A stretch of DNA of 54,508 nucleotides from Chloroflexota bacterium. GTDB taxonomy: Bacteria > Chloroflexota > Anaerolineae > Anaerolineales > DRMV01. Under the pieces are notes generated by a model. That model was not told where the DNA came from. It worked only from the letters and a program-made list of their open reading frames with translations, and made no database searches. Positions 1 through 54,508 of this stretch are shown piece after piece (the first letter of the stretch is position 1; every line of letters begins with the position of its first letter). Made by a program: the position numbers and the translations under genes. The stretch lies in the NCBI GenBank assembly GCA_011322445.1, contig DRMV01000018.1, positions 1 through 54,508 of the forward strand. The letters are read 5' to 3'.

Positions 1-1
1 G

Positions 2-760
2 AGCGGCATTTTCAAAGGGCAAGACCTTACCCGCCTCAAGGGCGCCGAATTGCGGAAAGCCCGCCGTCACATGCAGATGATTTTCCAAGACCCCTACGCT
101 TCGCTCAATCCTCGCATGACGGTCGGCAAAATTGTGGAAGAGCCGCTGGAAATCCACAACATCGGCACGCCCCAGGAACGCAAAGAACGGGTGGCCGAAC
201 TGCTCAACCTGGTGGGCTTCAGCCCCTCCTTTGTAAGCCGTTACCCCCACGAATTTTCAGGCGGCCAGCGCCAGCGCATCGGCATCGCCCGCGCCCTCGC
301 GCTGCAACCCGAATTCATCGTGTTAGATGAGCCGATCTCCGCGCTGGATGTTTCCATCCAGGCCCAAGTCGTCAACCTGCTTGAAGACCTGCAAGCAAAA
401 TTCAACCTCACCTACCTCTTCATCGCCCACGACCTGAGCATGGTGCGGCACATCTCCGACCGCACCGCGGTGATGTACCTGGGCAAAATAGTGGAACTCG
501 CCGACCGCGACGAACTCTACGCCCACCCCCTGCATCCTTACACCCAGGCCCTGCTTTCGGCAGTGCCCATTCCCGACCCCAAGAAAGAACGCCAACGCAA
601 ACGCATTGTGCTGGAGGGCGACGTTCCCAGCCCGGTCAACCCACCCAGCGGTTGTCGTTTCCGCACCCGCTGCCCCCTTGCCAAAGACATCTGCGCCGAA
701 CAGGAGCCCGAATGGCGCGAGGTTTCCCCCGGCCACTGGGCCGCGTGCCATCTGATTTAG
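2..760 (+). CDS. Dipeptide/oligopeptide ABC transporter ATP-binding protein (DppF/OppF type), 5' truncated
   Basis: This is the ATPase that powers uptake of peptides or similar solutes with the binding protein and permeases that follow. The frame is open from base 2, so the start and the Walker A loop lie outside the window. Visible are the Q-loop region ([12 protein letters not shown]), the ABC signature FSGGQRQR near base 254, Walker B (FIVLDEP) with the D-loop SALD, and the H-loop (IAHDLS). The C-terminal oligopeptide-transporter extension is present, with the spaced cysteines of [14 protein letters not shown] plus a later Cys; some family members bind an Fe-S cluster there. The binding-protein gene starts 128 bases downstream on the same strand. 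A partner ATPase (DppD/OppD) would be expected upstream. The substrate is not certain. Confidence 0.93.
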
Positions 761-888
761 CCATACTGTTCCCTAAGCCAGATGCCTCAACCCCCACGAA
801 AGGAGGTGATGTGTATCGGAGAAGCCCCGTCTTTTCCTGACCCATTCTTCCCTTTTCGCTGTTTCCTAATTCCTAATGGAGGAGGAGC

Positions 889-2904
889 ATGAAACGCACG
901 TGGATTGTCTTGTTTGCCGTGCTGGTCGTCGCGGCGTTGGCATTAGCAGCATGCGGCCAGCAGGCCCCTCAGACCGTCGTGGTGACCCAGGTGGTCGAAA
1001 AACCCGGCGGCACAGTGGTGGTAACCCAGATTGTGGAAGCCACCCCCGCCCCCCAGCAGCCCAAGGAATTCAAGTCGCCGCACCCCGATACCCTGGTGGT
1101 GGCCACCATCGGCGACGCTGAAAGCCTGGACCCGGCGTGGGACTATGAAAGCTCGGGGATCGGCGTCATCATGAACCTGTACGATCAGCTGGTGACGTAC
1201 GACAAGAGCGACGCCACCCACTTTGTGCCCGACCTGGCAACCAAGTGGGAAATCTCCGAAGACGGCAAGACCTACACCTTCTACATCCGCAAGGGCGTGA
1301 AGTTCCACAACGGCGACACGCTCACCCCCGAAGACGTCGCTTATACCTTCCAGCGTGCGATCTTGCAGGGCGGCACGGACTCGCCGATGTGGCTGCTGAC
1401 CGAGCCCTTCTTCGGCATCGGCACCTACGACATCGCCGAGCTGGTCGACCCGACCGGCGCGCTGGATGACGACCCCGACGCCTTGAAGAAAGCCGACCCC
1501 GAGAAACTCAAGGCCGCCTGCGAGAAAATCGTCAACGCCATCACCTACGACAACGACAAAGGCACTGTGACGATGCAGCTCGCGCAGCCGTGGGGCCCCT
1601 TCCTGGCAACGATTGCCCAGGGCTGGGCTTCCATTATTGACAAGCAATGGGCGATCAAGCAAGGCGCCTGGGATGGCTCCTGCGACACCTGGCAGAATTA
1701 CTACGGCGTTGACGACTCCACCGCCCCGCTCGGCAAGGTGGAAAACGGCACTGGCCCCTACATTCTGGATCACTGGACGCCGGGTGAGGAAATCGTCCTC
1801 AAGGCGAACCCCAACTACTGGCGCGCCGAGCAGAACGTCCCGGCGTGGGACGGCGCCCCGACCGCACCTTCCATCCAGACCGTGGTGCTCAAGGTCGTGA
1901 AAGAGTGGGGAACCCGCTTCGCCATGCTGAAGGCCGGCGATGCCGACTTCGCCGATGTGCCGCGCCAGAACGTGGCTCAGGTCGACCCACTGGTTGGCGA
2001 GATCTGCGTCTGGAACGCCGACAAGAGCGACTTCGACTGCAAGCCTTCTGACAACCCCAACCAGCCGCTGCGCCTGTGGAAGGGCATGCCCACCGTCATC
2101 CGCACCGACGTCTTCTTCAACTTCAAGATCAACACCGACGGCGGCAACCCCTACATTGGCAGTGGCAAACTGGATGGCAACGGCATTCCTGCCGACTTCT
2201 TCTCCGACATCCACGTCCGCAAGGCCTTCAACTACTGCTTCGACTGGGACACCTTTATCAAAGATGCCCTCAACGGCGAAGGCGTCCAGAACGTCGGTCC
2301 GCTCATCCCCGGAATGATTGGCTACGACCCCAATGGCCCGCACTACACTTACGACAAAGACAAGTGCGTGGAAGAACTGAAGCAGGCCTGGGATGGTCAA
2401 GTGTGGGAGAAAGGTTTCCGCTTCCAGGTGGCCTACAACAGCGGCAACGTCACCCGCCAGACCGTGGCGCAGATTCTGCAGGCCGACTTCGCCGACATCG
2501 ACCCCAAGTTCGAGATCGAGGCAGTGGGTCTGCCGTGGCCGGCCTTCCTGAACGCCTATCGCGCTGGCCGCCTGCCGATGTTCATCAGCGGGTGGATTGA
2601 AGACATCCACGACCCGCACAACTGGGCGCAACCGTTCACCGTCGGCACCTACGCACGGCGGCAGAACATGCCCAAAGACATCCATGACCAGTTCCAGAAA
2701 CTGGTGAGCGAAGGCGTGGCCGAGACCGACCCGGCGAAACGCGCCGAGATCTACAAGCAACTCACCGAACTGGACTACAAATACGCGCCGGCCATCCGCC
2801 TGGCGGTGGCAACCGGGCGGCATTACGAACAGCGGTGGGTACAAGGCTGGTACTACAACCCCATCGCCCCCGCGTTCTACTATCTCTACTCTATCAAGAA
2901 GTAA
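889..2904 (+). CDS. ABC transporter substrate-binding lipoprotein, solute-binding family 5
   Basis: This is the extracytoplasmic receptor of the peptide-type ABC system. The 671-residue product has a lipoprotein signal: a Lys/Arg start, a hydrophobic stretch, and lipobox LALAAC with the lipidated Cys at about residue 22. A linker rich in Val, Thr, Pro and Gln follows, with repeated VVVTQ motifs. The mature part has family-5 features such as the ESLDPAWDYES opening and WEISEDGKTYTFYIRKGVKF. The start at 889 is preceded by GGAGGAGGAG at about 878-887. A large insertion compared with the usual 500-550 residues lies around residues 185-330. A hairpin after the stop separates it from the permease genes. 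It could bind dipeptides, oligopeptides, nickel or sugars; the sequence does not decide. Confidence 0.93.
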   Translation: MKRTWIVLFAVLVVAALALAACGQQAPQTVVVTQVVEKPGGTVVVTQIVEATPAPQQPKEFKSPHPDTLVVATIGDAESLDPAWDYESSGIGVIMNLYDQLVTYDKSDATHFVPDLATKWEISEDGKTYTFYIRKGVKFHNGDTLTPEDVAYTFQRAILQGGTDSPMWLLTEPFFGIGTYDIAELVDPTGALDDDPDALKKADPEKLKAACEKIVNAITYDNDKGTVTMQLAQPWGPFLATIAQGWASIIDKQWAIKQGAWDGSCDTWQNYYGVDDSTAPLGKVENGTGPYILDHWTPGEEIVLKANPNYWRAEQNVPAWDGAPTAPSIQTVVLKVVKEWGTRFAMLKAGDADFADVPRQNVAQVDPLVGEICVWNADKSDFDCKPSDNPNQPLRLWKGMPTVIRTDVFFNFKINTDGGNPYIGSGKLDGNGIPADFFSDIHVRKAFNYCFDWDTFIKDALNGEGVQNVGPLIPGMIGYDPNGPHYTYDKDKCVEELKQAWDGQVWEKGFRFQVAYNSGNVTRQTVAQILQADFADIDPKFEIEAVGLPWPAFLNAYRAGRLPMFISGWIEDIHDPHNWAQPFTVGTYARRQNMPKDIHDQFQKLVSEGVAETDPAKRAEIYKQLTELDYKYAPAIRLAVATGRHYEQRWVQGWYYNPIAPAFYYLYSIKK

Positions 2905-2914
2905 CCTTCTTGGC

Positions 2915-2960
2915 AAAGGGCAGGGAGCGCCTGTGCTTGCAGGCGCTCCCCCGCCCTTTT
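2915..2960 (+). terminator. Intercistronic attenuator hairpin between binding-protein and permease genes
   Basis: The arm at 2923-2933 pairs perfectly with 2940-2950 around a six-base loop. An outer arm at 2915-2921 pairs with 2953-2959, giving about 18 base pairs with one small internal bulge. The 3' arm ends in TTTT directly before the ribosome binding site of the next gene. I infer partial termination or 3'-end protection that leaves more mRNA for the binding protein than for the permeases. Confidence 0.7.
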
Positions 2961-2974
2961 GGAGGTGGATCAGG

Positions 2975-4039
2975 ATGTTCAATTACATCATGCGGCGGTT
3001 GCTGATGATTCCGCTGTTACTCTTCGGAGTCACCGTACTGATTTTCCTGATGCTGCAGTTTTTGGGGCCAACCCAGCGTTCCGCGCTTTACGTCCGCGAC
3101 ATTCCGCGCAATGAGCGCGTGCTGCAAGGCGTCATCCGCAAATACGGGCTGGACAAACCGTTTTACGTGCAATATTGGCGTTGGTTGGTCGGTGTGACCG
3201 ACGAAAAAACCGGTAAGCACGAAGGCGGCATTCTGTTCGGGCAATTTGGCTATTCGCGTACGGCCTCTGAGCCCGTGATCGAAATCATTAAGCGCCGTTT
3301 TCCGGCAACGCTCGAATTGGCTTTATGGAGTGTTCTTCCTGTGATTCTCGGCGGCGTGATTTTAGGCGTAGTGGCTGCCGTCAATCACAACAAATTCATC
3401 GACCAAATGGCACGCGTGTTCAGCATTTTGGGATGGTCGTTCCCCACGTTCGTGTTCGGCTTGTTGATGCTGATGATTTTCTACGCCGAACTCAAGTGGT
3501 TCCCCCCAGGGCGCATTTCAGACTGGGCTGACGCCGTAGTGCGTTCCCCGCAGTTTCACAATTACACCACCATGATTACCTTCGACGCCCTGCTCAACGG
3601 CCGCCTGGATGTCTTCTGGGATGCCTTCAAACACCTGATCCTCCCCATCACCACCCTCTCTTACCTCAACTGGGCCCTGCTGCTACGCGTCACCCGCTCT
3701 TCGATGCTGGAAGTGCTGCGACAAGACTACATCACCACCGCCCGGGCCAAAGGGCTGAGCGAGCGGCGCGTGATCTTCCGCCACGCCCTCCCGAATGCTC
3801 TCATGCCGGTGGTCACCATCGGCGGCATGATGGTCGTTGGCCTGCTCAACGGCGTGGTGATCACCGAAACCGTGTTCAACTACCCCGGCATGGGGAAAGC
3901 CGCAGCCGATGCTGCCCTTAACCTGGACGTCGTCACCGTGCTCGGCCTCACTTTGTTCAGCGGCACCTTGCTGATTTTCTCCAACCTGGTGGTAGACATC
4001 ATGTACGCCTACATTGACCCCCGCGTACGGCTGGAATAA
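2975..4039 (+). CDS. ABC transporter permease, DppB/OppB type
   Basis: This is the first membrane subunit of the peptide-type transporter. The 354-residue product starts MFNYIMRRLL, runs at once into a hydrophobic helix (MIPLLLFGVTVLIFLMLQFL), and has further membrane segments. The EAA loop that contacts the ATPase is ARAKGLSERRVIFRHALPNA near residues 265-285. The frame is open further upstream to 2933, but those codons lie inside the hairpin; ATG 2975 has GGAGGTG at 2961-2967, so I chose it. The next permease gene follows after about 50 bases that hold a second weaker hairpin. Confidence 0.93.
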   Translation: MFNYIMRRLLMIPLLLFGVTVLIFLMLQFLGPTQRSALYVRDIPRNERVLQGVIRKYGLDKPFYVQYWRWLVGVTDEKTGKHEGGILFGQFGYSRTASEPVIEIIKRRFPATLELALWSVLPVILGGVILGVVAAVNHNKFIDQMARVFSILGWSFPTFVFGLLMLMIFYAELKWFPPGRISDWADAVVRSPQFHNYTTMITFDALLNGRLDVFWDAFKHLILPITTLSYLNWALLLRVTRSSMLEVLRQDYITTARAKGLSERRVIFRHALPNALMPVVTIGGMMVVGLLNGVVITETVFNYPGMGKAAADAALNLDVVTVLGLTLFSGTLLIFSNLVVDIMYAYIDPRVRLE

Positions 4040-4045
4040 CCTAAC

Positions 4046-4076
4046 CAAGATAGGCCCCCCTGCACCCCCTATCTTG
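4046..4076 (+). other. Weak intercistronic inverted repeat
   Basis: Nine bases at 4046-4054 (CAAGATAGG) are the exact complement of 4068-4076, with a C-rich 13-base loop. It sits between the two permease genes, before the GAGGAG ribosome binding site. There is no U-tract, so a processing or stability element is likelier than a terminator. Confidence 0.4.
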
Positions 4077-4093
4077 ATTTACGAGGAGCAATG

Positions 4094-5110
4094 ATGGCAT
4101 CTCAAGACACGATAGCACTCAAAAGCAAAGAACCGGGACGGCTGGAGCGCCTGCTGGGCCCCGATTTTTACCGCATGTTGAAGGGGCTGCTGACCAACCC
4201 CCTTTCTCTCTCGGGGTTGGCATTACTTGGGCTGTTTTTGATTGTCGCCCTGGCTGCCCCCGTGTTGGCGCCGCCCCGTCCCAACGCTAACCCTTACCAC
4301 ATCCCGCGCGATGGCTTCAGCCCGAACCCCAAAATGCCCGGCACGGACTGGCGCGTCCGCCAGCCCCCCTTACCGTTCTGGTGGGAACCCATCATGCACA
4401 AAGACCATTGGGTGCACCTGATGGGTACAGCCAGCGGCCAATGGGATATTTATTATGGTGTCGTTTGGGGCACCCGCACCGCTTTCAAAGTCGGGCTGAT
4501 TATCACGCTTTCTGTGGCAACACTGGGAATCTTCCTCGGCTCCGTTTCGGCTTATTACGGCGGCGCCGTGGATATGGTGATCATGCGCGTCACCGACGTC
4601 TTCATGAGCTTCCCCTTCCTGCTGGCCGCGTTGACCCTTTCCGCCATCCTTGCCCCTGTGATGGGAAAGAGTCTGATACCACCATCCATTGCCTTGATTA
4701 TGTTCGGATGGATGGGCTACGCGCGCCTCATTCGTAGCGACATCCTTTCCGTCAAAGAGCGGGAATACGTTCTCGCCGCCAAAGTATTGGGCGCTTCTGA
4801 CCGCCGCATTCTGCTCAAACACATCCTCCCCAACGCCATTTACCCCACGCTGGTGGTCGCCTCGATGGATATGGGCTCGTATGTGCTCAGCTTCGCCGCC
4901 CTGAGCTTCCTGGGCGTCGGCGCCGAAGTGGGCTATGCCGACTGGGGCCAGTTGATTTCCTTCGCCCGCGATTGGATTACCGACCTGGGGCAATACTGGT
5001 TCATCGTGGTCTACCCCGGCATGGCTTTGGTGCTCTTCGTGCTGGCGTGGAACCTGGTTGGCGACGCCTTACGCGACATCTTAGACCCTCGCCTGCGCGG
5101 CAGGAAGTAG
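4094..5110 (+). CDS. ABC transporter permease, DppC/OppC type
   Basis: This is the second membrane subunit of the peptide-type transporter. The protein has a cytoplasmic N-terminus, a first membrane helix (about residues 40-57), then a long external loop rich in Pro and Trp (about 58-120). The remaining helices and the EAA loop AAKVLGASDRRILLKHILPN follow near residues 230-250. The loop before helix 2 lacks the usual GTDDLGRD sequence and reads GTASGQWDIYYGVVWGTR, a divergent form. Two ATGs stand side by side at 4091 and 4094; GAGGAG at 4083-4088 is better spaced for 4094. A strong terminator follows the stop codon, closing the operon. Confidence 0.92.
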   Translation: MASQDTIALKSKEPGRLERLLGPDFYRMLKGLLTNPLSLSGLALLGLFLIVALAAPVLAPPRPNANPYHIPRDGFSPNPKMPGTDWRVRQPPLPFWWEPIMHKDHWVHLMGTASGQWDIYYGVVWGTRTAFKVGLIITLSVATLGIFLGSVSAYYGGAVDMVIMRVTDVFMSFPFLLAALTLSAILAPVMGKSLIPPSIALIMFGWMGYARLIRSDILSVKEREYVLAAKVLGASDRRILLKHILPNAIYPTLVVASMDMGSYVLSFAALSFLGVGAEVGYADWGQLISFARDWITDLGQYWFIVVYPGMALVLFVLAWNLVGDALRDILDPRLRGRK

Positions 5111-5133
5111 GTCATCTTGCATCCACCTTCCCT

Positions 5134-5163
5134 ACACAGCCCTTTGCAAGGGCTGTGTTTTTT
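5134..5163 (+). terminator. Rho-independent terminator of the peptide ABC operon
   Basis: An 11-bp stem (5134-5144 with 5148-5158, core CACAGCCCTT/AAGGGCTGTG) has a three-base loop and is followed by a T run to 5163. It lies 23 bases after the DppC-type stop codon. Confidence 0.88.
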
Positions 5164-5182
5164 AACCGCCGCCAGGAAGAAC

Positions 5183-5211
5183 TGGACAATATTCCCCCTT
5201 TCGGGTATCAT
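5183..5211 (+). promoter_or_regulatory. Sigma70-type promoter for the M42 peptidase / atp genes
   Basis: TGGACA at 5183-5188 and TATCAT at 5206-5211 are 17 bases apart. The site lies just after the upstream terminator and about 95 bases before the M42 peptidase start. It is the only clear promoter seen upstream of atpA. Confidence 0.5.
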
Positions 5212-5304
5212 TTTAGCGTTTCCCATCAGGCTTGGAAGAGGCTGTTGGGGAAGTTGCACTGTGCCTGACGGGCGCAGTACCTCAACCAAGGATTTTGCGC
5301 GCGC

Positions 5305-6375
5305 ATGGATAAAACCATAACCCTCTTGCAACACCTCACTGAGGCGCACGGCGTCCCCGGCTTTGAGGCGCCCGTGCGGGCTTTAATTCGGCAGTATCTG
5401 GAGCCGCTCGGTGAGGTTTCCCAAGACAAACTGGGAAGCCTCATCTGTTACAAACCCGGCGCAGCCGAAGCCCCAAAAATTATGCTGGCCGCCCACATGG
5501 ACGAAGTGGGTTTCATGGTCAAGCACATTACCAAAGAGGGCTTCATTAAATTCCTGCCCCTGGGCGGCTGGTTCGACCAGGTGCTGCTGGGGCAGCGGGT
5601 CATCATCAAGACCAACAAGGGGGACGTGGTCGGTGTTATCGGCGCCAAGCCCCCCCATTTACTTCCCCCCGACGAGCGCAACAAGGTCGTGCAGAAAAAG
5701 GATATGTATATCGACATCGGCGCGACCTCGCGGGAGGAAGTCGAAGAAGCCGGTGTGCGCCCCGGCGACCCCGTGGTGCCGCGCGCCGACTTTGTCGTTT
5801 TGGCCAGTGGCAAGGCTTACCTTTCCAAAGCCTTTGACGACCGGGTGGGCGTGGCGGTGATGATTCAGGCGCTGGAAGCCCTGCAGCAGGAAAGCCACCC
5901 CAACAGCGTCTATGCCGTCGCCACGGTGCAGGAAGAAGTCGGCGTGCGCGGCGCACATACTGGCGTGTGGGCGGTAGACCCCGACCTCGCCATCGTGCTG
6001 GAAGCCGACATTGCCGGCGACGTGCCCGGCGTGAAAGGCGAACAGGCCCCCGCCAAAATGGGCCAGGGGCCTTCTTTGCTGATTTACGACCGTAGCATGA
6101 TCCCTAACCTGGGGCTGCGGGACCTGTTCCTGGAAACGGCAAAGGAAATCGGCGTCAACCTGCAGATTTCCTTTGTGGAAGGCGGCGCGACCGATGGGGC
6201 AGTCATTCACCTGCACCGTACCGGCGTGCCTACGATTGTGCTCAGCATTCCTGCCCGTCATATCCATTCCCACAGCGCGATAATCCATCGTGACGACTTT
6301 GATCAGGCCGTGCAATTGCTGGTGGCCGTGCTCCGCCGCCTGGATGCGGACACGGTGGCGGCATTGACGCGGTGA
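5305..6375 (+). CDS. M42 family metallopeptidase (glutamyl aminopeptidase / FrvX-like)
   Basis: This is a cytoplasmic dinuclear-metal aminopeptidase that trims N-terminal residues from peptides; M42 enzymes often form tetrahedral dodecamers. All expected metal and catalytic positions are visible: the His-Asp pair in [12 protein letters not shown], the bridging Asp in KAFDDRVGV, the Glu pair in [10 protein letters not shown], the Asp in VLEADIAGD and the final His in [10 protein letters not shown]. The 356-residue length is normal. A weak AAGGA lies about 12 bases before ATG 5305. It ends 16 bases before atpA and may be co-transcribed with it. Placement after a peptide transporter suggests peptide use, but a terminator separates the two. 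Confidence 0.93.
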
Positions 6376-6391
6376 GTACCCTGGAGGCGAA

Positions 6392-8059
6392 ATGGCTGAA
6401 CCCATCAAACAAATCGTAGACGATTTACAAAAGCAAATTGAGGCCTTCGAGCCGCAACTGGAAGTGCGCGACATGGGGGTCGTGCTGGAAGCCGGTGATG
6501 GTATCGCCCGCGCCAGCGGCCTCTCCGACGTCCGCTCGCAGGAACTGGTGCGCTTCGAGAACGGCGTGATGGGCATTGCCTTCAACTTAGAGAAGGACAA
6601 TGTCGGTATCATCATCATGGGCGACTACACCGAGATCGAAGAAGGCACCAAAGTCTACACCACCAAGCGCATCGCTTCGGTGCCTGTGGGCGACGGCCTG
6701 ATCGGCCGCGTGGTCAACGCCCTCGGTGAACCCATCGACGGCAAAGGCCCCATCAAATTCGACCACTACCGCCCGGTGGAGCGCATTGCCCCCGGCGTGA
6801 TCGAGCGCAAAGACGTCGACACCCCCCTGCTCACCGGCATCAAAGCCATCGACGCGATGATCCCCATCGGCCGCGGCCAGCGCGAACTTATCATCGGCGA
6901 CCGCCAGACCGGTAAAACCGCCATCGCCATTGACACCATCCTCAACCAGAAGGGCAAAGACGTCCTCTGCATTTATGTCGCTATCGGTCAGAAAAAAGCG
7001 CAGGTCGCCCGCACCGTGGCTGTGCTGGAAAAGTTCGGGGCGATGGAATACACCACCGTGGTGGTGGCCTCGGCCGACGAACCCGCGGCGCTGCAATACC
7101 TGGCCCCCTACGCCGGTTGCGCCATCGGCGAGGAATTCATGGAAACCGGCCGTGATGCCCTCATCGTGTACGACGACCTTTCCAAGCATGCCTGGGCTTA
7201 CCGCGAAGTCTCCCTGCTCATGCGCCGTCCCCCCGGCCGTGAAGCCTACCCCGGCGACGTTTTCTACCTGCATTCCCGCCTGCTGGAACGCGCCGCCCGC
7301 ATGGCCGACAAATACGTCATCGTGCCCGCGGACTACGCCAGCGAAGACGGCATGGCCGCGCCCGAAGACGGCGTGGACGGCAAGGTGTACGGCGGCCCGG
7401 TGGGCGAGCACGAAGCCGAAGAAGCCCGCAAGGCCATGGAAAACGCCGACGCTTACAAGGTCGTCAAAGTGCGCGGCACCGGCGGCTCGCTGACCGCCCT
7501 CCCTATCATCGAAACCCTGCTGGGCGACGTCTCGGCCTACATCCCCACCAACGTCATTTCCATTACCGACGGCCAGATTTACCTGGAAAGCAACCTCTTC
7601 TACGCGGGCATCCGCCCGGCCATCAACGTCGGTATTTCGGTTTCCCGCGTGGGCGGCGACGCCCAAACCAAGGCCATGAAGCAGGTGGCCGGCCGCTTGC
7701 GCCTCGACATGGCGGCCTTCCGGGAACTGGCGGCCTTTGCCCAGTTCGGCTCTGACCTCGACAAGGCCACCCAGGCGCAACTCAATCGCGGCCTGCGGAT
7801 GCAGGAAATCCTCAAGCAGCCGCAATACTCGCCCGTGCCACTGGAACACGAAATCATCGTGATTTACGCCGCCACCCACGGCTACGCCGATAGCGTGCCG
7901 TTAGACAAGATGCGCCAGTGGGAACAGGACCTGCTGCGCTTCATGGATACTTCGCATCCCGAGGTTGGCCGCGCCATCATCAGCGAAGGCAAAATTACCT
8001 CCGAAACCGAAGCGCAACTCAAGGCGGCCCTGGACGCGTTCATGGCCGGCTGGAGCTAA
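6392..8059 (+). CDS. atpA: F1Fo ATP synthase subunit alpha
   Basis: This is the non-catalytic nucleotide-binding subunit of the F1 head on the cytoplasmic side of the membrane. The 555-residue protein has the alpha-type P-loop GDRQTGKT near residues 169-176, the YVAIGQK strand, and the [16 protein letters not shown] and [10 protein letters not shown]-like regions (here [15 protein letters not shown]). The length is slightly above the common 500-510 because of extra sequence around residues 325-360. GGAGG lies eight bases before ATG 6392. atpG follows after 12 bases. The usual upstream genes atpB, atpE, atpF and atpH are absent; an aminopeptidase gene takes their place. Confidence 0.98.
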
Positions 8060-8071
8060 GGATAGAGGCCT

Positions 8072-8995
8072 ATGGCGACCGCGAGAGAAGTCAAACTTCG
8101 CATTCGAAGCGTCAAGAACATCGCGCAAATCACCCGCGCCTTGCAGGCCGTCAGCGCCAGCAAAGTGCAGCGGGCGATTGCCACGGTGGAAGCCACCCGC
8201 CCCTACGCCACCAAAGCATGGGAAGTGCTGACGCACGTCGCCATGCAGCCTGGCCGTGAACACATGCACCCTTTGATGACCCGTCGCGACAAGGTCGAGA
8301 ACGTCCTTGTGGTGCTCATTACCAGCGACCGCGGCCTGGCCGGCCCTTACAACACCAACGTGCTGCGCTACACCTTCAAAACCTTCGACGATTATCCGGT
8401 GCCGGTGCACTATGTGACCGTGGGGCGCAAAGGCCGCGAAATCCTGCACCGCCGCGGCAAACACATCGTGGCCGACTTCAGCGGCATTCCCGACCGCCCC
8501 AAGTTCGCCGATGTTTCCCAAATCGGCCACTTGCTGGTCGAAGAGTTCCTCAACGGGAAAGCCGACGAAGTGCACCTGGTTTACACTGACTTCATCAACA
8601 TGCTGCGGCAGAACCCCACCCGCAAAAAACTGCTGCCCCTGGAAGTCGAAGACGGCGAGCGGGTACAGGAATTTGCCCCCACCGCAGGCCACAAAGTGGT
8701 GGCTTCCTACATTTACGAACCCGACGAAACCGAGATTTTGGACGAAATCGTGCCGCGCTTCACCCAGTTGCAGGTCTTCCACGCCATTCTGGAATCGCAG
8801 GCCAGCGAACACGCCGCCCGCATGGTGGCGATGAAGAACGCGACCGACAACGCCAGCGAACTGGCCGACGCGCTGCAACTGGAATACAACAAAGCCCGCC
8901 AGCAGAGCATCACCAGCGAAATGCTCGACATCGCCGGCGGCGCGGAAGCGCTTGCCCAGGCCATGGCCGCCGAGGCCCGCAAGGCTGCAGGGTAA
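8072..8995 (+). CDS. atpG: F1Fo ATP synthase subunit gamma
   Basis: This is the central rotor stalk that turns inside the alpha-beta ring. The 307-residue product begins with the typical MATAREVKLRIRSVKNIAQI coiled-coil helix, has the SDRGLAGPYNTNVL segment, and ends with the C-terminal coil AARMVAMKNATDNASEL and EYNKARQQSIT. It lies between atpA and atpD in the usual order. Its stop is followed by 168 bases with a palindromic repeat before atpD, an unusually long gap for this operon. Confidence 0.97.
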   Translation: MATAREVKLRIRSVKNIAQITRALQAVSASKVQRAIATVEATRPYATKAWEVLTHVAMQPGREHMHPLMTRRDKVENVLVVLITSDRGLAGPYNTNVLRYTFKTFDDYPVPVHYVTVGRKGREILHRRGKHIVADFSGIPDRPKFADVSQIGHLLVEEFLNGKADEVHLVYTDFINMLRQNPTRKKLLPLEVEDGERVQEFAPTAGHKVVASYIYEPDETEILDEIVPRFTQLQVFHAILESQASEHAARMVAMKNATDNASELADALQLEYNKARQQSITSEMLDIAGGAEALAQAMAAEARKAAG

Positions 8996-9012
8996 GCCGC
9001 TAAGACGCAAAA

Positions 9013-10570
<1,558 letters not shown>

Positions 10571-10578
10571 GAGGCGTT

Positions 10579-11031
10579 ATGCCAATCCGTTGTGAAATCG
10601 TCTCCCAGGATCGCATGGTATGGGCTGGCGAAGCCGATATGGTGGTGGTGCCTGGGGCGAGCGGCGAAATGGGCATCCTGCCCGACCACGCGCCGCTGCT
10701 TTCAACCCTCAAACCCGGCTTCATCAAGGTTGTGCACGACGGCGATGAAGAGGTGTTTACCGTCACCGGTGGCGTGGTTGAAGTGCGCCCCGACAAAGTG
10801 ACCATCCTCGCCAACGCGTCGGAGCACGTCACTGAAATCGATGTCAAGCGCGCCGAAGAAGCCCGCAAGCGCGCCGAAGAACTGCTCAAAACCACACCTC
10901 CTACGGCGGCGGAGCACCTCAAGGCCCAGGCTGCGCTCCAGCGCGCCCGCATCCGCCTGGAAGCCGCCCGCCGCTTCCGCCCCAAGCAAGGCCCGCAAAT
11001 CCAGTCCGGCCCCGCTGAGGATAAGGACTGA
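10579..11031 (+). CDS. atpC: F1Fo ATP synthase subunit epsilon
   Basis: This is the small rotor subunit that couples gamma to the c-ring and regulates ATPase activity. The 150-residue protein has the N-terminal beta-sandwich (MPIRCEIVSQDRMVWAGEAD, GEMGILPDHAPLLSTLKPG) and a helical C-terminal domain (RAEEARKRAEELLK). The C-terminal tail after residue 110 is longer than in the common 130-140-residue form and rich in Arg and Ala. GGAGG precedes ATG 10579. The mreB-like gene starts eight bases after the stop. Confidence 0.95.
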   Translation: MPIRCEIVSQDRMVWAGEADMVVVPGASGEMGILPDHAPLLSTLKPGFIKVVHDGDEEVFTVTGGVVEVRPDKVTILANASEHVTEIDVKRAEEARKRAEELLKTTPPTAAEHLKAQAALQRARIRLEAARRFRPKQGPQIQSGPAEDKD

Positions 11032-11039
11032 GGCCCCTG

Positions 11040-12047
11040 ATGGCACTTTTCTCCCGAAACCTGGGCATTGACCTGGGCACCGATCGCGTGCGGATTGCCG
11101 AAGGCGACCAGGTGCTGCTGGATGAGCCTACGCTGGTCGCCATCGCCGTTGCCGAGCGGCGCATGGTCGCCGCGGGCGAAGAGGCCGCCGAAATGGAAGG
11201 CCGCACGCCCGAGGTCTACGAAGTCATCCGCCCGCTGCAAAACGGCGTGGTGGCCTACTACGAACTGACGGAAAAACTGCTCGCCATTCTGCTGCGGAAA
11301 GCAGGCGGCGCTTCGTGGCTGTTCCGCCCCAAAGTGATGATCACCGTGCCCTACGGCGTCACCAGCGTGGAACGGCGGGCAGTACACGAAGCCATCTTGC
11401 AAGCCGGCAGCAGCGAAGCCTTCCTCATTCCCACCGTGCTGGCTTCGGCCCTGGGCGCCGACCTGCCGGTGGGCAGCCCCGCGGGCAACATGATTGTCAA
11501 CCTCGGCTCGGGCACCACCCAGGCAGCGGTCATTGCCATGTATGGCGTGGTGGCGGCCGAAACGCTGCGCCAGGGCGGTCGCGCCCTCGACGAAGCCCTC
11601 GTCACCTACGTCCGCCGCAAATATGGCCTGATCATCGGCCAGCCCACGGCCGAGCAGGTCAAACTCAAAATCGGTGCCGCCGTGCCGTTAGACGAAGAAA
11701 TGAGCGCCGAAGTCCAGGGGCAGGATCAGGTCACGGGGCTGCCCCGGGAAATCACCCTCACCACCAGCGAGGTGGTGGAAGCCTTCCAGGAACCGCTGCA
11801 CGCTATTGTGGAATCGGTGCGGCTGGTGATGGAAAAAACGCCGCCGGAACTGGTGGCCGATGTCATCGACCGCGGCATCGCCCTGTGTGGCGGCGGAGCG
11901 TTGCTGCGTGGGCTGGACCGCCTGATGACCAAAGAACTGGGTGTTCCGGCCTACCTGGTGGATAACCCCCAACACGCTGCCGTGATTGGCGCCGCCCGCG
12001 GGCTGGAACACCTGCCCGTGCTGCGTCGGCACTTGCTCAGCGCGTGA
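11040..12047 (+). CDS. MreB-like actin-family protein with altered nucleotide-site residues
   Basis: The 335-residue product follows the MreB fold along its whole length: NLGIDLGTDRVRI (phosphate-1 loop), the GRTP motif, IRPLQNGVVAYYELTEKLL, VPYGVTSVERRAVHEA, and ALCGGGALLRGLDRLM near the C-terminus. MreB filaments position cell-wall synthesis. Three positions usually needed for ATP handling are changed here. The FLIEEPMAAAIGA-type region reads FLIPTVLASALGA, and the phosphate-2 loop DIGGGTTE reads NLGSGTTQ, so Asp becomes Asn and Glu becomes Gln. It may therefore bind nucleotide without normal hydrolysis, or be a paralogue beside a standard MreB elsewhere. It is the last gene before a terminator and probably shares the atp transcript. 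I see no mreC or mreD. Confidence 0.85.
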   Translation: MALFSRNLGIDLGTDRVRIAEGDQVLLDEPTLVAIAVAERRMVAAGEEAAEMEGRTPEVYEVIRPLQNGVVAYYELTEKLLAILLRKAGGASWLFRPKVMITVPYGVTSVERRAVHEAILQAGSSEAFLIPTVLASALGADLPVGSPAGNMIVNLGSGTTQAAVIAMYGVVAAETLRQGGRALDEALVTYVRRKYGLIIGQPTAEQVKLKIGAAVPLDEEMSAEVQGQDQVTGLPREITLTTSEVVEAFQEPLHAIVESVRLVMEKTPPELVADVIDRGIALCGGGALLRGLDRLMTKELGVPAYLVDNPQHAAVIGAARGLEHLPVLRRHLLSA

Positions 12048-12070
12048 TCCCCCGCTTACCTCAAACGCCC

Positions 12071-12103
12071 ACCGGCCCCGCACAATACGGGGCCGGTATT
12101 TTT
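12071..12103 (+). terminator. Rho-independent terminator after the mreB-like gene
   Basis: A perfect 10-bp stem (12071-12080 ACCGGCCCCG with 12088-12097) has a seven-base loop and is followed by ATTTTT. It closes the plus-strand transcript and overlaps the stop codon of the convergent minus-strand gene. Confidence 0.9.
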
Positions 12104-13997
12104 ATGCCGGGCGGGAAGCCTCCCCACCCTTCGCTGCCTCGACAATCTCCGCCGCCAGTTCGTAGCGCCGAAACTGGGGCATGATGTAAATCCCCGCCGC
12201 CCACGGGCGAATGGCTTCCACCAACTCCTGAGCGATGCGCACACCTTCCCGCGGCGCTTTGTCGCCCGCTTGCTCAATGCGTCGCATCACCTCCGGCGGA
12301 ATTTCAATGCCCGGCACTTCGTTGTGCAGGAAGGCGGCATGGCGGCGGCTGTAAAGCGGCATCACCCCCACCAGCACGGGGATTTCCAGCGGCCCAAACT
12401 CGGCCTCGTAGGCTTCCAGAAAGCGGCGGGCTTTTTCGGGGTCGAAGACCGGTTGGGTGAGGGCAAAATCAGCCCCGGCGCGGATCTTCCGGCGCAGCAC
12501 CTTGAACTCGCGCTCGGGGTTTTTGGGGTTGAGGTTAAGCGCGCACCCCACAAAGAACGACGTCGGCTGACCGATGGTGCTGCCCGCGTGGTCAACCCCG
12601 GCGTTGAATTTCTGCTTGATGAGTTTGATCAGGCCGGAAGGCACCAGGTCGTAGTTGTCGGCGGCTTCGGGGTAATCGCCGATGGAAGTGGGGTCGCCCA
12701 TGACCACAAAGACGTTGCGGATGCCCAGGGCGTGCGCGGCGAGCAAATCGCCCTGCACCCGCAGCAGGTTGCGCCCGCGAGTGGGGAAGTGGAGGGTAGT
12801 CTCAATGCCTACTTCCCGCTGGATGAGGTGGCAGACTGCCCACGGGCTCATGCGCATCCGTGCCATCGGGCTGTCGGCCACGTCCAGCACGTCCGCGCCC
12901 ACGTCCGCCAGCAATTGCGCTGCAGCGATAACCTTGTGGGCCGAAAAGCCTCGCGGCGGCTGGACTTCCACCGCCACCACGAATTCCCCCGCGGCCAGTT
13001 TCTGCGCCAACCCGCTGGGAGACAATGCTGCCGCTTCGGGAGCCGCGTCTTCCTGGGGCTGAGCAGGATTCCATTCCAGCGAAAGCACCGGCGGCAACTC
13101 GGCCAGGTTTTGGTGCATCGCGGCGATGTGCTCCGGCCGGGTGCCGCAACAGCCCCCCACTAACGAAGCGCCTTCCTGGGCAAAAAAGCGAGCATACTCA
13201 CCAAAATAGGCCGCGCCCGCGGGGTAAGCAATGCGGCCATTGGGCAGGCGCTCAGGCCAGCCTGCGTTGGGCTTGATCCAAAAATAGGCATCGGGCGCGA
13301 CCTTGCGCATCCGCCGCAGAATGCGGAGCAACTGGGCAGGCCCGCCGGAGCAGTTCGCGCCGAGCACGTCCACGCCGTAGGAAAGCAGCGCCTCGGCCAC
13401 CTTTTCGGGCGGGTCGCCCAAGAGGGTGACGTCGTCGCGGGTGAACGAAAGGGAAGCCACCACCGGCAGGTCAGGGGCGACTTCGCGGGCCGCGGCCACG
13501 GCTTCCCGCACTTCGTAGAGGTCGCTCATGGTCTCAATAACGACAAAATCCACCCCACCTTCGGCCAGCGCGGCAATTTGTTCGCGAAAGGCCTCTCGCG
13601 CCTCTTCGGGCTGCACCCGACCAAAGGGGGCTAAGCGCACGCCCAGGGGGCCGACGTCACCCCCGACCAGCACGTCTTTGAAAGAAGCCAGCACCACGCG
13701 GCGGGCAAGTTCCACGCCGGCGCGGTTGATTTCGGCGACTTTATCTTCCAGCCCGTGCTCGGCGAGGCGGTAGCGGTTTGCGCCGAAGGTGTTGGTGAGG
13801 ATGATTTGCGCGCCGGCGTCAATGTAGCGGCGGTGGATGTCGGCAATCAGCGCAGGATTGGTGAGGTTGAGGGCGTCGAAGCACGCGTCGAAACCGATGC
13901 CGTGCTCGTGCAAAAGCGTGCCCATCGCGCCGTCAAGCAAAATGGGCTTGTCGGCGTTTTCAAGGAGGTTGAGGAAGCGTTCGCGGGGAGTGGGCAT
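12102..13997 (-). CDS. Bifunctional homocysteine S-methyltransferase / methylenetetrahydrofolate reductase
   Basis: The 631-residue protein is a fusion like Bacillus YitJ. Residues 1 to about 300 are a homocysteine S-methyltransferase barrel: ILLDGAMGTLLHEHG at the start and the zinc cysteines in GANCSGGPAQ and VGGCCGTRPEH. Residues from about 335 to the end resemble MetF, the flavin enzyme that reduces 5,10-methylene-THF to 5-methyl-THF (VEVQPPRGFSAHKV, GADFALTQPVFDPEKARRF, VGVMPLYSRRHAAFLHNEVPG). The protein could make methyl-THF and also methylate homocysteine, beside the B12-dependent MetH encoded upstream on the same strand. I see no ribosome binding site before ATG 13997. The spacer up to the RAYT gene holds short repeats and a possible metH relic. 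Confidence 0.94.
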   Translation of the reverse strand: MPTPRERFLNLLENADKPILLDGAMGTLLHEHGIGFDACFDALNLTNPALIADIHRRYIDAGAQIILTNTFGANRYRLAEHGLEDKVAEINRAGVELARRVVLASFKDVLVGGDVGPLGVRLAPFGRVQPEEAREAFREQIAALAEGGVDFVVIETMSDLYEVREAVAAAREVAPDLPVVASLSFTRDDVTLLGDPPEKVAEALLSYGVDVLGANCSGGPAQLLRILRRMRKVAPDAYFWIKPNAGWPERLPNGRIAYPAGAAYFGEYARFFAQEGASLVGGCCGTRPEHIAAMHQNLAELPPVLSLEWNPAQPQEDAAPEAAALSPSGLAQKLAAGEFVVAVEVQPPRGFSAHKVIAAAQLLADVGADVLDVADSPMARMRMSPWAVCHLIQREVGIETTLHFPTRGRNLLRVQGDLLAAHALGIRNVFVVMGDPTSIGDYPEAADNYDLVPSGLIKLIKQKFNAGVDHAGSTIGQPTSFFVGCALNLNPKNPEREFKVLRRKIRAGADFALTQPVFDPEKARRFLEAYEAEFGPLEIPVLVGVMPLYSRRHAAFLHNEVPGIEIPPEVMRRIEQAGDKAPREGVRIAQELVEAIRPWAAGIYIMPQFRRYELAAEIVEAAKGGEASRPA

Positions 13998-14086
13998 GGT
14001 GGGTTGGATACCTGGTTACTTGGTTGCGTGGGTAATTTGGAGGGATGCGGGAGGCGGGAGGCGGAGCAAACCGCTAATCGCAAATC

Positions 14087-14143
14087 CTAAATCGCGAAGT
14101 ATTTCGCCTCGGCGTGATGCATGTCACATTCCAACAAAGCCAC
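14087..14143 (-). pseudogene. Possible relic of a metH 3' end
   Basis: Read on the minus strand, this stretch ends DMHHAEAKYFAI and a TAG stop at 14087-14089. The intact metH ends VVHHPEAKYFAI. About 26 of the last 32 bases match, and most differences are silent, which points to common descent rather than chance. The RAYT gene begins to be read 8 bases away and interrupts any further match. It may be the old end of metH left behind by the insertion, or a fragment of a second metH. Confidence 0.45.
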
Positions 14144-14150
14144 CGCTTGT

Positions 14151-14681
14151 TTATATCGGCTCGTAAACCTTCACGCGGTCAATTTTGAAAGACTGCACAG
14201 TTTCTACAAAAGAAGGCGAGGCGTGTTCGTTGAACCATTGGGCAGAGCACCAAGGATACGTTTCGGCAGTTTTTGCCAGGCCGTGCTTGACAGGGTTCTG
14301 GTTGACGTAACGAAGTCTTGCCAGATATGACCGCTGAAAGGTGATTTGGCTATCCCAATACTGAAACCATACTTTGCGCCCTGGCGTGCCGTCTTCACGG
14401 TTGAAGGCTTTGGCGGTGGTCATGTGCAATTTGCTGATAAAGCGTCGGAGTGTCGCAGGGTTATCGGGGGAATGGGCGATGAAGTGGTAATGCTCATTGA
14501 GAATAGCCCAGGCGTGGAGTTCCCAGCCGAACTCGCTTGCGATGGCGAACAAGGCGTTTTGGAACAAATCCTTGCGCTCAGGAGCAGCCAAATGGGGAGC
14601 GCGGCGATAAGTGGCCGCGGTCACCATGTAAATTCCCGGCTGGAAAGTCCAGTGGGCGGGGGCGTGAGGCCACTGTTTCAT
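14151..14681 (-). CDS. REP-associated tyrosine transposase (RAYT, Y1/HUH superfamily)
   Basis: RAYTs are single-strand DNA nickases that act on REP palindromes and are usually single-copy domesticated genes. The 176-residue product has the family core: the HUH motif as HYH in AILNEHYHFIAHS, and the Tyr-bearing helix LRYVNQNPVKHGLA. ATG 14681 is preceded on the minus strand by AAAGGAGG. The frame is open further upstream, but only through repeat DNA, so I rejected longer starts. Its first roughly 33 codons are repeated twice more upstream, each time joined to a REP-like palindrome. It lies between metH and the HMT-MetF fusion gene and interrupts what could have been one operon. Confidence 0.9.
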   Translation of the reverse strand: MKQWPHAPAHWTFQPGIYMVTAATYRRAPHLAAPERKDLFQNALFAIASEFGWELHAWAILNEHYHFIAHSPDNPATLRRFISKLHMTTAKAFNREDGTPGRKVWFQYWDSQITFQRSYLARLRYVNQNPVKHGLAKTAETYPWCSAQWFNEHASPSFVETVQSFKIDRVKVYEPI

Positions 14682-15109
14682 CGCTGCCTCCTTTGGAGTG
14701 CGGCATCGTGATGCCGCTTTCCAAAGCGGCGACTCGTCGCCGCACTCCAAAATTGCGCCGTAGCGGCCAAATGGGGAAGTCGGCGACAAGTGGCAGCGGT
14801 CACCATGTAAATTCCCGGCTGGAAAGTCCAGTGGGCGGGAGCATGAGGCCATTGTTTCATCGTAGCCTCCTTTGGAGTGCGGCATCACGATGCCGCTTTC
14901 CAAAGCGGCGACTCGTCGCCGCACTCCAAAATTGCGCCGCAGCGGCCAAATGGGGAAGTCGGCAACAAGCGGCGGCGGTCACCATGTAAATTCCCGGCTG
15001 GAAAGTCCAGTGGGCGGGAGCATGAGACCATTGTTTCATCGCAGCCTCCTTTGGAGTGCGGCATCACGATGCCGCTTTCCAAAGCGGCGACTCGTCGCCG
15101 CACTCCAAA
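14572..15109. repeat. Three-unit 179-bp tandem array of RAYT 5' end plus REP-like palindrome
   Basis: The units end at 14751, 14930 and 15109, a spacing of exactly 179 bases. Each contains about 119 bases matching the RAYT 5' end (first codons, ATG, AAAGGAGG) and a 60-base palindrome at 14692-14751, 14871-14930 and 15050-15109. The first unit overlaps the real RAYT start; the other two encode only 60-residue N-terminal fragments (starts at 14860 and 15039). The palindrome has outer arms TTTGGAGTGCGGC/GCCGCACTCCAAA and two inner hairpins either side of GCTTTCCAAAGC, a BIME-like layout. This array fills the non-coding stretch between RAYT and metH; I see no further gene there. Confidence 0.9.
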
Positions 15110-15110
15110 A

Positions 15111-18100
15111 TCAAATCGCAAAATACTTCGCCTCCGGGTGGTGCACCACAATGGCCGCGGTGGATTGCTCGGGCACTAACTGATGCGCCGCGGTGAGGCT
15201 CATGCCCAGGGCGCTTTCTGCAGGCAGCAGGCGGAACACCTTGGCGTGGTCTTCCAAGTTAGGGATGGCCGGGTAGCCCCACGAGTAGCGCTTGTCGCGG
15301 TCGGGCGGCAGGCCGAGTTCGCGGCGGATGTGGCGGTGCAGAAATTCCGCTGTGGCCTCCGCGGTTTGCACCGCAAGGCCGTGGAAGAAGTAGGCTTCGG
15401 TGTATTCGCCCGCTTCCTGCAGGGTGTCAAAGCGCGCCGTGGCTTGCTTCCCCACCGTGACCACCTGGAAGGCGACGACGTCCATCACGCCGGAATCCAC
15501 CGGGGCGAAGTAATCGGCGAGGCACAGCCCTTCGCGGCTGCGCTGGCGGGGGAAGGTGAAAATTTCCAGCACGCGCGGCTCGTCCGCTTCCACCGAGGCA
15601 GGGTCGTAAACCAGCAGGTTGTCGCCGTCGGCCTGGCACGGCCAGTAGCCGTACACCGCCTGCGGGTGAAACCAGCCTTCCCGCAGGGCCTGGCGCTGCA
15701 TTTGGGCAAGGCGGGCTTCAAATTCGGCCTGCAGTTTTTTCCACGCCTCGCCGCGGGCGTTTTTCGCGCCCCACGAAAGGCGGAAGAGGGCGCGTTTATC
15801 CAAAAGCGGGAACACGGCTTCGGGGGAGATGCTTTCCACCACCTTGGCGCCCCAAAACGGCGGTATGGGGATGTCGGGCGCTGGCGGCACGCGGCGGCGC
15901 GGGCGCGGGGCGCGCTTTTCGCCGCTGGACGCCCTTTCCTGCCCCAGTTCGCGTTTGGCTTCGTCAATCACCTGCCGGATGATGAGGTCGCGGCGGTTGG
16001 TGTCCTGCAGGGCGTCCATGATGGCAAGCCCTTCAAAGGCGTCTTTGCAGTAAAAGACGCCCGCGTCGTAGAAATGGCCGTCTTCGGTGAGCAAAATGCG
16101 GCGCCCGAAGCGGCGGTTGATGGCCGCGCCGCCGATGAGCACGGGGTAGTGCAAGCCGCGGCGGTGGAGTTCGTTGACTAAGGCGGGCATCTGTTTGCTG
16201 GTGCTGACGAGCAGCGCGCTCAGGCCGATGGCGTCGGCGTTGTGCTCTTCCGCGGCCTTGACGATGGTTTCCACCGGCACCTGCTTGCCGAGGTCAATCA
16301 CGGTGTAGCCGTTGTTGCTCAAAATGGTCTTGACCAGGTTCTTGCCGATGTCGTGGACGTCGCCGTACACGGTGGCGAGCACGATGGTGCCTTTGGAAAC
16401 GCCCTCCTGCCGCATCAGGTAGCGTTCCAGGTGGTTGACGGCCTTTTTCATCACCTCGGCGGACTGGAGCACGAAGGGCAGGATGAGTTCGCCCGCACCG
16501 AATTTGTCGCCCACTTCTTTCATCGCGGGCAGGAGGATGTCGTTGAGGATGTGGATCGCGGCTTCGTGGGTGGCGGGGGTGGCAACCACAGATTTCACAG
16601 ATTCCGCAGATTTTTCTTCTGTGAAATCTGTGTAATCTGTGTAATCTGTGGTTTTTATTTGCTGCAGCACCAAAGCATCAATATCGGCCTCAATGCCTTC
16701 CTTGTAACGATGGACAATGCGCTGGTAGAGGCGCTCTTCCAGTGGAAGGCCGGCCAGCGGGTCGCGGTGGGTGGAGGGGCGGGCTTCGCGGCCTTCGTAA
16801 AATTCAATCACCCGCTGGAGCGCGTCGGGGCGGCGGTTGAAAATCAGGTCTTCCGCCAGTTCGCGCTCTTCTTCGGGGATGTCGGCGTAGGGGGTGATTC
16901 GCGCCGGGTTCACAATTGCCATGTCCAGCCCCGCCTGCACCGCGTGGTAGAGAAAAACGCTGTTGATGACGGGGCGCGCCGCCTTGGTTAGCCCAAACGA
17001 AATGTTGCTCACGCCCAATGAGGTGAACACACCGGGCAGTTCGGCCTTGATGCGGCGGATGGCTTCCAAAGTCTCTTTGGCCGCGTCGGCGAGATCAGAG
17101 TCGCCGGTAGCCAAAGTGAAAGTGAGAGGGTCAAAGACCAAATCTTCGGGCTTCAGGCCGTGCCCGTTCACCGCGAGGTCGTACAGGCGCTTGGCAACTT
17201 CTACCTTGCGGTCGGCGGTTTTTGCCATGCCGCGCTCGTCAATGGTGAGCAACATCACCGCGGCGTTGTGCAGTTTGGCTAACCGCAGCACGCGCGAAGC
17301 CTTCTCCGGCCCGCTTTCCAAATGAGTGGAATTGAGCAGGCAGCGCCCCGGCGCGGCTTTGAGCGCGGCTTCCATCACCTCAGGCTCGGTGGTGTCAATC
17401 ACCAAAGGCACTTCAATGCCCGCGGCGGTGAGTTTGTGCACCACGGTGCGCATCAGTGCGGCCTCGTCGGGACGCTCGGTGACGGCGACGGAAATGTCCA
17501 AGGCGTGCGCGCCAGCCTCCACCTGCTGGCGGGCGAGGGCGATGATGCCGTCCCAATCTTCGGCGAGGAGCAGGCGCTTGAACTTGCGGCTGCCCTGTGC
17601 GTTGCAGCGCTCGCCGATGAGCAGGGGCGGCGGCTCCTGCCGCATGGAATACGCCCGCACGGCAGAGGCCAGCCGAGGGATGTCCAAAATCGGGCGCGCC
17701 GGGCGGCGCTTGCCGTGGACGCGTTCCACCAAGGCTTTGAGGTGCGCAGGGGTAGTGCCGCAGCAGCCGCCGACCACGCTGATGCCGTGCTTTTCCACAA
17801 ACTCGGCCAGTTGTTCGGCAAAGGGTTCAGGCTCCAAGGGGTAAACCGCCTCGCCATCCACGTTGATGGGCAAACCCGCGTTGGGGATGACGGAAATCGG
17901 CAGGGGGGAGTGGCTGCCGAGGAATTCCACCGAGGGGCGCATGTGCTCCGGGCCGGTGGAGCAGTTCATGCCGATAACGTCAATGGGCAAGCCTTCCAGA
18001 ATGGCTAAAGCGGCTTCAATGTCGGTGCCCAAGAGCATGTGGCCGGTGGTGTCCATGGTGATTTGCGCCTGAATGGGCAGCCATTCGCCGGTTTCCTCGT

Positions 18101-18662
18101 AAGCGCGCAAAATGCCGTGGACGGCGGCTTTGACTTCCAGAATGTCCTGCGAAGTTTCCAGCAGGAGCACGTCCACGCCGCCCTGAATGAGGCCAACGGC
18201 CTGCTCACGGAAGACGTCGGCCAGTTCGTCAAAGGAAATATCGGAAAGGTCGGGGTCGTCGGCGGAAGGCAGTTTGCCGGTGGGGCCGATGGAGCCGGCG
18301 ACAAAGCGGGGCTGGCCGGTTTTGGCGGCGTATTCGTCGGCCACGCGGCGGGCAAGGGAAGCCGCGGCGCGGTTGATTTCCAGCACCTTGTCGGCGAGGC
18401 CGAACTCGGCTAAGGTGATGCGGTTGGCGCGGAAGGTGTTGGTTTCAATGACATCCACGCCCACTTCAAGGAAAGCACGGTGGACACGTTCCACGGCCTG
18501 CGGGCAGGTCAGGTTGAGCATTTCGTTCAGGCCGCGGTACTTTTCGCCGCCGTAGCAGTCCACGGGCAGGTGCTGGGCTTCGAGGTTGGTGCCCATCGCG
18601 CCGTCGTAGATGAGGACGCGCTCGGCGAGGGCATCAAGGTAGCGGCGGTTGGTGTGGTTCAT
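15111..18662 (-). CDS. metH: Cobalamin-dependent methionine synthase
   Basis: MetH moves a methyl group from 5-methyl-THF to homocysteine through methylcobalamin. The 1183-residue protein has all four modules. The homocysteine domain carries zinc cysteines in GMNCSTGPEHM and VGGCCGTTPAHL. The pterin domain is at about 340-640 (ERCNAQGSRKFK). The helical cap and B12 domain has the cobalt-ligand motif DVHDIGKNL, and the C-terminal reactivation domain ends HHPEAKYFAI. Between the pterin and cap domains, near residues 666-692, a repeat element is read through as TTDYTDYTDFTEEKSAESVK. The gene lies behind a SAM-I riboswitch. No clear ribosome binding site precedes ATG 18662 because a repeat occupies the leader, so the start is slightly uncertain. 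Confidence 0.96.
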   Translation of the reverse strand: MNHTNRRYLDALAERVLIYDGAMGTNLEAQHLPVDCYGGEKYRGLNEMLNLTCPQAVERVHRAFLEVGVDVIETNTFRANRITLAEFGLADKVLEINRAAASLARRVADEYAAKTGQPRFVAGSIGPTGKLPSADDPDLSDISFDELADVFREQAVGLIQGGVDVLLLETSQDILEVKAAVHGILRAYEETGEWLPIQAQITMDTTGHMLLGTDIEAALAILEGLPIDVIGMNCSTGPEHMRPSVEFLGSHSPLPISVIPNAGLPINVDGEAVYPLEPEPFAEQLAEFVEKHGISVVGGCCGTTPAHLKALVERVHGKRRPARPILDIPRLASAVRAYSMRQEPPPLLIGERCNAQGSRKFKRLLLAEDWDGIIALARQQVEAGAHALDISVAVTERPDEAALMRTVVHKLTAAGIEVPLVIDTTEPEVMEAALKAAPGRCLLNSTHLESGPEKASRVLRLAKLHNAAVMLLTIDERGMAKTADRKVEVAKRLYDLAVNGHGLKPEDLVFDPLTFTLATGDSDLADAAKETLEAIRRIKAELPGVFTSLGVSNISFGLTKAARPVINSVFLYHAVQAGLDMAIVNPARITPYADIPEEERELAEDLIFNRRPDALQRVIEFYEGREARPSTHRDPLAGLPLEERLYQRIVHRYKEGIEADIDALVLQQIKTTDYTDYTDFTEEKSAESVKSVVATPATHEAAIHILNDILLPAMKEVGDKFGAGELILPFVLQSAEVMKKAVNHLERYLMRQEGVSKGTIVLATVYGDVHDIGKNLVKTILSNNGYTVIDLGKQVPVETIVKAAEEHNADAIGLSALLVSTSKQMPALVNELHRRGLHYPVLIGGAAINRRFGRRILLTEDGHFYDAGVFYCKDAFEGLAIMDALQDTNRRDLIIRQVIDEAKRELGQERASSGEKRAPRPRRRVPPAPDIPIPPFWGAKVVESISPEAVFPLLDKRALFRLSWGAKNARGEAWKKLQAEFEARLAQMQRQALREGWFHPQAVYGYWPCQADGDNLLVYDPASVEADEPRVLEIFTFPRQRSREGLCLADYFAPVDSGVMDVVAFQVVTVGKQATARFDTLQEAGEYTEAYFFHGLAVQTAEATAEFLHRHIRRELGLPPDRDKRYSWGYPAIPNLEDHAKVFRLLPAESALGMSLTAAHQLVPEQSTAAIVVHHPEAKYFAI
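16583..16654. repeat. ACAGATTACACAG-type palindromic repeat inserted in frame in metH
   Basis: The element begins AACCACAGATT (16583-16593) and ends AATCTGTGGTT, an exact inverted copy, with several CACAGATT units between. Its termini match those of the intergenic copy at 9013-9070. It adds about 24 codons to metH without breaking the frame, in the linker between the pterin and B12 modules. Confidence 0.85.
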
Positions 18663-18665
18663 AGG

Positions 18666-18765
18666 TAGTCCTTTGGTCGTTTAGTCAGATAGTCATTTAG
18701 TCAGGTCGTCGGATGGTCAGGCGTTGACTATCAGACTGCCCGACGACGCGACTACGCGACTAAAT
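18666..18765. repeat. TAGTCAGATAGTC-type repeat cluster in the metH leader
   Basis: Units such as TTTAGTCAGATAGTC and TTGACTATCAGACT recur here in both orientations. GTCGTCGG (18705-18712) is the inverted copy of 18740-18747, so the whole block can fold back. A related block lies at 39430-39470 before cinA. It fills the space between the riboswitch terminator and the metH start codon. Confidence 0.65.
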
Positions 18766-18767
18766 GG

Positions 18768-18794
18768 AAAAAGCCTTCCTGGAAGCGGAAGGCT
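18768..18794 (-). terminator. Riboswitch-controlled terminator upstream of metH
   Basis: On the minus strand a perfect 8-bp stem (AGCCTTCC with GGAAGGCT, plus coordinates 18787-18794 and 18772-18779) with a seven-base loop is followed by a U run. It lies 16 bases downstream of the SAM-I aptamer, the expected place for the expression platform. Confidence 0.88.
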
Positions 18795-18810
18795 GAAAGT
18801 CGTCTCAACC

Positions 18811-18922
18811 CTCATCTTCCAGGCAAAAATGCCTGCCGGAATTGGCACCTGGGCGTTTCGTTGCCGAAAGCGCCTGGTTGCCGAGGTTTCACAGGGCCGG
18901 TCCCTCCACCTCTCTGGATGAG
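18811..18922 (-). ncRNA. SAM-I (S-box) riboswitch
   Basis: The minus strand carries the S-box landmarks in order: the P1 strand CTCATCC, then AGAGAGGTGGAGGGACCGG, the CCCTGTGAAACC segment, CGGCAACC, the GGTGCCAATTCC segment, and the closing P1 strand GATGAG. The P1 halves are at plus 18916-18922 and 18811-18816. Binding of S-adenosylmethionine should stabilise P1 and let the downstream terminator form, shutting off metH when methionine is plentiful. Downstream minus-strand genes may also be covered. Confidence 0.93.
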
Positions 18923-19172
18923 GAAACATCCTATGCAATTGTTGAGCGCAAGTTTACCACGACGACGCAGGAAGGGCAAGTTTCCCAAAACGCCCCTTAC
19001 GCCGTGCCGAAGCCCCAGGGAAGAACTTCGCGAAACGACGCTTAGTCAAACCAGAACACCGCCGTGCACAAGTCCCACCACGCGGCCTGCCCCCGCACTC
19101 ACTTAGGGTGCAGGGGCAGGGTGCTCCATAAAACCGAACAGCGCCCTCCGCCTTACCACCTCAGCAAAGGCA
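18923..19172. other. Non-coding spacer upstream of metH and after the sugar ABC operon
   Basis: I see no convincing gene here. It should hold the metH promoter; a weak TAGGAT -10-like box lies near 18930 on the minus strand, with no good -35. An imperfect 12-bp hairpin at 19087-19119 (CTGCCCC arms) follows the sugar operon without a U-tract and may aid termination. Confidence 0.5.
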
Positions 19173-20069
19173 TCACCCCTTCACGCCACCTGCCGTCAAA
19201 CCTTCCTCCAGGAACCGCTCCAACACCAGGAAGAGCAACACCACCGGTATTGTCATGAGGGTTGAAGCCGCCATCACCACATTCGGCCGCGGGCTGGGGG
19301 CGTTGAAAATCGCCTGGATTTTGATCGGCATCGTGAACATTTCGGGGCTATTGAGAAACACGAAAGCGTACAGGAATTCGTTCCAGGCAATCATGAAAGT
19401 ATAGACAAACACCGACACAATCGCCGGGATCGAGAGCGGCAACGTCACCCGCCAAATGACTTCCAGCCGATTGCAACCATCCATGAGAGCAGCCTGCTCA
19501 ATTTCGTCGGGAATGGTGCGGAAGTAATTAGTGAGCATGTAAAGCGCCACCGGCAGCGTCTGCGCAAGGTAAGTAAACACCAACACACCGAGGTTATCTT
19601 GCACTTCAAAGCCTACAGCATCGCCGATTTTCGCCACCATGGCGAAGAGAGGAATGATCAGCAATACCCCCGGAATGAGATACACCGCCAGCACACCGTT
19701 GAGCATCAATTCCTTGCCTTTGAAACGCAGGCGAGCGATGGCATAGGCCCCTAACACGCTCAAAACCACCGCAATCAACGCCGTGGGCACAGAAACCTTA
19801 AGGCTGTTGACGATATTGCGCCCAAAATCCTGAAAATGCGGCGCATTGGGATCGAAAAGTTCTTTATACGCATCCAGCCTCAGGGCATGAGGCACATACA
19901 CAGGGTGGCGCCCACCGATTTCCACCTGGGTTTTGAACGAAGAAGAGACCATCCAATAGAAGGGGAACAGCACCCCCACCAAAAAGAAAGTCAGCGTAAT
20001 CAGCCAAACGATTTTGCCCAGGTCCAGCCGCCGCGCCATGTAAGTCAGCACATTCTCGCGCTCGCTCAT
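19173..20069 (-). CDS. Carbohydrate ABC transporter permease, MalG type
   Basis: This is the second membrane subunit of the sugar transporter. The 298-residue product has an early helix (IVWLITLTFFLVGVLFPFYW), about six membrane segments, and the EAA loop EQAALMDGCNRLEVIWRVTL near residues 190-210. GAGGAG precedes ATG 20069, and the MalF-type gene ends 12 bases upstream on the same strand. It is the last gene of the operon. No ATPase gene is present, so a shared MsmK/UgpC-type ATPase encoded elsewhere is likely. Confidence 0.94.
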   Translation of the reverse strand: MSERENVLTYMARRLDLGKIVWLITLTFFLVGVLFPFYWMVSSSFKTQVEIGGRHPVYVPHALRLDAYKELFDPNAPHFQDFGRNIVNSLKVSVPTALIAVVLSVLGAYAIARLRFKGKELMLNGVLAVYLIPGVLLIIPLFAMVAKIGDAVGFEVQDNLGVLVFTYLAQTLPVALYMLTNYFRTIPDEIEQAALMDGCNRLEVIWRVTLPLSIPAIVSVFVYTFMIAWNEFLYAFVFLNSPEMFTMPIKIQAIFNAPSPRPNVVMAASTLMTIPVVLLFLVLERFLEEGLTAGGVKG

Positions 20070-20081
20070 TGCCGCTCCTCC

Positions 20082-21017
20082 TCAGGCTTCCTCATCGGAA
20101 CGCATGACAAAGCGCAGATACACGGCGATGAACACCACAAGGAACGCCACCAAAATCATCGCCGCCGCCGCGCCGCGACCAAAATCACGCAGGCGGAAAC
20201 TGAACTCGTACACCAAAATGGGCAAAACCTTAGTGCCAAAGCCGCCGCCCGTCAGCAAGAAAATGTCGTCAAACTTGTTGAAAGTCCAAATCAGGCGCAG
20301 CAGGAACACCGCGCCCAACACATACCGCAATTCAGGCAGGGTGATATAGCGGAAACGAGCCCAAACGTTCGCGCCGTCCACTTCGGCAGCCTCGTAAAGG
20401 CTCTTGTCGATGGCCTGCAATCGCGCCAGAATCATCAACATCGCGAAGGGGAAATAACGCCATGCATCCAGCAAAATCACCACAACGAGCGCCAACCCCC
20501 GCTGGGAAAGATACGCCATCGGGGCATGAATGATACCCAGCCGCATGAGGATATCGTTCATCACCCCCGAGGGGCGCGGGTCTAAAATCCAGCGCCACAC
20601 AAAAGCCACGCTAACAATCGGCGCCACGTAGGAAAACAGAAAAGTGGCCCGCACCAGCCCGCGGCCACGAAAAGGCCTGTTGAGCAGCAAAGCCGCCACC
20701 AGGCCGCCAACGAGGGCCAAAAACGTCGCACTGAACGAATACACAATGCTGGTCAGCGCCGCCCCCATGTTTTGAATGCTGTGATACTTGAAAGCGAAAT
20801 CGGTAACTACGCGCTTGTAGTTCTCCAGGCCGTTGAAGGGTGCATGGAAAACATCGTTCAAATTATGCAACCCCACAGCGTGGAAACTAATCCAGACGCT
20901 GAAGAAAGCCGGAAAAATGACCACCCCAAAAACGATGATGAGCGTCGGCGCGAGTAAAGCCCATCCCAAGCGCGCCTCTTGGGCGCGCAGCGACCGCCAG
21001 CGGGAAACCAAAGACAT
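20082..21017 (-). CDS. Carbohydrate ABC transporter permease, MalF/UgpA type
   Basis: This is the first membrane subunit of the sugar transporter. The 311-residue product has an N-terminal membrane helix (LGWALLAPTLIIVFGVVIFP), about six segments in all, and the EAA loop EAAEVDGANVWARFRYITLP near residues 205-225. GAGGTGA precedes ATG 21017. A terminator-like hairpin separates it from the binding-protein gene upstream. Confidence 0.94.
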   Translation of the reverse strand: MSLVSRWRSLRAQEARLGWALLAPTLIIVFGVVIFPAFFSVWISFHAVGLHNLNDVFHAPFNGLENYKRVVTDFAFKYHSIQNMGAALTSIVYSFSATFLALVGGLVAALLLNRPFRGRGLVRATFLFSYVAPIVSVAFVWRWILDPRPSGVMNDILMRLGIIHAPMAYLSQRGLALVVVILLDAWRYFPFAMLMILARLQAIDKSLYEAAEVDGANVWARFRYITLPELRYVLGAVFLLRLIWTFNKFDDIFLLTGGGFGTKVLPILVYEFSFRLRDFGRGAAAAMILVAFLVVFIAVYLRFVMRSDEEA

Positions 21018-21035
21018 AAGTCACCTCGGCAAGCC

Positions 21036-21076
21036 AAAAAAGCCGAGGGACGGCTGGACACGGCCATCCCTCGGCT
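21036..21076 (-). terminator. Intercistronic attenuator between sugar-binding protein and permease genes
   Basis: On the minus strand AGCCGAGGGA (plus 21067-21076) pairs with TCCCTCGGCT (plus 21041-21050), with three more pairs inside, and is followed by a run of U at plus 21036-21041. It lies 15 bases after the binding-protein stop and 19 bases before the permease start. Partial termination would give more binding protein than permease. Confidence 0.8.
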
Positions 21077-21091
21077 GAGAGCGAGAACGTG

Positions 21092-22543
21092 TTACTTCTG
21101 CTGATTCTTTCGGTCAGTGTAGAGTTGCTCCACCTGCTGCTGGAGCCACTGTGCGCCTTCTTCGGGCGTCATGCTGCCTTCCAGCGCAATATTGCTGATG
21201 ACCTGCGGAATGAGCAGCCGGCCCTCCATATCACCAATGACCGCGCGCTCGGTAGCATTGTAATCGGGGCGGAAGAGCCAGCGTTCCATGTGGTCGTAAC
21301 CGTTGGCAATTTCATCCAACGTTTCGGGGCTGTAATACTGGAAGTACTTGCTCAACCCCTTCCAACCATCCACCGCGCTCTTCAGCACCGGCACTTTGCC
21401 AAACGGCGCCAGGGCCAGAATATCCTGGTAATTCTGGCCGGTCATGAAGAATTTGACCACATCGGCGGCGACCGGGTCAGCACCCTTCATGAGGCCCAAA
21501 GTCACCAACTGACCATAAGTGGCCTGGCCATTCGGGCCTTGCATCACCGGCGCGAAACCGGTCTTCTTTGCCAGATCGGGCACAGCCAGCTGAATCTTCC
21601 CGCCGCCTTCCTTGCCCGAACCTTCGACCAAGTCGTCCATGATGTAGGTGGAGTAGAAGAGCATCCCCGACTGGTCGAGTTCGTACATCTCGCGCGCCCC
21701 GCGCCAGTACTGCGGGCCAGGGGCGGCACAACGCTGCAGGCCGGTGTAGAACCTCAGGGCTTCCACCATGTTGGGCGAATTCATCGTCACATTGCCCTGG
21801 TTATCAAACGGCCAGGCATCGTTCGACATGGCAACCTGCTCAAACACCTGGTGCGGGTAGTTCTGACCGGGGTCGGTGGGCAACACCAGGGCATACAGCA
21901 AGTTCTCCGTGCCGGGCAGCTTGTCGCAGGCAGCGTTGATGTCGTCCCACGTGATGGGCGGCTGCAGGCCCAGTTGGTCGAAGATGTCTTTGCGATACCA
22001 AATGGCCTGAATCCAGCCATCGTAAGGCACGGCGGCATATTTACCGGTCGAGGGGTCGGTGACCATTTGCAGCGGGCCGGCGCGGAAGTCGTCCTTCCCG
22101 ATGGCATCAATGGCCTTTGTCGCCAAATCCTCATCCAAAATGCCGTCGGCAGCAAAAGCAGCAACCCGCTCCACGCCCATGCGCACAATGTCGGGCAGCC
22201 GGTTAGCCGCCTGGGCCGTGGCAATCCGCTGGCTGATGGTGGCCTCATCGATGGGCACAATGCGAATTTCCACATCGGGGTGCAGTTTCATGTAGCGATC
22301 GGCCACCTCTTCGTACCGCTTGACGCGCTCTTCCTCGTTATCGGTGGTCCAGAACTCGATGATGTGCGTCGGCTTGGTCTGGACTTCCTTGGTGACGACC
22401 ACTTCTTGCGTTACCACCTGCGTCACCACTTCTTTGACTTCCTTCGTGACGACAACAGTGGCAGGCGACTGCTGTCCGCAGGCTACCAACACCATGCTCA
22501 ACACCAACAGCAGCCCAAAAAGGACATAAAGTTTATGTTTCAT
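21092..22543 (-). CDS. Extracellular solute-binding lipoprotein, family 1 (sugar)
   Basis: This is the sugar receptor of the ABC system, anchored outside the membrane. The 483-residue product has a lipoprotein signal with lipobox LVAC (Cys near residue 22), then a VVVTKEV-rich linker like that of the peptide-binding lipoprotein at 889. The mature domain shows family-1 features: HIIEFWTTDNEEE, DIVRMGVERVAAFAADGIL and AVPYDGWIQAIWYRKDIFDQ. GAGGAGG precedes ATG 22543. The LacI-type regulator gene lies 83 bases upstream on the same strand. The ligand cannot be told from sequence. Confidence 0.93.
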   Translation of the reverse strand: MKHKLYVLFGLLLVLSMVLVACGQQSPATVVVTKEVKEVVTQVVTQEVVVTKEVQTKPTHIIEFWTTDNEEERVKRYEEVADRYMKLHPDVEIRIVPIDEATISQRIATAQAANRLPDIVRMGVERVAAFAADGILDEDLATKAIDAIGKDDFRAGPLQMVTDPSTGKYAAVPYDGWIQAIWYRKDIFDQLGLQPPITWDDINAACDKLPGTENLLYALVLPTDPGQNYPHQVFEQVAMSNDAWPFDNQGNVTMNSPNMVEALRFYTGLQRCAAPGPQYWRGAREMYELDQSGMLFYSTYIMDDLVEGSGKEGGGKIQLAVPDLAKKTGFAPVMQGPNGQATYGQLVTLGLMKGADPVAADVVKFFMTGQNYQDILALAPFGKVPVLKSAVDGWKGLSKYFQYYSPETLDEIANGYDHMERWLFRPDYNATERAVIGDMEGRLLIPQVISNIALEGSMTPEEGAQWLQQQVEQLYTDRKNQQK

Positions 22544-22626
22544 CTTGCTTTCCTCCTCATCTCTCGCTCAAACGAAACAGGCGAAAAAACCAACCGAGTC
22601 AGATAGTTTTGTGGGCACCACCTCCT

Positions 22627-23643
22627 CTAAGGCAACGTCGACTGTCGAACAACGAATTGGGGTTTCAACAATACCTGGCGCTCGGCCAGAGGGTTGCCTT
22701 CGACCAAATCAATCAACATAGAAGCCACCCGCTTGCCGATCTGGTAAATGGGTTGATGCACCGTGGTCAGCGGGGGAAAAGTGTGCTGGGCAAGGGGAAT
22801 ATCATCAAAACCGCTAATGGCAATTTCGCGCCCGATTTTGAGGCCACGCTCTTGAGCCGCGCGCATCGCGCCAATAGCCATCAAATCATTGCCGCAAGCC
22901 AACGCTGTGGGGGGGACGGGAAGCGTCAGCAACTCCCGGGCAAGAGCATAGCCGCTTTGCTCGGTCAGCGCGCCAATTCGCAGATACGCCTCATCCAGGG
23001 CCAGGCCGCGCTCGGCCAGGCCGCGGCGCAGGCCCTCCAGGCGGTGCTGGGCGAACATCAAATCCAACGGTGGGGAAAGATAGCCAATGCGGCGATGCCC
23101 CAGGTCCGCCAGATGATGGGCAATCTGCCGCATGCCTTCCACGCCATCTTCATCCACATAGGGGAAATCGTTCTCCGAGGCCGTGCGCCCAAAGGCCACG
23201 AAAGGGAAGCCAATTTGCTGCAAGAAGCGAATGCGCTCATCCCGAGCGCGAGTACGAATGATGATGAAACCATCAACCCGACGGCCCAACGCCGCCTTGC
23301 GATAGGCCGCCATTTCTTCCTCGCCTGGGGCGCGAGTAGAAAGCAACAAATCATAGCCCCGTTCTGCTGCCTGGTTGCCCACACCTGCCACAAACTCGCT
23401 GAAAAAGGGGTCAGAAAAGCGCGGCCCAAACGTCGGCAAGATGAGCCCCAGGGTCTCGGCGCGCTGCTTCTGCAAGCGCTGTGCCATGACGTTGGGGGTG
23501 TAACCCATTTCCCGCGCCACACGCTGCACCAGTTCGCGGGTTTCCGGCGCCACATCGGAATAGCCGTGCAGCGCTCGCGAAACGGTGGTCACCGATTTTC
23601 CCACCCGGCGGGCGATGTCTTTAATCGTCACAGCGTCGGTCAT
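22627..23643 (-). CDS. LacI-family transcriptional regulator
   Basis: This is a sugar-responsive repressor, probably of the ABC operon that follows it. The 338-residue protein has the N-terminal LacI helix-turn-helix (VTIKDIARRVGKSVTTVSRA), the hinge helix region (NVMAQRLQKQRAETLG), and a periplasmic-binding-like effector domain (CGNDLMAIGAMRAAQERGL). The frame is open to 23682, but ATG 23643 starts the conserved domain and leaves the operator in the leader, so I chose it. The promoter is near consensus and an operator-like palindrome covers the likely transcription start, so it probably represses itself. Confidence 0.94.
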   Translation of the reverse strand: MTDAVTIKDIARRVGKSVTTVSRALHGYSDVAPETRELVQRVAREMGYTPNVMAQRLQKQRAETLGLILPTFGPRFSDPFFSEFVAGVGNQAAERGYDLLLSTRAPGEEEMAAYRKAALGRRVDGFIIIRTRARDERIRFLQQIGFPFVAFGRTASENDFPYVDEDGVEGMRQIAHHLADLGHRRIGYLSPPLDLMFAQHRLEGLRRGLAERGLALDEAYLRIGALTEQSGYALARELLTLPVPPTALACGNDLMAIGAMRAAQERGLKIGREIAISGFDDIPLAQHTFPPLTTVHQPIYQIGKRVASMLIDLVEGNPLAERQVLLKPQFVVRQSTLP

Positions 23644-23657
23644 AGCAGGCACCCGTT

Positions 23658-23677
23658 TTTCCAAAACGATTTGGAAA
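23658..23677. promoter_or_regulatory. LacI-type operator palindrome
   Basis: TTTCCAAA (23658-23665) and TTTGGAAA (23670-23677) are perfect inverted arms around ACGA. The site lies 10 to 29 bases downstream of the regulator's -10 box, where a bound repressor would block transcription. Confidence 0.65.
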
Positions 23678-23686
23678 CGCAATTAC

Positions 23687-23715
23687 ATTATAGGGAAAGG
23701 GAAATGCTTTGTCAA
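23687..23715 (-). promoter_or_regulatory. Consensus sigma70 promoter of the lacI-type gene
   Basis: On the minus strand TTGACA (plus 23710-23715) and TATAAT (plus 23687-23692) are separated by exactly 17 bases. The expected start of transcription, near 23680, falls at the edge of the operator. Confidence 0.88.
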
Positions 23716-23720
23716 GGCGC

Positions 23721-23749
23721 TTGACCTCCCCCCGCTTCAAGACTACAAT
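23721..23749 (+). promoter_or_regulatory. Sigma70-type promoter of ffh
   Basis: TTGACC at 23721-23726 and TACAAT at 23744-23749 are 17 bases apart. The promoter is back to back with the lacI promoter, with only five bases between the two -35 boxes. Confidence 0.75.
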
Positions 23750-23781
23750 CTTGACACTACCTGTCTTCTGCGAGGATGCCC

Positions 23782-25101
23782 ATGTTTGAAACCCTGACCG
23801 AACGGCTCAACCAGGTCTTTTCCCAACTCAAGCGACGCGGCAAACTGTCCGAGCGCGACGTCGATGCCGCCATGCGGGAAGTTCGCCTGGCGTTGCTGGA
23901 AGCCGATGTTCACTACAAAGTCGTCAAAGATTTCGTCGCTCGGGTGCGCGAACGGGCCATCGGCCACGAGGTTTCGCGCGCGCTCAACCCCGCCCAGCAG
24001 GTCATCAAAATCGTTCACGAGGAACTCATTGCGACCCTGGGCGAACCCGCCCCGCTGGAACTGAGCGGCCCCAAACCCCGTAGCATCATGCTGGTCGGCT
24101 TACAGGGCTCCGGTAAAACTACCACCGCGGCCAAACTGGCGCGCTTCCTGCGCAAGCAGGGTGAGCGGGTGATGTTAGTGGCCGCCGACCCCTACCGCCC
24201 CGCGGCCGTGCAACAACTTCAAGCCCTCGGCAAACAATTAGACATCCCGGTCTTCTACGAAGAAGGTGTAGCCCCGCCCGACCTGGCCGTGCACGCCCAG
24301 AAAAAAGCAGCCGCCGGGGGCTTTAGCGTCACGATTTTAGATACTGCCGGCCGCTCACAACTGGACGACGCTTTGATGGACGAAATCCGCGCCATCGCCA
24401 ACCGCATTCATCCCGCCGAAGTGCTGCTGGTGGTGGATGCAATGATCGGCCAGGAAGCCATCCATGTTGCCAGCGGGTTCAAAGAAGCCGTGCCCCTCAC
24501 CGGGCTGGTCTTCACCAAAATGGACGGCGATGCGCGCGGCGGTGCGGCGATTTCCGTCCGCAGCGTCACCGGCGTGCCCATCAAATTCCTGGGTACCGGC
24601 GAACAGTTAGACGCGCTGGAAGCCTTTGACCCCAGCCGCCTTGCCAACCGCATCCTGGGCATGGGCGACATCATCGGCCTCATCGAGCGCGCCGAAGAAG
24701 CCCTCGACGAAGAAGAAGCCGCACGCCAGGCCGAGCGCATGCTTTCCGGCGACTTTACCCTCGAAGATTTCGCCCAGCAACTGCGGCAACTGCGCAAACT
24801 CGGCCCCTTGGGCCAACTGCTGGATATGCTCCCCGGTCAGTTAGGGCAAGCGGCGCGGCAAATCTCCCCCCAGGAAGCCGAAAAGCAGCTCAAAGTCACC
24901 GAAGCCATCCTCAATTCCATGACCCCCGAAGAGCGGCGCAACCCCAACATTCTCAACGCCAGCCGCCGCCGCCGCATTGCTCGCGGCTCGGGCACCACCG
25001 TGCAAGACGTCAACCAGCTGATGAAACAATATCGCCAAATGCGCCGCATGTTCAAAACACTGAAGAAAACCGGCTTCCGCGGCCTCGGTTTACCTTTCTA
25101 A
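23782..25101 (+). CDS. ffh: Signal recognition particle protein Ffh (SRP54)
   Basis: Ffh is the GTPase of the signal recognition particle; with 4.5S RNA and FtsY it delivers nascent membrane proteins to the translocon. The 439-residue product has the N domain, the G domain (P-loop GLQGSGKTTTAAKLA near residue 108, DTAGR, TKMDGDARGG) and the M domain with the RNA-binding segment RRRIARGSGTT and a Met-rich C-terminus. Two ATGs are possible: at 23776 the GAGG box touches the codon, while at 23782 it is spaced by six bases and gives the usual MFETLTERL start. A kinase gene follows after 12 bases. Confidence 0.97.
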   Translation: MFETLTERLNQVFSQLKRRGKLSERDVDAAMREVRLALLEADVHYKVVKDFVARVRERAIGHEVSRALNPAQQVIKIVHEELIATLGEPAPLELSGPKPRSIMLVGLQGSGKTTTAAKLARFLRKQGERVMLVAADPYRPAAVQQLQALGKQLDIPVFYEEGVAPPDLAVHAQKKAAAGGFSVTILDTAGRSQLDDALMDEIRAIANRIHPAEVLLVVDAMIGQEAIHVASGFKEAVPLTGLVFTKMDGDARGGAAISVRSVTGVPIKFLGTGEQLDALEAFDPSRLANRILGMGDIIGLIERAEEALDEEEAARQAERMLSGDFTLEDFAQQLRQLRKLGPLGQLLDMLPGQLGQAARQISPQEAEKQLKVTEAILNSMTPEERRNPNILNASRRRRIARGSGTTVQDVNQLMKQYRQMRRMFKTLKKTGFRGLGLPF

Positions 25102-25113
25102 CCCCCTCCTACC

Positions 25114-26097
25114 ATGCCTTCCCTCCCTCCCGACACCCTTCTGCACCAGCGCTACCTCATCCGCCGTGTCATCGGCCAGGGTGGGATGGGCAACGTCTAC
25201 CTGGCCGAAGACACCCGCCTCGCGGGGCGGCTGTGCGCAGTCAAGGAAGTCGCCCACGACCCCGGCCTTCCCCCACACCTGCTGGAAGAAGCCCGCGCCC
25301 AATTCCTGCAGGAAGCCACCGTGCTGGCGCGCCTCGACCATCCCAACCTGCCCAAAGTTTCCGATTTCTTCTCGGAAGGGCGACGCGATTATCTGGTGAT
25401 GGACTTCGTGCCGGGGAAAGACCTCCGTACCCTGATCGAGGAAGCCCGCTATGCCGGGCGTTTCTTGCCCGAAAGACAAGTGCTGGCATGGGCCGGACAA
25501 CTGGCCGACGCCCTCACTTACCTTCACAGCCAGAACCCGCCCATTGTCCACCGCGACATCAAGCCCGGCAACCTCAAACTGACCCCCGGCGGCGTGATTA
25601 AACTGGTCGATTTCGGGCTGGTGAAAGTGTTGGAATCGGACGAAGTCACGGTCACGGTCGTGCAAGGGCGCGGCACAGCCCTTTACACCCCCTTAGAACA
25701 ATACGGCGGCGACACCGGTCGCACCGATGCCCGCAGCGATATTTACGCCTTTGGTGCGACCCTCTACCACTTGCTGACCAACCAACCACCACCCTCGGCC
25801 CGCGACCGGTTCCTCAACCCCGGCGTCTTCCGCCCCCCACGGGCTTTCAACCCCGAAATCAGCCCCCGCACCGAGCGCGCCATCCTCTGGGCCATGCGCC
25901 TGCACCCCGACGAGCGCCCCGAAAGCGTCGAAGCCTTCCGGGAAGCCTTGTTAGGCGGCTGGATGCCCAACTACGTCACCGCGCCGCCGGTGCCCGCCGC
26001 CACGTGGGCCGACCTCTTCGCCGCACCGGCCGAGCGCGTGCTGACGTGGGTGGCTATCTTGCTCGCACTGGCCGGCCTTGTGCTTACACTGCGCTGA
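25114..26097 (+). CDS. Membrane-anchored Ser/Thr protein kinase (PknB-like catalytic domain)
   Basis: This Hanks-type kinase phosphorylates Ser or Thr on partner proteins. The 327-residue protein is a full catalytic domain: Gly loop [11 protein letters not shown] (about residues 19-29), Lys in AVKEV, catalytic loop HRDIKPGN (about 146-153), DFG (about 167), and the activation segment end TPLEQYG. A single hydrophobic helix at the very C-terminus (about 307-325) should anchor it with the kinase in the cytoplasm and almost nothing outside. It follows ffh by 12 bases and converges with the signalling operon at 26119-32741, whose phosphatase and FHA protein are plausible partners. Confidence 0.94.
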
Positions 26098-26118
26098 GGG
26101 CGTCGCGCCCCCCAGTCA

Positions 26119-26871
26119 TCACTTTCCCTCTTCTTTTTGCTGCTGGTTACGGCGAAAATCCACAAACCGGTAACCTACGCCCCGCTCGGTGAGGATGTAT
26201 TTGGGGTGAGACGGGTCCTCTTCCAGTTTCTGGCGCAGGTAATTGATGTAAAGACGGACATAGTGGTATTCGTCGCGATACTCGTACCCCCACACACGCG
26301 TCAGCAACTGCTCATACGTCATCACCCAGCCTGCGTTCTGCACCAGATGATACAGCAGGCGATATTCGGTCGGGCGTAACTTGACCAGTTTCCCGTCCAC
26401 CCACACTTCGCGCCGGTCGAAGTCAATTTTCAACCGCTCATCCACTTCCACCACGCCGTGCAGCGATCCCCGCACAGCCTGGGTGCGACGCAGAACTGCC
26501 TTGATGCGGCTGACGAGTTCCCGCGTGCTGAACGGCTTGGTAATGTAATCGTCGGCACCCAATTCCAGGCCGCGCACAATGTCTTCTTCTTCCCCTTTGG
26601 CCGTGAGCATAATGACGGGCACTTCGCTAATTTCCCGGAGCATCCGCAGCACCTCAAAGCCGTCACGGTCGGGCATCATCACGTCCAACAACACCAGGTC
26701 AGGGAAGCCTTCCCGCACCTGGTCGAGGGCTTCCCGGCCGTTGGCGGCTTCCAGCACCTCAAAGCCATCGTATTCCAGGTTGAGGCGGATGAACCGGCGC
26801 ATCCGATCTTCGTCGTCCACAATCAGAATGCGGTAAGGGCGTTTTTGTTCTTCTGGCATAACAGATTCCAT
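26119..26871 (-). CDS. OmpR/PhoB-family response regulator without a neighbouring histidine kinase
   Basis: This is a DNA-binding regulator with a receiver domain (about residues 13-125) and an OmpR-type winged helix (about 150-240). The receiver has the acidic pair in ILIVDDED, phosphoacceptor Asp63 in [10 protein letters not shown], the switch Thr90 and Lys112 (ITKPF). The recognition region reads [20 protein letters not shown]. The start codon directly follows the upstream stop (TAAATG) with GGGAG just before it, suggesting translational coupling. No histidine kinase is visible, and the gene ends an operon of Ser/Thr phospho-signalling genes, so control by the kinases is possible. Confidence 0.93.
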
Positions 26872-27114
26872 TTACTCCCGCACGAAACCGATAATCTCGG
26901 CTTCTTCGGCGCTGGGCATGACCTCAATCACGGTGACGCGGCTGAGGGGAAGGATAATGGTAGAAACTTCAGGGTCCAGATAGTGAATGTCTTTACCGTC
27001 CCGCCGCCGGGGGTTGTTGAGCACAATGAGGGTGTCTTGAGGGCCCGGCATTTCGTCTACTTCGCCAGCGATGGGTTCCTCGTTGGGGATGTGCAAGACA
27101 AGCGTCACGGCCAT
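26872..27114 (-). CDS. 80-residue protein of unknown function in the phospho-signalling operon
   Basis: I do not recognise this gene with certainty. The product is small, mostly beta-strand-like and without a signal or membrane segment. The pattern VLHIPNEEPIAGEVDEMP, then a strand with TLIVLNNPRRRDGK, and an end IILPLSRVTVIEV, recalls the short bent-strand barrel of Sm-like proteins, but this is only a visual likeness. It starts three bases after the FHA gene stop and its own stop abuts the response-regulator start. That packing makes it a real and co-regulated gene; it could be an adaptor between the FHA protein and the regulator. Confidence 0.8.
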   Translation of the reverse strand: MAVTLVLHIPNEEPIAGEVDEMPGPQDTLIVLNNPRRRDGKDIHYLDPEVSTIILPLSRVTVIEVMPSAEEAEIIGFVRE

Positions 27115-27117
27115 ATG

Positions 27118-27636
27118 CTACTTTCCTTCCTCGGTAGAAACCGGTTGAATGAGCACCTGGAAAACCAGTTTGCCCAAGGCGACGATGTCGCCATGCTGCA
27201 GGGGGTGAGGGGTGTTGGGAAGAATTTTGATGCCGTTGACTCGGGTACCATTGGAAGACCCCATATCGGTGATGGTCAACCGGCCATGCGCATCCACACG
27301 CAAAGCAGCATGAAGACGAGAAACGCCCTGCTCATACGCGTTGTAAGCCGTCAGGTCCACATCAGGCACCACGGCCTGCCCTGAAGCCAACCGTCCCAAG
27401 GTCCACTCCTGGCCGCTTTCCAGAAAAATGCGCTGACCGCTTTCCACAAGGAAAAGCACAATGCGGGCGCCTTTGCCCGCCCCTTCAGAGCGGAAGTTCT
27501 CCGAGGTGGGCAGCCAGGTATCTTCGCCCACGGTCAGGTTTTGGGTGGTGGCAGGCACGTAAAGGGGCGCGCCGCATTCGCTGCAATAAAGCGCGCCATC
27601 GAAGTTTTCATGCTGACAGACCGGACAACGGATCAT
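27118..27636 (-). CDS. Zinc-ribbon FHA-domain protein
   Basis: FHA domains bind phosphothreonine peptides, so this is a likely reader for the kinases nearby. The 172-residue protein begins with a zinc ribbon ([19 protein letters not shown], two CxxC pairs in residues 4-22), then a linker, then the FHA fold at about 75-170. The Gly-Arg of [13 protein letters not shown] and the [10 protein letters not shown] loop are all canonical, so binding should be intact. The start overlaps the stop of the DnaJ-VWA gene by four bases (ATGA). The product is soluble and cytoplasmic. Confidence 0.93.
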
Positions 27637-29087
27637 AAGCCTTCTTCCCTTTTAGGCGTAATCAGGGCGCGGGTGCCAAATTTGATGGCCTTCTCACCTG
27701 CTTCCGAGAGGGTGTGGGTCATGCGAAGCGATTCTATCTCTTTTTGAACCGTGCGAGCGAGCCGCGGTTGCCCGGCCATCAAAAGACGGCTTGCCAGGCG
27801 CTCAAGGCGGCGCGTGGCCCGGTCAACCTGGCCGCTTTTGGCTTCGGCGCGGGCTTTTTCTTGCAACCGGTAGAGGGTGAGCCTGCCCATGGCTTCGACC
27901 AACGCCGCTGGCGGGCTGGTCAGGTCAGCCTCGTCGCGCAGGGGCAAAGCCATACGGAAAGGCCGCTCCCACGGGGCAGCATGGCCGTTCAAGAGGCGGG
28001 CTCGCAATTGCCCCGTCACGATGCCGTGCGTTTCGGCTTGCAGGTCTTGCGGCTGCACCAGCAGTTCCAGCAGCACCTCCAGTTTGCCTTCGCGCGGCAC
28101 GTACCCCCACACCATGGGCGTTTGCAGGGTGAGGGGCGCGGGGATAGGTGTCAGGCGAAACGCGTATTGCAATTCTACCCCTGCCCCCAGTTGAAAGTCC
28201 AGCCTCACCTGCTCGGCAAAGCGGTCGCCCATGCCGTGGAAATGGGCTTCCAAAAAGGCTTCGATGTCGCGGGTGGAAGTCACCAAATGGGCGCTTCCGC
28301 CGGTAATGGCCGTGAGTTTATCCAAAAAGGCGTCGTTCCACTTGCTGCCAAGCCCCAAGCCGCTGATGACAATGCCGCGCTGCCGCGCCTGTTCGGCCAG
28401 GCGATAGCATTTTTCCTCATCGCCATAAGTGTGGCCGTCGGTGATGAGCACGATGTCGTTGAGGTAGTCGGACGAATAGAAACGCCCCACCTGCCGGTAG
28501 GCCGCCTGCAGCCCGCGAAAGATTTCAGTGCCGCCAAAAGCGTCAATGGCCGCGATCTGCTGCCTGAGGAAATCCTTTTGCTGGCCGCGCGTGGCCGGGA
28601 TGACCACTTCGGCGCGGTCGTTGAAAGTGACCACCGAGAAAATGTCGTCGTCACGCAGTTCGTCAATGAGCAACCCGGCAGCCCGCTTGACCGCCGCCAA
28701 CCGAGCGCCCCCCATCGAGGTCGAGCGGTCCAACACCAGGCACATATTCAACGACGGTCGCCGCTTTTGCTGCAAAGCAGCAGCCGAAGGGCGCAGAGTC
28801 ACCAGGGCATATACCAGTTGGGGCTCGTTGACCCGCAGCAGGCTGGCCCGGCTGGTGCTGAGGTGCACCAGCAACGGCTCCGGGGGCAGGGTGGCATCAT
28901 ATTCAGCCCGTTTCAGGCTGTCCGAAAGCACTTCATAGGCTTCCTGCACACGCAGGAAGATTTCGTGCGCCTGGGGGTCGGGGGCTACATCGGGGTGGTA
29001 GCGCCGCACCAGCGCAAGATAGGCTTTCTTAATCTCTTGCGGTGTGGCGTCTCGCGGCACGCCCAGGATCTGGTAATAGTCCTGCAT
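27633..29087 (-). CDS. DnaJ-domain / von Willebrand factor A fusion protein
   Basis: The 484-residue product starts with a complete J domain (about residues 1-65, [20 protein letters not shown], with the HPD tripeptide in [11 protein letters not shown]), which would stimulate an Hsp70 ATPase. A VWA domain follows at about 110-290, with an intact metal-ion-dependent adhesion site DRSTS and [13 protein letters not shown] beta-rich region and a helical tail rich in Arg complete it. VWA domains bind protein partners through a divalent metal. GGAGG precedes ATG 29087, and PP2C ends 12 bases upstream. The fusion suggests chaperone recruitment to a phosphorylation-controlled complex; that role is inferred. 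Confidence 0.9.
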
Positions 29088-29099
29088 CGGTGCCTCCCC

Positions 29100-30137
29100 C
29101 TACTTGCGTGGGAATTGGACCAGGATGACGGAAATGTTATCCGGTCCGCCACCCGCGTTGGCCGCCTTGACCAGTTCCTGACACGCCACGGCAGGGGAAG
29201 GCGCAGAAACGACAATCTGGAACAGGTCCTCTTCCGAAACCACGCCCCACAGGCCATCGGAGCACAGCATCAGGAAGCCCTGGCGCGGGGCGGGGGTGAT
29301 AAACACGTCGGGGTCAAATGGCTCTGCCTGGCCCAAAGCGCGGTAAAGCACATTGCGTTGGGGGTGAATAGCCGCCTCTTCGGCTGTCAACTGCCCCAGT
29401 TCTTCCAGCCGTTTCACCAGCGAGTGGTCGCGGGTCAACACCTCCATCCGCCCATCGGGGAAAATAGCATAAGCGCGGCTATCGCCAACGTGGGCGATGG
29501 TAATTTGTTCGTTGAGCAACAAGGCCGCGGTAATCGTCGTGCCCCCGCCAGGGGCGTATTCCACCACTGCCCGGTGGGCACGGCGTACGCCCTCGCGCAT
29601 CAGATCCATCAGGGCTTCTTGCGGCACTTCGGGGTTGACTTTGAAAAGCGGGCTGTGGACCGCGTCCATCAAATACTGGGCCATCGCGCGGGCCGCGACC
29701 TCGGAAGCCACCTCGCCGTGCTGGTGCCCTCCCATGCCATCGGCAACAACAAACAACCCAAAAAGGTGATCGCGCCCATTGGCGCTGAGGTTAGAAACCG
29801 TCGCGTAGAGCGCATCTTCGTTGTGCTCTCGCTGCAAGCCGGTGGAATACCCCAGGCCGACGTTCACCTGGTCGGGGCGCAACGGCACGCCCACGGTTTC
29901 CAGCAGGCTTTCCACTTCACCCTCTTCCAGGGGGCGGGTGCTGGCAACACCCGCGGCAGCATGGAGTTCCTCGCGAGGGATGGGCCGCGTAGCCTGCTCC
30001 GCTTCGGCTGGCGGGTTCTGCGGGCCGGGCTGCGGGGTGTGTTCCTCGGTTTGAGGGGGTGACGAGGGCTGCAGCCCCTGGTCGGCCTCCGGCGGCGATA
30101 GCCATTCACGAAGTCGCTCTACAAACGGCAATTTCAT
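29100..30137 (-). CDS. PP2C-family Ser/Thr protein phosphatase
   Basis: This phosphatase removes phosphate from Ser and Thr and would oppose the two kinases in this region. The catalytic domain (about residues 88-343) has the metal-binding motifs REHNEDA, VVADGMGG, LCSDGLWGVV and GGGPDNISVI, all intact. The first 85 residues are a Pro, Glu and Gln-rich disordered tail with several Thr, which might be phosphorylated and bound by the FHA protein; that part is inference. AAGGAG precedes ATG 30137. It lies between a lipoprotein gene and the DnaJ-VWA gene. Confidence 0.95.
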   Translation of the reverse strand: MKLPFVERLREWLSPPEADQGLQPSSPPQTEEHTPQPGPQNPPAEAEQATRPIPREELHAAAGVASTRPLEEGEVESLLETVGVPLRPDQVNVGLGYSTGLQREHNEDALYATVSNLSANGRDHLFGLFVVADGMGGHQHGEVASEVAARAMAQYLMDAVHSPLFKVNPEVPQEALMDLMREGVRRAHRAVVEYAPGGGTTITAALLLNEQITIAHVGDSRAYAIFPDGRMEVLTRDHSLVKRLEELGQLTAEEAAIHPQRNVLYRALGQAEPFDPDVFITPAPRQGFLMLCSDGLWGVVSEEDLFQIVVSAPSPAVACQELVKAANAGGGPDNISVILVQFPRK

Positions 30138-30182
30138 AAAATGCTCCTTCTTGGCCGTGCTTTTGGCCTGTGCCCACTGTGG

Positions 30183-30731
30183 CTATCGGTGCACGGTGTT
30201 GTTCCCCTGCATGCAATAATCGGCCCATGCCACCGGAATGTGGAGGGCGTTGACGCGCTCACAGGGGGGCACACCCTGGCCGACGTAGGCGATCATCCAC
30301 AGGCCTTCCACCTTGGCGGCAAACCACGCGGCACCCATCGTCTCGCCAACCCTCTTGACACCGCCACGTGCGAAGCCGTCGGGGCGAATTTCACCAATGC
30401 TCATATCTACCTGGGAAGGCGGCCAGGCGAGGTAAGCCGCGAGGGCGTTGCGCAGGGCGGTGGCATCGTCGGGCGTTGGAGTCGGCGCTGGCGTAGGGGG
30501 CTGGGCCGTAGGAGCGGATGCCGTAGCCTGCCAGCCGGCAATTTGCGTGCTTTGAGCAGCAATGGTGGCCGGATAGTCGGGCGTCGGCGCCTGGTGAGTG
30601 AGTGCTGCCAGTTGCGTGGCAACAGCGGCCTGCACAGTAGCCTGCGTATTGGGCGTAGGCGATGCGCCGCCGCACGCGGCCAATCCCAGACTTCCTACAA
30701 ACATCAAGAAGAACACAGCATATCGTTTCAT
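30183..30731 (-). CDS. Lipoprotein of unknown function in the phospho-signalling operon
   Basis: The 182-residue product has a short signal and lipobox LAAC (Cys near residue 20), so it should be lipid-anchored outside the membrane. A long linker rich in Ala, Thr, Gln and Pro (about 25-95) leads to a small C-terminal domain with four aromatic residues in GAAWFAAKVEGLWMIAYVG and two Cys (CERVNA, DYCMQG) that could form a disulfide. No family is recognised. GAGGAG precedes ATG 30731. As the only exported product of the operon it could be an external sensor or an unrelated envelope protein. Confidence 0.85.
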   Translation of the reverse strand: MKRYAVFFLMFVGSLGLAACGGASPTPNTQATVQAAVATQLAALTHQAPTPDYPATIAAQSTQIAGWQATASAPTAQPPTPAPTPTPDDATALRNALAAYLAWPPSQVDMSIGEIRPDGFARGGVKRVGETMGAAWFAAKVEGLWMIAYVGQGVPPCERVNALHIPVAWADYCMQGNNTVHR

Positions 30732-30770
30732 CTTTTTCTCCTCATGAAGGAGGCTTGAAGCGCCCAGGCC

Positions 30771-32741
30771 TCAAGCAATCACCAAAGCGTAAAGACGGTG
30801 GTCGGTCGAGCCAAAATAAAGGACGTTGTTATAAATCACGCCCCCCCCGATGACCGGGCCATCGGTGGGGAATTTCCAGCGCAAGCGACCATTGTGCAGA
30901 TCCAGCGCATACATATTGCCATCGGCTGAGCCGATGTAAACCACATCTTGATAAATCACCGGCGAGCCGGGCACCTGGTGCTCGGTTTTGAAACGCCACA
31001 ATTCGCGCCCGCGTTCGCCATCGATGCAATACACATGCCCGTCGGCCGAGCCAACCACCACATAGCGATCCTCGACCGCGGGGGAAGAGACCGTCCCCTT
31101 GCCCATGCGGTAGCGCCACAACACCCAGCCGCTTTCCGCATCCAGCGCGTGGAGCACCCCGCTGAGGTCAGCAAAGTAGGCGGTTTTGGCAATCACCGTG
31201 GGCGAGGCCGTGATGCTGCGCTTGGCGCGGTAGCGCCACAGCAGTTTGCCGCGGAAATCAAGCGCGTAAAACTCGCCGGCCTCGTTGCCAAAATAGACAT
31301 GCTGCTCACCCAACGCCGGGGTAGAGCGAATAGGCGCGCCGGATTCGAAAGCCCACACGCGCCGCCCGCTGCTGGCATGCACCACGTGCAGGCGGCCATC
31401 GTCAGCCCCAAAGAAAAGATACCCCTCCGACATGCGCGCCGAGGAATAAATAGGGCTTTGCGTGCCATACGTCCATGCCTGGCGGCCATAGGCGCGCACC
31501 ACGGCATAGAATTTGCCGTCGCGTGAGCCGAAGTAAAGGTGCTTTTTGTCGGCCAGGGGGCGGGTCACCACCCCATCGTGAGTGGGGAACTTCCACAGCA
31601 TTTCGCCATCGCTGGCCCGCAAGGCATACACGTTGGTGTCGTAAGAGCCGATATACACCACGCCATCGTGGAAAAGCGGCGTGCCGCGAATTTCGTCTTC
31701 CGCTTCGAAAACCCAGATGGGCTTAATGTCGCCCTGCCCCACCAACCCGGCCGTCATGCTATGCGTTTCGCCTTTGAGACTGGCGCTCAGCAGCGAGAGC
31801 GTTCCAGTCTTGCGGGCCACGGCCAGCAAAGCGGCTTTCATCTCCATCGCGCTTTGGAAGCGTTTCTCAGGGCTGTACTCCACTGCCCGCTGAATCACAG
31901 CCTCAAACTCGGGGGAAACACTGGGGTTGATGCTGCGCACTGGCCGCTCGTGGAACGAAAACGGCGGCTCAGAGCGCGGGTCGCGCCGCGTCAGCAGATG
32001 GTGCAGCGTCGCGCCCAGGGCGTAAATATCCACCAGGGGCGTGGCCTCGCCGCGATATTGTTCCGGCGGGGCATAGCCTTCGGTGCCAATCATCGTGCCT
32101 TTCTGCCCGGCCTGGAACAATTTGGCAATGCCAAAATCTACCACCATCAGTTTGCCCGACGCCGTCAGCATGACGTTGGAAGGCTTCATATCGCGGAAAA
32201 TGACAGGCGTCGGCTGGCGGGTGTGAAGGTAATGGAGAACGTCGCACAGTTCAATGGCCCAGGCCAACACCTGCTCTTCAGGCAGGAAGCCCTCGGTGCT
32301 GTTGAGCACGTCTTCCAGGTCACGGCCGTTGATGAATTCCAGCACCAGGTAGGCCCGCGCATTGTGGGTAAAATAATCGTAAATGTGGGGAATCGCAGGA
32401 TGGCTCAAACTGGCAATGATGTGGGCTTCCCGCTCGAAGTTGCGGAACATGGTTTCGCGGGTAGCCGGGTCGTTGGTCTGAATGTGCATTTCCTTGACCG
32501 CCACCAGTTTGACGATGTTGGGGAAATGCAGATCGCGCGCCCGGTAGACCGCGCTCATACCGCCCACACCGACAACTTCTTGAATTAAATAACGGTCGGC
32601 CAGCGCCATGCCTGGGGTCAGGCGATGCCCTGTTTCCGGTGGGGTTTCGGTTTCCAGTTTCTGGGTAATGCGCCGGGTTTCCAGTTTGTACCTCCTGATC
32701 AGGCGTGCGGCTTCCCTCCCTCGTGAAAACAGCCTTTGCAC
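30771..32741 (-). CDS. Ser/Thr protein kinase with C-terminal PQQ-type beta-propeller
   Basis: Residues about 50-320 are a Hanks-type kinase: Gly loop VVGVGGMSAVY, Lys in AVKEM, activation end GYAPPEQY. The catalytic loop reads FRDMKPSN, Phe replacing the usual His, with Asp, Lys and Asn kept. From about residue 341 eight repeats of the type W-x-F/Y ... G...DG..YALD form a PQQ/outer-membrane-YfgL-like propeller. No membrane helix lies between the two parts, so the propeller is probably cytoplasmic, unlike PknB-type receptor kinases. The assumed start is GTG 32741. AGGAGG occurs inside the frame near residue 17 with only a CTG suitably placed after it, so the start is uncertain. It is first in a seven-gene operon. 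Confidence 0.92.
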   Translation of the reverse strand: MQRLFSRGREAARLIRRYKLETRRITQKLETETPPETGHRLTPGMALADRYLIQEVVGVGGMSAVYRARDLHFPNIVKLVAVKEMHIQTNDPATRETMFRNFEREAHIIASLSHPAIPHIYDYFTHNARAYLVLEFINGRDLEDVLNSTEGFLPEEQVLAWAIELCDVLHYLHTRQPTPVIFRDMKPSNVMLTASGKLMVVDFGIAKLFQAGQKGTMIGTEGYAPPEQYRGEATPLVDIYALGATLHHLLTRRDPRSEPPFSFHERPVRSINPSVSPEFEAVIQRAVEYSPEKRFQSAMEMKAALLAVARKTGTLSLLSASLKGETHSMTAGLVGQGDIKPIWVFEAEDEIRGTPLFHDGVVYIGSYDTNVYALRASDGEMLWKFPTHDGVVTRPLADKKHLYFGSRDGKFYAVVRAYGRQAWTYGTQSPIYSSARMSEGYLFFGADDGRLHVVHASSGRRVWAFESGAPIRSTPALGEQHVYFGNEAGEFYALDFRGKLLWRYRAKRSITASPTVIAKTAYFADLSGVLHALDAESGWVLWRYRMGKGTVSSPAVEDRYVVVGSADGHVYCIDGERGRELWRFKTEHQVPGSPVIYQDVVYIGSADGNMYALDLHNGRLRWKFPTDGPVIGGGVIYNNVLYFGSTDHRLYALVIA

Positions 32742-32760
32742 GCTGAATCACGGTAAGGTT

Positions 32761-32789
32761 ATTATAGCCGCTTGCTGGAGGTTTTGCAA
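32761..32789 (-). promoter_or_regulatory. Sigma70-type promoter of the phospho-signalling operon
   Basis: On the minus strand TTGCAA (plus 32784-32789) and a perfect TATAAT (plus 32761-32766) are 17 bases apart. The predicted start lies only about 12 bases before GTG 32741, which leaves almost no leader. Confidence 0.7.
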
Positions 32790-32799
32790 ACTTTGCAAA
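32783..32799. promoter_or_regulatory. Tandem TTTGCAAA palindromes between divergent promoters
   Basis: Two perfect 8-base palindromes, 32783-32790 and 32792-32799, are nine bases apart. The first overlaps the -35 of the signalling operon and the second touches the -35 of the acyl-CoA synthetase promoter. The position suits a regulator that controls both genes; no regulator is identified. Confidence 0.5.
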
Positions 32800-32800
32800 G

Positions 32801-32829
32801 TTGACTTTTCCTTCCTCTCATCCTATACT
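32801..32829 (+). promoter_or_regulatory. Sigma70-type promoter of the acyl-CoA synthetase gene
   Basis: TTGACT at 32801-32806 and TATACT at 32824-32829 are 17 bases apart, about 74 bases before ATG 32903. Confidence 0.78.
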
Positions 32830-32902
32830 TACTCGCGGATGGATGGACATGCCGCGCGCTGGCACGGCTGATTTCCCTTTGATGGATGGAGGAGGTACAC
32901 CG

Positions 32903-34615
32903 ATGGAAAACCGCCCCTGGTTCCGGCATTATGATGAGGGGGTGCCGTTCCACATTGATTATCCCCCTGTGCCGCTGTTCCACTTCCTGGAAGAGGACGC
33001 CCGGAAATACCCCAACCGCCCGGCTACGATTTTCAAGGGAGCGAAAATCACTTACCGGGAACTCAACGACCTGACCGACCGCCTTGCAGCGGGCCTCTAC
33101 GACCTTGGCATTCGCAAGGGCGACCGCGTCGGTCTGTTCATGCCCAACACGCCCCAGTTTGTGATGGCTTACTTCGCCATCCTCAAAGTGGGTGGGGTGG
33201 TCGTTGCCACCAACCCACTCTACAGCCCCCGCGAAATCGAGCATCAGCTCAACGACGCGGGCGTAGAGTACATGGTGGTCATGAGCAACTACTACGAGCG
33301 CATCAAAGAGGTGCAACCCAAGACCCAACTGAAGCGGCTGGTCGTCACCAACCTCAAAGAAACCTTGCCGCCGGTTCTCCGCTTCCTCTTTACCCTCACC
33401 CAAGAGAAAAAGGGCGGCTTTCGCGTCACCTTGCGCGACAACGACGTGTGGATGCAGGATCTCATTGCCGCTCACCAGCCTGCCGACCGCCCCAAAGTCG
33501 CCGTAGGGCCGGAAGACGTCGCGCTCTTCCAATACACCGGCGGCACGACCGGGCTTTCCAAAGGCGCGGTGGCGCTGCACCGCAATCTGGTAGCCAACAC
33601 TCTGCAAATCAAAAACTGGGTGCCCAACCTCGAAGAGGGCAACGAAGTCGTGCTGATGGCCATCCCGCTCTTCCACGTTTACGGCATGGTCTCCGGCATG
33701 TTGTTCGGCATTGCCTCCGGCGCCACGCTGGTCATGGTGCCCGACCCGCGCAATTTGAAAGATGTTTTGGGCAACATCCAGAAATACCACGCCTCGATTT
33801 TCCCCGGGGTACCCACCCTCTACAACGCCATCAACAACTACCCCGAGGTGGTGGCTGGCAAATACGACCTGAGCAGCATCAAAGTCTGCATCTCCGGCTC
33901 GGCCCCGCTGATGCGGGAAACCAAAGAGAAATTCGAAGCCCTCACCGGCGGTAAAGTCTTCGAGGGCTATGGCCTCTCGGAAGCCCCCACCGCCACCCAC
34001 TGCAACCCTGTGCTGGGCGAAAACCGCACCGGCTCCATCGGCCTGCCACTGCCCGATGTGGATGCCAAAATCATCAGCCTGGACGACGGCAAAACCGAAC
34101 TGCCAACCGGCGAGGTGGGCGAATTAGTCATCCACGGCCCGCAGGTGATGAAGGGCTACCATAACATGCCCACCGAAACCGCCAACGTGCTGCGCCAGTG
34201 GGAAGACGGCCAGGTCTGGCTCTTCACCGGCGACATTGCCTACATGGATGAAGACGGCTATTTCTACATCGTCGACCGCAAGAAAGAGGTTATCAAGCCC
34301 GGCGGTTACCAGGTGTGGCCGCGAGAAGTGGAAGAAGTCATCGCCGCCCACCCCGACGTGCTGGAAGTCGCCGTGGCCGGCATTCCCGACCCCTACCGCG
34401 GGGAAACCGTGAAAGCGTGGATTGTCCCCAAGCCCGGCAAGAGCCTCACAGCCGAGGAAATCAAAACCTGGTGCCGCGACCGGCTGGCAAAATTCAAGGT
34501 GCCCACCCACGTGGAATTCCGCAACGAACTGCCGAAAACCACTGTGGGCAAGATTTTGCGGCGCGAACTGGTGCGCCAGCACCTGGAAGCCGAGCAGCAG
34601 GAGAAAAACGGCTGA
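32903..34615 (+). CDS. Long-chain fatty-acid--CoA ligase (FadD-like)
   Basis: The enzyme activates a fatty acid with ATP to an acyl-adenylate and then to acyl-CoA. The 570-residue protein has the adenylate-forming motifs: P-loop YTGGTTGLSKGAV, GYGLSEAPT, the hinge TGDIAYMDEDGYFYIVDRKK, and the C-terminal catalytic Lys in TTVGKILRRE. The frame is open upstream to 32801, but that would put the promoter inside the gene; ATG 32903 has GGAGGAGG at 32888-32895. A terminator-like hairpin follows. Chain-length preference cannot be read from sequence. Confidence 0.94.
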   Translation: MENRPWFRHYDEGVPFHIDYPPVPLFHFLEEDARKYPNRPATIFKGAKITYRELNDLTDRLAAGLYDLGIRKGDRVGLFMPNTPQFVMAYFAILKVGGVVVATNPLYSPREIEHQLNDAGVEYMVVMSNYYERIKEVQPKTQLKRLVVTNLKETLPPVLRFLFTLTQEKKGGFRVTLRDNDVWMQDLIAAHQPADRPKVAVGPEDVALFQYTGGTTGLSKGAVALHRNLVANTLQIKNWVPNLEEGNEVVLMAIPLFHVYGMVSGMLFGIASGATLVMVPDPRNLKDVLGNIQKYHASIFPGVPTLYNAINNYPEVVAGKYDLSSIKVCISGSAPLMRETKEKFEALTGGKVFEGYGLSEAPTATHCNPVLGENRTGSIGLPLPDVDAKIISLDDGKTELPTGEVGELVIHGPQVMKGYHNMPTETANVLRQWEDGQVWLFTGDIAYMDEDGYFYIVDRKKEVIKPGGYQVWPREVEEVIAAHPDVLEVAVAGIPDPYRGETVKAWIVPKPGKSLTAEEIKTWCRDRLAKFKVPTHVEFRNELPKTTVGKILRRELVRQHLEAEQQEKNG

Positions 34616-34640
34616 TCGCCTCTCGCTTTGCCTTGACCAG

Positions 34641-34675
34641 GGAGCAGCCAACCAGGGCTGCTCCTTGCACTTTTT
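34641..34675 (+). terminator. Probable terminator after the acyl-CoA ligase gene
   Basis: A perfect 9-bp stem (34641-34649 GGAGCAGCC with 34656-34664) has a six-base loop. A five-base T run starts seven bases later, so the structure is slightly imperfect. Confidence 0.65.
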
Positions 34676-34694
34676 CCCAACGCCTGTCATTTGC

Positions 34695-34723
34695 TTGACG
34701 TAGGGGGCGGGGGGTGTTATCCT
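34695..34723 (+). promoter_or_regulatory. Promoter of the cold-shock gene
   Basis: TTGACG at 34695-34700 and TATCCT at 34718-34723 are 17 bases apart. It predicts a leader of about 90 bases before the start codon. Confidence 0.6.
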
Positions 34724-34773
34724 TGGTGCGCATCGGAGGCACGGACAACCGCAGCCAAAGAGCACTACCCAAG

Positions 34774-34804
34774 GCGGCGGCCGAGGGGCCGCTGCAAATT
34801 TTTT
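34774..34804 (+). promoter_or_regulatory. Terminator-like hairpin in the cold-shock gene leader
   Basis: GCGGCGGCC (34774-34782) pairs with GGCCGCTGC (34787-34795), one pair being G-U, around a GAGG loop. AAATTTTTT follows and the ribosome binding site AAGGAGA starts at 34807. The layout is that of a terminator placed before the gene, so attenuation or temperature-dependent control is likely. Confidence 0.6.
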
Positions 34805-34821
34805 GTAAGGAGATAGTAAGC

Positions 34822-35031
34822 ATGTCTGAACGTTACATCGGTACGGTCAAATGGTTCAATGCGACCAAGGGCTTCGGCTTTATTGGGCGCGAGGATGGCG
34901 AGGACGTTTTCGTTCACTATAGCGCCATCCAGATGGACGGCTACCGCTCCCTGGAAGAAGGCCAAAAAGTGGAATTCTCCATCGAGCAGGGCCCGAAAGG
35001 ATTGCAGGCTGCCAACGTTGTGCCTCTCTAA
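34822..35031 (+). CDS. Cold-shock protein, CspA family
   Basis: This 69-residue single-stranded nucleic-acid-binding protein melts RNA structure and helps translation or antitermination in the cold. Both RNA-binding motifs are intact: [12 protein letters not shown] (RNP1) and DVFVHYSAI (RNP2). ATG 34822 follows AAGGAGA at 34807-34813; the longer open frame would run through the leader hairpin. The gene is monocistronic, between its promoter at 34695 and the terminator at 35050. Confidence 0.96.
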
Positions 35032-35049
35032 ACGACGACGCACATCCCT

Positions 35050-35080
35050 CAGCCCGTCTTCGGACGGGCTGTTTCGTTTT
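35050..35080 (+). terminator. Rho-independent terminator with UUCG loop after the cold-shock gene
   Basis: CAGCCCGTC (35050-35058) pairs perfectly with 35063-35071 around a TTCG tetraloop, followed by TTTCGTTTT. Confidence 0.9.
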
Positions 35081-35232
35081 AAAGGGCATTGAAGCCAAAG
35101 CATTCCCACGACCGCACCGCAGCCCAAGCGCGCCGCTTCCTTCCTCACCACAAAACAGCCGTTTTTATGCTAAGATGAGGACACAGCACGCTGGATTCCC
35201 TGGTCTGATGATTCCTTCTCTGGAGGCGCATC

Positions 35233-35559
35233 ATGCGTAAAGAAATCCGTTCCATCAATCCCTTTTCTGCCGGCAAAGTCGGCTGCCTGTTGGGCGGGCT
35301 GCTAACCGCCATTTTTGGCTGTTTCTTCCTCTTCCTGCCCATGGTCGCCATGCCCGGCCTGCTGGCATCTGCCGCGCCAGACCAATCGAGCGCGCTGCAC
35401 ATGCTGGGCGGCGGCCTGGTAGGAGCCCTCGCGATCTACATCGCCGTCATCCTCATCGAGGCCGTGGCGATAGCCGTCGTTTGGCTCATCGGCGCTTTGA
35501 TTTACAACCTGGTGGCAAAAATTGCCGGGGGCTTAGAAATCGACCTCGACGCCGACTAA
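35233..35559 (+). CDS. Small membrane protein resembling DUF3566
   Basis: The 108-residue product has two strongly hydrophobic segments (about residues 15-45 and 60-92) and a short cytoplasmic start RKEIRSINPFSAGKVG. The second segment ends LIYNLVAKIAGGLEIDLD, which recalls the NLxAxxxGGLE ending of DUF3566-type proteins. No enzymatic residues are seen and the function is unknown. TGGAGG precedes ATG 35233. The M24 peptidase gene starts 74 bases later, with a TATAAT but no clear -35 between them (35600-35605). Confidence 0.85.
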   Translation: MRKEIRSINPFSAGKVGCLLGGLLTAIFGCFFLFLPMVAMPGLLASAAPDQSSALHMLGGGLVGALAIYIAVILIEAVAIAVVWLIGALIYNLVAKIAGGLEIDLDAD

Positions 35560-35633
35560 AAAACAGGCCTCACCGAGGGCGGCATCAGCCTGTCGGGCTT
35601 ATAATAGCAGCATCCCGTTTCCAGGAGGCACCC

Positions 35634-36734
35634 ATGCATCCTCGCCAGCGCCGCCTGCAAGCAGCATTGCAGCGCGCCCAACTGGACGCCCTCGCGCTCA
35701 ACCCCGGCCCCTCGCTGGTTTATCTCACCGGCCTGCGCTTTCACCTCATGGAACGGCCCGTGGTGGCCTTTTTCACCGCCACAGGCCAGCAGACCATCGT
35801 GCTGCCGCGGCTGGAAGCCCCCAAAGTGGCCGACCGGGGGGATATTCAGCCTTTCTTCTACGACGAAGACCCCGCCCACTGGCACGACGCCTTCCGCAGC
35901 GCGATGGAGGCCTTAGGGCTTCAGCAAGCCCGCATTGGGGTGGAACCCGACCGCCTGCGGGTGCTGGAACTGCGTTTTCTGGAAGCCGCCGCGCCCCACG
36001 CGGTTTTCCCATCGGCTGCTAAAATCATCGCAGCCCTGCGGGTGAGCAAAGACGCAGAGGAAATCGCCGCGATGGAATACGCCGTGCACATCGCGCAGGA
36101 AGCCCTCACCGCCACACTGCAGACCTTCCGCGTGGGCATGACCGAAAAAGCACTGGCCGCCGAACTGGTGGCGCAGTTGCTCCGCCACGGTTCTGAGCCA
36201 GAATTGCCCTTCCAGCCCATCGTGGCAGCAGGCCCCAACAGCGCCAACCCCCATGCCGTGCCCACCGACCGCCCCATCCAGCCCGGCGATTTACTCATCA
36301 TCGACTGGGGCGCCACCCATCAGGGTTATTTTTCCGACCTCACCCGCACGTTCGCCATCGGCGAGGTAGATGAGGAACTGGCACACATCGCGGCCATCGT
36401 GCAGCAGGCCAACGCCGCAGGGCGGGAAGCCGCCCGCCCTGGCATTCCCGCCGGCGAGGTGGACAAAGCCGCCCGCGGAGTCATCGCCGCGGCGGGCTAT
36501 GGCGGCTATTTCACCCACCGCACCGGCCACGGGCTGGGCATGGATGCCCACGAGCGACCATTCATTTTTGCCGACAATGACGAGGCACTGCGCCCCGGCA
36601 TGGTGTTCACCGTGGAGCCCGGCATCTACCTGCCCGGCCGCGGCGGTGCGCGGGTGGAAGACGATGTCGTCATCACCGCCGATGGCGCGCGCAGCCTGAG
36701 CGATTTTCCACGCGGCCTTCAGCGGCTGGGATAG
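35634..36734 (+). CDS. M24-family Xaa-Pro peptidase (PepQ/PepP-like)
   Basis: This cytoplasmic metallopeptidase cleaves bonds involving proline. The 366-residue protein has an N-terminal creatinase-like domain (about 1-130) and a pita-bread catalytic domain. All five metal ligands are visible: Asp in IDWGATHQG, Asp in FSDLTRTF, His in THRTGHGLGMDAHE, Glu in FTVEPGIY and Glu in ARVEDDVVIT. The frame is open to 35481, overlapping the previous gene; ATG 35634 with AGGAGG at 35623-35628 is the better start. A terminator follows. Confidence 0.94.
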   Translation: MHPRQRRLQAALQRAQLDALALNPGPSLVYLTGLRFHLMERPVVAFFTATGQQTIVLPRLEAPKVADRGDIQPFFYDEDPAHWHDAFRSAMEALGLQQARIGVEPDRLRVLELRFLEAAAPHAVFPSAAKIIAALRVSKDAEEIAAMEYAVHIAQEALTATLQTFRVGMTEKALAAELVAQLLRHGSEPELPFQPIVAAGPNSANPHAVPTDRPIQPGDLLIIDWGATHQGYFSDLTRTFAIGEVDEELAHIAAIVQQANAAGREAARPGIPAGEVDKAARGVIAAAGYGGYFTHRTGHGLGMDAHERPFIFADNDEALRPGMVFTVEPGIYLPGRGGARVEDDVVITADGARSLSDFPRGLQRLG

Positions 36735-36807
36735 CCGCGCATCAGCCCGCGGCGCGGCGTTTGCGCCGAACAAAGCACCACAAAACGAGCAACCACCCGC
36801 CCGCTTT

Positions 36808-36844
36808 AACCCATTGCCCTGGTCAGGCAATGGGTTTGATTTTT
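36808..36844 (+). terminator. Rho-independent terminator after the M24 peptidase gene
   Basis: AACCCATTGCC (36808-36818) pairs perfectly with 36826-36836 around a seven-base loop, followed by TGATTTTT. Confidence 0.85.
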
Positions 36845-36854
36845 CCAGAAAGCA

Positions 36855-37363
36855 TCAAAAAAAGAGGCACCAGGAACTCGCCTTCAGCAGCAACACGGCT
36901 GCCACCGCCCCCATGAAAACGCCCACCAGCAAAGGCGCCAGCGGCGGCGTGTCGGTTTCCAGCATGGCGACCTCGGGTTGCCGCGGGTCGTAGTGCACTT
37001 CCACCGTGCTGCCGGGAGCATAACGCGCTACCGCGGCTTCGGCCAAGGCTTTGTTGCTAAAAACCAACACCCCTTTAGGGCCTACCGATACCCTTCATAG
37101 GGCTTGCCCAACACACTGTAAGCGTACTTCACCACCACGAAATACACTTCAGGCCTGGATGCAAAAACGCGATGCATTCGAGAGCGAATTACCTCTACGG
37201 ACTTCTGCACCTCCGCCTCGGTAATCGTGCCCACCGCGGTGGGCCAGCGGCGGCTTGCGCTGGCTTGCCGGCAGGTGTAACCATACCACCCCACCAAAGC
37301 GATACCAAACAACGCCAGCACGCCAGCCGCCGCCTGGGCCAACCACCAGCAGGAAGTCCCCAT
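36855..37363 (-). pseudogene. Frameshifted DUF3592-like membrane protein
   Basis: Two minus-strand frames read as one protein broken by a single base. The first part (37363 to the TAG at 37082) has a membrane helix and ends VVKYAYSVLGKPYEGYR. The second (from about 37091, in the next frame) reads GPKGVLVFSNKALAEAAV, GSTVEVHYDPRQPEVAMLE and a last membrane helix, the typical end of DUF3592. Adding one G in the CGGTAG at about 37084-37089 joins them. ATG 37363 lies just after the folD stop with GGAG before it. It is either a recent pseudogene or a sequencing error; function is unknown in any case. Confidence 0.8.
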
Positions 37364-37377
37364 GGCAACGGCTCCGC

Positions 37378-38253
37378 TCAATCGACCAGCTTCGCCGCGC
37401 GCAGGGTATTTTTCAGCAGCATGGCGATGGTCATCGGCCCCACACCACCTGGCACCGGCGTGATGGCCGCGGCTATCTCTTTCACCTCCTCAAAGGCCAC
37501 ATCGCCCACCAGGCGATACCCCTTCTTCGCGGTGGGGTCTTCCACCCGGTTCACGCCAACGTCGATGACCACCGCGCCGGGCTTTACCCAATCGCCGCGC
37601 ACCATGGCCGCGCGCCCTACCGCGGCGATGAGCACGTCGGCTTCCCGCGTCACCGCAGGCAAATCGCGCGTGCGGGAATGGCACACCGTGACCGTGGCAT
37701 TACGGCGCAGGAGCAAAAGCGACACCGGCATCCCCACAATGTTGGAACGCCCCAGCACCACCGCGCGGGCGCCTTCCAGGGTGACGCCCGCCTCTTCCAA
37801 CAGCACCATGATGCCCGCGGGCGTGCAGGGCACGAACAGCGGCTCGCGGCCTTTTTGCGCCAGGCGGCCAATGTTGAGGGGGTGGAAGCCGTCTACATCC
37901 TTTTCCAGCCGGATACGCCCTAACACCTTTTCCTCATCCAGCCCGGCGGGCAGGGGGAGTTGCACCAAAATGCCGTGGATTGCAGGGTCGGCATTCAGAC
38001 GTTCCACCAGGGCTTCGACTTCCTCTTGCGAGGCATCGGCGGGAAGTTCGTAGCCAAAGGAGTTGATGCCCACCTGTTCACAGGCTTTGTGCTTCATACG
38101 GACATAGATTTGGGAAGCCGGGTTGTCGCCCACCAGCACGGTCGCCAGGCCGGGGCGGGGCAGGCCGTTTCCCACACGTTGCTGCACTTCCGCGGCAATC
38201 TGCGCCCGAATGCGCTCGGCAACGGCCTTTCCGTCGATGATTTTCGCAGTCAT
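37378..38253 (-). CDS. folD: Methylenetetrahydrofolate dehydrogenase / methenyltetrahydrofolate cyclohydrolase
   Basis: FolD interconverts 5,10-methylene-, 5,10-methenyl- and 10-formyl-THF using NADP. The 291-residue product has the family motifs: catalytic Lys in YVRMKHKACEQ, QLPLPAGLD, DVDGFHPLNIGRL, the dinucleotide loop GRSNIVGMP and PGGVGPMTIAML. It ends an operon that begins with formate-THF ligase, which makes its substrate 10-formyl-THF. Its start overlaps the cinA-like stop (ATGA) with GGAGG upstream. Confidence 0.97.
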   Translation of the reverse strand: MTAKIIDGKAVAERIRAQIAAEVQQRVGNGLPRPGLATVLVGDNPASQIYVRMKHKACEQVGINSFGYELPADASQEEVEALVERLNADPAIHGILVQLPLPAGLDEEKVLGRIRLEKDVDGFHPLNIGRLAQKGREPLFVPCTPAGIMVLLEEAGVTLEGARAVVLGRSNIVGMPVSLLLLRRNATVTVCHSRTRDLPAVTREADVLIAAVGRAAMVRGDWVKPGAVVIDVGVNRVEDPTAKKGYRLVGDVAFEEVKEIAAAITPVPGGVGPMTIAMLLKNTLRAAKLVD

Positions 38254-39413
38254 GGGGTGTCCTCCATCTCAAGCAAACGGCGGCGCAGCAAGTTGAGCAC
38301 CATGTTGGTAGCCCAGTTAGGCGCCATTTGGGGCGGACCGCCGAAGTGGAATTCGCGCAATTCATCGCCTTCCGGGCGCGCCAGCACCACGTGGCAGCGA
38401 TTGGCGCCCTCGGCTGGGAACAAACTGACGCCCACCGCCCAATCGGCCTCGCGCACATCACAACATGCCCGCGTGCGGGTCGCCAAAACCTCCGGCGAAA
38501 GCGGGTCGGCTTCCATTTTGCCGCCCAGGAACCCCGCGACGTGCCCCACCCGCTGAAGCAACAATCCTCCCAACCCGGCTTCCAACACCGTAAAGGTCAA
38601 GCCGAGTGCGGCAAACTGCTTCGAGAGCACGCTTTCCAGCGTTTCGCCATCTGCGCCGTAAATGCGGGTGCCGAGGCGGCGACGCAGTTCGGCTTCCACC
38701 TCGGCAATCATCTCCTGCGCGACTTCTTCGCTTTCGGCCTTGGCCGTGATGCGGATATCTACTTGGCCGGGGTGGGCGAGCAGCCCCACGGTGGGGTTGC
38801 TCAGGCGCTCCAGGTCGCCGATTTGCTCATCGAGCGCGCTTTCGGGCATCCCCGCGGTGTGCAGCACGCGGGCAAGGATGACACCGCGCAGGTTGAAGCG
38901 CCGCTGCAAATAGGGCAGCACTTCGTGGGTGAAAAGGTATTCCATTTCGCGCGGCACGCCGGGCAGGGAAATCACCACGCCGTCGGGGGTTTCCACCGCG
39001 AAGGCAGGTGCAGTGCCCACGGGGTTGTGAATGGCCTGCGCGCCCTGAGGAATGAACGCCTGCCGCCGGTTGTTTTCGGTGGGCTGGCGGCCATATTGGG
39101 CAAAGCGCTCCTGAATGGCCTTCCACAGTTCGGGGCGGAATTCCAGCGGCACGCCCACCGCGTCGGCCACAGCCTGGCGGGTGGGGTCGTCCACTGTGGG
39201 GCCAAGGCCGCCGGTGGTAATCACGATGTCGGCGCGGTCGAGGGCTTCCCGCACGGCCTGGGCAATGCGCGCCGCGTTGTCGCCCACGGTGGTGGTGCGG
39301 TAAAGGTCAATGCCTGCGTCGCGCAAGCGGCGGGCGATGTAGCGGCTGTTGGTGTCGACAATTTCGCCCAGCAACAACTCGGTTCCGATGGTGAGAATCT
39401 CAGCACTTGGCAT
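38250..39413 (-). CDS. CinA-like protein with degenerate C-terminal deamidase domain
   Basis: CinA proteins join an N-terminal molybdopterin-binding-like/COG1058 domain to a C-terminal nicotinamide-mononucleotide deamidase (PncC). Here the N-terminal half is typical (EILTIGTELLLGEIVDTNSRY, TTGGLGPTVDD, LPGVPREMEYLF). In the C-terminal domain the usual ESCTGG active-site sequence reads EAGLGG, so the catalytic Ser is missing, and the domain is shortened. The frame is open to 39476, but the extra codons lie in a TAGTC-type repeat; ATG 39413 starts the conserved MPSAEILTIG. It overlaps folD by four bases. Deamidase activity is unlikely. Confidence 0.9.
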   Translation of the reverse strand: MPSAEILTIGTELLLGEIVDTNSRYIARRLRDAGIDLYRTTTVGDNAARIAQAVREALDRADIVITTGGLGPTVDDPTRQAVADAVGVPLEFRPELWKAIQERFAQYGRQPTENNRRQAFIPQGAQAIHNPVGTAPAFAVETPDGVVISLPGVPREMEYLFTHEVLPYLQRRFNLRGVILARVLHTAGMPESALDEQIGDLERLSNPTVGLLAHPGQVDIRITAKAESEEVAQEMIAEVEAELRRRLGTRIYGADGETLESVLSKQFAALGLTFTVLEAGLGGLLLQRVGHVAGFLGGKMEADPLSPEVLATRTRACCDVREADWAVGVSLFPAEGANRCHVVLARPEGDELREFHFGGPPQMAPNWATNMVLNLLRRRLLEMEDTP

Positions 39414-39429
39414 AAAAACTCGCTTTGGG

Positions 39430-39470
39430 GTAGTCGGGTAGTCAGACAGTCTGGTAGTCAGATGGTCGGG
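39430..39470. repeat. TAGTCAGATGGTC-type repeat before the cinA-like gene
   Basis: GGTAGTCGGGTAGTCAGACA and CTGGTAGTCAGATGGTC are near copies of each other. They match the repeat family in the metH leader at 18666-18765. The block lies between the FAD oxidoreductase stop and the cinA-like start. Confidence 0.6.
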
Positions 39471-39472
39471 GG

Positions 39473-40627
39473 TCAAACGACGTTGTATTCCTCGATGAGG
39501 CGGCCTTCGGTGAAGCGGGCGAGGTCGAGGGTGGAGACGTCGACCGTTTTAGCCTGGCCGTCGAGGATGATTTCGGTCATCAGTTTGCCCGCCACCGGGC
39601 CATGCATGAAGCCGTGGCCGGAGAAACCGGCGCAAACGTAGAAGCCTTCCACCGGCGTTTTGCCGAAAATCGGGTGCGCGTCGGGGGTGACTTCGTAGAG
39701 GCCCGCCACCCGGGAAACCGCGCCGGCGCGTTCCAGCAGCGGGAAGCGCTCGATGGCGGCCTCCATGTGCACCAGTTCCCAATCGGGGTCCACGACCTGG
39801 CTGAAGCCGGGTTTTTCGTTGGGGTTGGACATGCCAGTCAGCAGCCCCTCGCCCTCGGGGTGGAAGTAGAGGCTTTGGGCAAAGTCAATCACAAAGGGGA
39901 AGTCGGGCGGCAGTTCCAGCGGGGTGGTGGTGAGCCACTGGCGGCGGATGGGGTCAATGGGGATCTCCACACCCGCCATTTTGCCGACAAGGCCGGCCCA
40001 CGGCCCGGCCGCGTTGACCACGATGGGCGTGGCAATGGTGCCGCGGTTGGTTTCCACGCCCACGACCTTGCCGCCTTCCACTTGAATGCCGGTCACTTCC
40101 ACATCGGTGAGGGTCTTTGCCCCCAACTGCCGCGCCCGCTGGGTATAGCCCATGACCACGCCGTTGGGGTCCACCAGGCCGTCTTTGGGGTTGAAGGTCG
40201 CGGCCAGTGCATCGTCCCAGCGCATCATCGGCAGGCGCTTGCGGACGTCGTCGCCGCTCCACCATTCGGTGTTCACGCCCAGGCGGTGCTGCAGGGCAAC
40301 CACTTCCTTGAAGGTGGCGACGTCTCTTTCGTTGGTGAGCACGAAAAGGTAGCCAATTTGGCGGTAGTCAATGGGGTAGCCGATCTCCTCGGGGAAGCGT
40401 TCCAGCATGGGCAGGCTTTCCAGCGAAAGGCGGATGTTGATTTCGGTGGAAAACTGGTAACGCACGCCGCCTGCGCAGCGCCCCGTTGCGCCGAGGCCGA
40501 AAAACGATTCCTTTTCCAGCAGCACAACGCCTTTCTGGCCGCGCGCCGCGAGGTGATAGGCAATGCTCGCGCCCATCACCCCGCCGCCAACGATGACGAT
40601 TTCGGCAGTTTTTGGGAAGTCGGTCAT
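39473..40627 (-). CDS. FAD-dependent oxidoreductase, DAO / sarcosine-oxidase beta family
   Basis: Members of this family oxidise amino or methylamino groups of small amino acids such as sarcosine, glycine, proline or dimethylglycine. The 384-residue product begins with the FAD-binding loop IVIVGGGVMGASIAYHL, continues with RCAGGVRYQFSTE, and ends with the conserved DAHPIFGKTPVEGFYVCAGF and HGFMHGP. ATG 40627 has GGAGG upstream; the open frame extends only four residues more. In an operon with formate-THF ligase and FolD a role in feeding one-carbon units from methylated amino acids is reasonable, but the substrate is not known. Confidence 0.92.
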   Translation of the reverse strand: MTDFPKTAEIVIVGGGVMGASIAYHLAARGQKGVVLLEKESFFGLGATGRCAGGVRYQFSTEINIRLSLESLPMLERFPEEIGYPIDYRQIGYLFVLTNERDVATFKEVVALQHRLGVNTEWWSGDDVRKRLPMMRWDDALAATFNPKDGLVDPNGVVMGYTQRARQLGAKTLTDVEVTGIQVEGGKVVGVETNRGTIATPIVVNAAGPWAGLVGKMAGVEIPIDPIRRQWLTTTPLELPPDFPFVIDFAQSLYFHPEGEGLLTGMSNPNEKPGFSQVVDPDWELVHMEAAIERFPLLERAGAVSRVAGLYEVTPDAHPIFGKTPVEGFYVCAGFSGHGFMHGPVAGKLMTEIILDGQAKTVDVSTLDLARFTEGRLIEEYNVV

Positions 40628-40709
40628 GGAAGCCTCCAAGGGAAATTAAGAGTTGCGAGTTGTGAAAACGCCGATGCACCGGACACCGGAACACTTGACA
40701 CTAAGACAC

Positions 40710-41699
40710 TTAAAACGCCACTTCCTTCCCCAATCCTTGCGCTTTTGCGTTTCGCAGCGCGACTTGAGAAGCCATGGCATCCTGCACGGCCACGCCTACG
40801 GACTTGAAGAAGGTGATTTGGGCTTCGCTGGTGCGTCCGGGCTTGCGCCCCAGCAGAATTTCGCCCAGTTCGGCGTGGATGTGATCAGCGGTGATGATGC
40901 CCGCTTCAATGGGCTGAATCAGGTCGCCGGCTTCGGCCAACACGGCTTCGCGGGAATCCACCACCACCAGCGCCCGGGCCACGGTTTCGGGCGGCACCTC
41001 GGCCATTTCGGGGGTATAGGCGCCGATGCCGTTGATGTGCACGCCGGGTTTGAGGTCGGCGTCATCAAAAACGGGCCGGGTGGCGATGGTCGCGGTGCAG
41101 ATGACGTCCGCGTCGCGCACGGCTTCCGCAGGGGTGGAAGCCACGCGCACATCGCGCGGCACGGGGCCAAAACCGGCCATTTCCGCGGTAAAGGCCTCGG
41201 CGCGCTCGCGGCTGACGTCGTACACCCACACGGTCTCGATAGGGCGCACGGTGCACACGGCTTCGGCCTGGGTGCGCCCCTGGGTGCCCGCGCCGAACAC
41301 GGCAAGCACGCGGCTTTCGGGGCGGGCAAGCACATCGGTGGCTGCGCCCGAGGCCGCCCCCGTGCGCAGGGCCGTCAGCGTGCCGCCCTCCAGTAGCGCG
41401 AGGGGGCGGCCGGTGTCGGGTTCCAGCACCAGCACCGCGGCGTAAATCGTGGGCATCTCGCGCTCAGGGTTGTGGGGGAAGACCGACACCACCTTGACGG
41501 TGAGGGCTTCTTCGGCCTTTCCGCCGACATAGGCCGGCATAAACAAACTCACGCCCTCGTGCGGCGCGACGGGCAGCGAAAGGCGCAGGGGCACCTCGGC
41601 TTCCCCCGCTGAGAGCGCGCGGTAGGCCGCTTTGACGGCTTCAATGGCAGCAGACATGGGAAGGGCTTGGCGGACTTCTTCGGCGGTCAAAATGAGCAT
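40710..41699 (-). CDS. Ornithine cyclodeaminase / mu-crystallin family protein
   Basis: The family includes ornithine cyclodeaminase, alanine dehydrogenase of archaeal type and ketimine reductases, all NAD(P)-dependent. The 329-residue product starts [15 protein letters not shown], has the Rossmann loop [15 protein letters not shown] near residues 130-145, and [17 protein letters not shown]. The frame is open to 41738; ATG 41699 opens the conserved region and has GGGAG upstream. With the neighbouring FAD enzyme it could reduce or deaminate an imino acid, but this is inference. Confidence 0.92.
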
Positions 41700-41716
41700 A
41701 GGCTTTCTCCCAACAG

Positions 41717-42559
41717 TTACGGGGTGGCGCCCCCCCACGGCCGGTCAGCCAACCGGTTGAGGATGGCAAAAGTGCCTGCCAGGCTGGTTTCCGGGTCGGC
41801 CAGGCCAAGGGCCAGGGCTCGGTCACACAAGGCTTCGAAGGCATAAGCATCCCACCAGTTGGAATGCATCAACGCGATATCGCCGCGGTGCAACGAGTCG
41901 GTAGACTGCTTGATGGCCGTCACAATTTTGCCGAACAGCGGCTGCTTGAGGGCTTCCTCCGGGCGGTCGATGGCATGATACTCGGTGAGGAGCGCGCCGT
42001 CATCCCATGTCCAATCAACCAGTTTGTAGCCCAGGCTGGTGACCACCCGGTGCACCCGCGGCGTATTTTTGCCCGCGCCAAAAGGAATGCGGAAATAGGG
42101 AAAACGGTCTTTCATCATCCGCAGGTAGTCGGTGCCCAGGGCGTTGGCCAGCGCCTTTTCCCAGTTCAGCAGTTCCTCGGCGATTTGTTTGTCGTCCAGA
42201 TGGGTAAAATACGGGTGGGAATACGAGTGATTGCCGATGATGCAGCCGTTTTCCACCAGCACTTCCAGCAGGTTTTCGCCGTCGAGGTCGGCAAGGATGT
42301 GCAACATGCGCCCCATGGGGAAAAAGGCAATCGGGCACTTCTTGCGGCGAATGACGGCGGCAATGCGGGAAAACGTCTCCGAATAGCCATCGTCCACGCT
42401 GAGCAGCACGCCAAAGCGCGGGTCAATGGTGCGGATGTGATACACGCCTTCCGGCAATCCGCCAGCCGCAGCGCGCGCCGTCAGCCGCGGCCGGGGAGCA
42501 ACCACAGCCGCCGCGCCCAGGGCGCTTAGTTTGAGAAAGTCTCGGCGGGAAAGGGGCAT
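41717..42559 (-). CDS. Tat-exported polysaccharide deacetylase (NodB-like)
   Basis: NodB-domain enzymes remove N- or O-acetyl groups from sugars in cell-wall or capsular polymers. The 280-residue product starts with a twin-arginine signal (SRRDFLKLSALGAAAVVA), so it should be exported folded. The catalytic motifs are present in near-standard form: SVDDGY with the Asp pair, NHSYSHPYF with the metal His residues, and FRIPFGA. It sits oddly between formate-THF ligase and the cyclodeaminase-like gene, only 17 bases from the latter, so it is co-transcribed but functionally unrelated as far as I can see. Confidence 0.9.
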   Translation of the reverse strand: MPLSRRDFLKLSALGAAAVVAPRPRLTARAAAGGLPEGVYHIRTIDPRFGVLLSVDDGYSETFSRIAAVIRRKKCPIAFFPMGRMLHILADLDGENLLEVLVENGCIIGNHSYSHPYFTHLDDKQIAEELLNWEKALANALGTDYLRMMKDRFPYFRIPFGAGKNTPRVHRVVTSLGYKLVDWTWDDGALLTEYHAIDRPEEALKQPLFGKIVTAIKQSTDSLHRGDIALMHSNWWDAYAFEALCDRALALGLADPETSLAGTFAILNRLADRPWGGATP

Positions 42560-42593
42560 ATTGCCTCCGAAATGAGATAAACCCGGTGGGCAA

Positions 42594-44501
42594 TCACGAC
42601 AGCCCCACGACTTTACCGGTCTCCAGATCGATATCCACGTTCAGGAAAGCCGGGCGGGTGGGCAAGCCGGGCATGGTGCGCATTTTGCCCACTAAGGGGT
42701 AGAGGAAGCCCGCGCCCGCCGAAAGGCGAATGTCGCGAATCGGCACCCGGAAGCCACGCGGCGCGCCCTTCAGCGCGGGGTCGTGGCTGATGCTGAGATG
42801 GGTTTTCGCCATGCAAATGGGCAGGTGGGCGTAGCCCAGGCGGGTATATTCCGCAATGCGCTCTTCAGCCAGGGGTTCGTAATCCACCCCGTCGGCGCCG
42901 TAAACCTCGCGGCAAATGGTCTCGATTTTCTCTTTGATGGAAGTCTCGAGGTTGTAAAGGAAGCGGAAGTCGGAAGGCTGTTCGGCAGCCCGCATCACGG
43001 CCTGCGCCAGAGCCACCGCGCCTTCGCCGCCTTTTTCCCAGTGCTCGGCCACCACTGCATCGAACGCGCCGAATTCCAGTGCCGCCTGCCGCACGGTTTC
43101 CAGTTCGGCAGGGGTGTCGGTGGGGAAGCGGTTGACCGCCACCACCACCGGCACGCCGTATTTGCGCGCCACGGTGATATGATGCTGCAAATTGACCAGT
43201 CCCTTGCGCAGCAGGTCGAGGTTTTCCTGGGTGTATGCCGGGTCGAGGGGCTTGCCCGCCACCACTTTGGGACCGCCGCCATGCATCTTCAGCGCCCGCA
43301 CGGTGGCAACCATCACCACCGCGTCGGGCACCAGACCAGAATAGCGGCACTTGATGTCGAAGAACTTTTCCATGCCGATATCCGCGCCGAAGCCCGATTC
43401 GGTCACGACGTAGCCATCGGGGCCGACCAGTTTGAGGGCGATGAGGTCGGCGATAATGGAACTGTTGCCATGGGCGATGTTGGCAAAGGGCCCGGCGTGC
43501 ACGAAAACCGGCGTGCCTTCCAGGGTCTGCATCAGGGTGGGCTTAATGGCATCTTTCATCAGCACGGCCAAAGCCCCGGCTACGCCCAAATCCTCAGCAG
43601 TAATGGGTTCCCCGTCGCGGCTCAGGGCCACGACCATGCGCCCTAAGCGGGCGCGCATGTCGGCCAGGCTGGTGGTGAGCGCCAGAATCGCCATGATTTC
43701 GCTGGCCACGCTGATGTCGAAGCCGGTGCGGCGGGTAAAGCCCTTTTCGTCGGGGCCGAGGCCGATTTCGATTTCCCGCAACAGGCGGTCGTTGGTGTCG
43801 ATCACCCGTCGCCAGGTGATGGTCTCAGGGTCGATGTCCAGCCGCACCAGGCGGCGCCGTTGCTCAGGGGTCAGGTTGTCCAGGTCGTCTTCGGTGATGC
43901 CCAGTTTCGCCATGCGGTAGCGTAGGCCGCGCGCGACCTGGCGTTTACCGTTCTTGACGGGGAACAGGCGGCGGAACAGGGCTTCGTCGCTCTGCCGCCA
44001 TTCATGGAACATGCGGGTGTCCAGCGCGGCGGCGAGCAGGTTGTTGGCCGCGGTCACCGCGTGGATGTCGCCGGTGAGGTGCAGGTTGAAGTCTTCCATC
44101 GGGATGACCTGCGAATAGCCCCCACCGGCTGCGCCGCCTTTGATGCCAAAAGTCGGGCCCTGGCTGGGCTGGCGGATGCAGGTAAACACCTTTTGCCCCA
44201 AATGCGCGCCGAGGGCCTGGCTCAACCCCACCGTGGTGGTGGTTTTCCCTTCGCCGAGGGGTGTGGGGGTGATGGCCGTAACATCAATGTACTTGCCGTT
44301 GGGCGCGTCGGCCAGGCGTTCCAGCACGCTCAGGCTAACCTTGGCCTTGTAAGGGCCATAGCGTTCCAGTTCGTCGGGCAGGATGCCGGTTTCTTCGGCA
44401 ACCTGGGCGATGGGCTTGAGGGTGGCTTCCTGGGCAATTTCGATGTCGGGCGGCACCGGGAAACGTCGTTTGAGGGGAGTAGGGGTAATTTTGGCAGACA
44501 C
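42594..44501 (-). CDS. fhs: Formate--tetrahydrofolate ligase, eukaryote-type long form
   Basis: The enzyme joins formate to THF with ATP to give 10-formyl-THF. The product from GTG 44501 has 635 residues, longer than the 555-560 of common bacterial forms. The P-loop [19 protein letters not shown] and [20 protein letters not shown] are canonical. A stretch of about 70 residues with [19 protein letters not shown], and the end [15 protein letters not shown] with [16 protein letters not shown], closely match the ligase domain of animal C1-THF synthase as I recall it. GTG 44501 has TGAGG before it; the frame is open to ATG 44540, which lacks a good site. It is first in a one-carbon operon ending with folD. 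Confidence 0.95.
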
Positions 44502-44570
44502 GACAACCTCACAGGAGGGGAAAGCGAATACGCGCTTCAATTATAGCCTGCTTTGGGCAGGGTGGGAGAG

Positions 44571-44604
44571 GAAAAGAAAAAGCGCGACGAGAAAGTCGCG
44601 CTTT
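44571..44604 (-). terminator. Terminator of the mevalonate (di)phosphate decarboxylase gene
   Basis: On the minus strand AAAGCGCGAC (plus 44595-44604) pairs perfectly with plus 44579-44588 around a six-base loop, followed by TTCTTTTC. It lies 28 bases after the decarboxylase stop and just upstream of the fhs operon. Confidence 0.85.
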
Positions 44605-44632
44605 GGGTGCAAAAAGAAGCATGGCAGCAGGT

Positions 44633-45613
44633 TCAGGAGACAAGATGCGCCGCACCGCCTGGTTGGGCGACCAGCACGTCTTGCACGCCAGGCACAGCCA
44701 GCAGCCTACGGCGCACGGTTTCAGCCGCCGTCTCGGGGCAGAGCACGTGCACATTCGGCCCGGCGTCGATGGTATAAGCCACCGGCAGCCCATCCTGTTC
44801 ACGCCAGCGACGGACGGCGTGCATCAGCGCGACCGTCGGTGGTTCCCAATAAAGCAGCGGCGGCTGGGAAGTCTGCATCACGGCGTGCATCATGTGGCAG
44901 TCGGCTTCCACAATTTCGGCAAAGGCGGCAAAATCGCGCTGCAAAATGGCTTCCCGGCACAGGTTCAGCCGCCGGGGGGCGTCGGCCACACGCACAGGCT
45001 GGTAAGGGCTGGTCTCGGCCAGGCGGTGCCCGCGGCTGGAGCCGACCGCCTTGTGGCCCGCGCTGACAATGGCAATGCAATCGGCCAGCGCCCAATGCTC
45101 CGGCGGGGCGATGCTTTCGGCATACGAATCCTCATCGGAAGCCCCCGCGTGCCATTCCACAAAACCGCCCGGCACCGAGCGGCTGGCCGAGCCGGAACCC
45201 AGGCGCGCCAGGCGGCTGAGGTCGCGCTCTGGCAGCGTCAGCCCGGCGGCAGCGGCTGCGGCCACCGCCAGCGCGGCAAAGGCCGCCGCCGAAGAGGCCA
45301 CCCCCGCCCCCGTCGGGAAGTTGTTTTCCGAGCGCACTTCGGCATACCATCCCATCGCCGACCAGGCGCGCACGCGATCCAACACGCGGCTGACGCGCGC
45401 CAGCGCCTGCCCTCCCACCGTGCGCCCGTGCAAAACCAGGCGGTCGCTGCCCAAATCGGCGCGGAAGGTCACCGTGGTGCGCGTCACCAGCCCGCGCAGG
45501 TTCATGGAAAGCGAGCCGTTGCTGGGGATGCGCTCTTCGTGGTCGCGGTTTCCCCAATATTTGATGAAGGCAATGTTGGGATGGGCTTCGGCTGTGGCAG
45601 TGTAGGCATTCAT
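44633..45613 (-). CDS. Mevalonate diphosphate (or phosphate) decarboxylase
   Basis: This GHMP-family enzyme makes isopentenyl diphosphate or phosphate in the mevalonate route to isoprenoids. The 326-residue product has the family start HPNIAFIKYWGNRD, the ATP loop PTGAGVASSAAAFAAL and the catalytic Asp in YTIDAGPNVHVLC. In characterised diphosphate enzymes the first motif reads KYWGKRD; here the second Lys is Asn. Some Chloroflexota enzymes of this family act on phosphomevalonate instead, so the substrate is open. ATG 45613 has no ribosome binding site, and its promoter predicts transcription starting at or next to the ATG. The longer frame to 45715 would overlap the upstream stress-protein gene. 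Confidence 0.9.
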   Translation of the reverse strand: MNAYTATAEAHPNIAFIKYWGNRDHEERIPSNGSLSMNLRGLVTRTTVTFRADLGSDRLVLHGRTVGGQALARVSRVLDRVRAWSAMGWYAEVRSENNFPTGAGVASSAAAFAALAVAAAAAAGLTLPERDLSRLARLGSGSASRSVPGGFVEWHAGASDEDSYAESIAPPEHWALADCIAIVSAGHKAVGSSRGHRLAETSPYQPVRVADAPRRLNLCREAILQRDFAAFAEIVEADCHMMHAVMQTSQPPLLYWEPPTVALMHAVRRWREQDGLPVAYTIDAGPNVHVLCPETAAETVRRRLLAVPGVQDVLVAQPGGAAHLVS

Positions 45614-45620
45614 GGGGGGT

Positions 45621-45648
45621 ATTGTACTACATGCCCCTTCCACAACAA
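45621..45648 (-). promoter_or_regulatory. Promoter giving a nearly leaderless decarboxylase mRNA
   Basis: On the minus strand TTGTTG (plus 45643-45648) and TACAAT (plus 45621-45626) are 16 bases apart. The expected start near 45614 is next to ATG 45613. Confidence 0.5.
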
Positions 45649-45674
45649 CAAGGGGCGGCCCAAAAAGCCGCCCC
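45640..45674 (-). terminator. Terminator of the universal stress protein gene
   Basis: On the minus strand GGGGCGGC (plus 45667-45674) pairs with GCCGCCCC (plus 45652-45659) across a T-rich seven-base loop, followed by TTGTTGTTG. The T-rich tail also supplies the -35 of the next gene's promoter. Confidence 0.75.
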
Positions 45675-45690
45675 CTGGCAAGCCCATACC

Positions 45691-46110
45691 TTACCGGGCA
45701 ATCAACACCGGGCAAGGGGCCTTGTTGAGCACCTTGTGGCTCTGGCTGCCCAGCAGCAAGCCGCTGAGCGCATGATTGCCCCGTGCGCCCATCACAATCA
45801 AATCCACCTTGCGGTTCTCAGCCACATCCAAAATCGCATCGGCCGGGCGGCCCTCGATCATCTCGGTCTCGACGCCGCCAGGCACCTCACCGATAGCCTC
45901 CGTGGCCTGCTCCAGAATCTCCTGCGCCTTGCCCAGGCGGGCGGCCGCGGCTTCTTCCCAGAACGGCTCACCAAGATAATCGGGAATGGGATCAAAAGCA
46001 GCCACTGCAATCACATGCGACCCCAACTGTCGCGCCAGGTCGCCTGCCAACTGTGCTGCTTTGATGGAATCGTCCGAACCGTCCACACCCACCAGAATTT
46101 GCTTGAACAT
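45691..46110 (-). CDS. Universal stress protein, UspA family
   Basis: The 139-residue single-domain protein has the family start MFKQILVGVDGSDDSIKAA and the ATP-binding motif GARGNHALSGLLLGSQSHKV near residues 108-127, so it is of the nucleotide-binding class. UspA proteins are cytoplasmic dimers made under stress; the precise role is not known. AAAGGAGG precedes ATG 46110. A terminator follows, so it is probably monocistronic. Confidence 0.95.
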   Translation of the reverse strand: MFKQILVGVDGSDDSIKAAQLAGDLARQLGSHVIAVAAFDPIPDYLGEPFWEEAAAARLGKAQEILEQATEAIGEVPGGVETEMIEGRPADAILDVAENRKVDLIVMGARGNHALSGLLLGSQSHKVLNKAPCPVLIAR

Positions 46111-46255
46111 GGTTCCGCCTCCTTTTCTGCACTGCCGGTTTCGCTTGCTCTACTTTCAGTATAGGGCGTTTTGAGAAACAATGCGTTAGAAAGGCGTTAG
46201 AACTTTGTAAGAACGCCCCCGCGATGTGCTAAACTTGACTTCAGGAGGTGCAGCG

Positions 46256-46747
46256 ATGAAAATCGCCATTCTCAGCGACACCCACGATAATGTGCAAACC
46301 TTAGCGCGAGCGCTGCCAGGTTTGCGAGACGCGGATGTCGTGCTGCATTGCGGCGACGTCTGCTCGCCTTTCACGCTGAAGCGGCTGGCCGAAGGTGTGG
46401 CTGGCAAGCCAGTGCATCTGGTGTGGGGAAACAACGACGGCGACCGGCGCATGCTGGCCGAGATTGCCGCGCACGCGGGCAACGTCCACCTGCACGGTGA
46501 GTTTGCCGACTTCACCTTGGGCGACCTGCGGGTGGCCATGAGCCACTACCCAGCGGTGGCGCGTGCGGTCGCGGCAAGCGGGCAATACGGGCTGGTGTGT
46601 TACGGCCACGACCATCACGCCCATGAGGAACGCGTGGGCGCGACATGGTTGCTCAACCCCGGCGAACTGGCAGGGGTGCTCACCGGCCGCGCCACCTGGG
46701 TGCTGCTAAATACGATTACAGGGAAAGTGCACTGGCACACGGTGTAA
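46256..46747 (+). CDS. YfcE-type metallophosphoesterase
   Basis: The 163-residue calcineurin-like phosphodiesterase has every metal-binding motif: LSDTHDN, HCGDVC, GNNDGD, MSHYP and GHDHHAHEE. YfcE relatives hydrolyse phosphodiesters in vitro, and their natural substrates are unclear. AGGAGGT at 46243-46249 precedes ATG 46256; the longer open frame starts 10 codons earlier. It converges with the homoserine kinase gene, whose stop is 12 bases away. Confidence 0.94.
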   Translation: MKIAILSDTHDNVQTLARALPGLRDADVVLHCGDVCSPFTLKRLAEGVAGKPVHLVWGNNDGDRRMLAEIAAHAGNVHLHGEFADFTLGDLRVAMSHYPAVARAVAASGQYGLVCYGHDHHAHEERVGATWLLNPGELAGVLTGRATWVLLNTITGKVHWHTV

Positions 46748-46759
46748 CCAGCGGGGCGC

Positions 46760-47680
46760 TCAGCCCGGTTTGACCTCAGCGCCGCCCGCAACCCCCACGG
46801 CCCAACCGCGAGCGGCAACGCCGCTTTCCCGAAAAGCCGCGGCCATCGCCTCGGCCACAGGGGTGGCATCGTCGAAATGCGGCGCAAAGGCAATCAGGCC
46901 AGGCCCTGCGCCGGAAAGCCCGGCTGCCACCGCCCCTGCCTGCAGCGCCGCGGCCAGGGCAGCCTCAGCCCCCGGAATGAGCGGCAGGCGGTAAGGTTGG
47001 TGCAGCCGGTCCTGAAAGGCCAACGCCAGCAAATCGGCCTCGCCCCGGCGGAATGCTTCGGCCACCAGCACGCTATGGCCGATGTTGAAGACCGCATCGG
47101 CCATCGGCACCTCGGCGGGGAGCACGCGCCGCGACGCTTCAGTACTCAACGATACCGCCGGCACCACCACTGCAATCCAGCGCCGCCTGCGCCACGCCTC
47201 GGCAACCGGCAGAGATTGCACGTGCCAACCCCTTTCCGCGGCTACCGAAGCCGTCAGGCCGCCGTAGAGCGAGGGCGCGACGTTGTCGGGGTGGCCTTCC
47301 ACCTCGGCAGCCAGGGCAAACACCTCGGCGGGCGCGAGCGGGTTGCCCAAGACCGCATTGCCCCCCAACACGCCCAACAACGCCGCCGACCCGCTGGAAC
47401 CCAGCCCTGATTGCAGGGGAATGCCGTTCTCACAGCGCACGCGCAGCCCCCGGGGGAGGGGTTTCCCCACGGCTTCCCACACACGCCGCGCAGCCCGCAG
47501 CACCAGGTTGCTCTCATCCACAGGCAGGCGGCCCGCGCCTTCCCCCTGCACCGTGATTTCCCAACGGTCGCCTTCCAGGGTAAAAACCGCGGTATTCCAC
47601 AAATCCAGCGCCAGGCCAAGCACGTCGAAGCCCGGCCCCACATTGCCGCACGAAGCAGGCACACGAACAATGGACATCAT
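46760..47680 (-). CDS. thrB: Homoserine kinase
   Basis: ThrB phosphorylates homoserine in threonine synthesis. The product of about 306 residues has the GHMP-kinase start RVPASCGNVGPGFDVLGLAL, the ATP loop QSGLGSSGSAALLGVLGG and the C-terminal AAGLSGAGPGLIAF. Two adjacent ATGs (47680 and 47677) follow an AAGGTG box, and either could be used. No other threonine gene is in the window. Its promoter region is shared with the divergent DUF1232 gene. Confidence 0.93.
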   Translation of the reverse strand: MMSIVRVPASCGNVGPGFDVLGLALDLWNTAVFTLEGDRWEITVQGEGAGRLPVDESNLVLRAARRVWEAVGKPLPRGLRVRCENGIPLQSGLGSSGSAALLGVLGGNAVLGNPLAPAEVFALAAEVEGHPDNVAPSLYGGLTASVAAERGWHVQSLPVAEAWRRRRWIAVVVPAVSLSTEASRRVLPAEVPMADAVFNIGHSVLVAEAFRRGEADLLALAFQDRLHQPYRLPLIPGAEAALAAALQAGAVAAGLSGAGPGLIAFAPHFDDATPVAEAMAAAFRESGVAARGWAVGVAGGAEVKPG

Positions 47681-47729
47681 CTTCACCTTTCCCAATCAAG
47701 GGCAAGAGCGCCATCACTGCCGTCGCCGA

Positions 47730-47749
47730 TTATAATCGCAGGGTATAAT
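47730..47749. promoter_or_regulatory. Overlapping divergent -10 boxes
   Basis: GATTATAATC is palindromic, so TATAAT can be read on both strands here (47731-47736 plus, 47730-47735 minus). A second plus-strand TATAAT is at 47744-47749. On the minus strand TTGCTC lies 16 bases upstream; no good plus-strand -35 is seen. Confidence 0.45.
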
Positions 47750-47783
47750 GGGAGCAAGCGCATCGGCGCACAAGGAGGACGCG

Positions 47784-48125
47784 ATGCCTGATGAAACTTC
47801 TCGCAAAGCCCCTGAAAGCAGTGTGTGGCTGGTCATCGCCCGCGAAGCGCGGCTCGTGGGGCGCTTGATTTTAGACCGACGTGTGCCCTGGTACCTCAAG
47901 CTGCTGCCCGTCGGGGCGGCCATCTATGCCATTTCGCCGGTCGATTTACTGCCCCTCAACCCGCTGGACGATGCTGCCGTGGTCAGCCTGGCGTTCTACT
48001 TTTTCGTGGAACTCTGCCCCCCGGAAGTGGTGGCAGAACATCGCCAGGGCACGAAAAACCAAAAAGTCGTCCGTGGGCAGTGGCGAGACGCGGAAAAAGG
48101 CGAACACCCCACTCAGGAAACCTGA
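47784..48125 (+). CDS. DUF1232 (YkvA-like) small membrane protein
   Basis: The 113-residue product has the DUF1232 core YLKLLPVGAAIYAISPVDLL followed by the Asp pair in NPLDDAAVV, with two hydrophobic segments (about 40-58 and 65-80) and a charged C-terminal tail. The function of the family is unknown. AAGGAGGA at 47772-47778 precedes ATG 47784; the longer frame begins in the promoter region. Confidence 0.88.
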   Translation: MPDETSRKAPESSVWLVIAREARLVGRLILDRRVPWYLKLLPVGAAIYAISPVDLLPLNPLDDAAVVSLAFYFFVELCPPEVVAEHRQGTKNQKVVRGQWRDAEKGEHPTQET

Positions 48126-48187
48126 GCCTCGCCCCCAGAAATCCCTCCCCGTGTTGTAGCCAACCCGCGCCGTTTATCATGCCATCG

Positions 48188-48217
48188 AAAAACCCCTCTC
48201 CCAGCGGAAGAGGGGTT
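48188..48217 (-). terminator. Terminator of the MFS transporter gene
   Basis: On the minus strand AACCCCTCT (plus 48209-48217) pairs with AGAGGGGTT (plus 48191-48199) and is followed by TTT. It lies about 65 bases after the transporter stop. The sequence also resembles a widespread CCCCTCTCCC-type intergenic repeat. Confidence 0.65.
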
Positions 48218-48282
48218 GGCGTGAGGGCGCAAAAGCCCAAAGCGCGCTTTTCGCACGCCCAACATTCCAGCCCAGGGGGAAC

Positions 48283-49581
48283 TCAAGAGATGCTGGCTTC
48301 CTGCACCGCCTGAGGAAGCGCCTCTTCCTCGCTCGCGTGCCAGAAAAAGCGCCAATAGAGGAACACCGCCACGCTATAAAAACTAATCGTGCCAAGGAAA
48401 GGCAACCCAAAGCCATAGCGGTCTTGCAGCCAGCCGGAAACCGTGGGGCTGAAGGCCCACCCGAAACTCCACGAAAGGCTGACCAGGCTGGCCACAGTCG
48501 CGCGGGCGCTGGGCTCGACGTGTTCCATCACAAAGGTTTGATACACCGGCCCGCTCATGTTCATCAGCGCCAGCCGCACCAGGTAGGCCGCCGCGCTCAC
48601 CCAGAACCACGGCGCAAAGCCCAACAACGCCAGGAAGGGAATCGAAAGCCCTTGGGTGATCACCACCAAAGGAATCTTGCCAATACGGTCGGCGATGGGC
48701 GGCGCAATCAGCAGCCCTACGCCCATGGCCAGCGCGCCCCAGGCAAACAGCGATCCGATGACCGGGTCGGGCTGGTGATGGACTTCGCGGAAGAAGAGGT
48801 TCATGAACGGCATGATCAGCCCAGCGCCGATGGAGGTCAGCAGCATCGGCAGGATGAGTTTGGTCAGCAGGGCAGGGCGTTTGGCCGCATAGGCAAAGGG
48901 GGCAAACAGCGATTTGTCTTCCCGCGCCAGGCGCTGGGGGCGCAGGCGGGTCAACGGCAACAAGGCGGTCAGCGAGAGCAGCGCCACGACAATCAGCGCC
49001 CCAGCATACGCCTGGGAAGAAGTCGGCGCAGCCCCGCGCCACTGGGCCACCCACGAAGGCAGGTAGCCGCCGATCCAGTTGCCTACAAAGGCCGAGGCCA
49101 TCTGCAACCCCGACCCGAAACTGAAAAGGTAGGTGCGTTCTTCCTCGCCGCTGTTTTCCATCAGGAAAGGCGCCATCGTGACGCCCAACAGGCTTTGCGC
49201 CACACCGGAAAGCGCGTTCATCGCGTACAGCATCGCCGTGGTGGGGAAGAGCACCATCCCCAGCACGGCCAGGCTGACCGTGCCGGTGCCGATGAGCAGG
49301 GAGCGTTTGCGCCCCAGCACATCGGCCAGGTACCCCATCGGCAGCGCGGCAATCAGCGCGGCAAGGCTGCTGGCGGTAATCAGCCGCCCGACCAGCGCAT
49401 TGTTGTAGCCCAGGCTGACAACGTAGAAGTTGAACAACAGGCGGAACACGCCCATTGAAGCACCTGTGAGCACCACGCTCAGCAGGTAAAGGCGCGCATT
49501 CGGACGAAAAGCCTGCAACCGCTCACCATAGCGTTGCAGGCTTTGTTTCACTTCTTGGGGCAGGGAGGAAACAGGCCTCAT
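48283..49581 (-). CDS. Major facilitator superfamily transporter
   Basis: The 432-residue product has about 12 membrane helices and the MFS loop motif between helices 2 and 3 as GYLADVLGRKRSLL, with a weaker copy in the second half (APPIADRIGKIPLV). It is probably a drug or metabolite exporter, and the substrate is unknown. ATG 49581 lies seven bases after the stop of the ArsR-type regulator gene, with GAGGA overlapping that stop; the open frame extends much further into the regulator and is not real there. Co-transcription suggests the regulator controls it. Confidence 0.92.
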   Translation of the reverse strand: MRPVSSLPQEVKQSLQRYGERLQAFRPNARLYLLSVVLTGASMGVFRLLFNFYVVSLGYNNALVGRLITASSLAALIAALPMGYLADVLGRKRSLLIGTGTVSLAVLGMVLFPTTAMLYAMNALSGVAQSLLGVTMAPFLMENSGEEERTYLFSFGSGLQMASAFVGNWIGGYLPSWVAQWRGAAPTSSQAYAGALIVVALLSLTALLPLTRLRPQRLAREDKSLFAPFAYAAKRPALLTKLILPMLLTSIGAGLIMPFMNLFFREVHHQPDPVIGSLFAWGALAMGVGLLIAPPIADRIGKIPLVVITQGLSIPFLALLGFAPWFWVSAAAYLVRLALMNMSGPVYQTFVMEHVEPSARATVASLVSLSWSFGWAFSPTVSGWLQDRYGFGLPFLGTISFYSVAVFLYWRFFWHASEEEALPQAVQEASIS

Positions 49582-49588
49582 GGTTGTG

Positions 49589-50650
49589 TCATTCCTCAGG
49601 GGGCGAGATGTCGTGTCGGGGGATGGCAAAAGCCTGCAGTTGCGCCCACAGGGCTTCCAGTTGTTCGGTGCGGGCAGCATAACGCCGCTGGCGGCCTTCC
49701 ACGGTGAGGTACACCAGCCCGGCCAGCCGCAGCACATGCAAATGGTGCACCACGGTAGGCGGGCGCAGGCGCAGGCGGCGCGCCAGTTCCGTGGGCGTGT
49801 GGGCGCCTTCGGCCAGGTAGCGCAGGATGCGCAGGCGGGTGGGGTCGCTCAGGGCCTGCAGGCCGTGGAGCAGCGCGTCGGGCACCCCTTCGCCGGGCAC
49901 CAGGGAAGCCCCTGCCGGGCGCGCGCCGAACACCAGCAACCCTTCACTTTCCCCTAACCGACGAAACACCACCAGCGGGGAAAGCCAGAACGAGGGAGCC
50001 AGGGTAAGGTGCGTCATGGTTTCGGCTTCGGGGAAGCGTACACCCTGGGTAAGGGCAAGAAGCAGGTCGGCAAGGGGAAGCCTCGCAGCCTGCTGACGAG
50101 CCTGAGCCACAGCCTCGGCCAGCACCGGCCGCAGTCGCGCCTCTTCTTCGGCAAAGAATACATGCAGGTAGGCCCTCAAGGCACCGAGCAGAGCCTCACC
50201 AAAGGCTGCAGCCTCGGCCCACAGGTTCAGGCGCTCTGCCAGAGCGGCCTTGCGCGGCGGCTTGGGTAGGGTGGCAAAGGCGCGCTGGAGGGTGCGCAGG
50301 TCGTCGGCGTTCCATGTGCCGCGGCGGGCAACCGAGAGGAGCACTTCCCGCGCCTCAGGCGGCGTGTCGGCGGCCAGGAAAACCTGCGTCAGCCGTTCCT
50401 CCGCGGGAATGGCGCGCAGGGCATCCAGGGCATCTGCCGCTTCCTGGCGGGGCAACGTCGCAACCCAAGGGAAGGGCAGCATCAGGGAAGCGGCGAAGCG
50501 TTCCAACGTGCGGCGGTGGGGCTCTGGCAGGCGCGCCCGCACCCCCGCCGCCCACGCCCGCCGCAGGCCGAATTCCTGGGGGCGGTGGAGTACATGGATG
50601 CTTGCAAACAAGTCATAGGCCGTGCCGGTGTGCCAGGTCAGGCTCGCCAT
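49589..50650 (-). CDS. ArsR-type winged-helix transcriptional regulator with long N-terminal domain
   Basis: The 353-residue protein has an ArsR-type winged helix at about residues 265-345 (LSDPTRLRILRYLAEG, then TELARRLRLRPPTVVHHLHV). The N-terminal 250 residues are helical and unlike the short classical ArsR; they recall the DUF5937-type sensory regions of larger ArsR proteins. No metal-binding CxC is seen. GGAGG precedes ATG 50650. A palindrome over its -10 box suggests autorepression, and the downstream transporter is the likely target. Confidence 0.88.
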   Translation of the reverse strand: MASLTWHTGTAYDLFASIHVLHRPQEFGLRRAWAAGVRARLPEPHRRTLERFAASLMLPFPWVATLPRQEAADALDALRAIPAEERLTQVFLAADTPPEAREVLLSVARRGTWNADDLRTLQRAFATLPKPPRKAALAERLNLWAEAAAFGEALLGALRAYLHVFFAEEEARLRPVLAEAVAQARQQAARLPLADLLLALTQGVRFPEAETMTHLTLAPSFWLSPLVVFRRLGESEGLLVFGARPAGASLVPGEGVPDALLHGLQALSDPTRLRILRYLAEGAHTPTELARRLRLRPPTVVHHLHVLRLAGLVYLTVEGRQRRYAARTEQLEALWAQLQAFAIPRHDISPPEE

Positions 50651-50664
50651 AATTCGCCTCCGCG

Positions 50665-50698
50665 ATTAGATTATAGTCTAATGCTGCGCCGGAAACAA
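50665..50698 (-). promoter_or_regulatory. Promoter and overlapping operator of the ArsR-MFS operon
   Basis: On the minus strand TTGTTT (plus 50693-50698) and TATAAT (plus 50670-50675) are 17 bases apart. The -10 lies inside the inverted repeat ATTAGA (50665-50670) / TCTAAT (50677-50682), so a bound regulator would hide it. Confidence 0.7.
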
Positions 50699-50737
50699 GG
50701 ATTTTGCAAGCACCAGGCCGCTCGAACGCCCCTAAAC

Positions 50738-50751
50738 GGGACTATTGTCCC
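50738..50751. other. Inverted repeat GGGAC-TATT-GTCCC
   Basis: Five-base perfect arms around TATT lie between the ArsR promoter and the lipoprotein gene. It may be an operator; a TACAAT box (50787-50792) without a clear -35 follows 35 bases later. Confidence 0.35.
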
Positions 50752-50855
50752 ACCCCCAAAAAAGGCGTGCCCGAGGTGAAAGCCTGTACAATGGGGTTAC
50801 CAGCGGGCATACCCTACCCCTTGGAACCTTGTGTGCTTCCTGAAGGAGGTCGAAA

Positions 50856-52055
50856 ATGAGTCAACGACGCTATGTATGGTTGCTTCTGATAGCATTTTTG
50901 CTGGGTGCTTGCGCCATCCCAGGGACGACATCCTCTTCTGGCCAAAGCACGCCGGCTCAAGCCCACACCCCCGCGGCCGTCGCCACCCAAACAGCCGTGT
51001 CGAACACCAGCGGCGAGGTCAAAAGCGGCACGTGGGAACGCGACGACCCCAAGAACGATCTGCTCTCGTGCTCGTCAGGCGACCCGGTGCCCGCCAGCCA
51101 GTCTTCCCGCCTGGGCTCGAAAATTTACGTCGACGTGGTGCACGCCACTTTGAAGCAGATCTCTCTAAAGGACCCCACCGTGGCAATCAAAGGGAAAATG
51201 TGCGCTTACCAGATTACCCTCGACTACGGCCGCCCCATTGATACCACCGGCCTTTTAGAGGGTTCGCTCGTGTTCACCGGTGGGCGGGTGAGTGTGGAAT
51301 ACACCTTCAACATCAACAACAACAAATTCACCTGGGAAGGCACCGCGACCAACACCGATAGCCATGCCGCCATCCACCCCGACAACTTCCAGGATTTCGG
51401 GATGGAAGTGCAAGGCAATACCCTCGTGCTGAGCATCCCCTGCCACGCGGTGCCGCGAGCCGACGACCAAACCGAATGGCACCTCACCACTTTCAACACC
51501 AAGAGCAGCGGCGGGCGGTGGTACTGCGACGAAGTAGGCAGTGGCATGTTGCCCAAGCCCAAAGTGTATTGGGACGGCAAAACCGCAATGACGATCAAAG
51601 ACGCCCCCGACGACATCATGGACCTGACCCACAAGACCAACAACCTGCCGCTGAACGATGCCGACATCCTTGAACTGCAAACCTCGCTGGCCCCCCGGAA
51701 TGCCCCCGTAACGATGCAACTGGCGAGTTTTCCGCCCAATGAAGACCTGTTCACCTGGCGGGCTGTGCTGCGGATGAACATGTCGCTGGTGGGGCCAGGG
51801 CAATTGCTCTGCGGGCGAGACGAAGATGGCCGCGCGGGCTTCATCGACCCCAAGAGTCTCGCCCTGCAACCCGACAACGGGCTGGCCACCTTCCAGGCCA
51901 CGAAAGAGGGACCATCCTGCACCTTTGCACCGCCCACCTTCGCCAAAGACGGCTGCATCATCGTCAGCGCGGATTTCTACCTCAAAGACAATACCACCAA
52001 AATCCAGTACAAAGACCGCGTCAACGGCGCGCTGCTGTGTTACCAGCAAAAGTGA
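50856..52055 (+). CDS. Lipoprotein of unknown function
   Basis: The 399-residue product has a lipoprotein signal (RRYVWLLLIAFLLGAC, lipobox LGAC with Cys near residue 19), then a Ser/Thr/Ala/Pro linker to about residue 60. The rest looks like a secreted beta-rich domain with several Cys (for example LLSCSSGD, GKMCAYQ, IPCHAVP, GRWYCDE, QLLCGRDE, SCTFAP, DGCIIVS), enough for disulfides. I recognise no family. GAAGGAGG precedes ATG 50856 and a strong terminator follows, so it is probably transcribed alone. Confidence 0.85.
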   Translation: MSQRRYVWLLLIAFLLGACAIPGTTSSSGQSTPAQAHTPAAVATQTAVSNTSGEVKSGTWERDDPKNDLLSCSSGDPVPASQSSRLGSKIYVDVVHATLKQISLKDPTVAIKGKMCAYQITLDYGRPIDTTGLLEGSLVFTGGRVSVEYTFNINNNKFTWEGTATNTDSHAAIHPDNFQDFGMEVQGNTLVLSIPCHAVPRADDQTEWHLTTFNTKSSGGRWYCDEVGSGMLPKPKVYWDGKTAMTIKDAPDDIMDLTHKTNNLPLNDADILELQTSLAPRNAPVTMQLASFPPNEDLFTWRAVLRMNMSLVGPGQLLCGRDEDGRAGFIDPKSLALQPDNGLATFQATKEGPSCTFAPPTFAKDGCIIVSADFYLKDNTTKIQYKDRVNGALLCYQQK

Positions 52056-52077
52056 GCCGGAGTCTCCCCAAAGGCCA

Positions 52078-52109
52078 CACCCCCAACCTCGGTTGGGGGT
52101 GTTTTTTTT
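52078..52109 (+). terminator. Strong rho-independent terminator after the lipoprotein gene
   Basis: CACCCCCAACC (52078-52088) is the exact complement of 52091-52101, giving a 10-bp stem with a four-base loop, followed by eight T. Confidence 0.93.
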
Positions 52110-52278
52110 GTAAGCCCTCAGCACACCTCACAATGGGCAAAGAGGTGCGGCGCCTCGCCAGCGCAGCGCCCCCCTCAAAAATGCCCCCAGGCACGCCCAG
52201 ACTTCAGTTTCTGCCTTGACGCCATCGCCGCACCGTGCTACCCTCAAAGCAACCGTTGCTTCCCCTCTCGAGGTGACC

Positions 52279-53634
52279 ATGTTCTGGGATTTCGTACTGA
52301 TTTTCGCGCTCATTGCGCTGAACGGCTTCTTCGTTTCGGTGGAATTCGCCGCGGTGGCAGCCCGTTACCATCGCATTGACGCGCTGGCGCAACAAGGCTC
52401 TGGGGCGGCGCGCATCGTGCGGGTATGGCTTTCCAGCCCAGCCGAGCGCGACCGCCTGATTGCCGCCACGCAACTCGGCATCACTATCGTCAGCCTGGCA
52501 TTAGGGGCAGTGGGCGAAAAAGCCTTCGAGAGCGCGCTGGCGCCTCTCGTCCACCAGGCTGCTTTGCCGCCCGCACTGAGTTTTTTGCAAGGGATACTGC
52601 CCAGCCTGCCCCTGCTGCTTTCCCTCACCATTGTGACCAGTTTCCATGTCGTCTTTGGCGAACAGGTGCCCAAAGTCGCCACGCTCCGCTCGCCCGAAAC
52701 CTTTGCCCTGCGCGCGGCCTACCCCATGCGGCTGTTCGAGACCACTTTCCGCTGGTTTGTGGATATGCTCGACTGGGCAACCCACTTCACCTTGCGGTTG
52801 CTGGGCATTCCTGAAGCCGATGCCACCCACGGCCACCTTTCCGTCGAGGAACTCAAACACCTGGTGGAAGAAACGCCGCCAGCCGATTTGCAGCCCGAAA
52901 GCAGCGAAATGCTTTCGGCCGTACTCGATTTCGGCGAGTTGCTGGTGCGGCAGGTCATGGTGCCCCACACCGACATCATCGCCGTGCAGGCAGCCACCCC
53001 TCTGCCAGAGATTATCCGCCTGTTTTCCCGCCACGCCGTCACCAAATTCCCTGTTTACGGCGAAGACCTGGACGACATCGTGGGCATTTTGCACATCAAA
53101 GACGTCGTGCGGCTGTGGGGAAGCGAAGAATTCGACCAGCGCACCGCGGGGGACCTGGCGCGCGAGGCGCTTTTCGTGCCCGAAACGTTGCCGGTCATTG
53201 ACGTGCTGCGCCGTTTCCGGGAAACCCGCCGCCACATTGCCATTGTGGTGGACGAGTACGGCGGCACGGCCGGGTTGGTTACCCTGGAAGACCTGCTGGA
53301 AGAAATCGTGGGCGAAGTGAGCGACCCCTTCGATGAAGCCACCCCCGAAATCCAGCCTCATCCCGACGGCACGGCCATTGTGGACGGCCGCGCGCTGCTG
53401 GAAGAGGTCAACGAAGCCCTGGGGCTGGACCTCACCACCCCTTATTACGACACCATCGCCGGCTACATTCTCGACAAACTGGGGCGCATTCCTGCAGTGG
53501 GCGATGTTGTCGAAGAAGACGGAGCGCGCCTCACCGTGCTGGCCATGGACGGTCTGCGCGTCTCTCGCCTGAAGATCGAGCGCCTGCCCGCCGACGCCGA
53601 CGAAGCAGAGGAAGACGCCTCGCAGGCAGGGTGA
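52279..53634 (+). CDS. CNNM / CBS-domain protein (CorC-HlyC type, TlyC-like)
   Basis: The 451-residue membrane protein has an N-terminal DUF21/CNNM domain with several helices ([40 protein letters not shown]), a CBS-domain pair at about 220-350 ([46 protein letters not shown]) and a C-terminal CorC_HlyC domain. Such proteins are linked to magnesium or cobalt export; the hemolysin name is historical. GAGGTGA precedes ATG 52279. priA starts 31 bases after the stop and may be co-transcribed. Confidence 0.94.
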
Positions 53635-53665
53635 GGCTTCCGCTGTCCCTTGTTGAGCCTTGCTC

Positions 53666-54508
53666 ATGCACTACGCCGAAATTGCCGTTCACGAACCTAA
53701 AATTCAGGGCGTGTTTCACTACCACATTCCCCCCGAACTGGCCGAAGCGGTGCAGCCAGGGGCAGTGGTCGTGGTGCCTTTCGGCCAGCGGCAGGTCTAT
53801 GGCGTGGTGCTGCGGCTTTTGCCCACCCCCGCAGTGCCGGAAACCAAACCGGTGCTGAGCGTGCCAGCCCCCGAAGTGGCGCTGACGCCGCTGCAATTGC
53901 GGCTGGCCGAACAAATTGCTGCCGACACCCTGGCCTCCCTCTCGGCCTGCATTGCCCTGATGCTGCCGCCCGGCGTGCTGCAGGCTGCCGACACCCGCTA
54001 CCATCTCACCGCCGAAGCCCCTGCTGCTGACGCCCTGCCGCCCGACCTGCACGAGACCGAGCGCCGCCTGCTGGCCCTGCTGCACACTCGCGGCCCGCTG
54101 CGCGGCCGCCAGTTCGACCGCGCCCTGCCCCGCCACAACTGGCGCGCTGCCGCCGCCCGCCTGCAGCGCCGCGGCTGGCTGGAAAGCGAGCCGGTGCTGC
54201 CTAAGCCTCATCTTCCCCGCAACACCGTCCGCATGGCGCGCCTGGCCGTGCCGCAGGCCGAGGCACTGGGCCTGCCCCTGGAGCACCTTTCGCGGCGTGA
54301 AGCCACGGCCCGACGCCGCCGGAAGGTGCTGGAAGCCTTAGCCGCCCAAAGCCCCCGCGAAGTTGCCGCCCTGCGCGCCGAAACCGATGCCCGCCCCGGC
54401 GACCTGGAAGCCCTTGCCAGACTCGGCCTGGTGGAACGTTACACCGAAACCCGCCGCCGCGCCCCCCTCGCCGACCTGACCGAACCCCCCCCCCCCGGCC
54501 CCCCCCCC
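53666..54508 (+). CDS. priA: Primosomal protein N' (PriA), 3' truncated by the window end
   Basis: PriA is the helicase that restarts stalled replication forks. Only the first 281 codons are visible. They match the N-terminal DNA-binding domain (MHYAEIAVHEPKIQGVFHYH, VQPGAVVVVPFGQRQVYGVV) and the following winged-helix region (RRKVLEALAAQSPREVAALR). The helicase motifs lie beyond the window. The last roughly 24 bases are almost pure C and translate to poly-Pro, which may be a contig-end artefact. No strong ribosome binding site precedes ATG 53666, so the start is slightly uncertain. Confidence 0.88.
   Translation, partial: MHYAEIAVHEPKIQGVFHYHIPPELAEAVQPGAVVVVPFGQRQVYGVVLRLLPTPAVPETKPVLSVPAPEVALTPLQLRLAEQIAADTLASLSACIALMLPPGVLQAADTRYHLTAEAPAADALPPDLHETERRLLALLHTRGPLRGRQFDRALPRHNWRAAAARLQRRGWLESEPVLPKPHLPRNTVRMARLAVPQAEALGLPLEHLSRREATARRRRKVLEALAAQSPREVAALRAETDARPGDLEALARLGLVERYTETRRRAPLADLTEPPPPGPPP

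Follow-up and report, generated by a model that had tools for sequence, protein, structure and literature searches.

The window, a stretch of 54,508 nucleotides from a Chloroflexota bacterium, carries the metH gene, preceded by a SAM riboswitch and directly followed by the gene of a REP-associated tyrosine transposase (table 1). The encoded protein scores above the TIGR02082 cut-off and the metH reading frame contains a short palindrome, which we assigned to class 1. A second class-1 copy, in an extended form, is located between atpG and atpD. In an Rfam scan, the SAM riboswitch was the sole match, and the palindromes corresponded to no Rfam family.

Table 1. Positions of the metH palindrome and of the associated features in the window
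Feature	Position	Strand	Evidence and details
Second class-1 copy, atpG-atpD intergenic	9013..9106	.	Palindrome 9014-9069 (9013-9069), extended form
REP-associated tyrosine transposase, directly downstream of metH	14151..14924	-	NF047646, 89.7 bits (cut-off 80)
Tandem repeat of three 179-nt units containing TTTGGAGTGCGG...CCGCACTCCAAA palindromes, beside the transposase	14576..15112	.	Direct and inverted repeats
metH, cobalamin-dependent methionine synthase, host of the insert	15111..18662	-	Pfam, TIGR02082; 1183 aa
Class-1 palindromic element	16584..16653	.	Arms 16584-16613 and 16624-16653, loop 16614-16623; inverted repeat, fold, census
Insert peptide TTDYTDYTDFTEEKSAESVKSVV	16584..16652	-	MetH residues 671-693, 23 aa; from translation
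SAM riboswitch upstream of metH	18809..18924	-	Rfam RF00162, 96.6 bits

A sequence-only reading of the window had reported a palindrome at 16583-16654, read through in frame. The palindrome is real: two arms of 30 nt, 90% complementary and separated by a 10-nt loop, form a near-perfect inverted repeat of 70 bp, composed of 9-nt CACAGATTN units and with AACC...GGTT ends. The DNA folds at -23.7 kcal/mol compared with -6.2 for shuffled sequences (z = -8.5; 0 of 200 as good), and the RNA fold has a z-score of -7.8. The minus-strand ORF stays open throughout, and the peptide quoted in that reading is correct; the full palindrome amounts to 23 residues, and the insert includes the stretches TTDYTDYTDFTEEKSAESVK and TTDYTDYTDFTEEK. 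According to the domain organization of MetH, the insertion lies between the Fol and Cap/Cob domains. The alignment with the Thermus enzyme (8ssc) is interrupted between residues 664 and 702, which correspond to 8ssc residues 652 and 659. In the crystal structure of tMS, Linker II (Fol:Cap), extending from Lys649 to Asp657, was too mobile for modelling (PMC10567725). Similarly, insert residues 673-691 have a pLDDT below 50 in the predicted model of the window's MetH. The proposal that the site is a tolerant interdomain position agrees with both observations.

We surveyed 301 genomes of the order, of which 186 encode this MetH. In most of these relatives the insert is absent and the linker is 8-12 residues long. 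The MetH alignment is interrupted at this linker in about 46 of the 186, in a few cases because of contig ends. A comparison directed at relatives with equally long, unrelated and repeat-free linkers did not contradict an insertion. The linker content is diverse. Besides the class-1 element of the window, it comprises class 2 (ACCACAGAGAACACAGAA-type) in G012 and class 3 in G009 and G008, and peptides derived from C+T-rich hairpins (PSPSGRGAGGEG and similar) are found in G008, G009, G077, G085, G099, G214, G225, and G234. In about 17 relatives, a DUF559 domain is located in the linker between C+T-rich hairpin peptides. The linker of G003, which belongs to the same genus as the window, contains a DUF559 domain with class-3 arms followed by a class-1 right arm, CAATCTGCGAAATCTGTGGTT. 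The succession of a class-3/DUF559 element and a class-1 right-arm remnant indicates that one element is nested in another. The MetH linker is a hot spot, which such elements of several kinds have entered independently at least twice. Other recurrent peptides were also encountered in this linker in further species: QVDTYTSTQ (L269, L273, L275-L277), GAGASPAPT (L279, L280, L282), and ITNYQLPT (L266, L237). The repeated lengthening of the same linker within the order might suggest that the expansion is adaptive for MetH, its length being selected and the palindrome merely providing raw material. However, the inserts vary from about 20 to 200 residues and are unrelated in sequence between species, the predicted model gives the MetH insert no structure, and other proteins carry the same kind of insertion. 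We therefore judge an adaptive expansion to be very unlikely.

In the 2.63-Mb genome, the half-site ACCACAGATTNCACAGATT, with three mismatches allowed, has 103 occurrences, compared with 2 for a reversed-pattern control. These half-sites group into about 66 clusters. Most complete copies measure 47-58 bp; they are bounded by AACC...GGTT, and each of their arms consists of two or three 9-nt units. Inspection of the ORFs placed about 1 of the 66 clusters in a real coding sequence, the others being intergenic or in spurious ORFs; the metH copy thus seems to be the sole class-1 copy in a real gene of this genome. Read-through ORFs at C10, C37, C9, C48, and C39 were rejected as in-frame copies: they are spurious, antisense, or upstream of starts. 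As had been proposed, the atpG-atpD copy is of the same type as that of metH, with which it shares 22 identical nucleotides, and homology to high-copy relatives extends it to about position 9106. Within the genus, a copy is present at this site in G002 and G003 and absent in G001, G004, and G005. The number of half-sites per genome in the family is 617 in G009, 323 in G003, 252 in G002, 97 in G004, and 75 in G012, with 5-8 in G001 and G005 and 0 or 1 in all others. These swings in copy number, together with the presence or absence at one site within a genus, show that the class-1 family spread recently, as expected of mobile sequences amplified not long ago, and the idea of a mobile-like palindrome becoming protein is supported. 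Elements with GGTAATTAC ends and GGAGTGCGG palindromes were also observed in the middle of class-1 palindromes (G000:C10:57453-57726, C11:14653-14919, and C39:17738-18115).

Nearly all class-1 copies are intergenic, including one between atpG and atpD, and they form strong RNA hairpins, as would be expected of selected regulatory or structural RNA or DNA, such as terminators, mRNA stabilisers, or attenuators, of which the metH copy would be an accident. This reading is difficult to reconcile with half-site numbers ranging from 0 to more than 600 between sister species, with the missing atpG-atpD copy in three congeners, with the absence of an Rfam match, and with the nuclease gene found inside one copy. 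A regulatory origin is thus quite improbable.

This gene encodes a GxxExxY protein (C33:95111-95452) and has class-1 arms on both sides, the whole extending from 95067 to 95548. The short copies therefore have terminal inverted repeats in common with a larger gene-bearing element, as expected for MITEs, except that the partner is a nuclease and not a transposase. A second GxxExxY gene of the same genome (C48:16030-16383) lies between arms of another type. The copies at C1 and C45 have no such arms; tandem GxxExxY pairs without evident palindromic arms are found there (G000:C1:729-1459 and C45:4891-5618), the C1 pair being just upstream of a ParA-like gene. Among 46 GxxExxY loci, 39 have inward tandem arms and 27 have them on both sides. 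At random positions, the corresponding background is 7% for inward arms and 0.1% for both sides, and an outward control gave arms on both sides in 2. The inverted-repeat score of these loci also exceeds a real-DNA background (p = 2e-13). This background replaced a cross control comparing flanks between loci, which was over-strict because the arms are common to different loci. Furthermore, the nuclease subtype matches the arm type: GLLE-type nucleases are associated with GAG-type arms in 24 of 24 cases and GFLE-type nucleases with GAT-type arms in 10 of 14 (p = 2e-6), a pairing that could reflect joint descent instead of recognition. The GxxExxY protein scores 145.8 bits against TIGR04256 (cut-off 35) and matches Pfam PDDEXK_3 (PF13366). 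We found no sequence relative in the PDB. The best fold match of its predicted model (pLDDT 94.5) is 4ic1 (SSO0001, a Cas4-type nuclease; Z 9.9), which places the protein in the PD-(D/E)XK fold.

REPs, with their transposases, are well-known short palindromes, and the class-1 palindromes might likewise be REP- or MITE-like sequences that a Y1 (REP-associated) tyrosine transposase mobilizes; the nucleases would then be passengers that entered palindromes by chance. Y1 transposases are encoded by 10 of 18 genomes of the family, including that of the window, and nested elements do occur within class-1 palindromes. Yet 17 of 18 Y1 loci are devoid of class-1 half-sites, and the Y1 gene of the window goes with GGAGTGCGG palindromes, as at three orthologous loci. 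Neither the matching of nuclease subtype and arm type nor the arms on both sides at 27 of the 46 loci is predicted by the entry of a passenger, and we consider mobilization by Y1 unlikely. Class-1 arms common with the RAYT beside metH were searched for and not found. The region 14151-15112 of the window combines the transposase with a threefold tandem duplication of 179 nt carrying GGAGTGCGG palindromes, and three relatives have the same arrangement.

In the sister type, C+T-rich hairpins (CCCCTCTCCCTCCGGGAGAGGGG...GGGGTGAGGG) surround DUF559. Of its 80 best named relatives, which over-represent the MetH type, 59 are in frame inside long ORFs. Pfam recognizes both host halves intact around the domain in MetH, MetG, ValS (ValRS), HrpA, HsdR, MmeI, and others. 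In the genome of the window itself, a DUF559 nuclease lies in frame within uvrA, with PPSPPLVREGRGAGGGE palindrome peptides on either side (L105, G000:C36:20000-26000, ORF 969-4541, minus strand). At 53 of the 54 in-frame loci that could be tested, the inverted arms exceed the 95% background (p = 3e-31). The same insertions are found in isolate records of Stagnimonas, Ferriphaselus, and Methylococcus, most other genomes being MAGs. In MetH of the gammaproteobacterial isolate Stagnimonas aquatica (L313), DUF559 is inserted in frame in the other flexible linker, between Cob and Act. Many MetG proteins of Proteobacteria carry it in frame between the anticodon-binding and tRNA-binding domains (L318, L337, L341, L343, L345, L346, L349, L353, L361, and L362).

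According to the DUF559 phylogeny, whose resolution is limited by its 108 columns, the copies cluster by insertion site, with 24 site changes compared with 71.2 after shuffling. Vertical descent within the main MetH clade may contribute to this clustering. The DUF559 copy in G003 MetH groups with MetG copies (SH-aLRT 85), which indicates a separate entry. Between copies inserted in MetH, dN/dS is 0.04-0.17, with synonymous sites near saturation, and the in-frame domain is under purifying selection. The DUF559 profile matches 3hrl (5e-30) and the Vsr-like homing endonuclease I-Bth0305I (3r3p; E 0.016). Matches to toxin B-chains (E of about 0.5-0.9) were attributed to chance.

The clustering by site and the homing-type nuclease recall inteins and introns, and the inserts might be removed from the RNA or from the protein (as inteins or introns, or through bypass), leaving MetH unchanged. 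However, none of the inserts read interrupts the frame, the Pfam scan of the fused ORFs reveals DUF559 alone between host domains, short copies such as the 70 bp of the window could not accommodate a splicing domain, and several types of solo palindrome are found at the same MetH site. Excision is therefore hardly plausible. As we did not see a splicing signal, the insert peptide is probably retained in the mature MetH.

Altogether, the metH insert is likely a short, nuclease-less member of a mobile family of palindrome-ended nuclease elements, kept in frame without splicing. A full member consists of two inward arms (2-4 copies of a unit of about 9 nt starting with ACC) around a small PD-(D/E)XK GxxExxY gene, and the sister type of C+T-rich hairpin arms around a DUF559 nuclease related to Vsr-like homing endonucleases. 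This anatomy and the association of arms with nucleases are established by the comparisons above, whereas mobility driven by the nuclease is inferred. By analogy with homing, the nuclease would cut its target and the element would be copied in by repair; short copies would be mobilized in trans or left behind after loss of the gene. Such insertions can stay in frame because the arms are made of three-codon units that are stop-free in most frames. The metH copy probably persisted owing to its position in the flexible Fol:Cap linker, which would tolerate 23 disordered residues. Several observations count against mobility driven by the nuclease: in the genome of the window, the great majority of copies are solo and lack the nuclease; in G012, which is 62% complete, GxxExxY was not detected despite its 75 half-sites; and G007 has a GxxExxY gene with GAT arms and no class-1 amplification. 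No target-site duplication was recognized by eye at the flanks of the elements.

A broader proposal, to which we give about even chances, is that these are selfish elements of multiple phyla in which palindromic arms are combined with a stand-alone PD-(D/E)XK nuclease (GxxExxY or DUF559) replacing the transposase. They would invade interdomain linkers of essential proteins (MetH, MetG, ValS, HrpA, and UvrA) in frame and persist unspliced, and many anonymous short palindromes of bacteria would be their non-autonomous offspring. If true, this would assign a role to two widespread nuclease families of "unknown function", GxxExxY and DUF559, account for a broad category of bacterial palindromes that lack an explanation, and reveal a splicing-free way of life for selfish DNA inside essential proteins. 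As each nuclease subtype has its own arm sequence, what moves short bacterial palindromes becomes directly testable.

These elements share features with several known systems. Like REPs and REPtrons (RAYT), they associate high-copy short palindromes with the gene of a DNA-processing enzyme. However, this enzyme is a PD-(D/E)XK nuclease and not a Y1 transposase, copies occur in frame in genes, and the palindromes do not flank the Y1 gene at 17 of the 18 Y1 loci. DUF559 resembles I-Bth0305I (3r3p) by its profile match and by the site-specific distribution of its insertions, as expected for a homing element, but here there is no intron or intein, the ends are palindromic, and the insert stays in the host protein. 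Like inteins, the DUF559 insertions are in-frame nuclease passengers recurring at the same site of conserved host proteins; they differ by the lack of a splicing domain and of conserved borders, since Pfam shows DUF559 alone and the window insert has 23 residues, and by their location in flexible linkers instead of conserved active-site segments. Multicopy sequences of Geobacter metallireducens are also found between and within genes, but passages of the paper on them describe regulatory or unknown functions and make no link to a nuclease (PMC2700814). The closest precedent for in-frame palindromes is provided by the Rickettsia palindromic elements, or RPEs (Ogata et al. 2000, 2002; reviewed in PMC10969869). 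In both cases a short palindrome lies in frame in a protein gene and adds a peptide, RPEs being found in unrelated metabolic genes and the metH palindrome in a linker that is empty in relatives. RPEs are about 150 bp long and come from Rickettsia, and passages of the review on them do not mention a nuclease partner (PMC10969869). The elements described here are set apart by their occurrence in Chloroflexota, the 70-bp size, the arms of 9-nt units, the nuclease-bearing full members, and a low share of in-gene copies, with about 1 of 66 clusters in a real coding sequence. A literature search on GxxExxY, DUF559, TIGR04256, and COG2852 revealed no link to mobility, palindromes, or in-frame insertion. 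Set against these precedents, the metH insert is RPE-like in outcome, yet it probably belongs to a family of nuclease-bearing palindromes.
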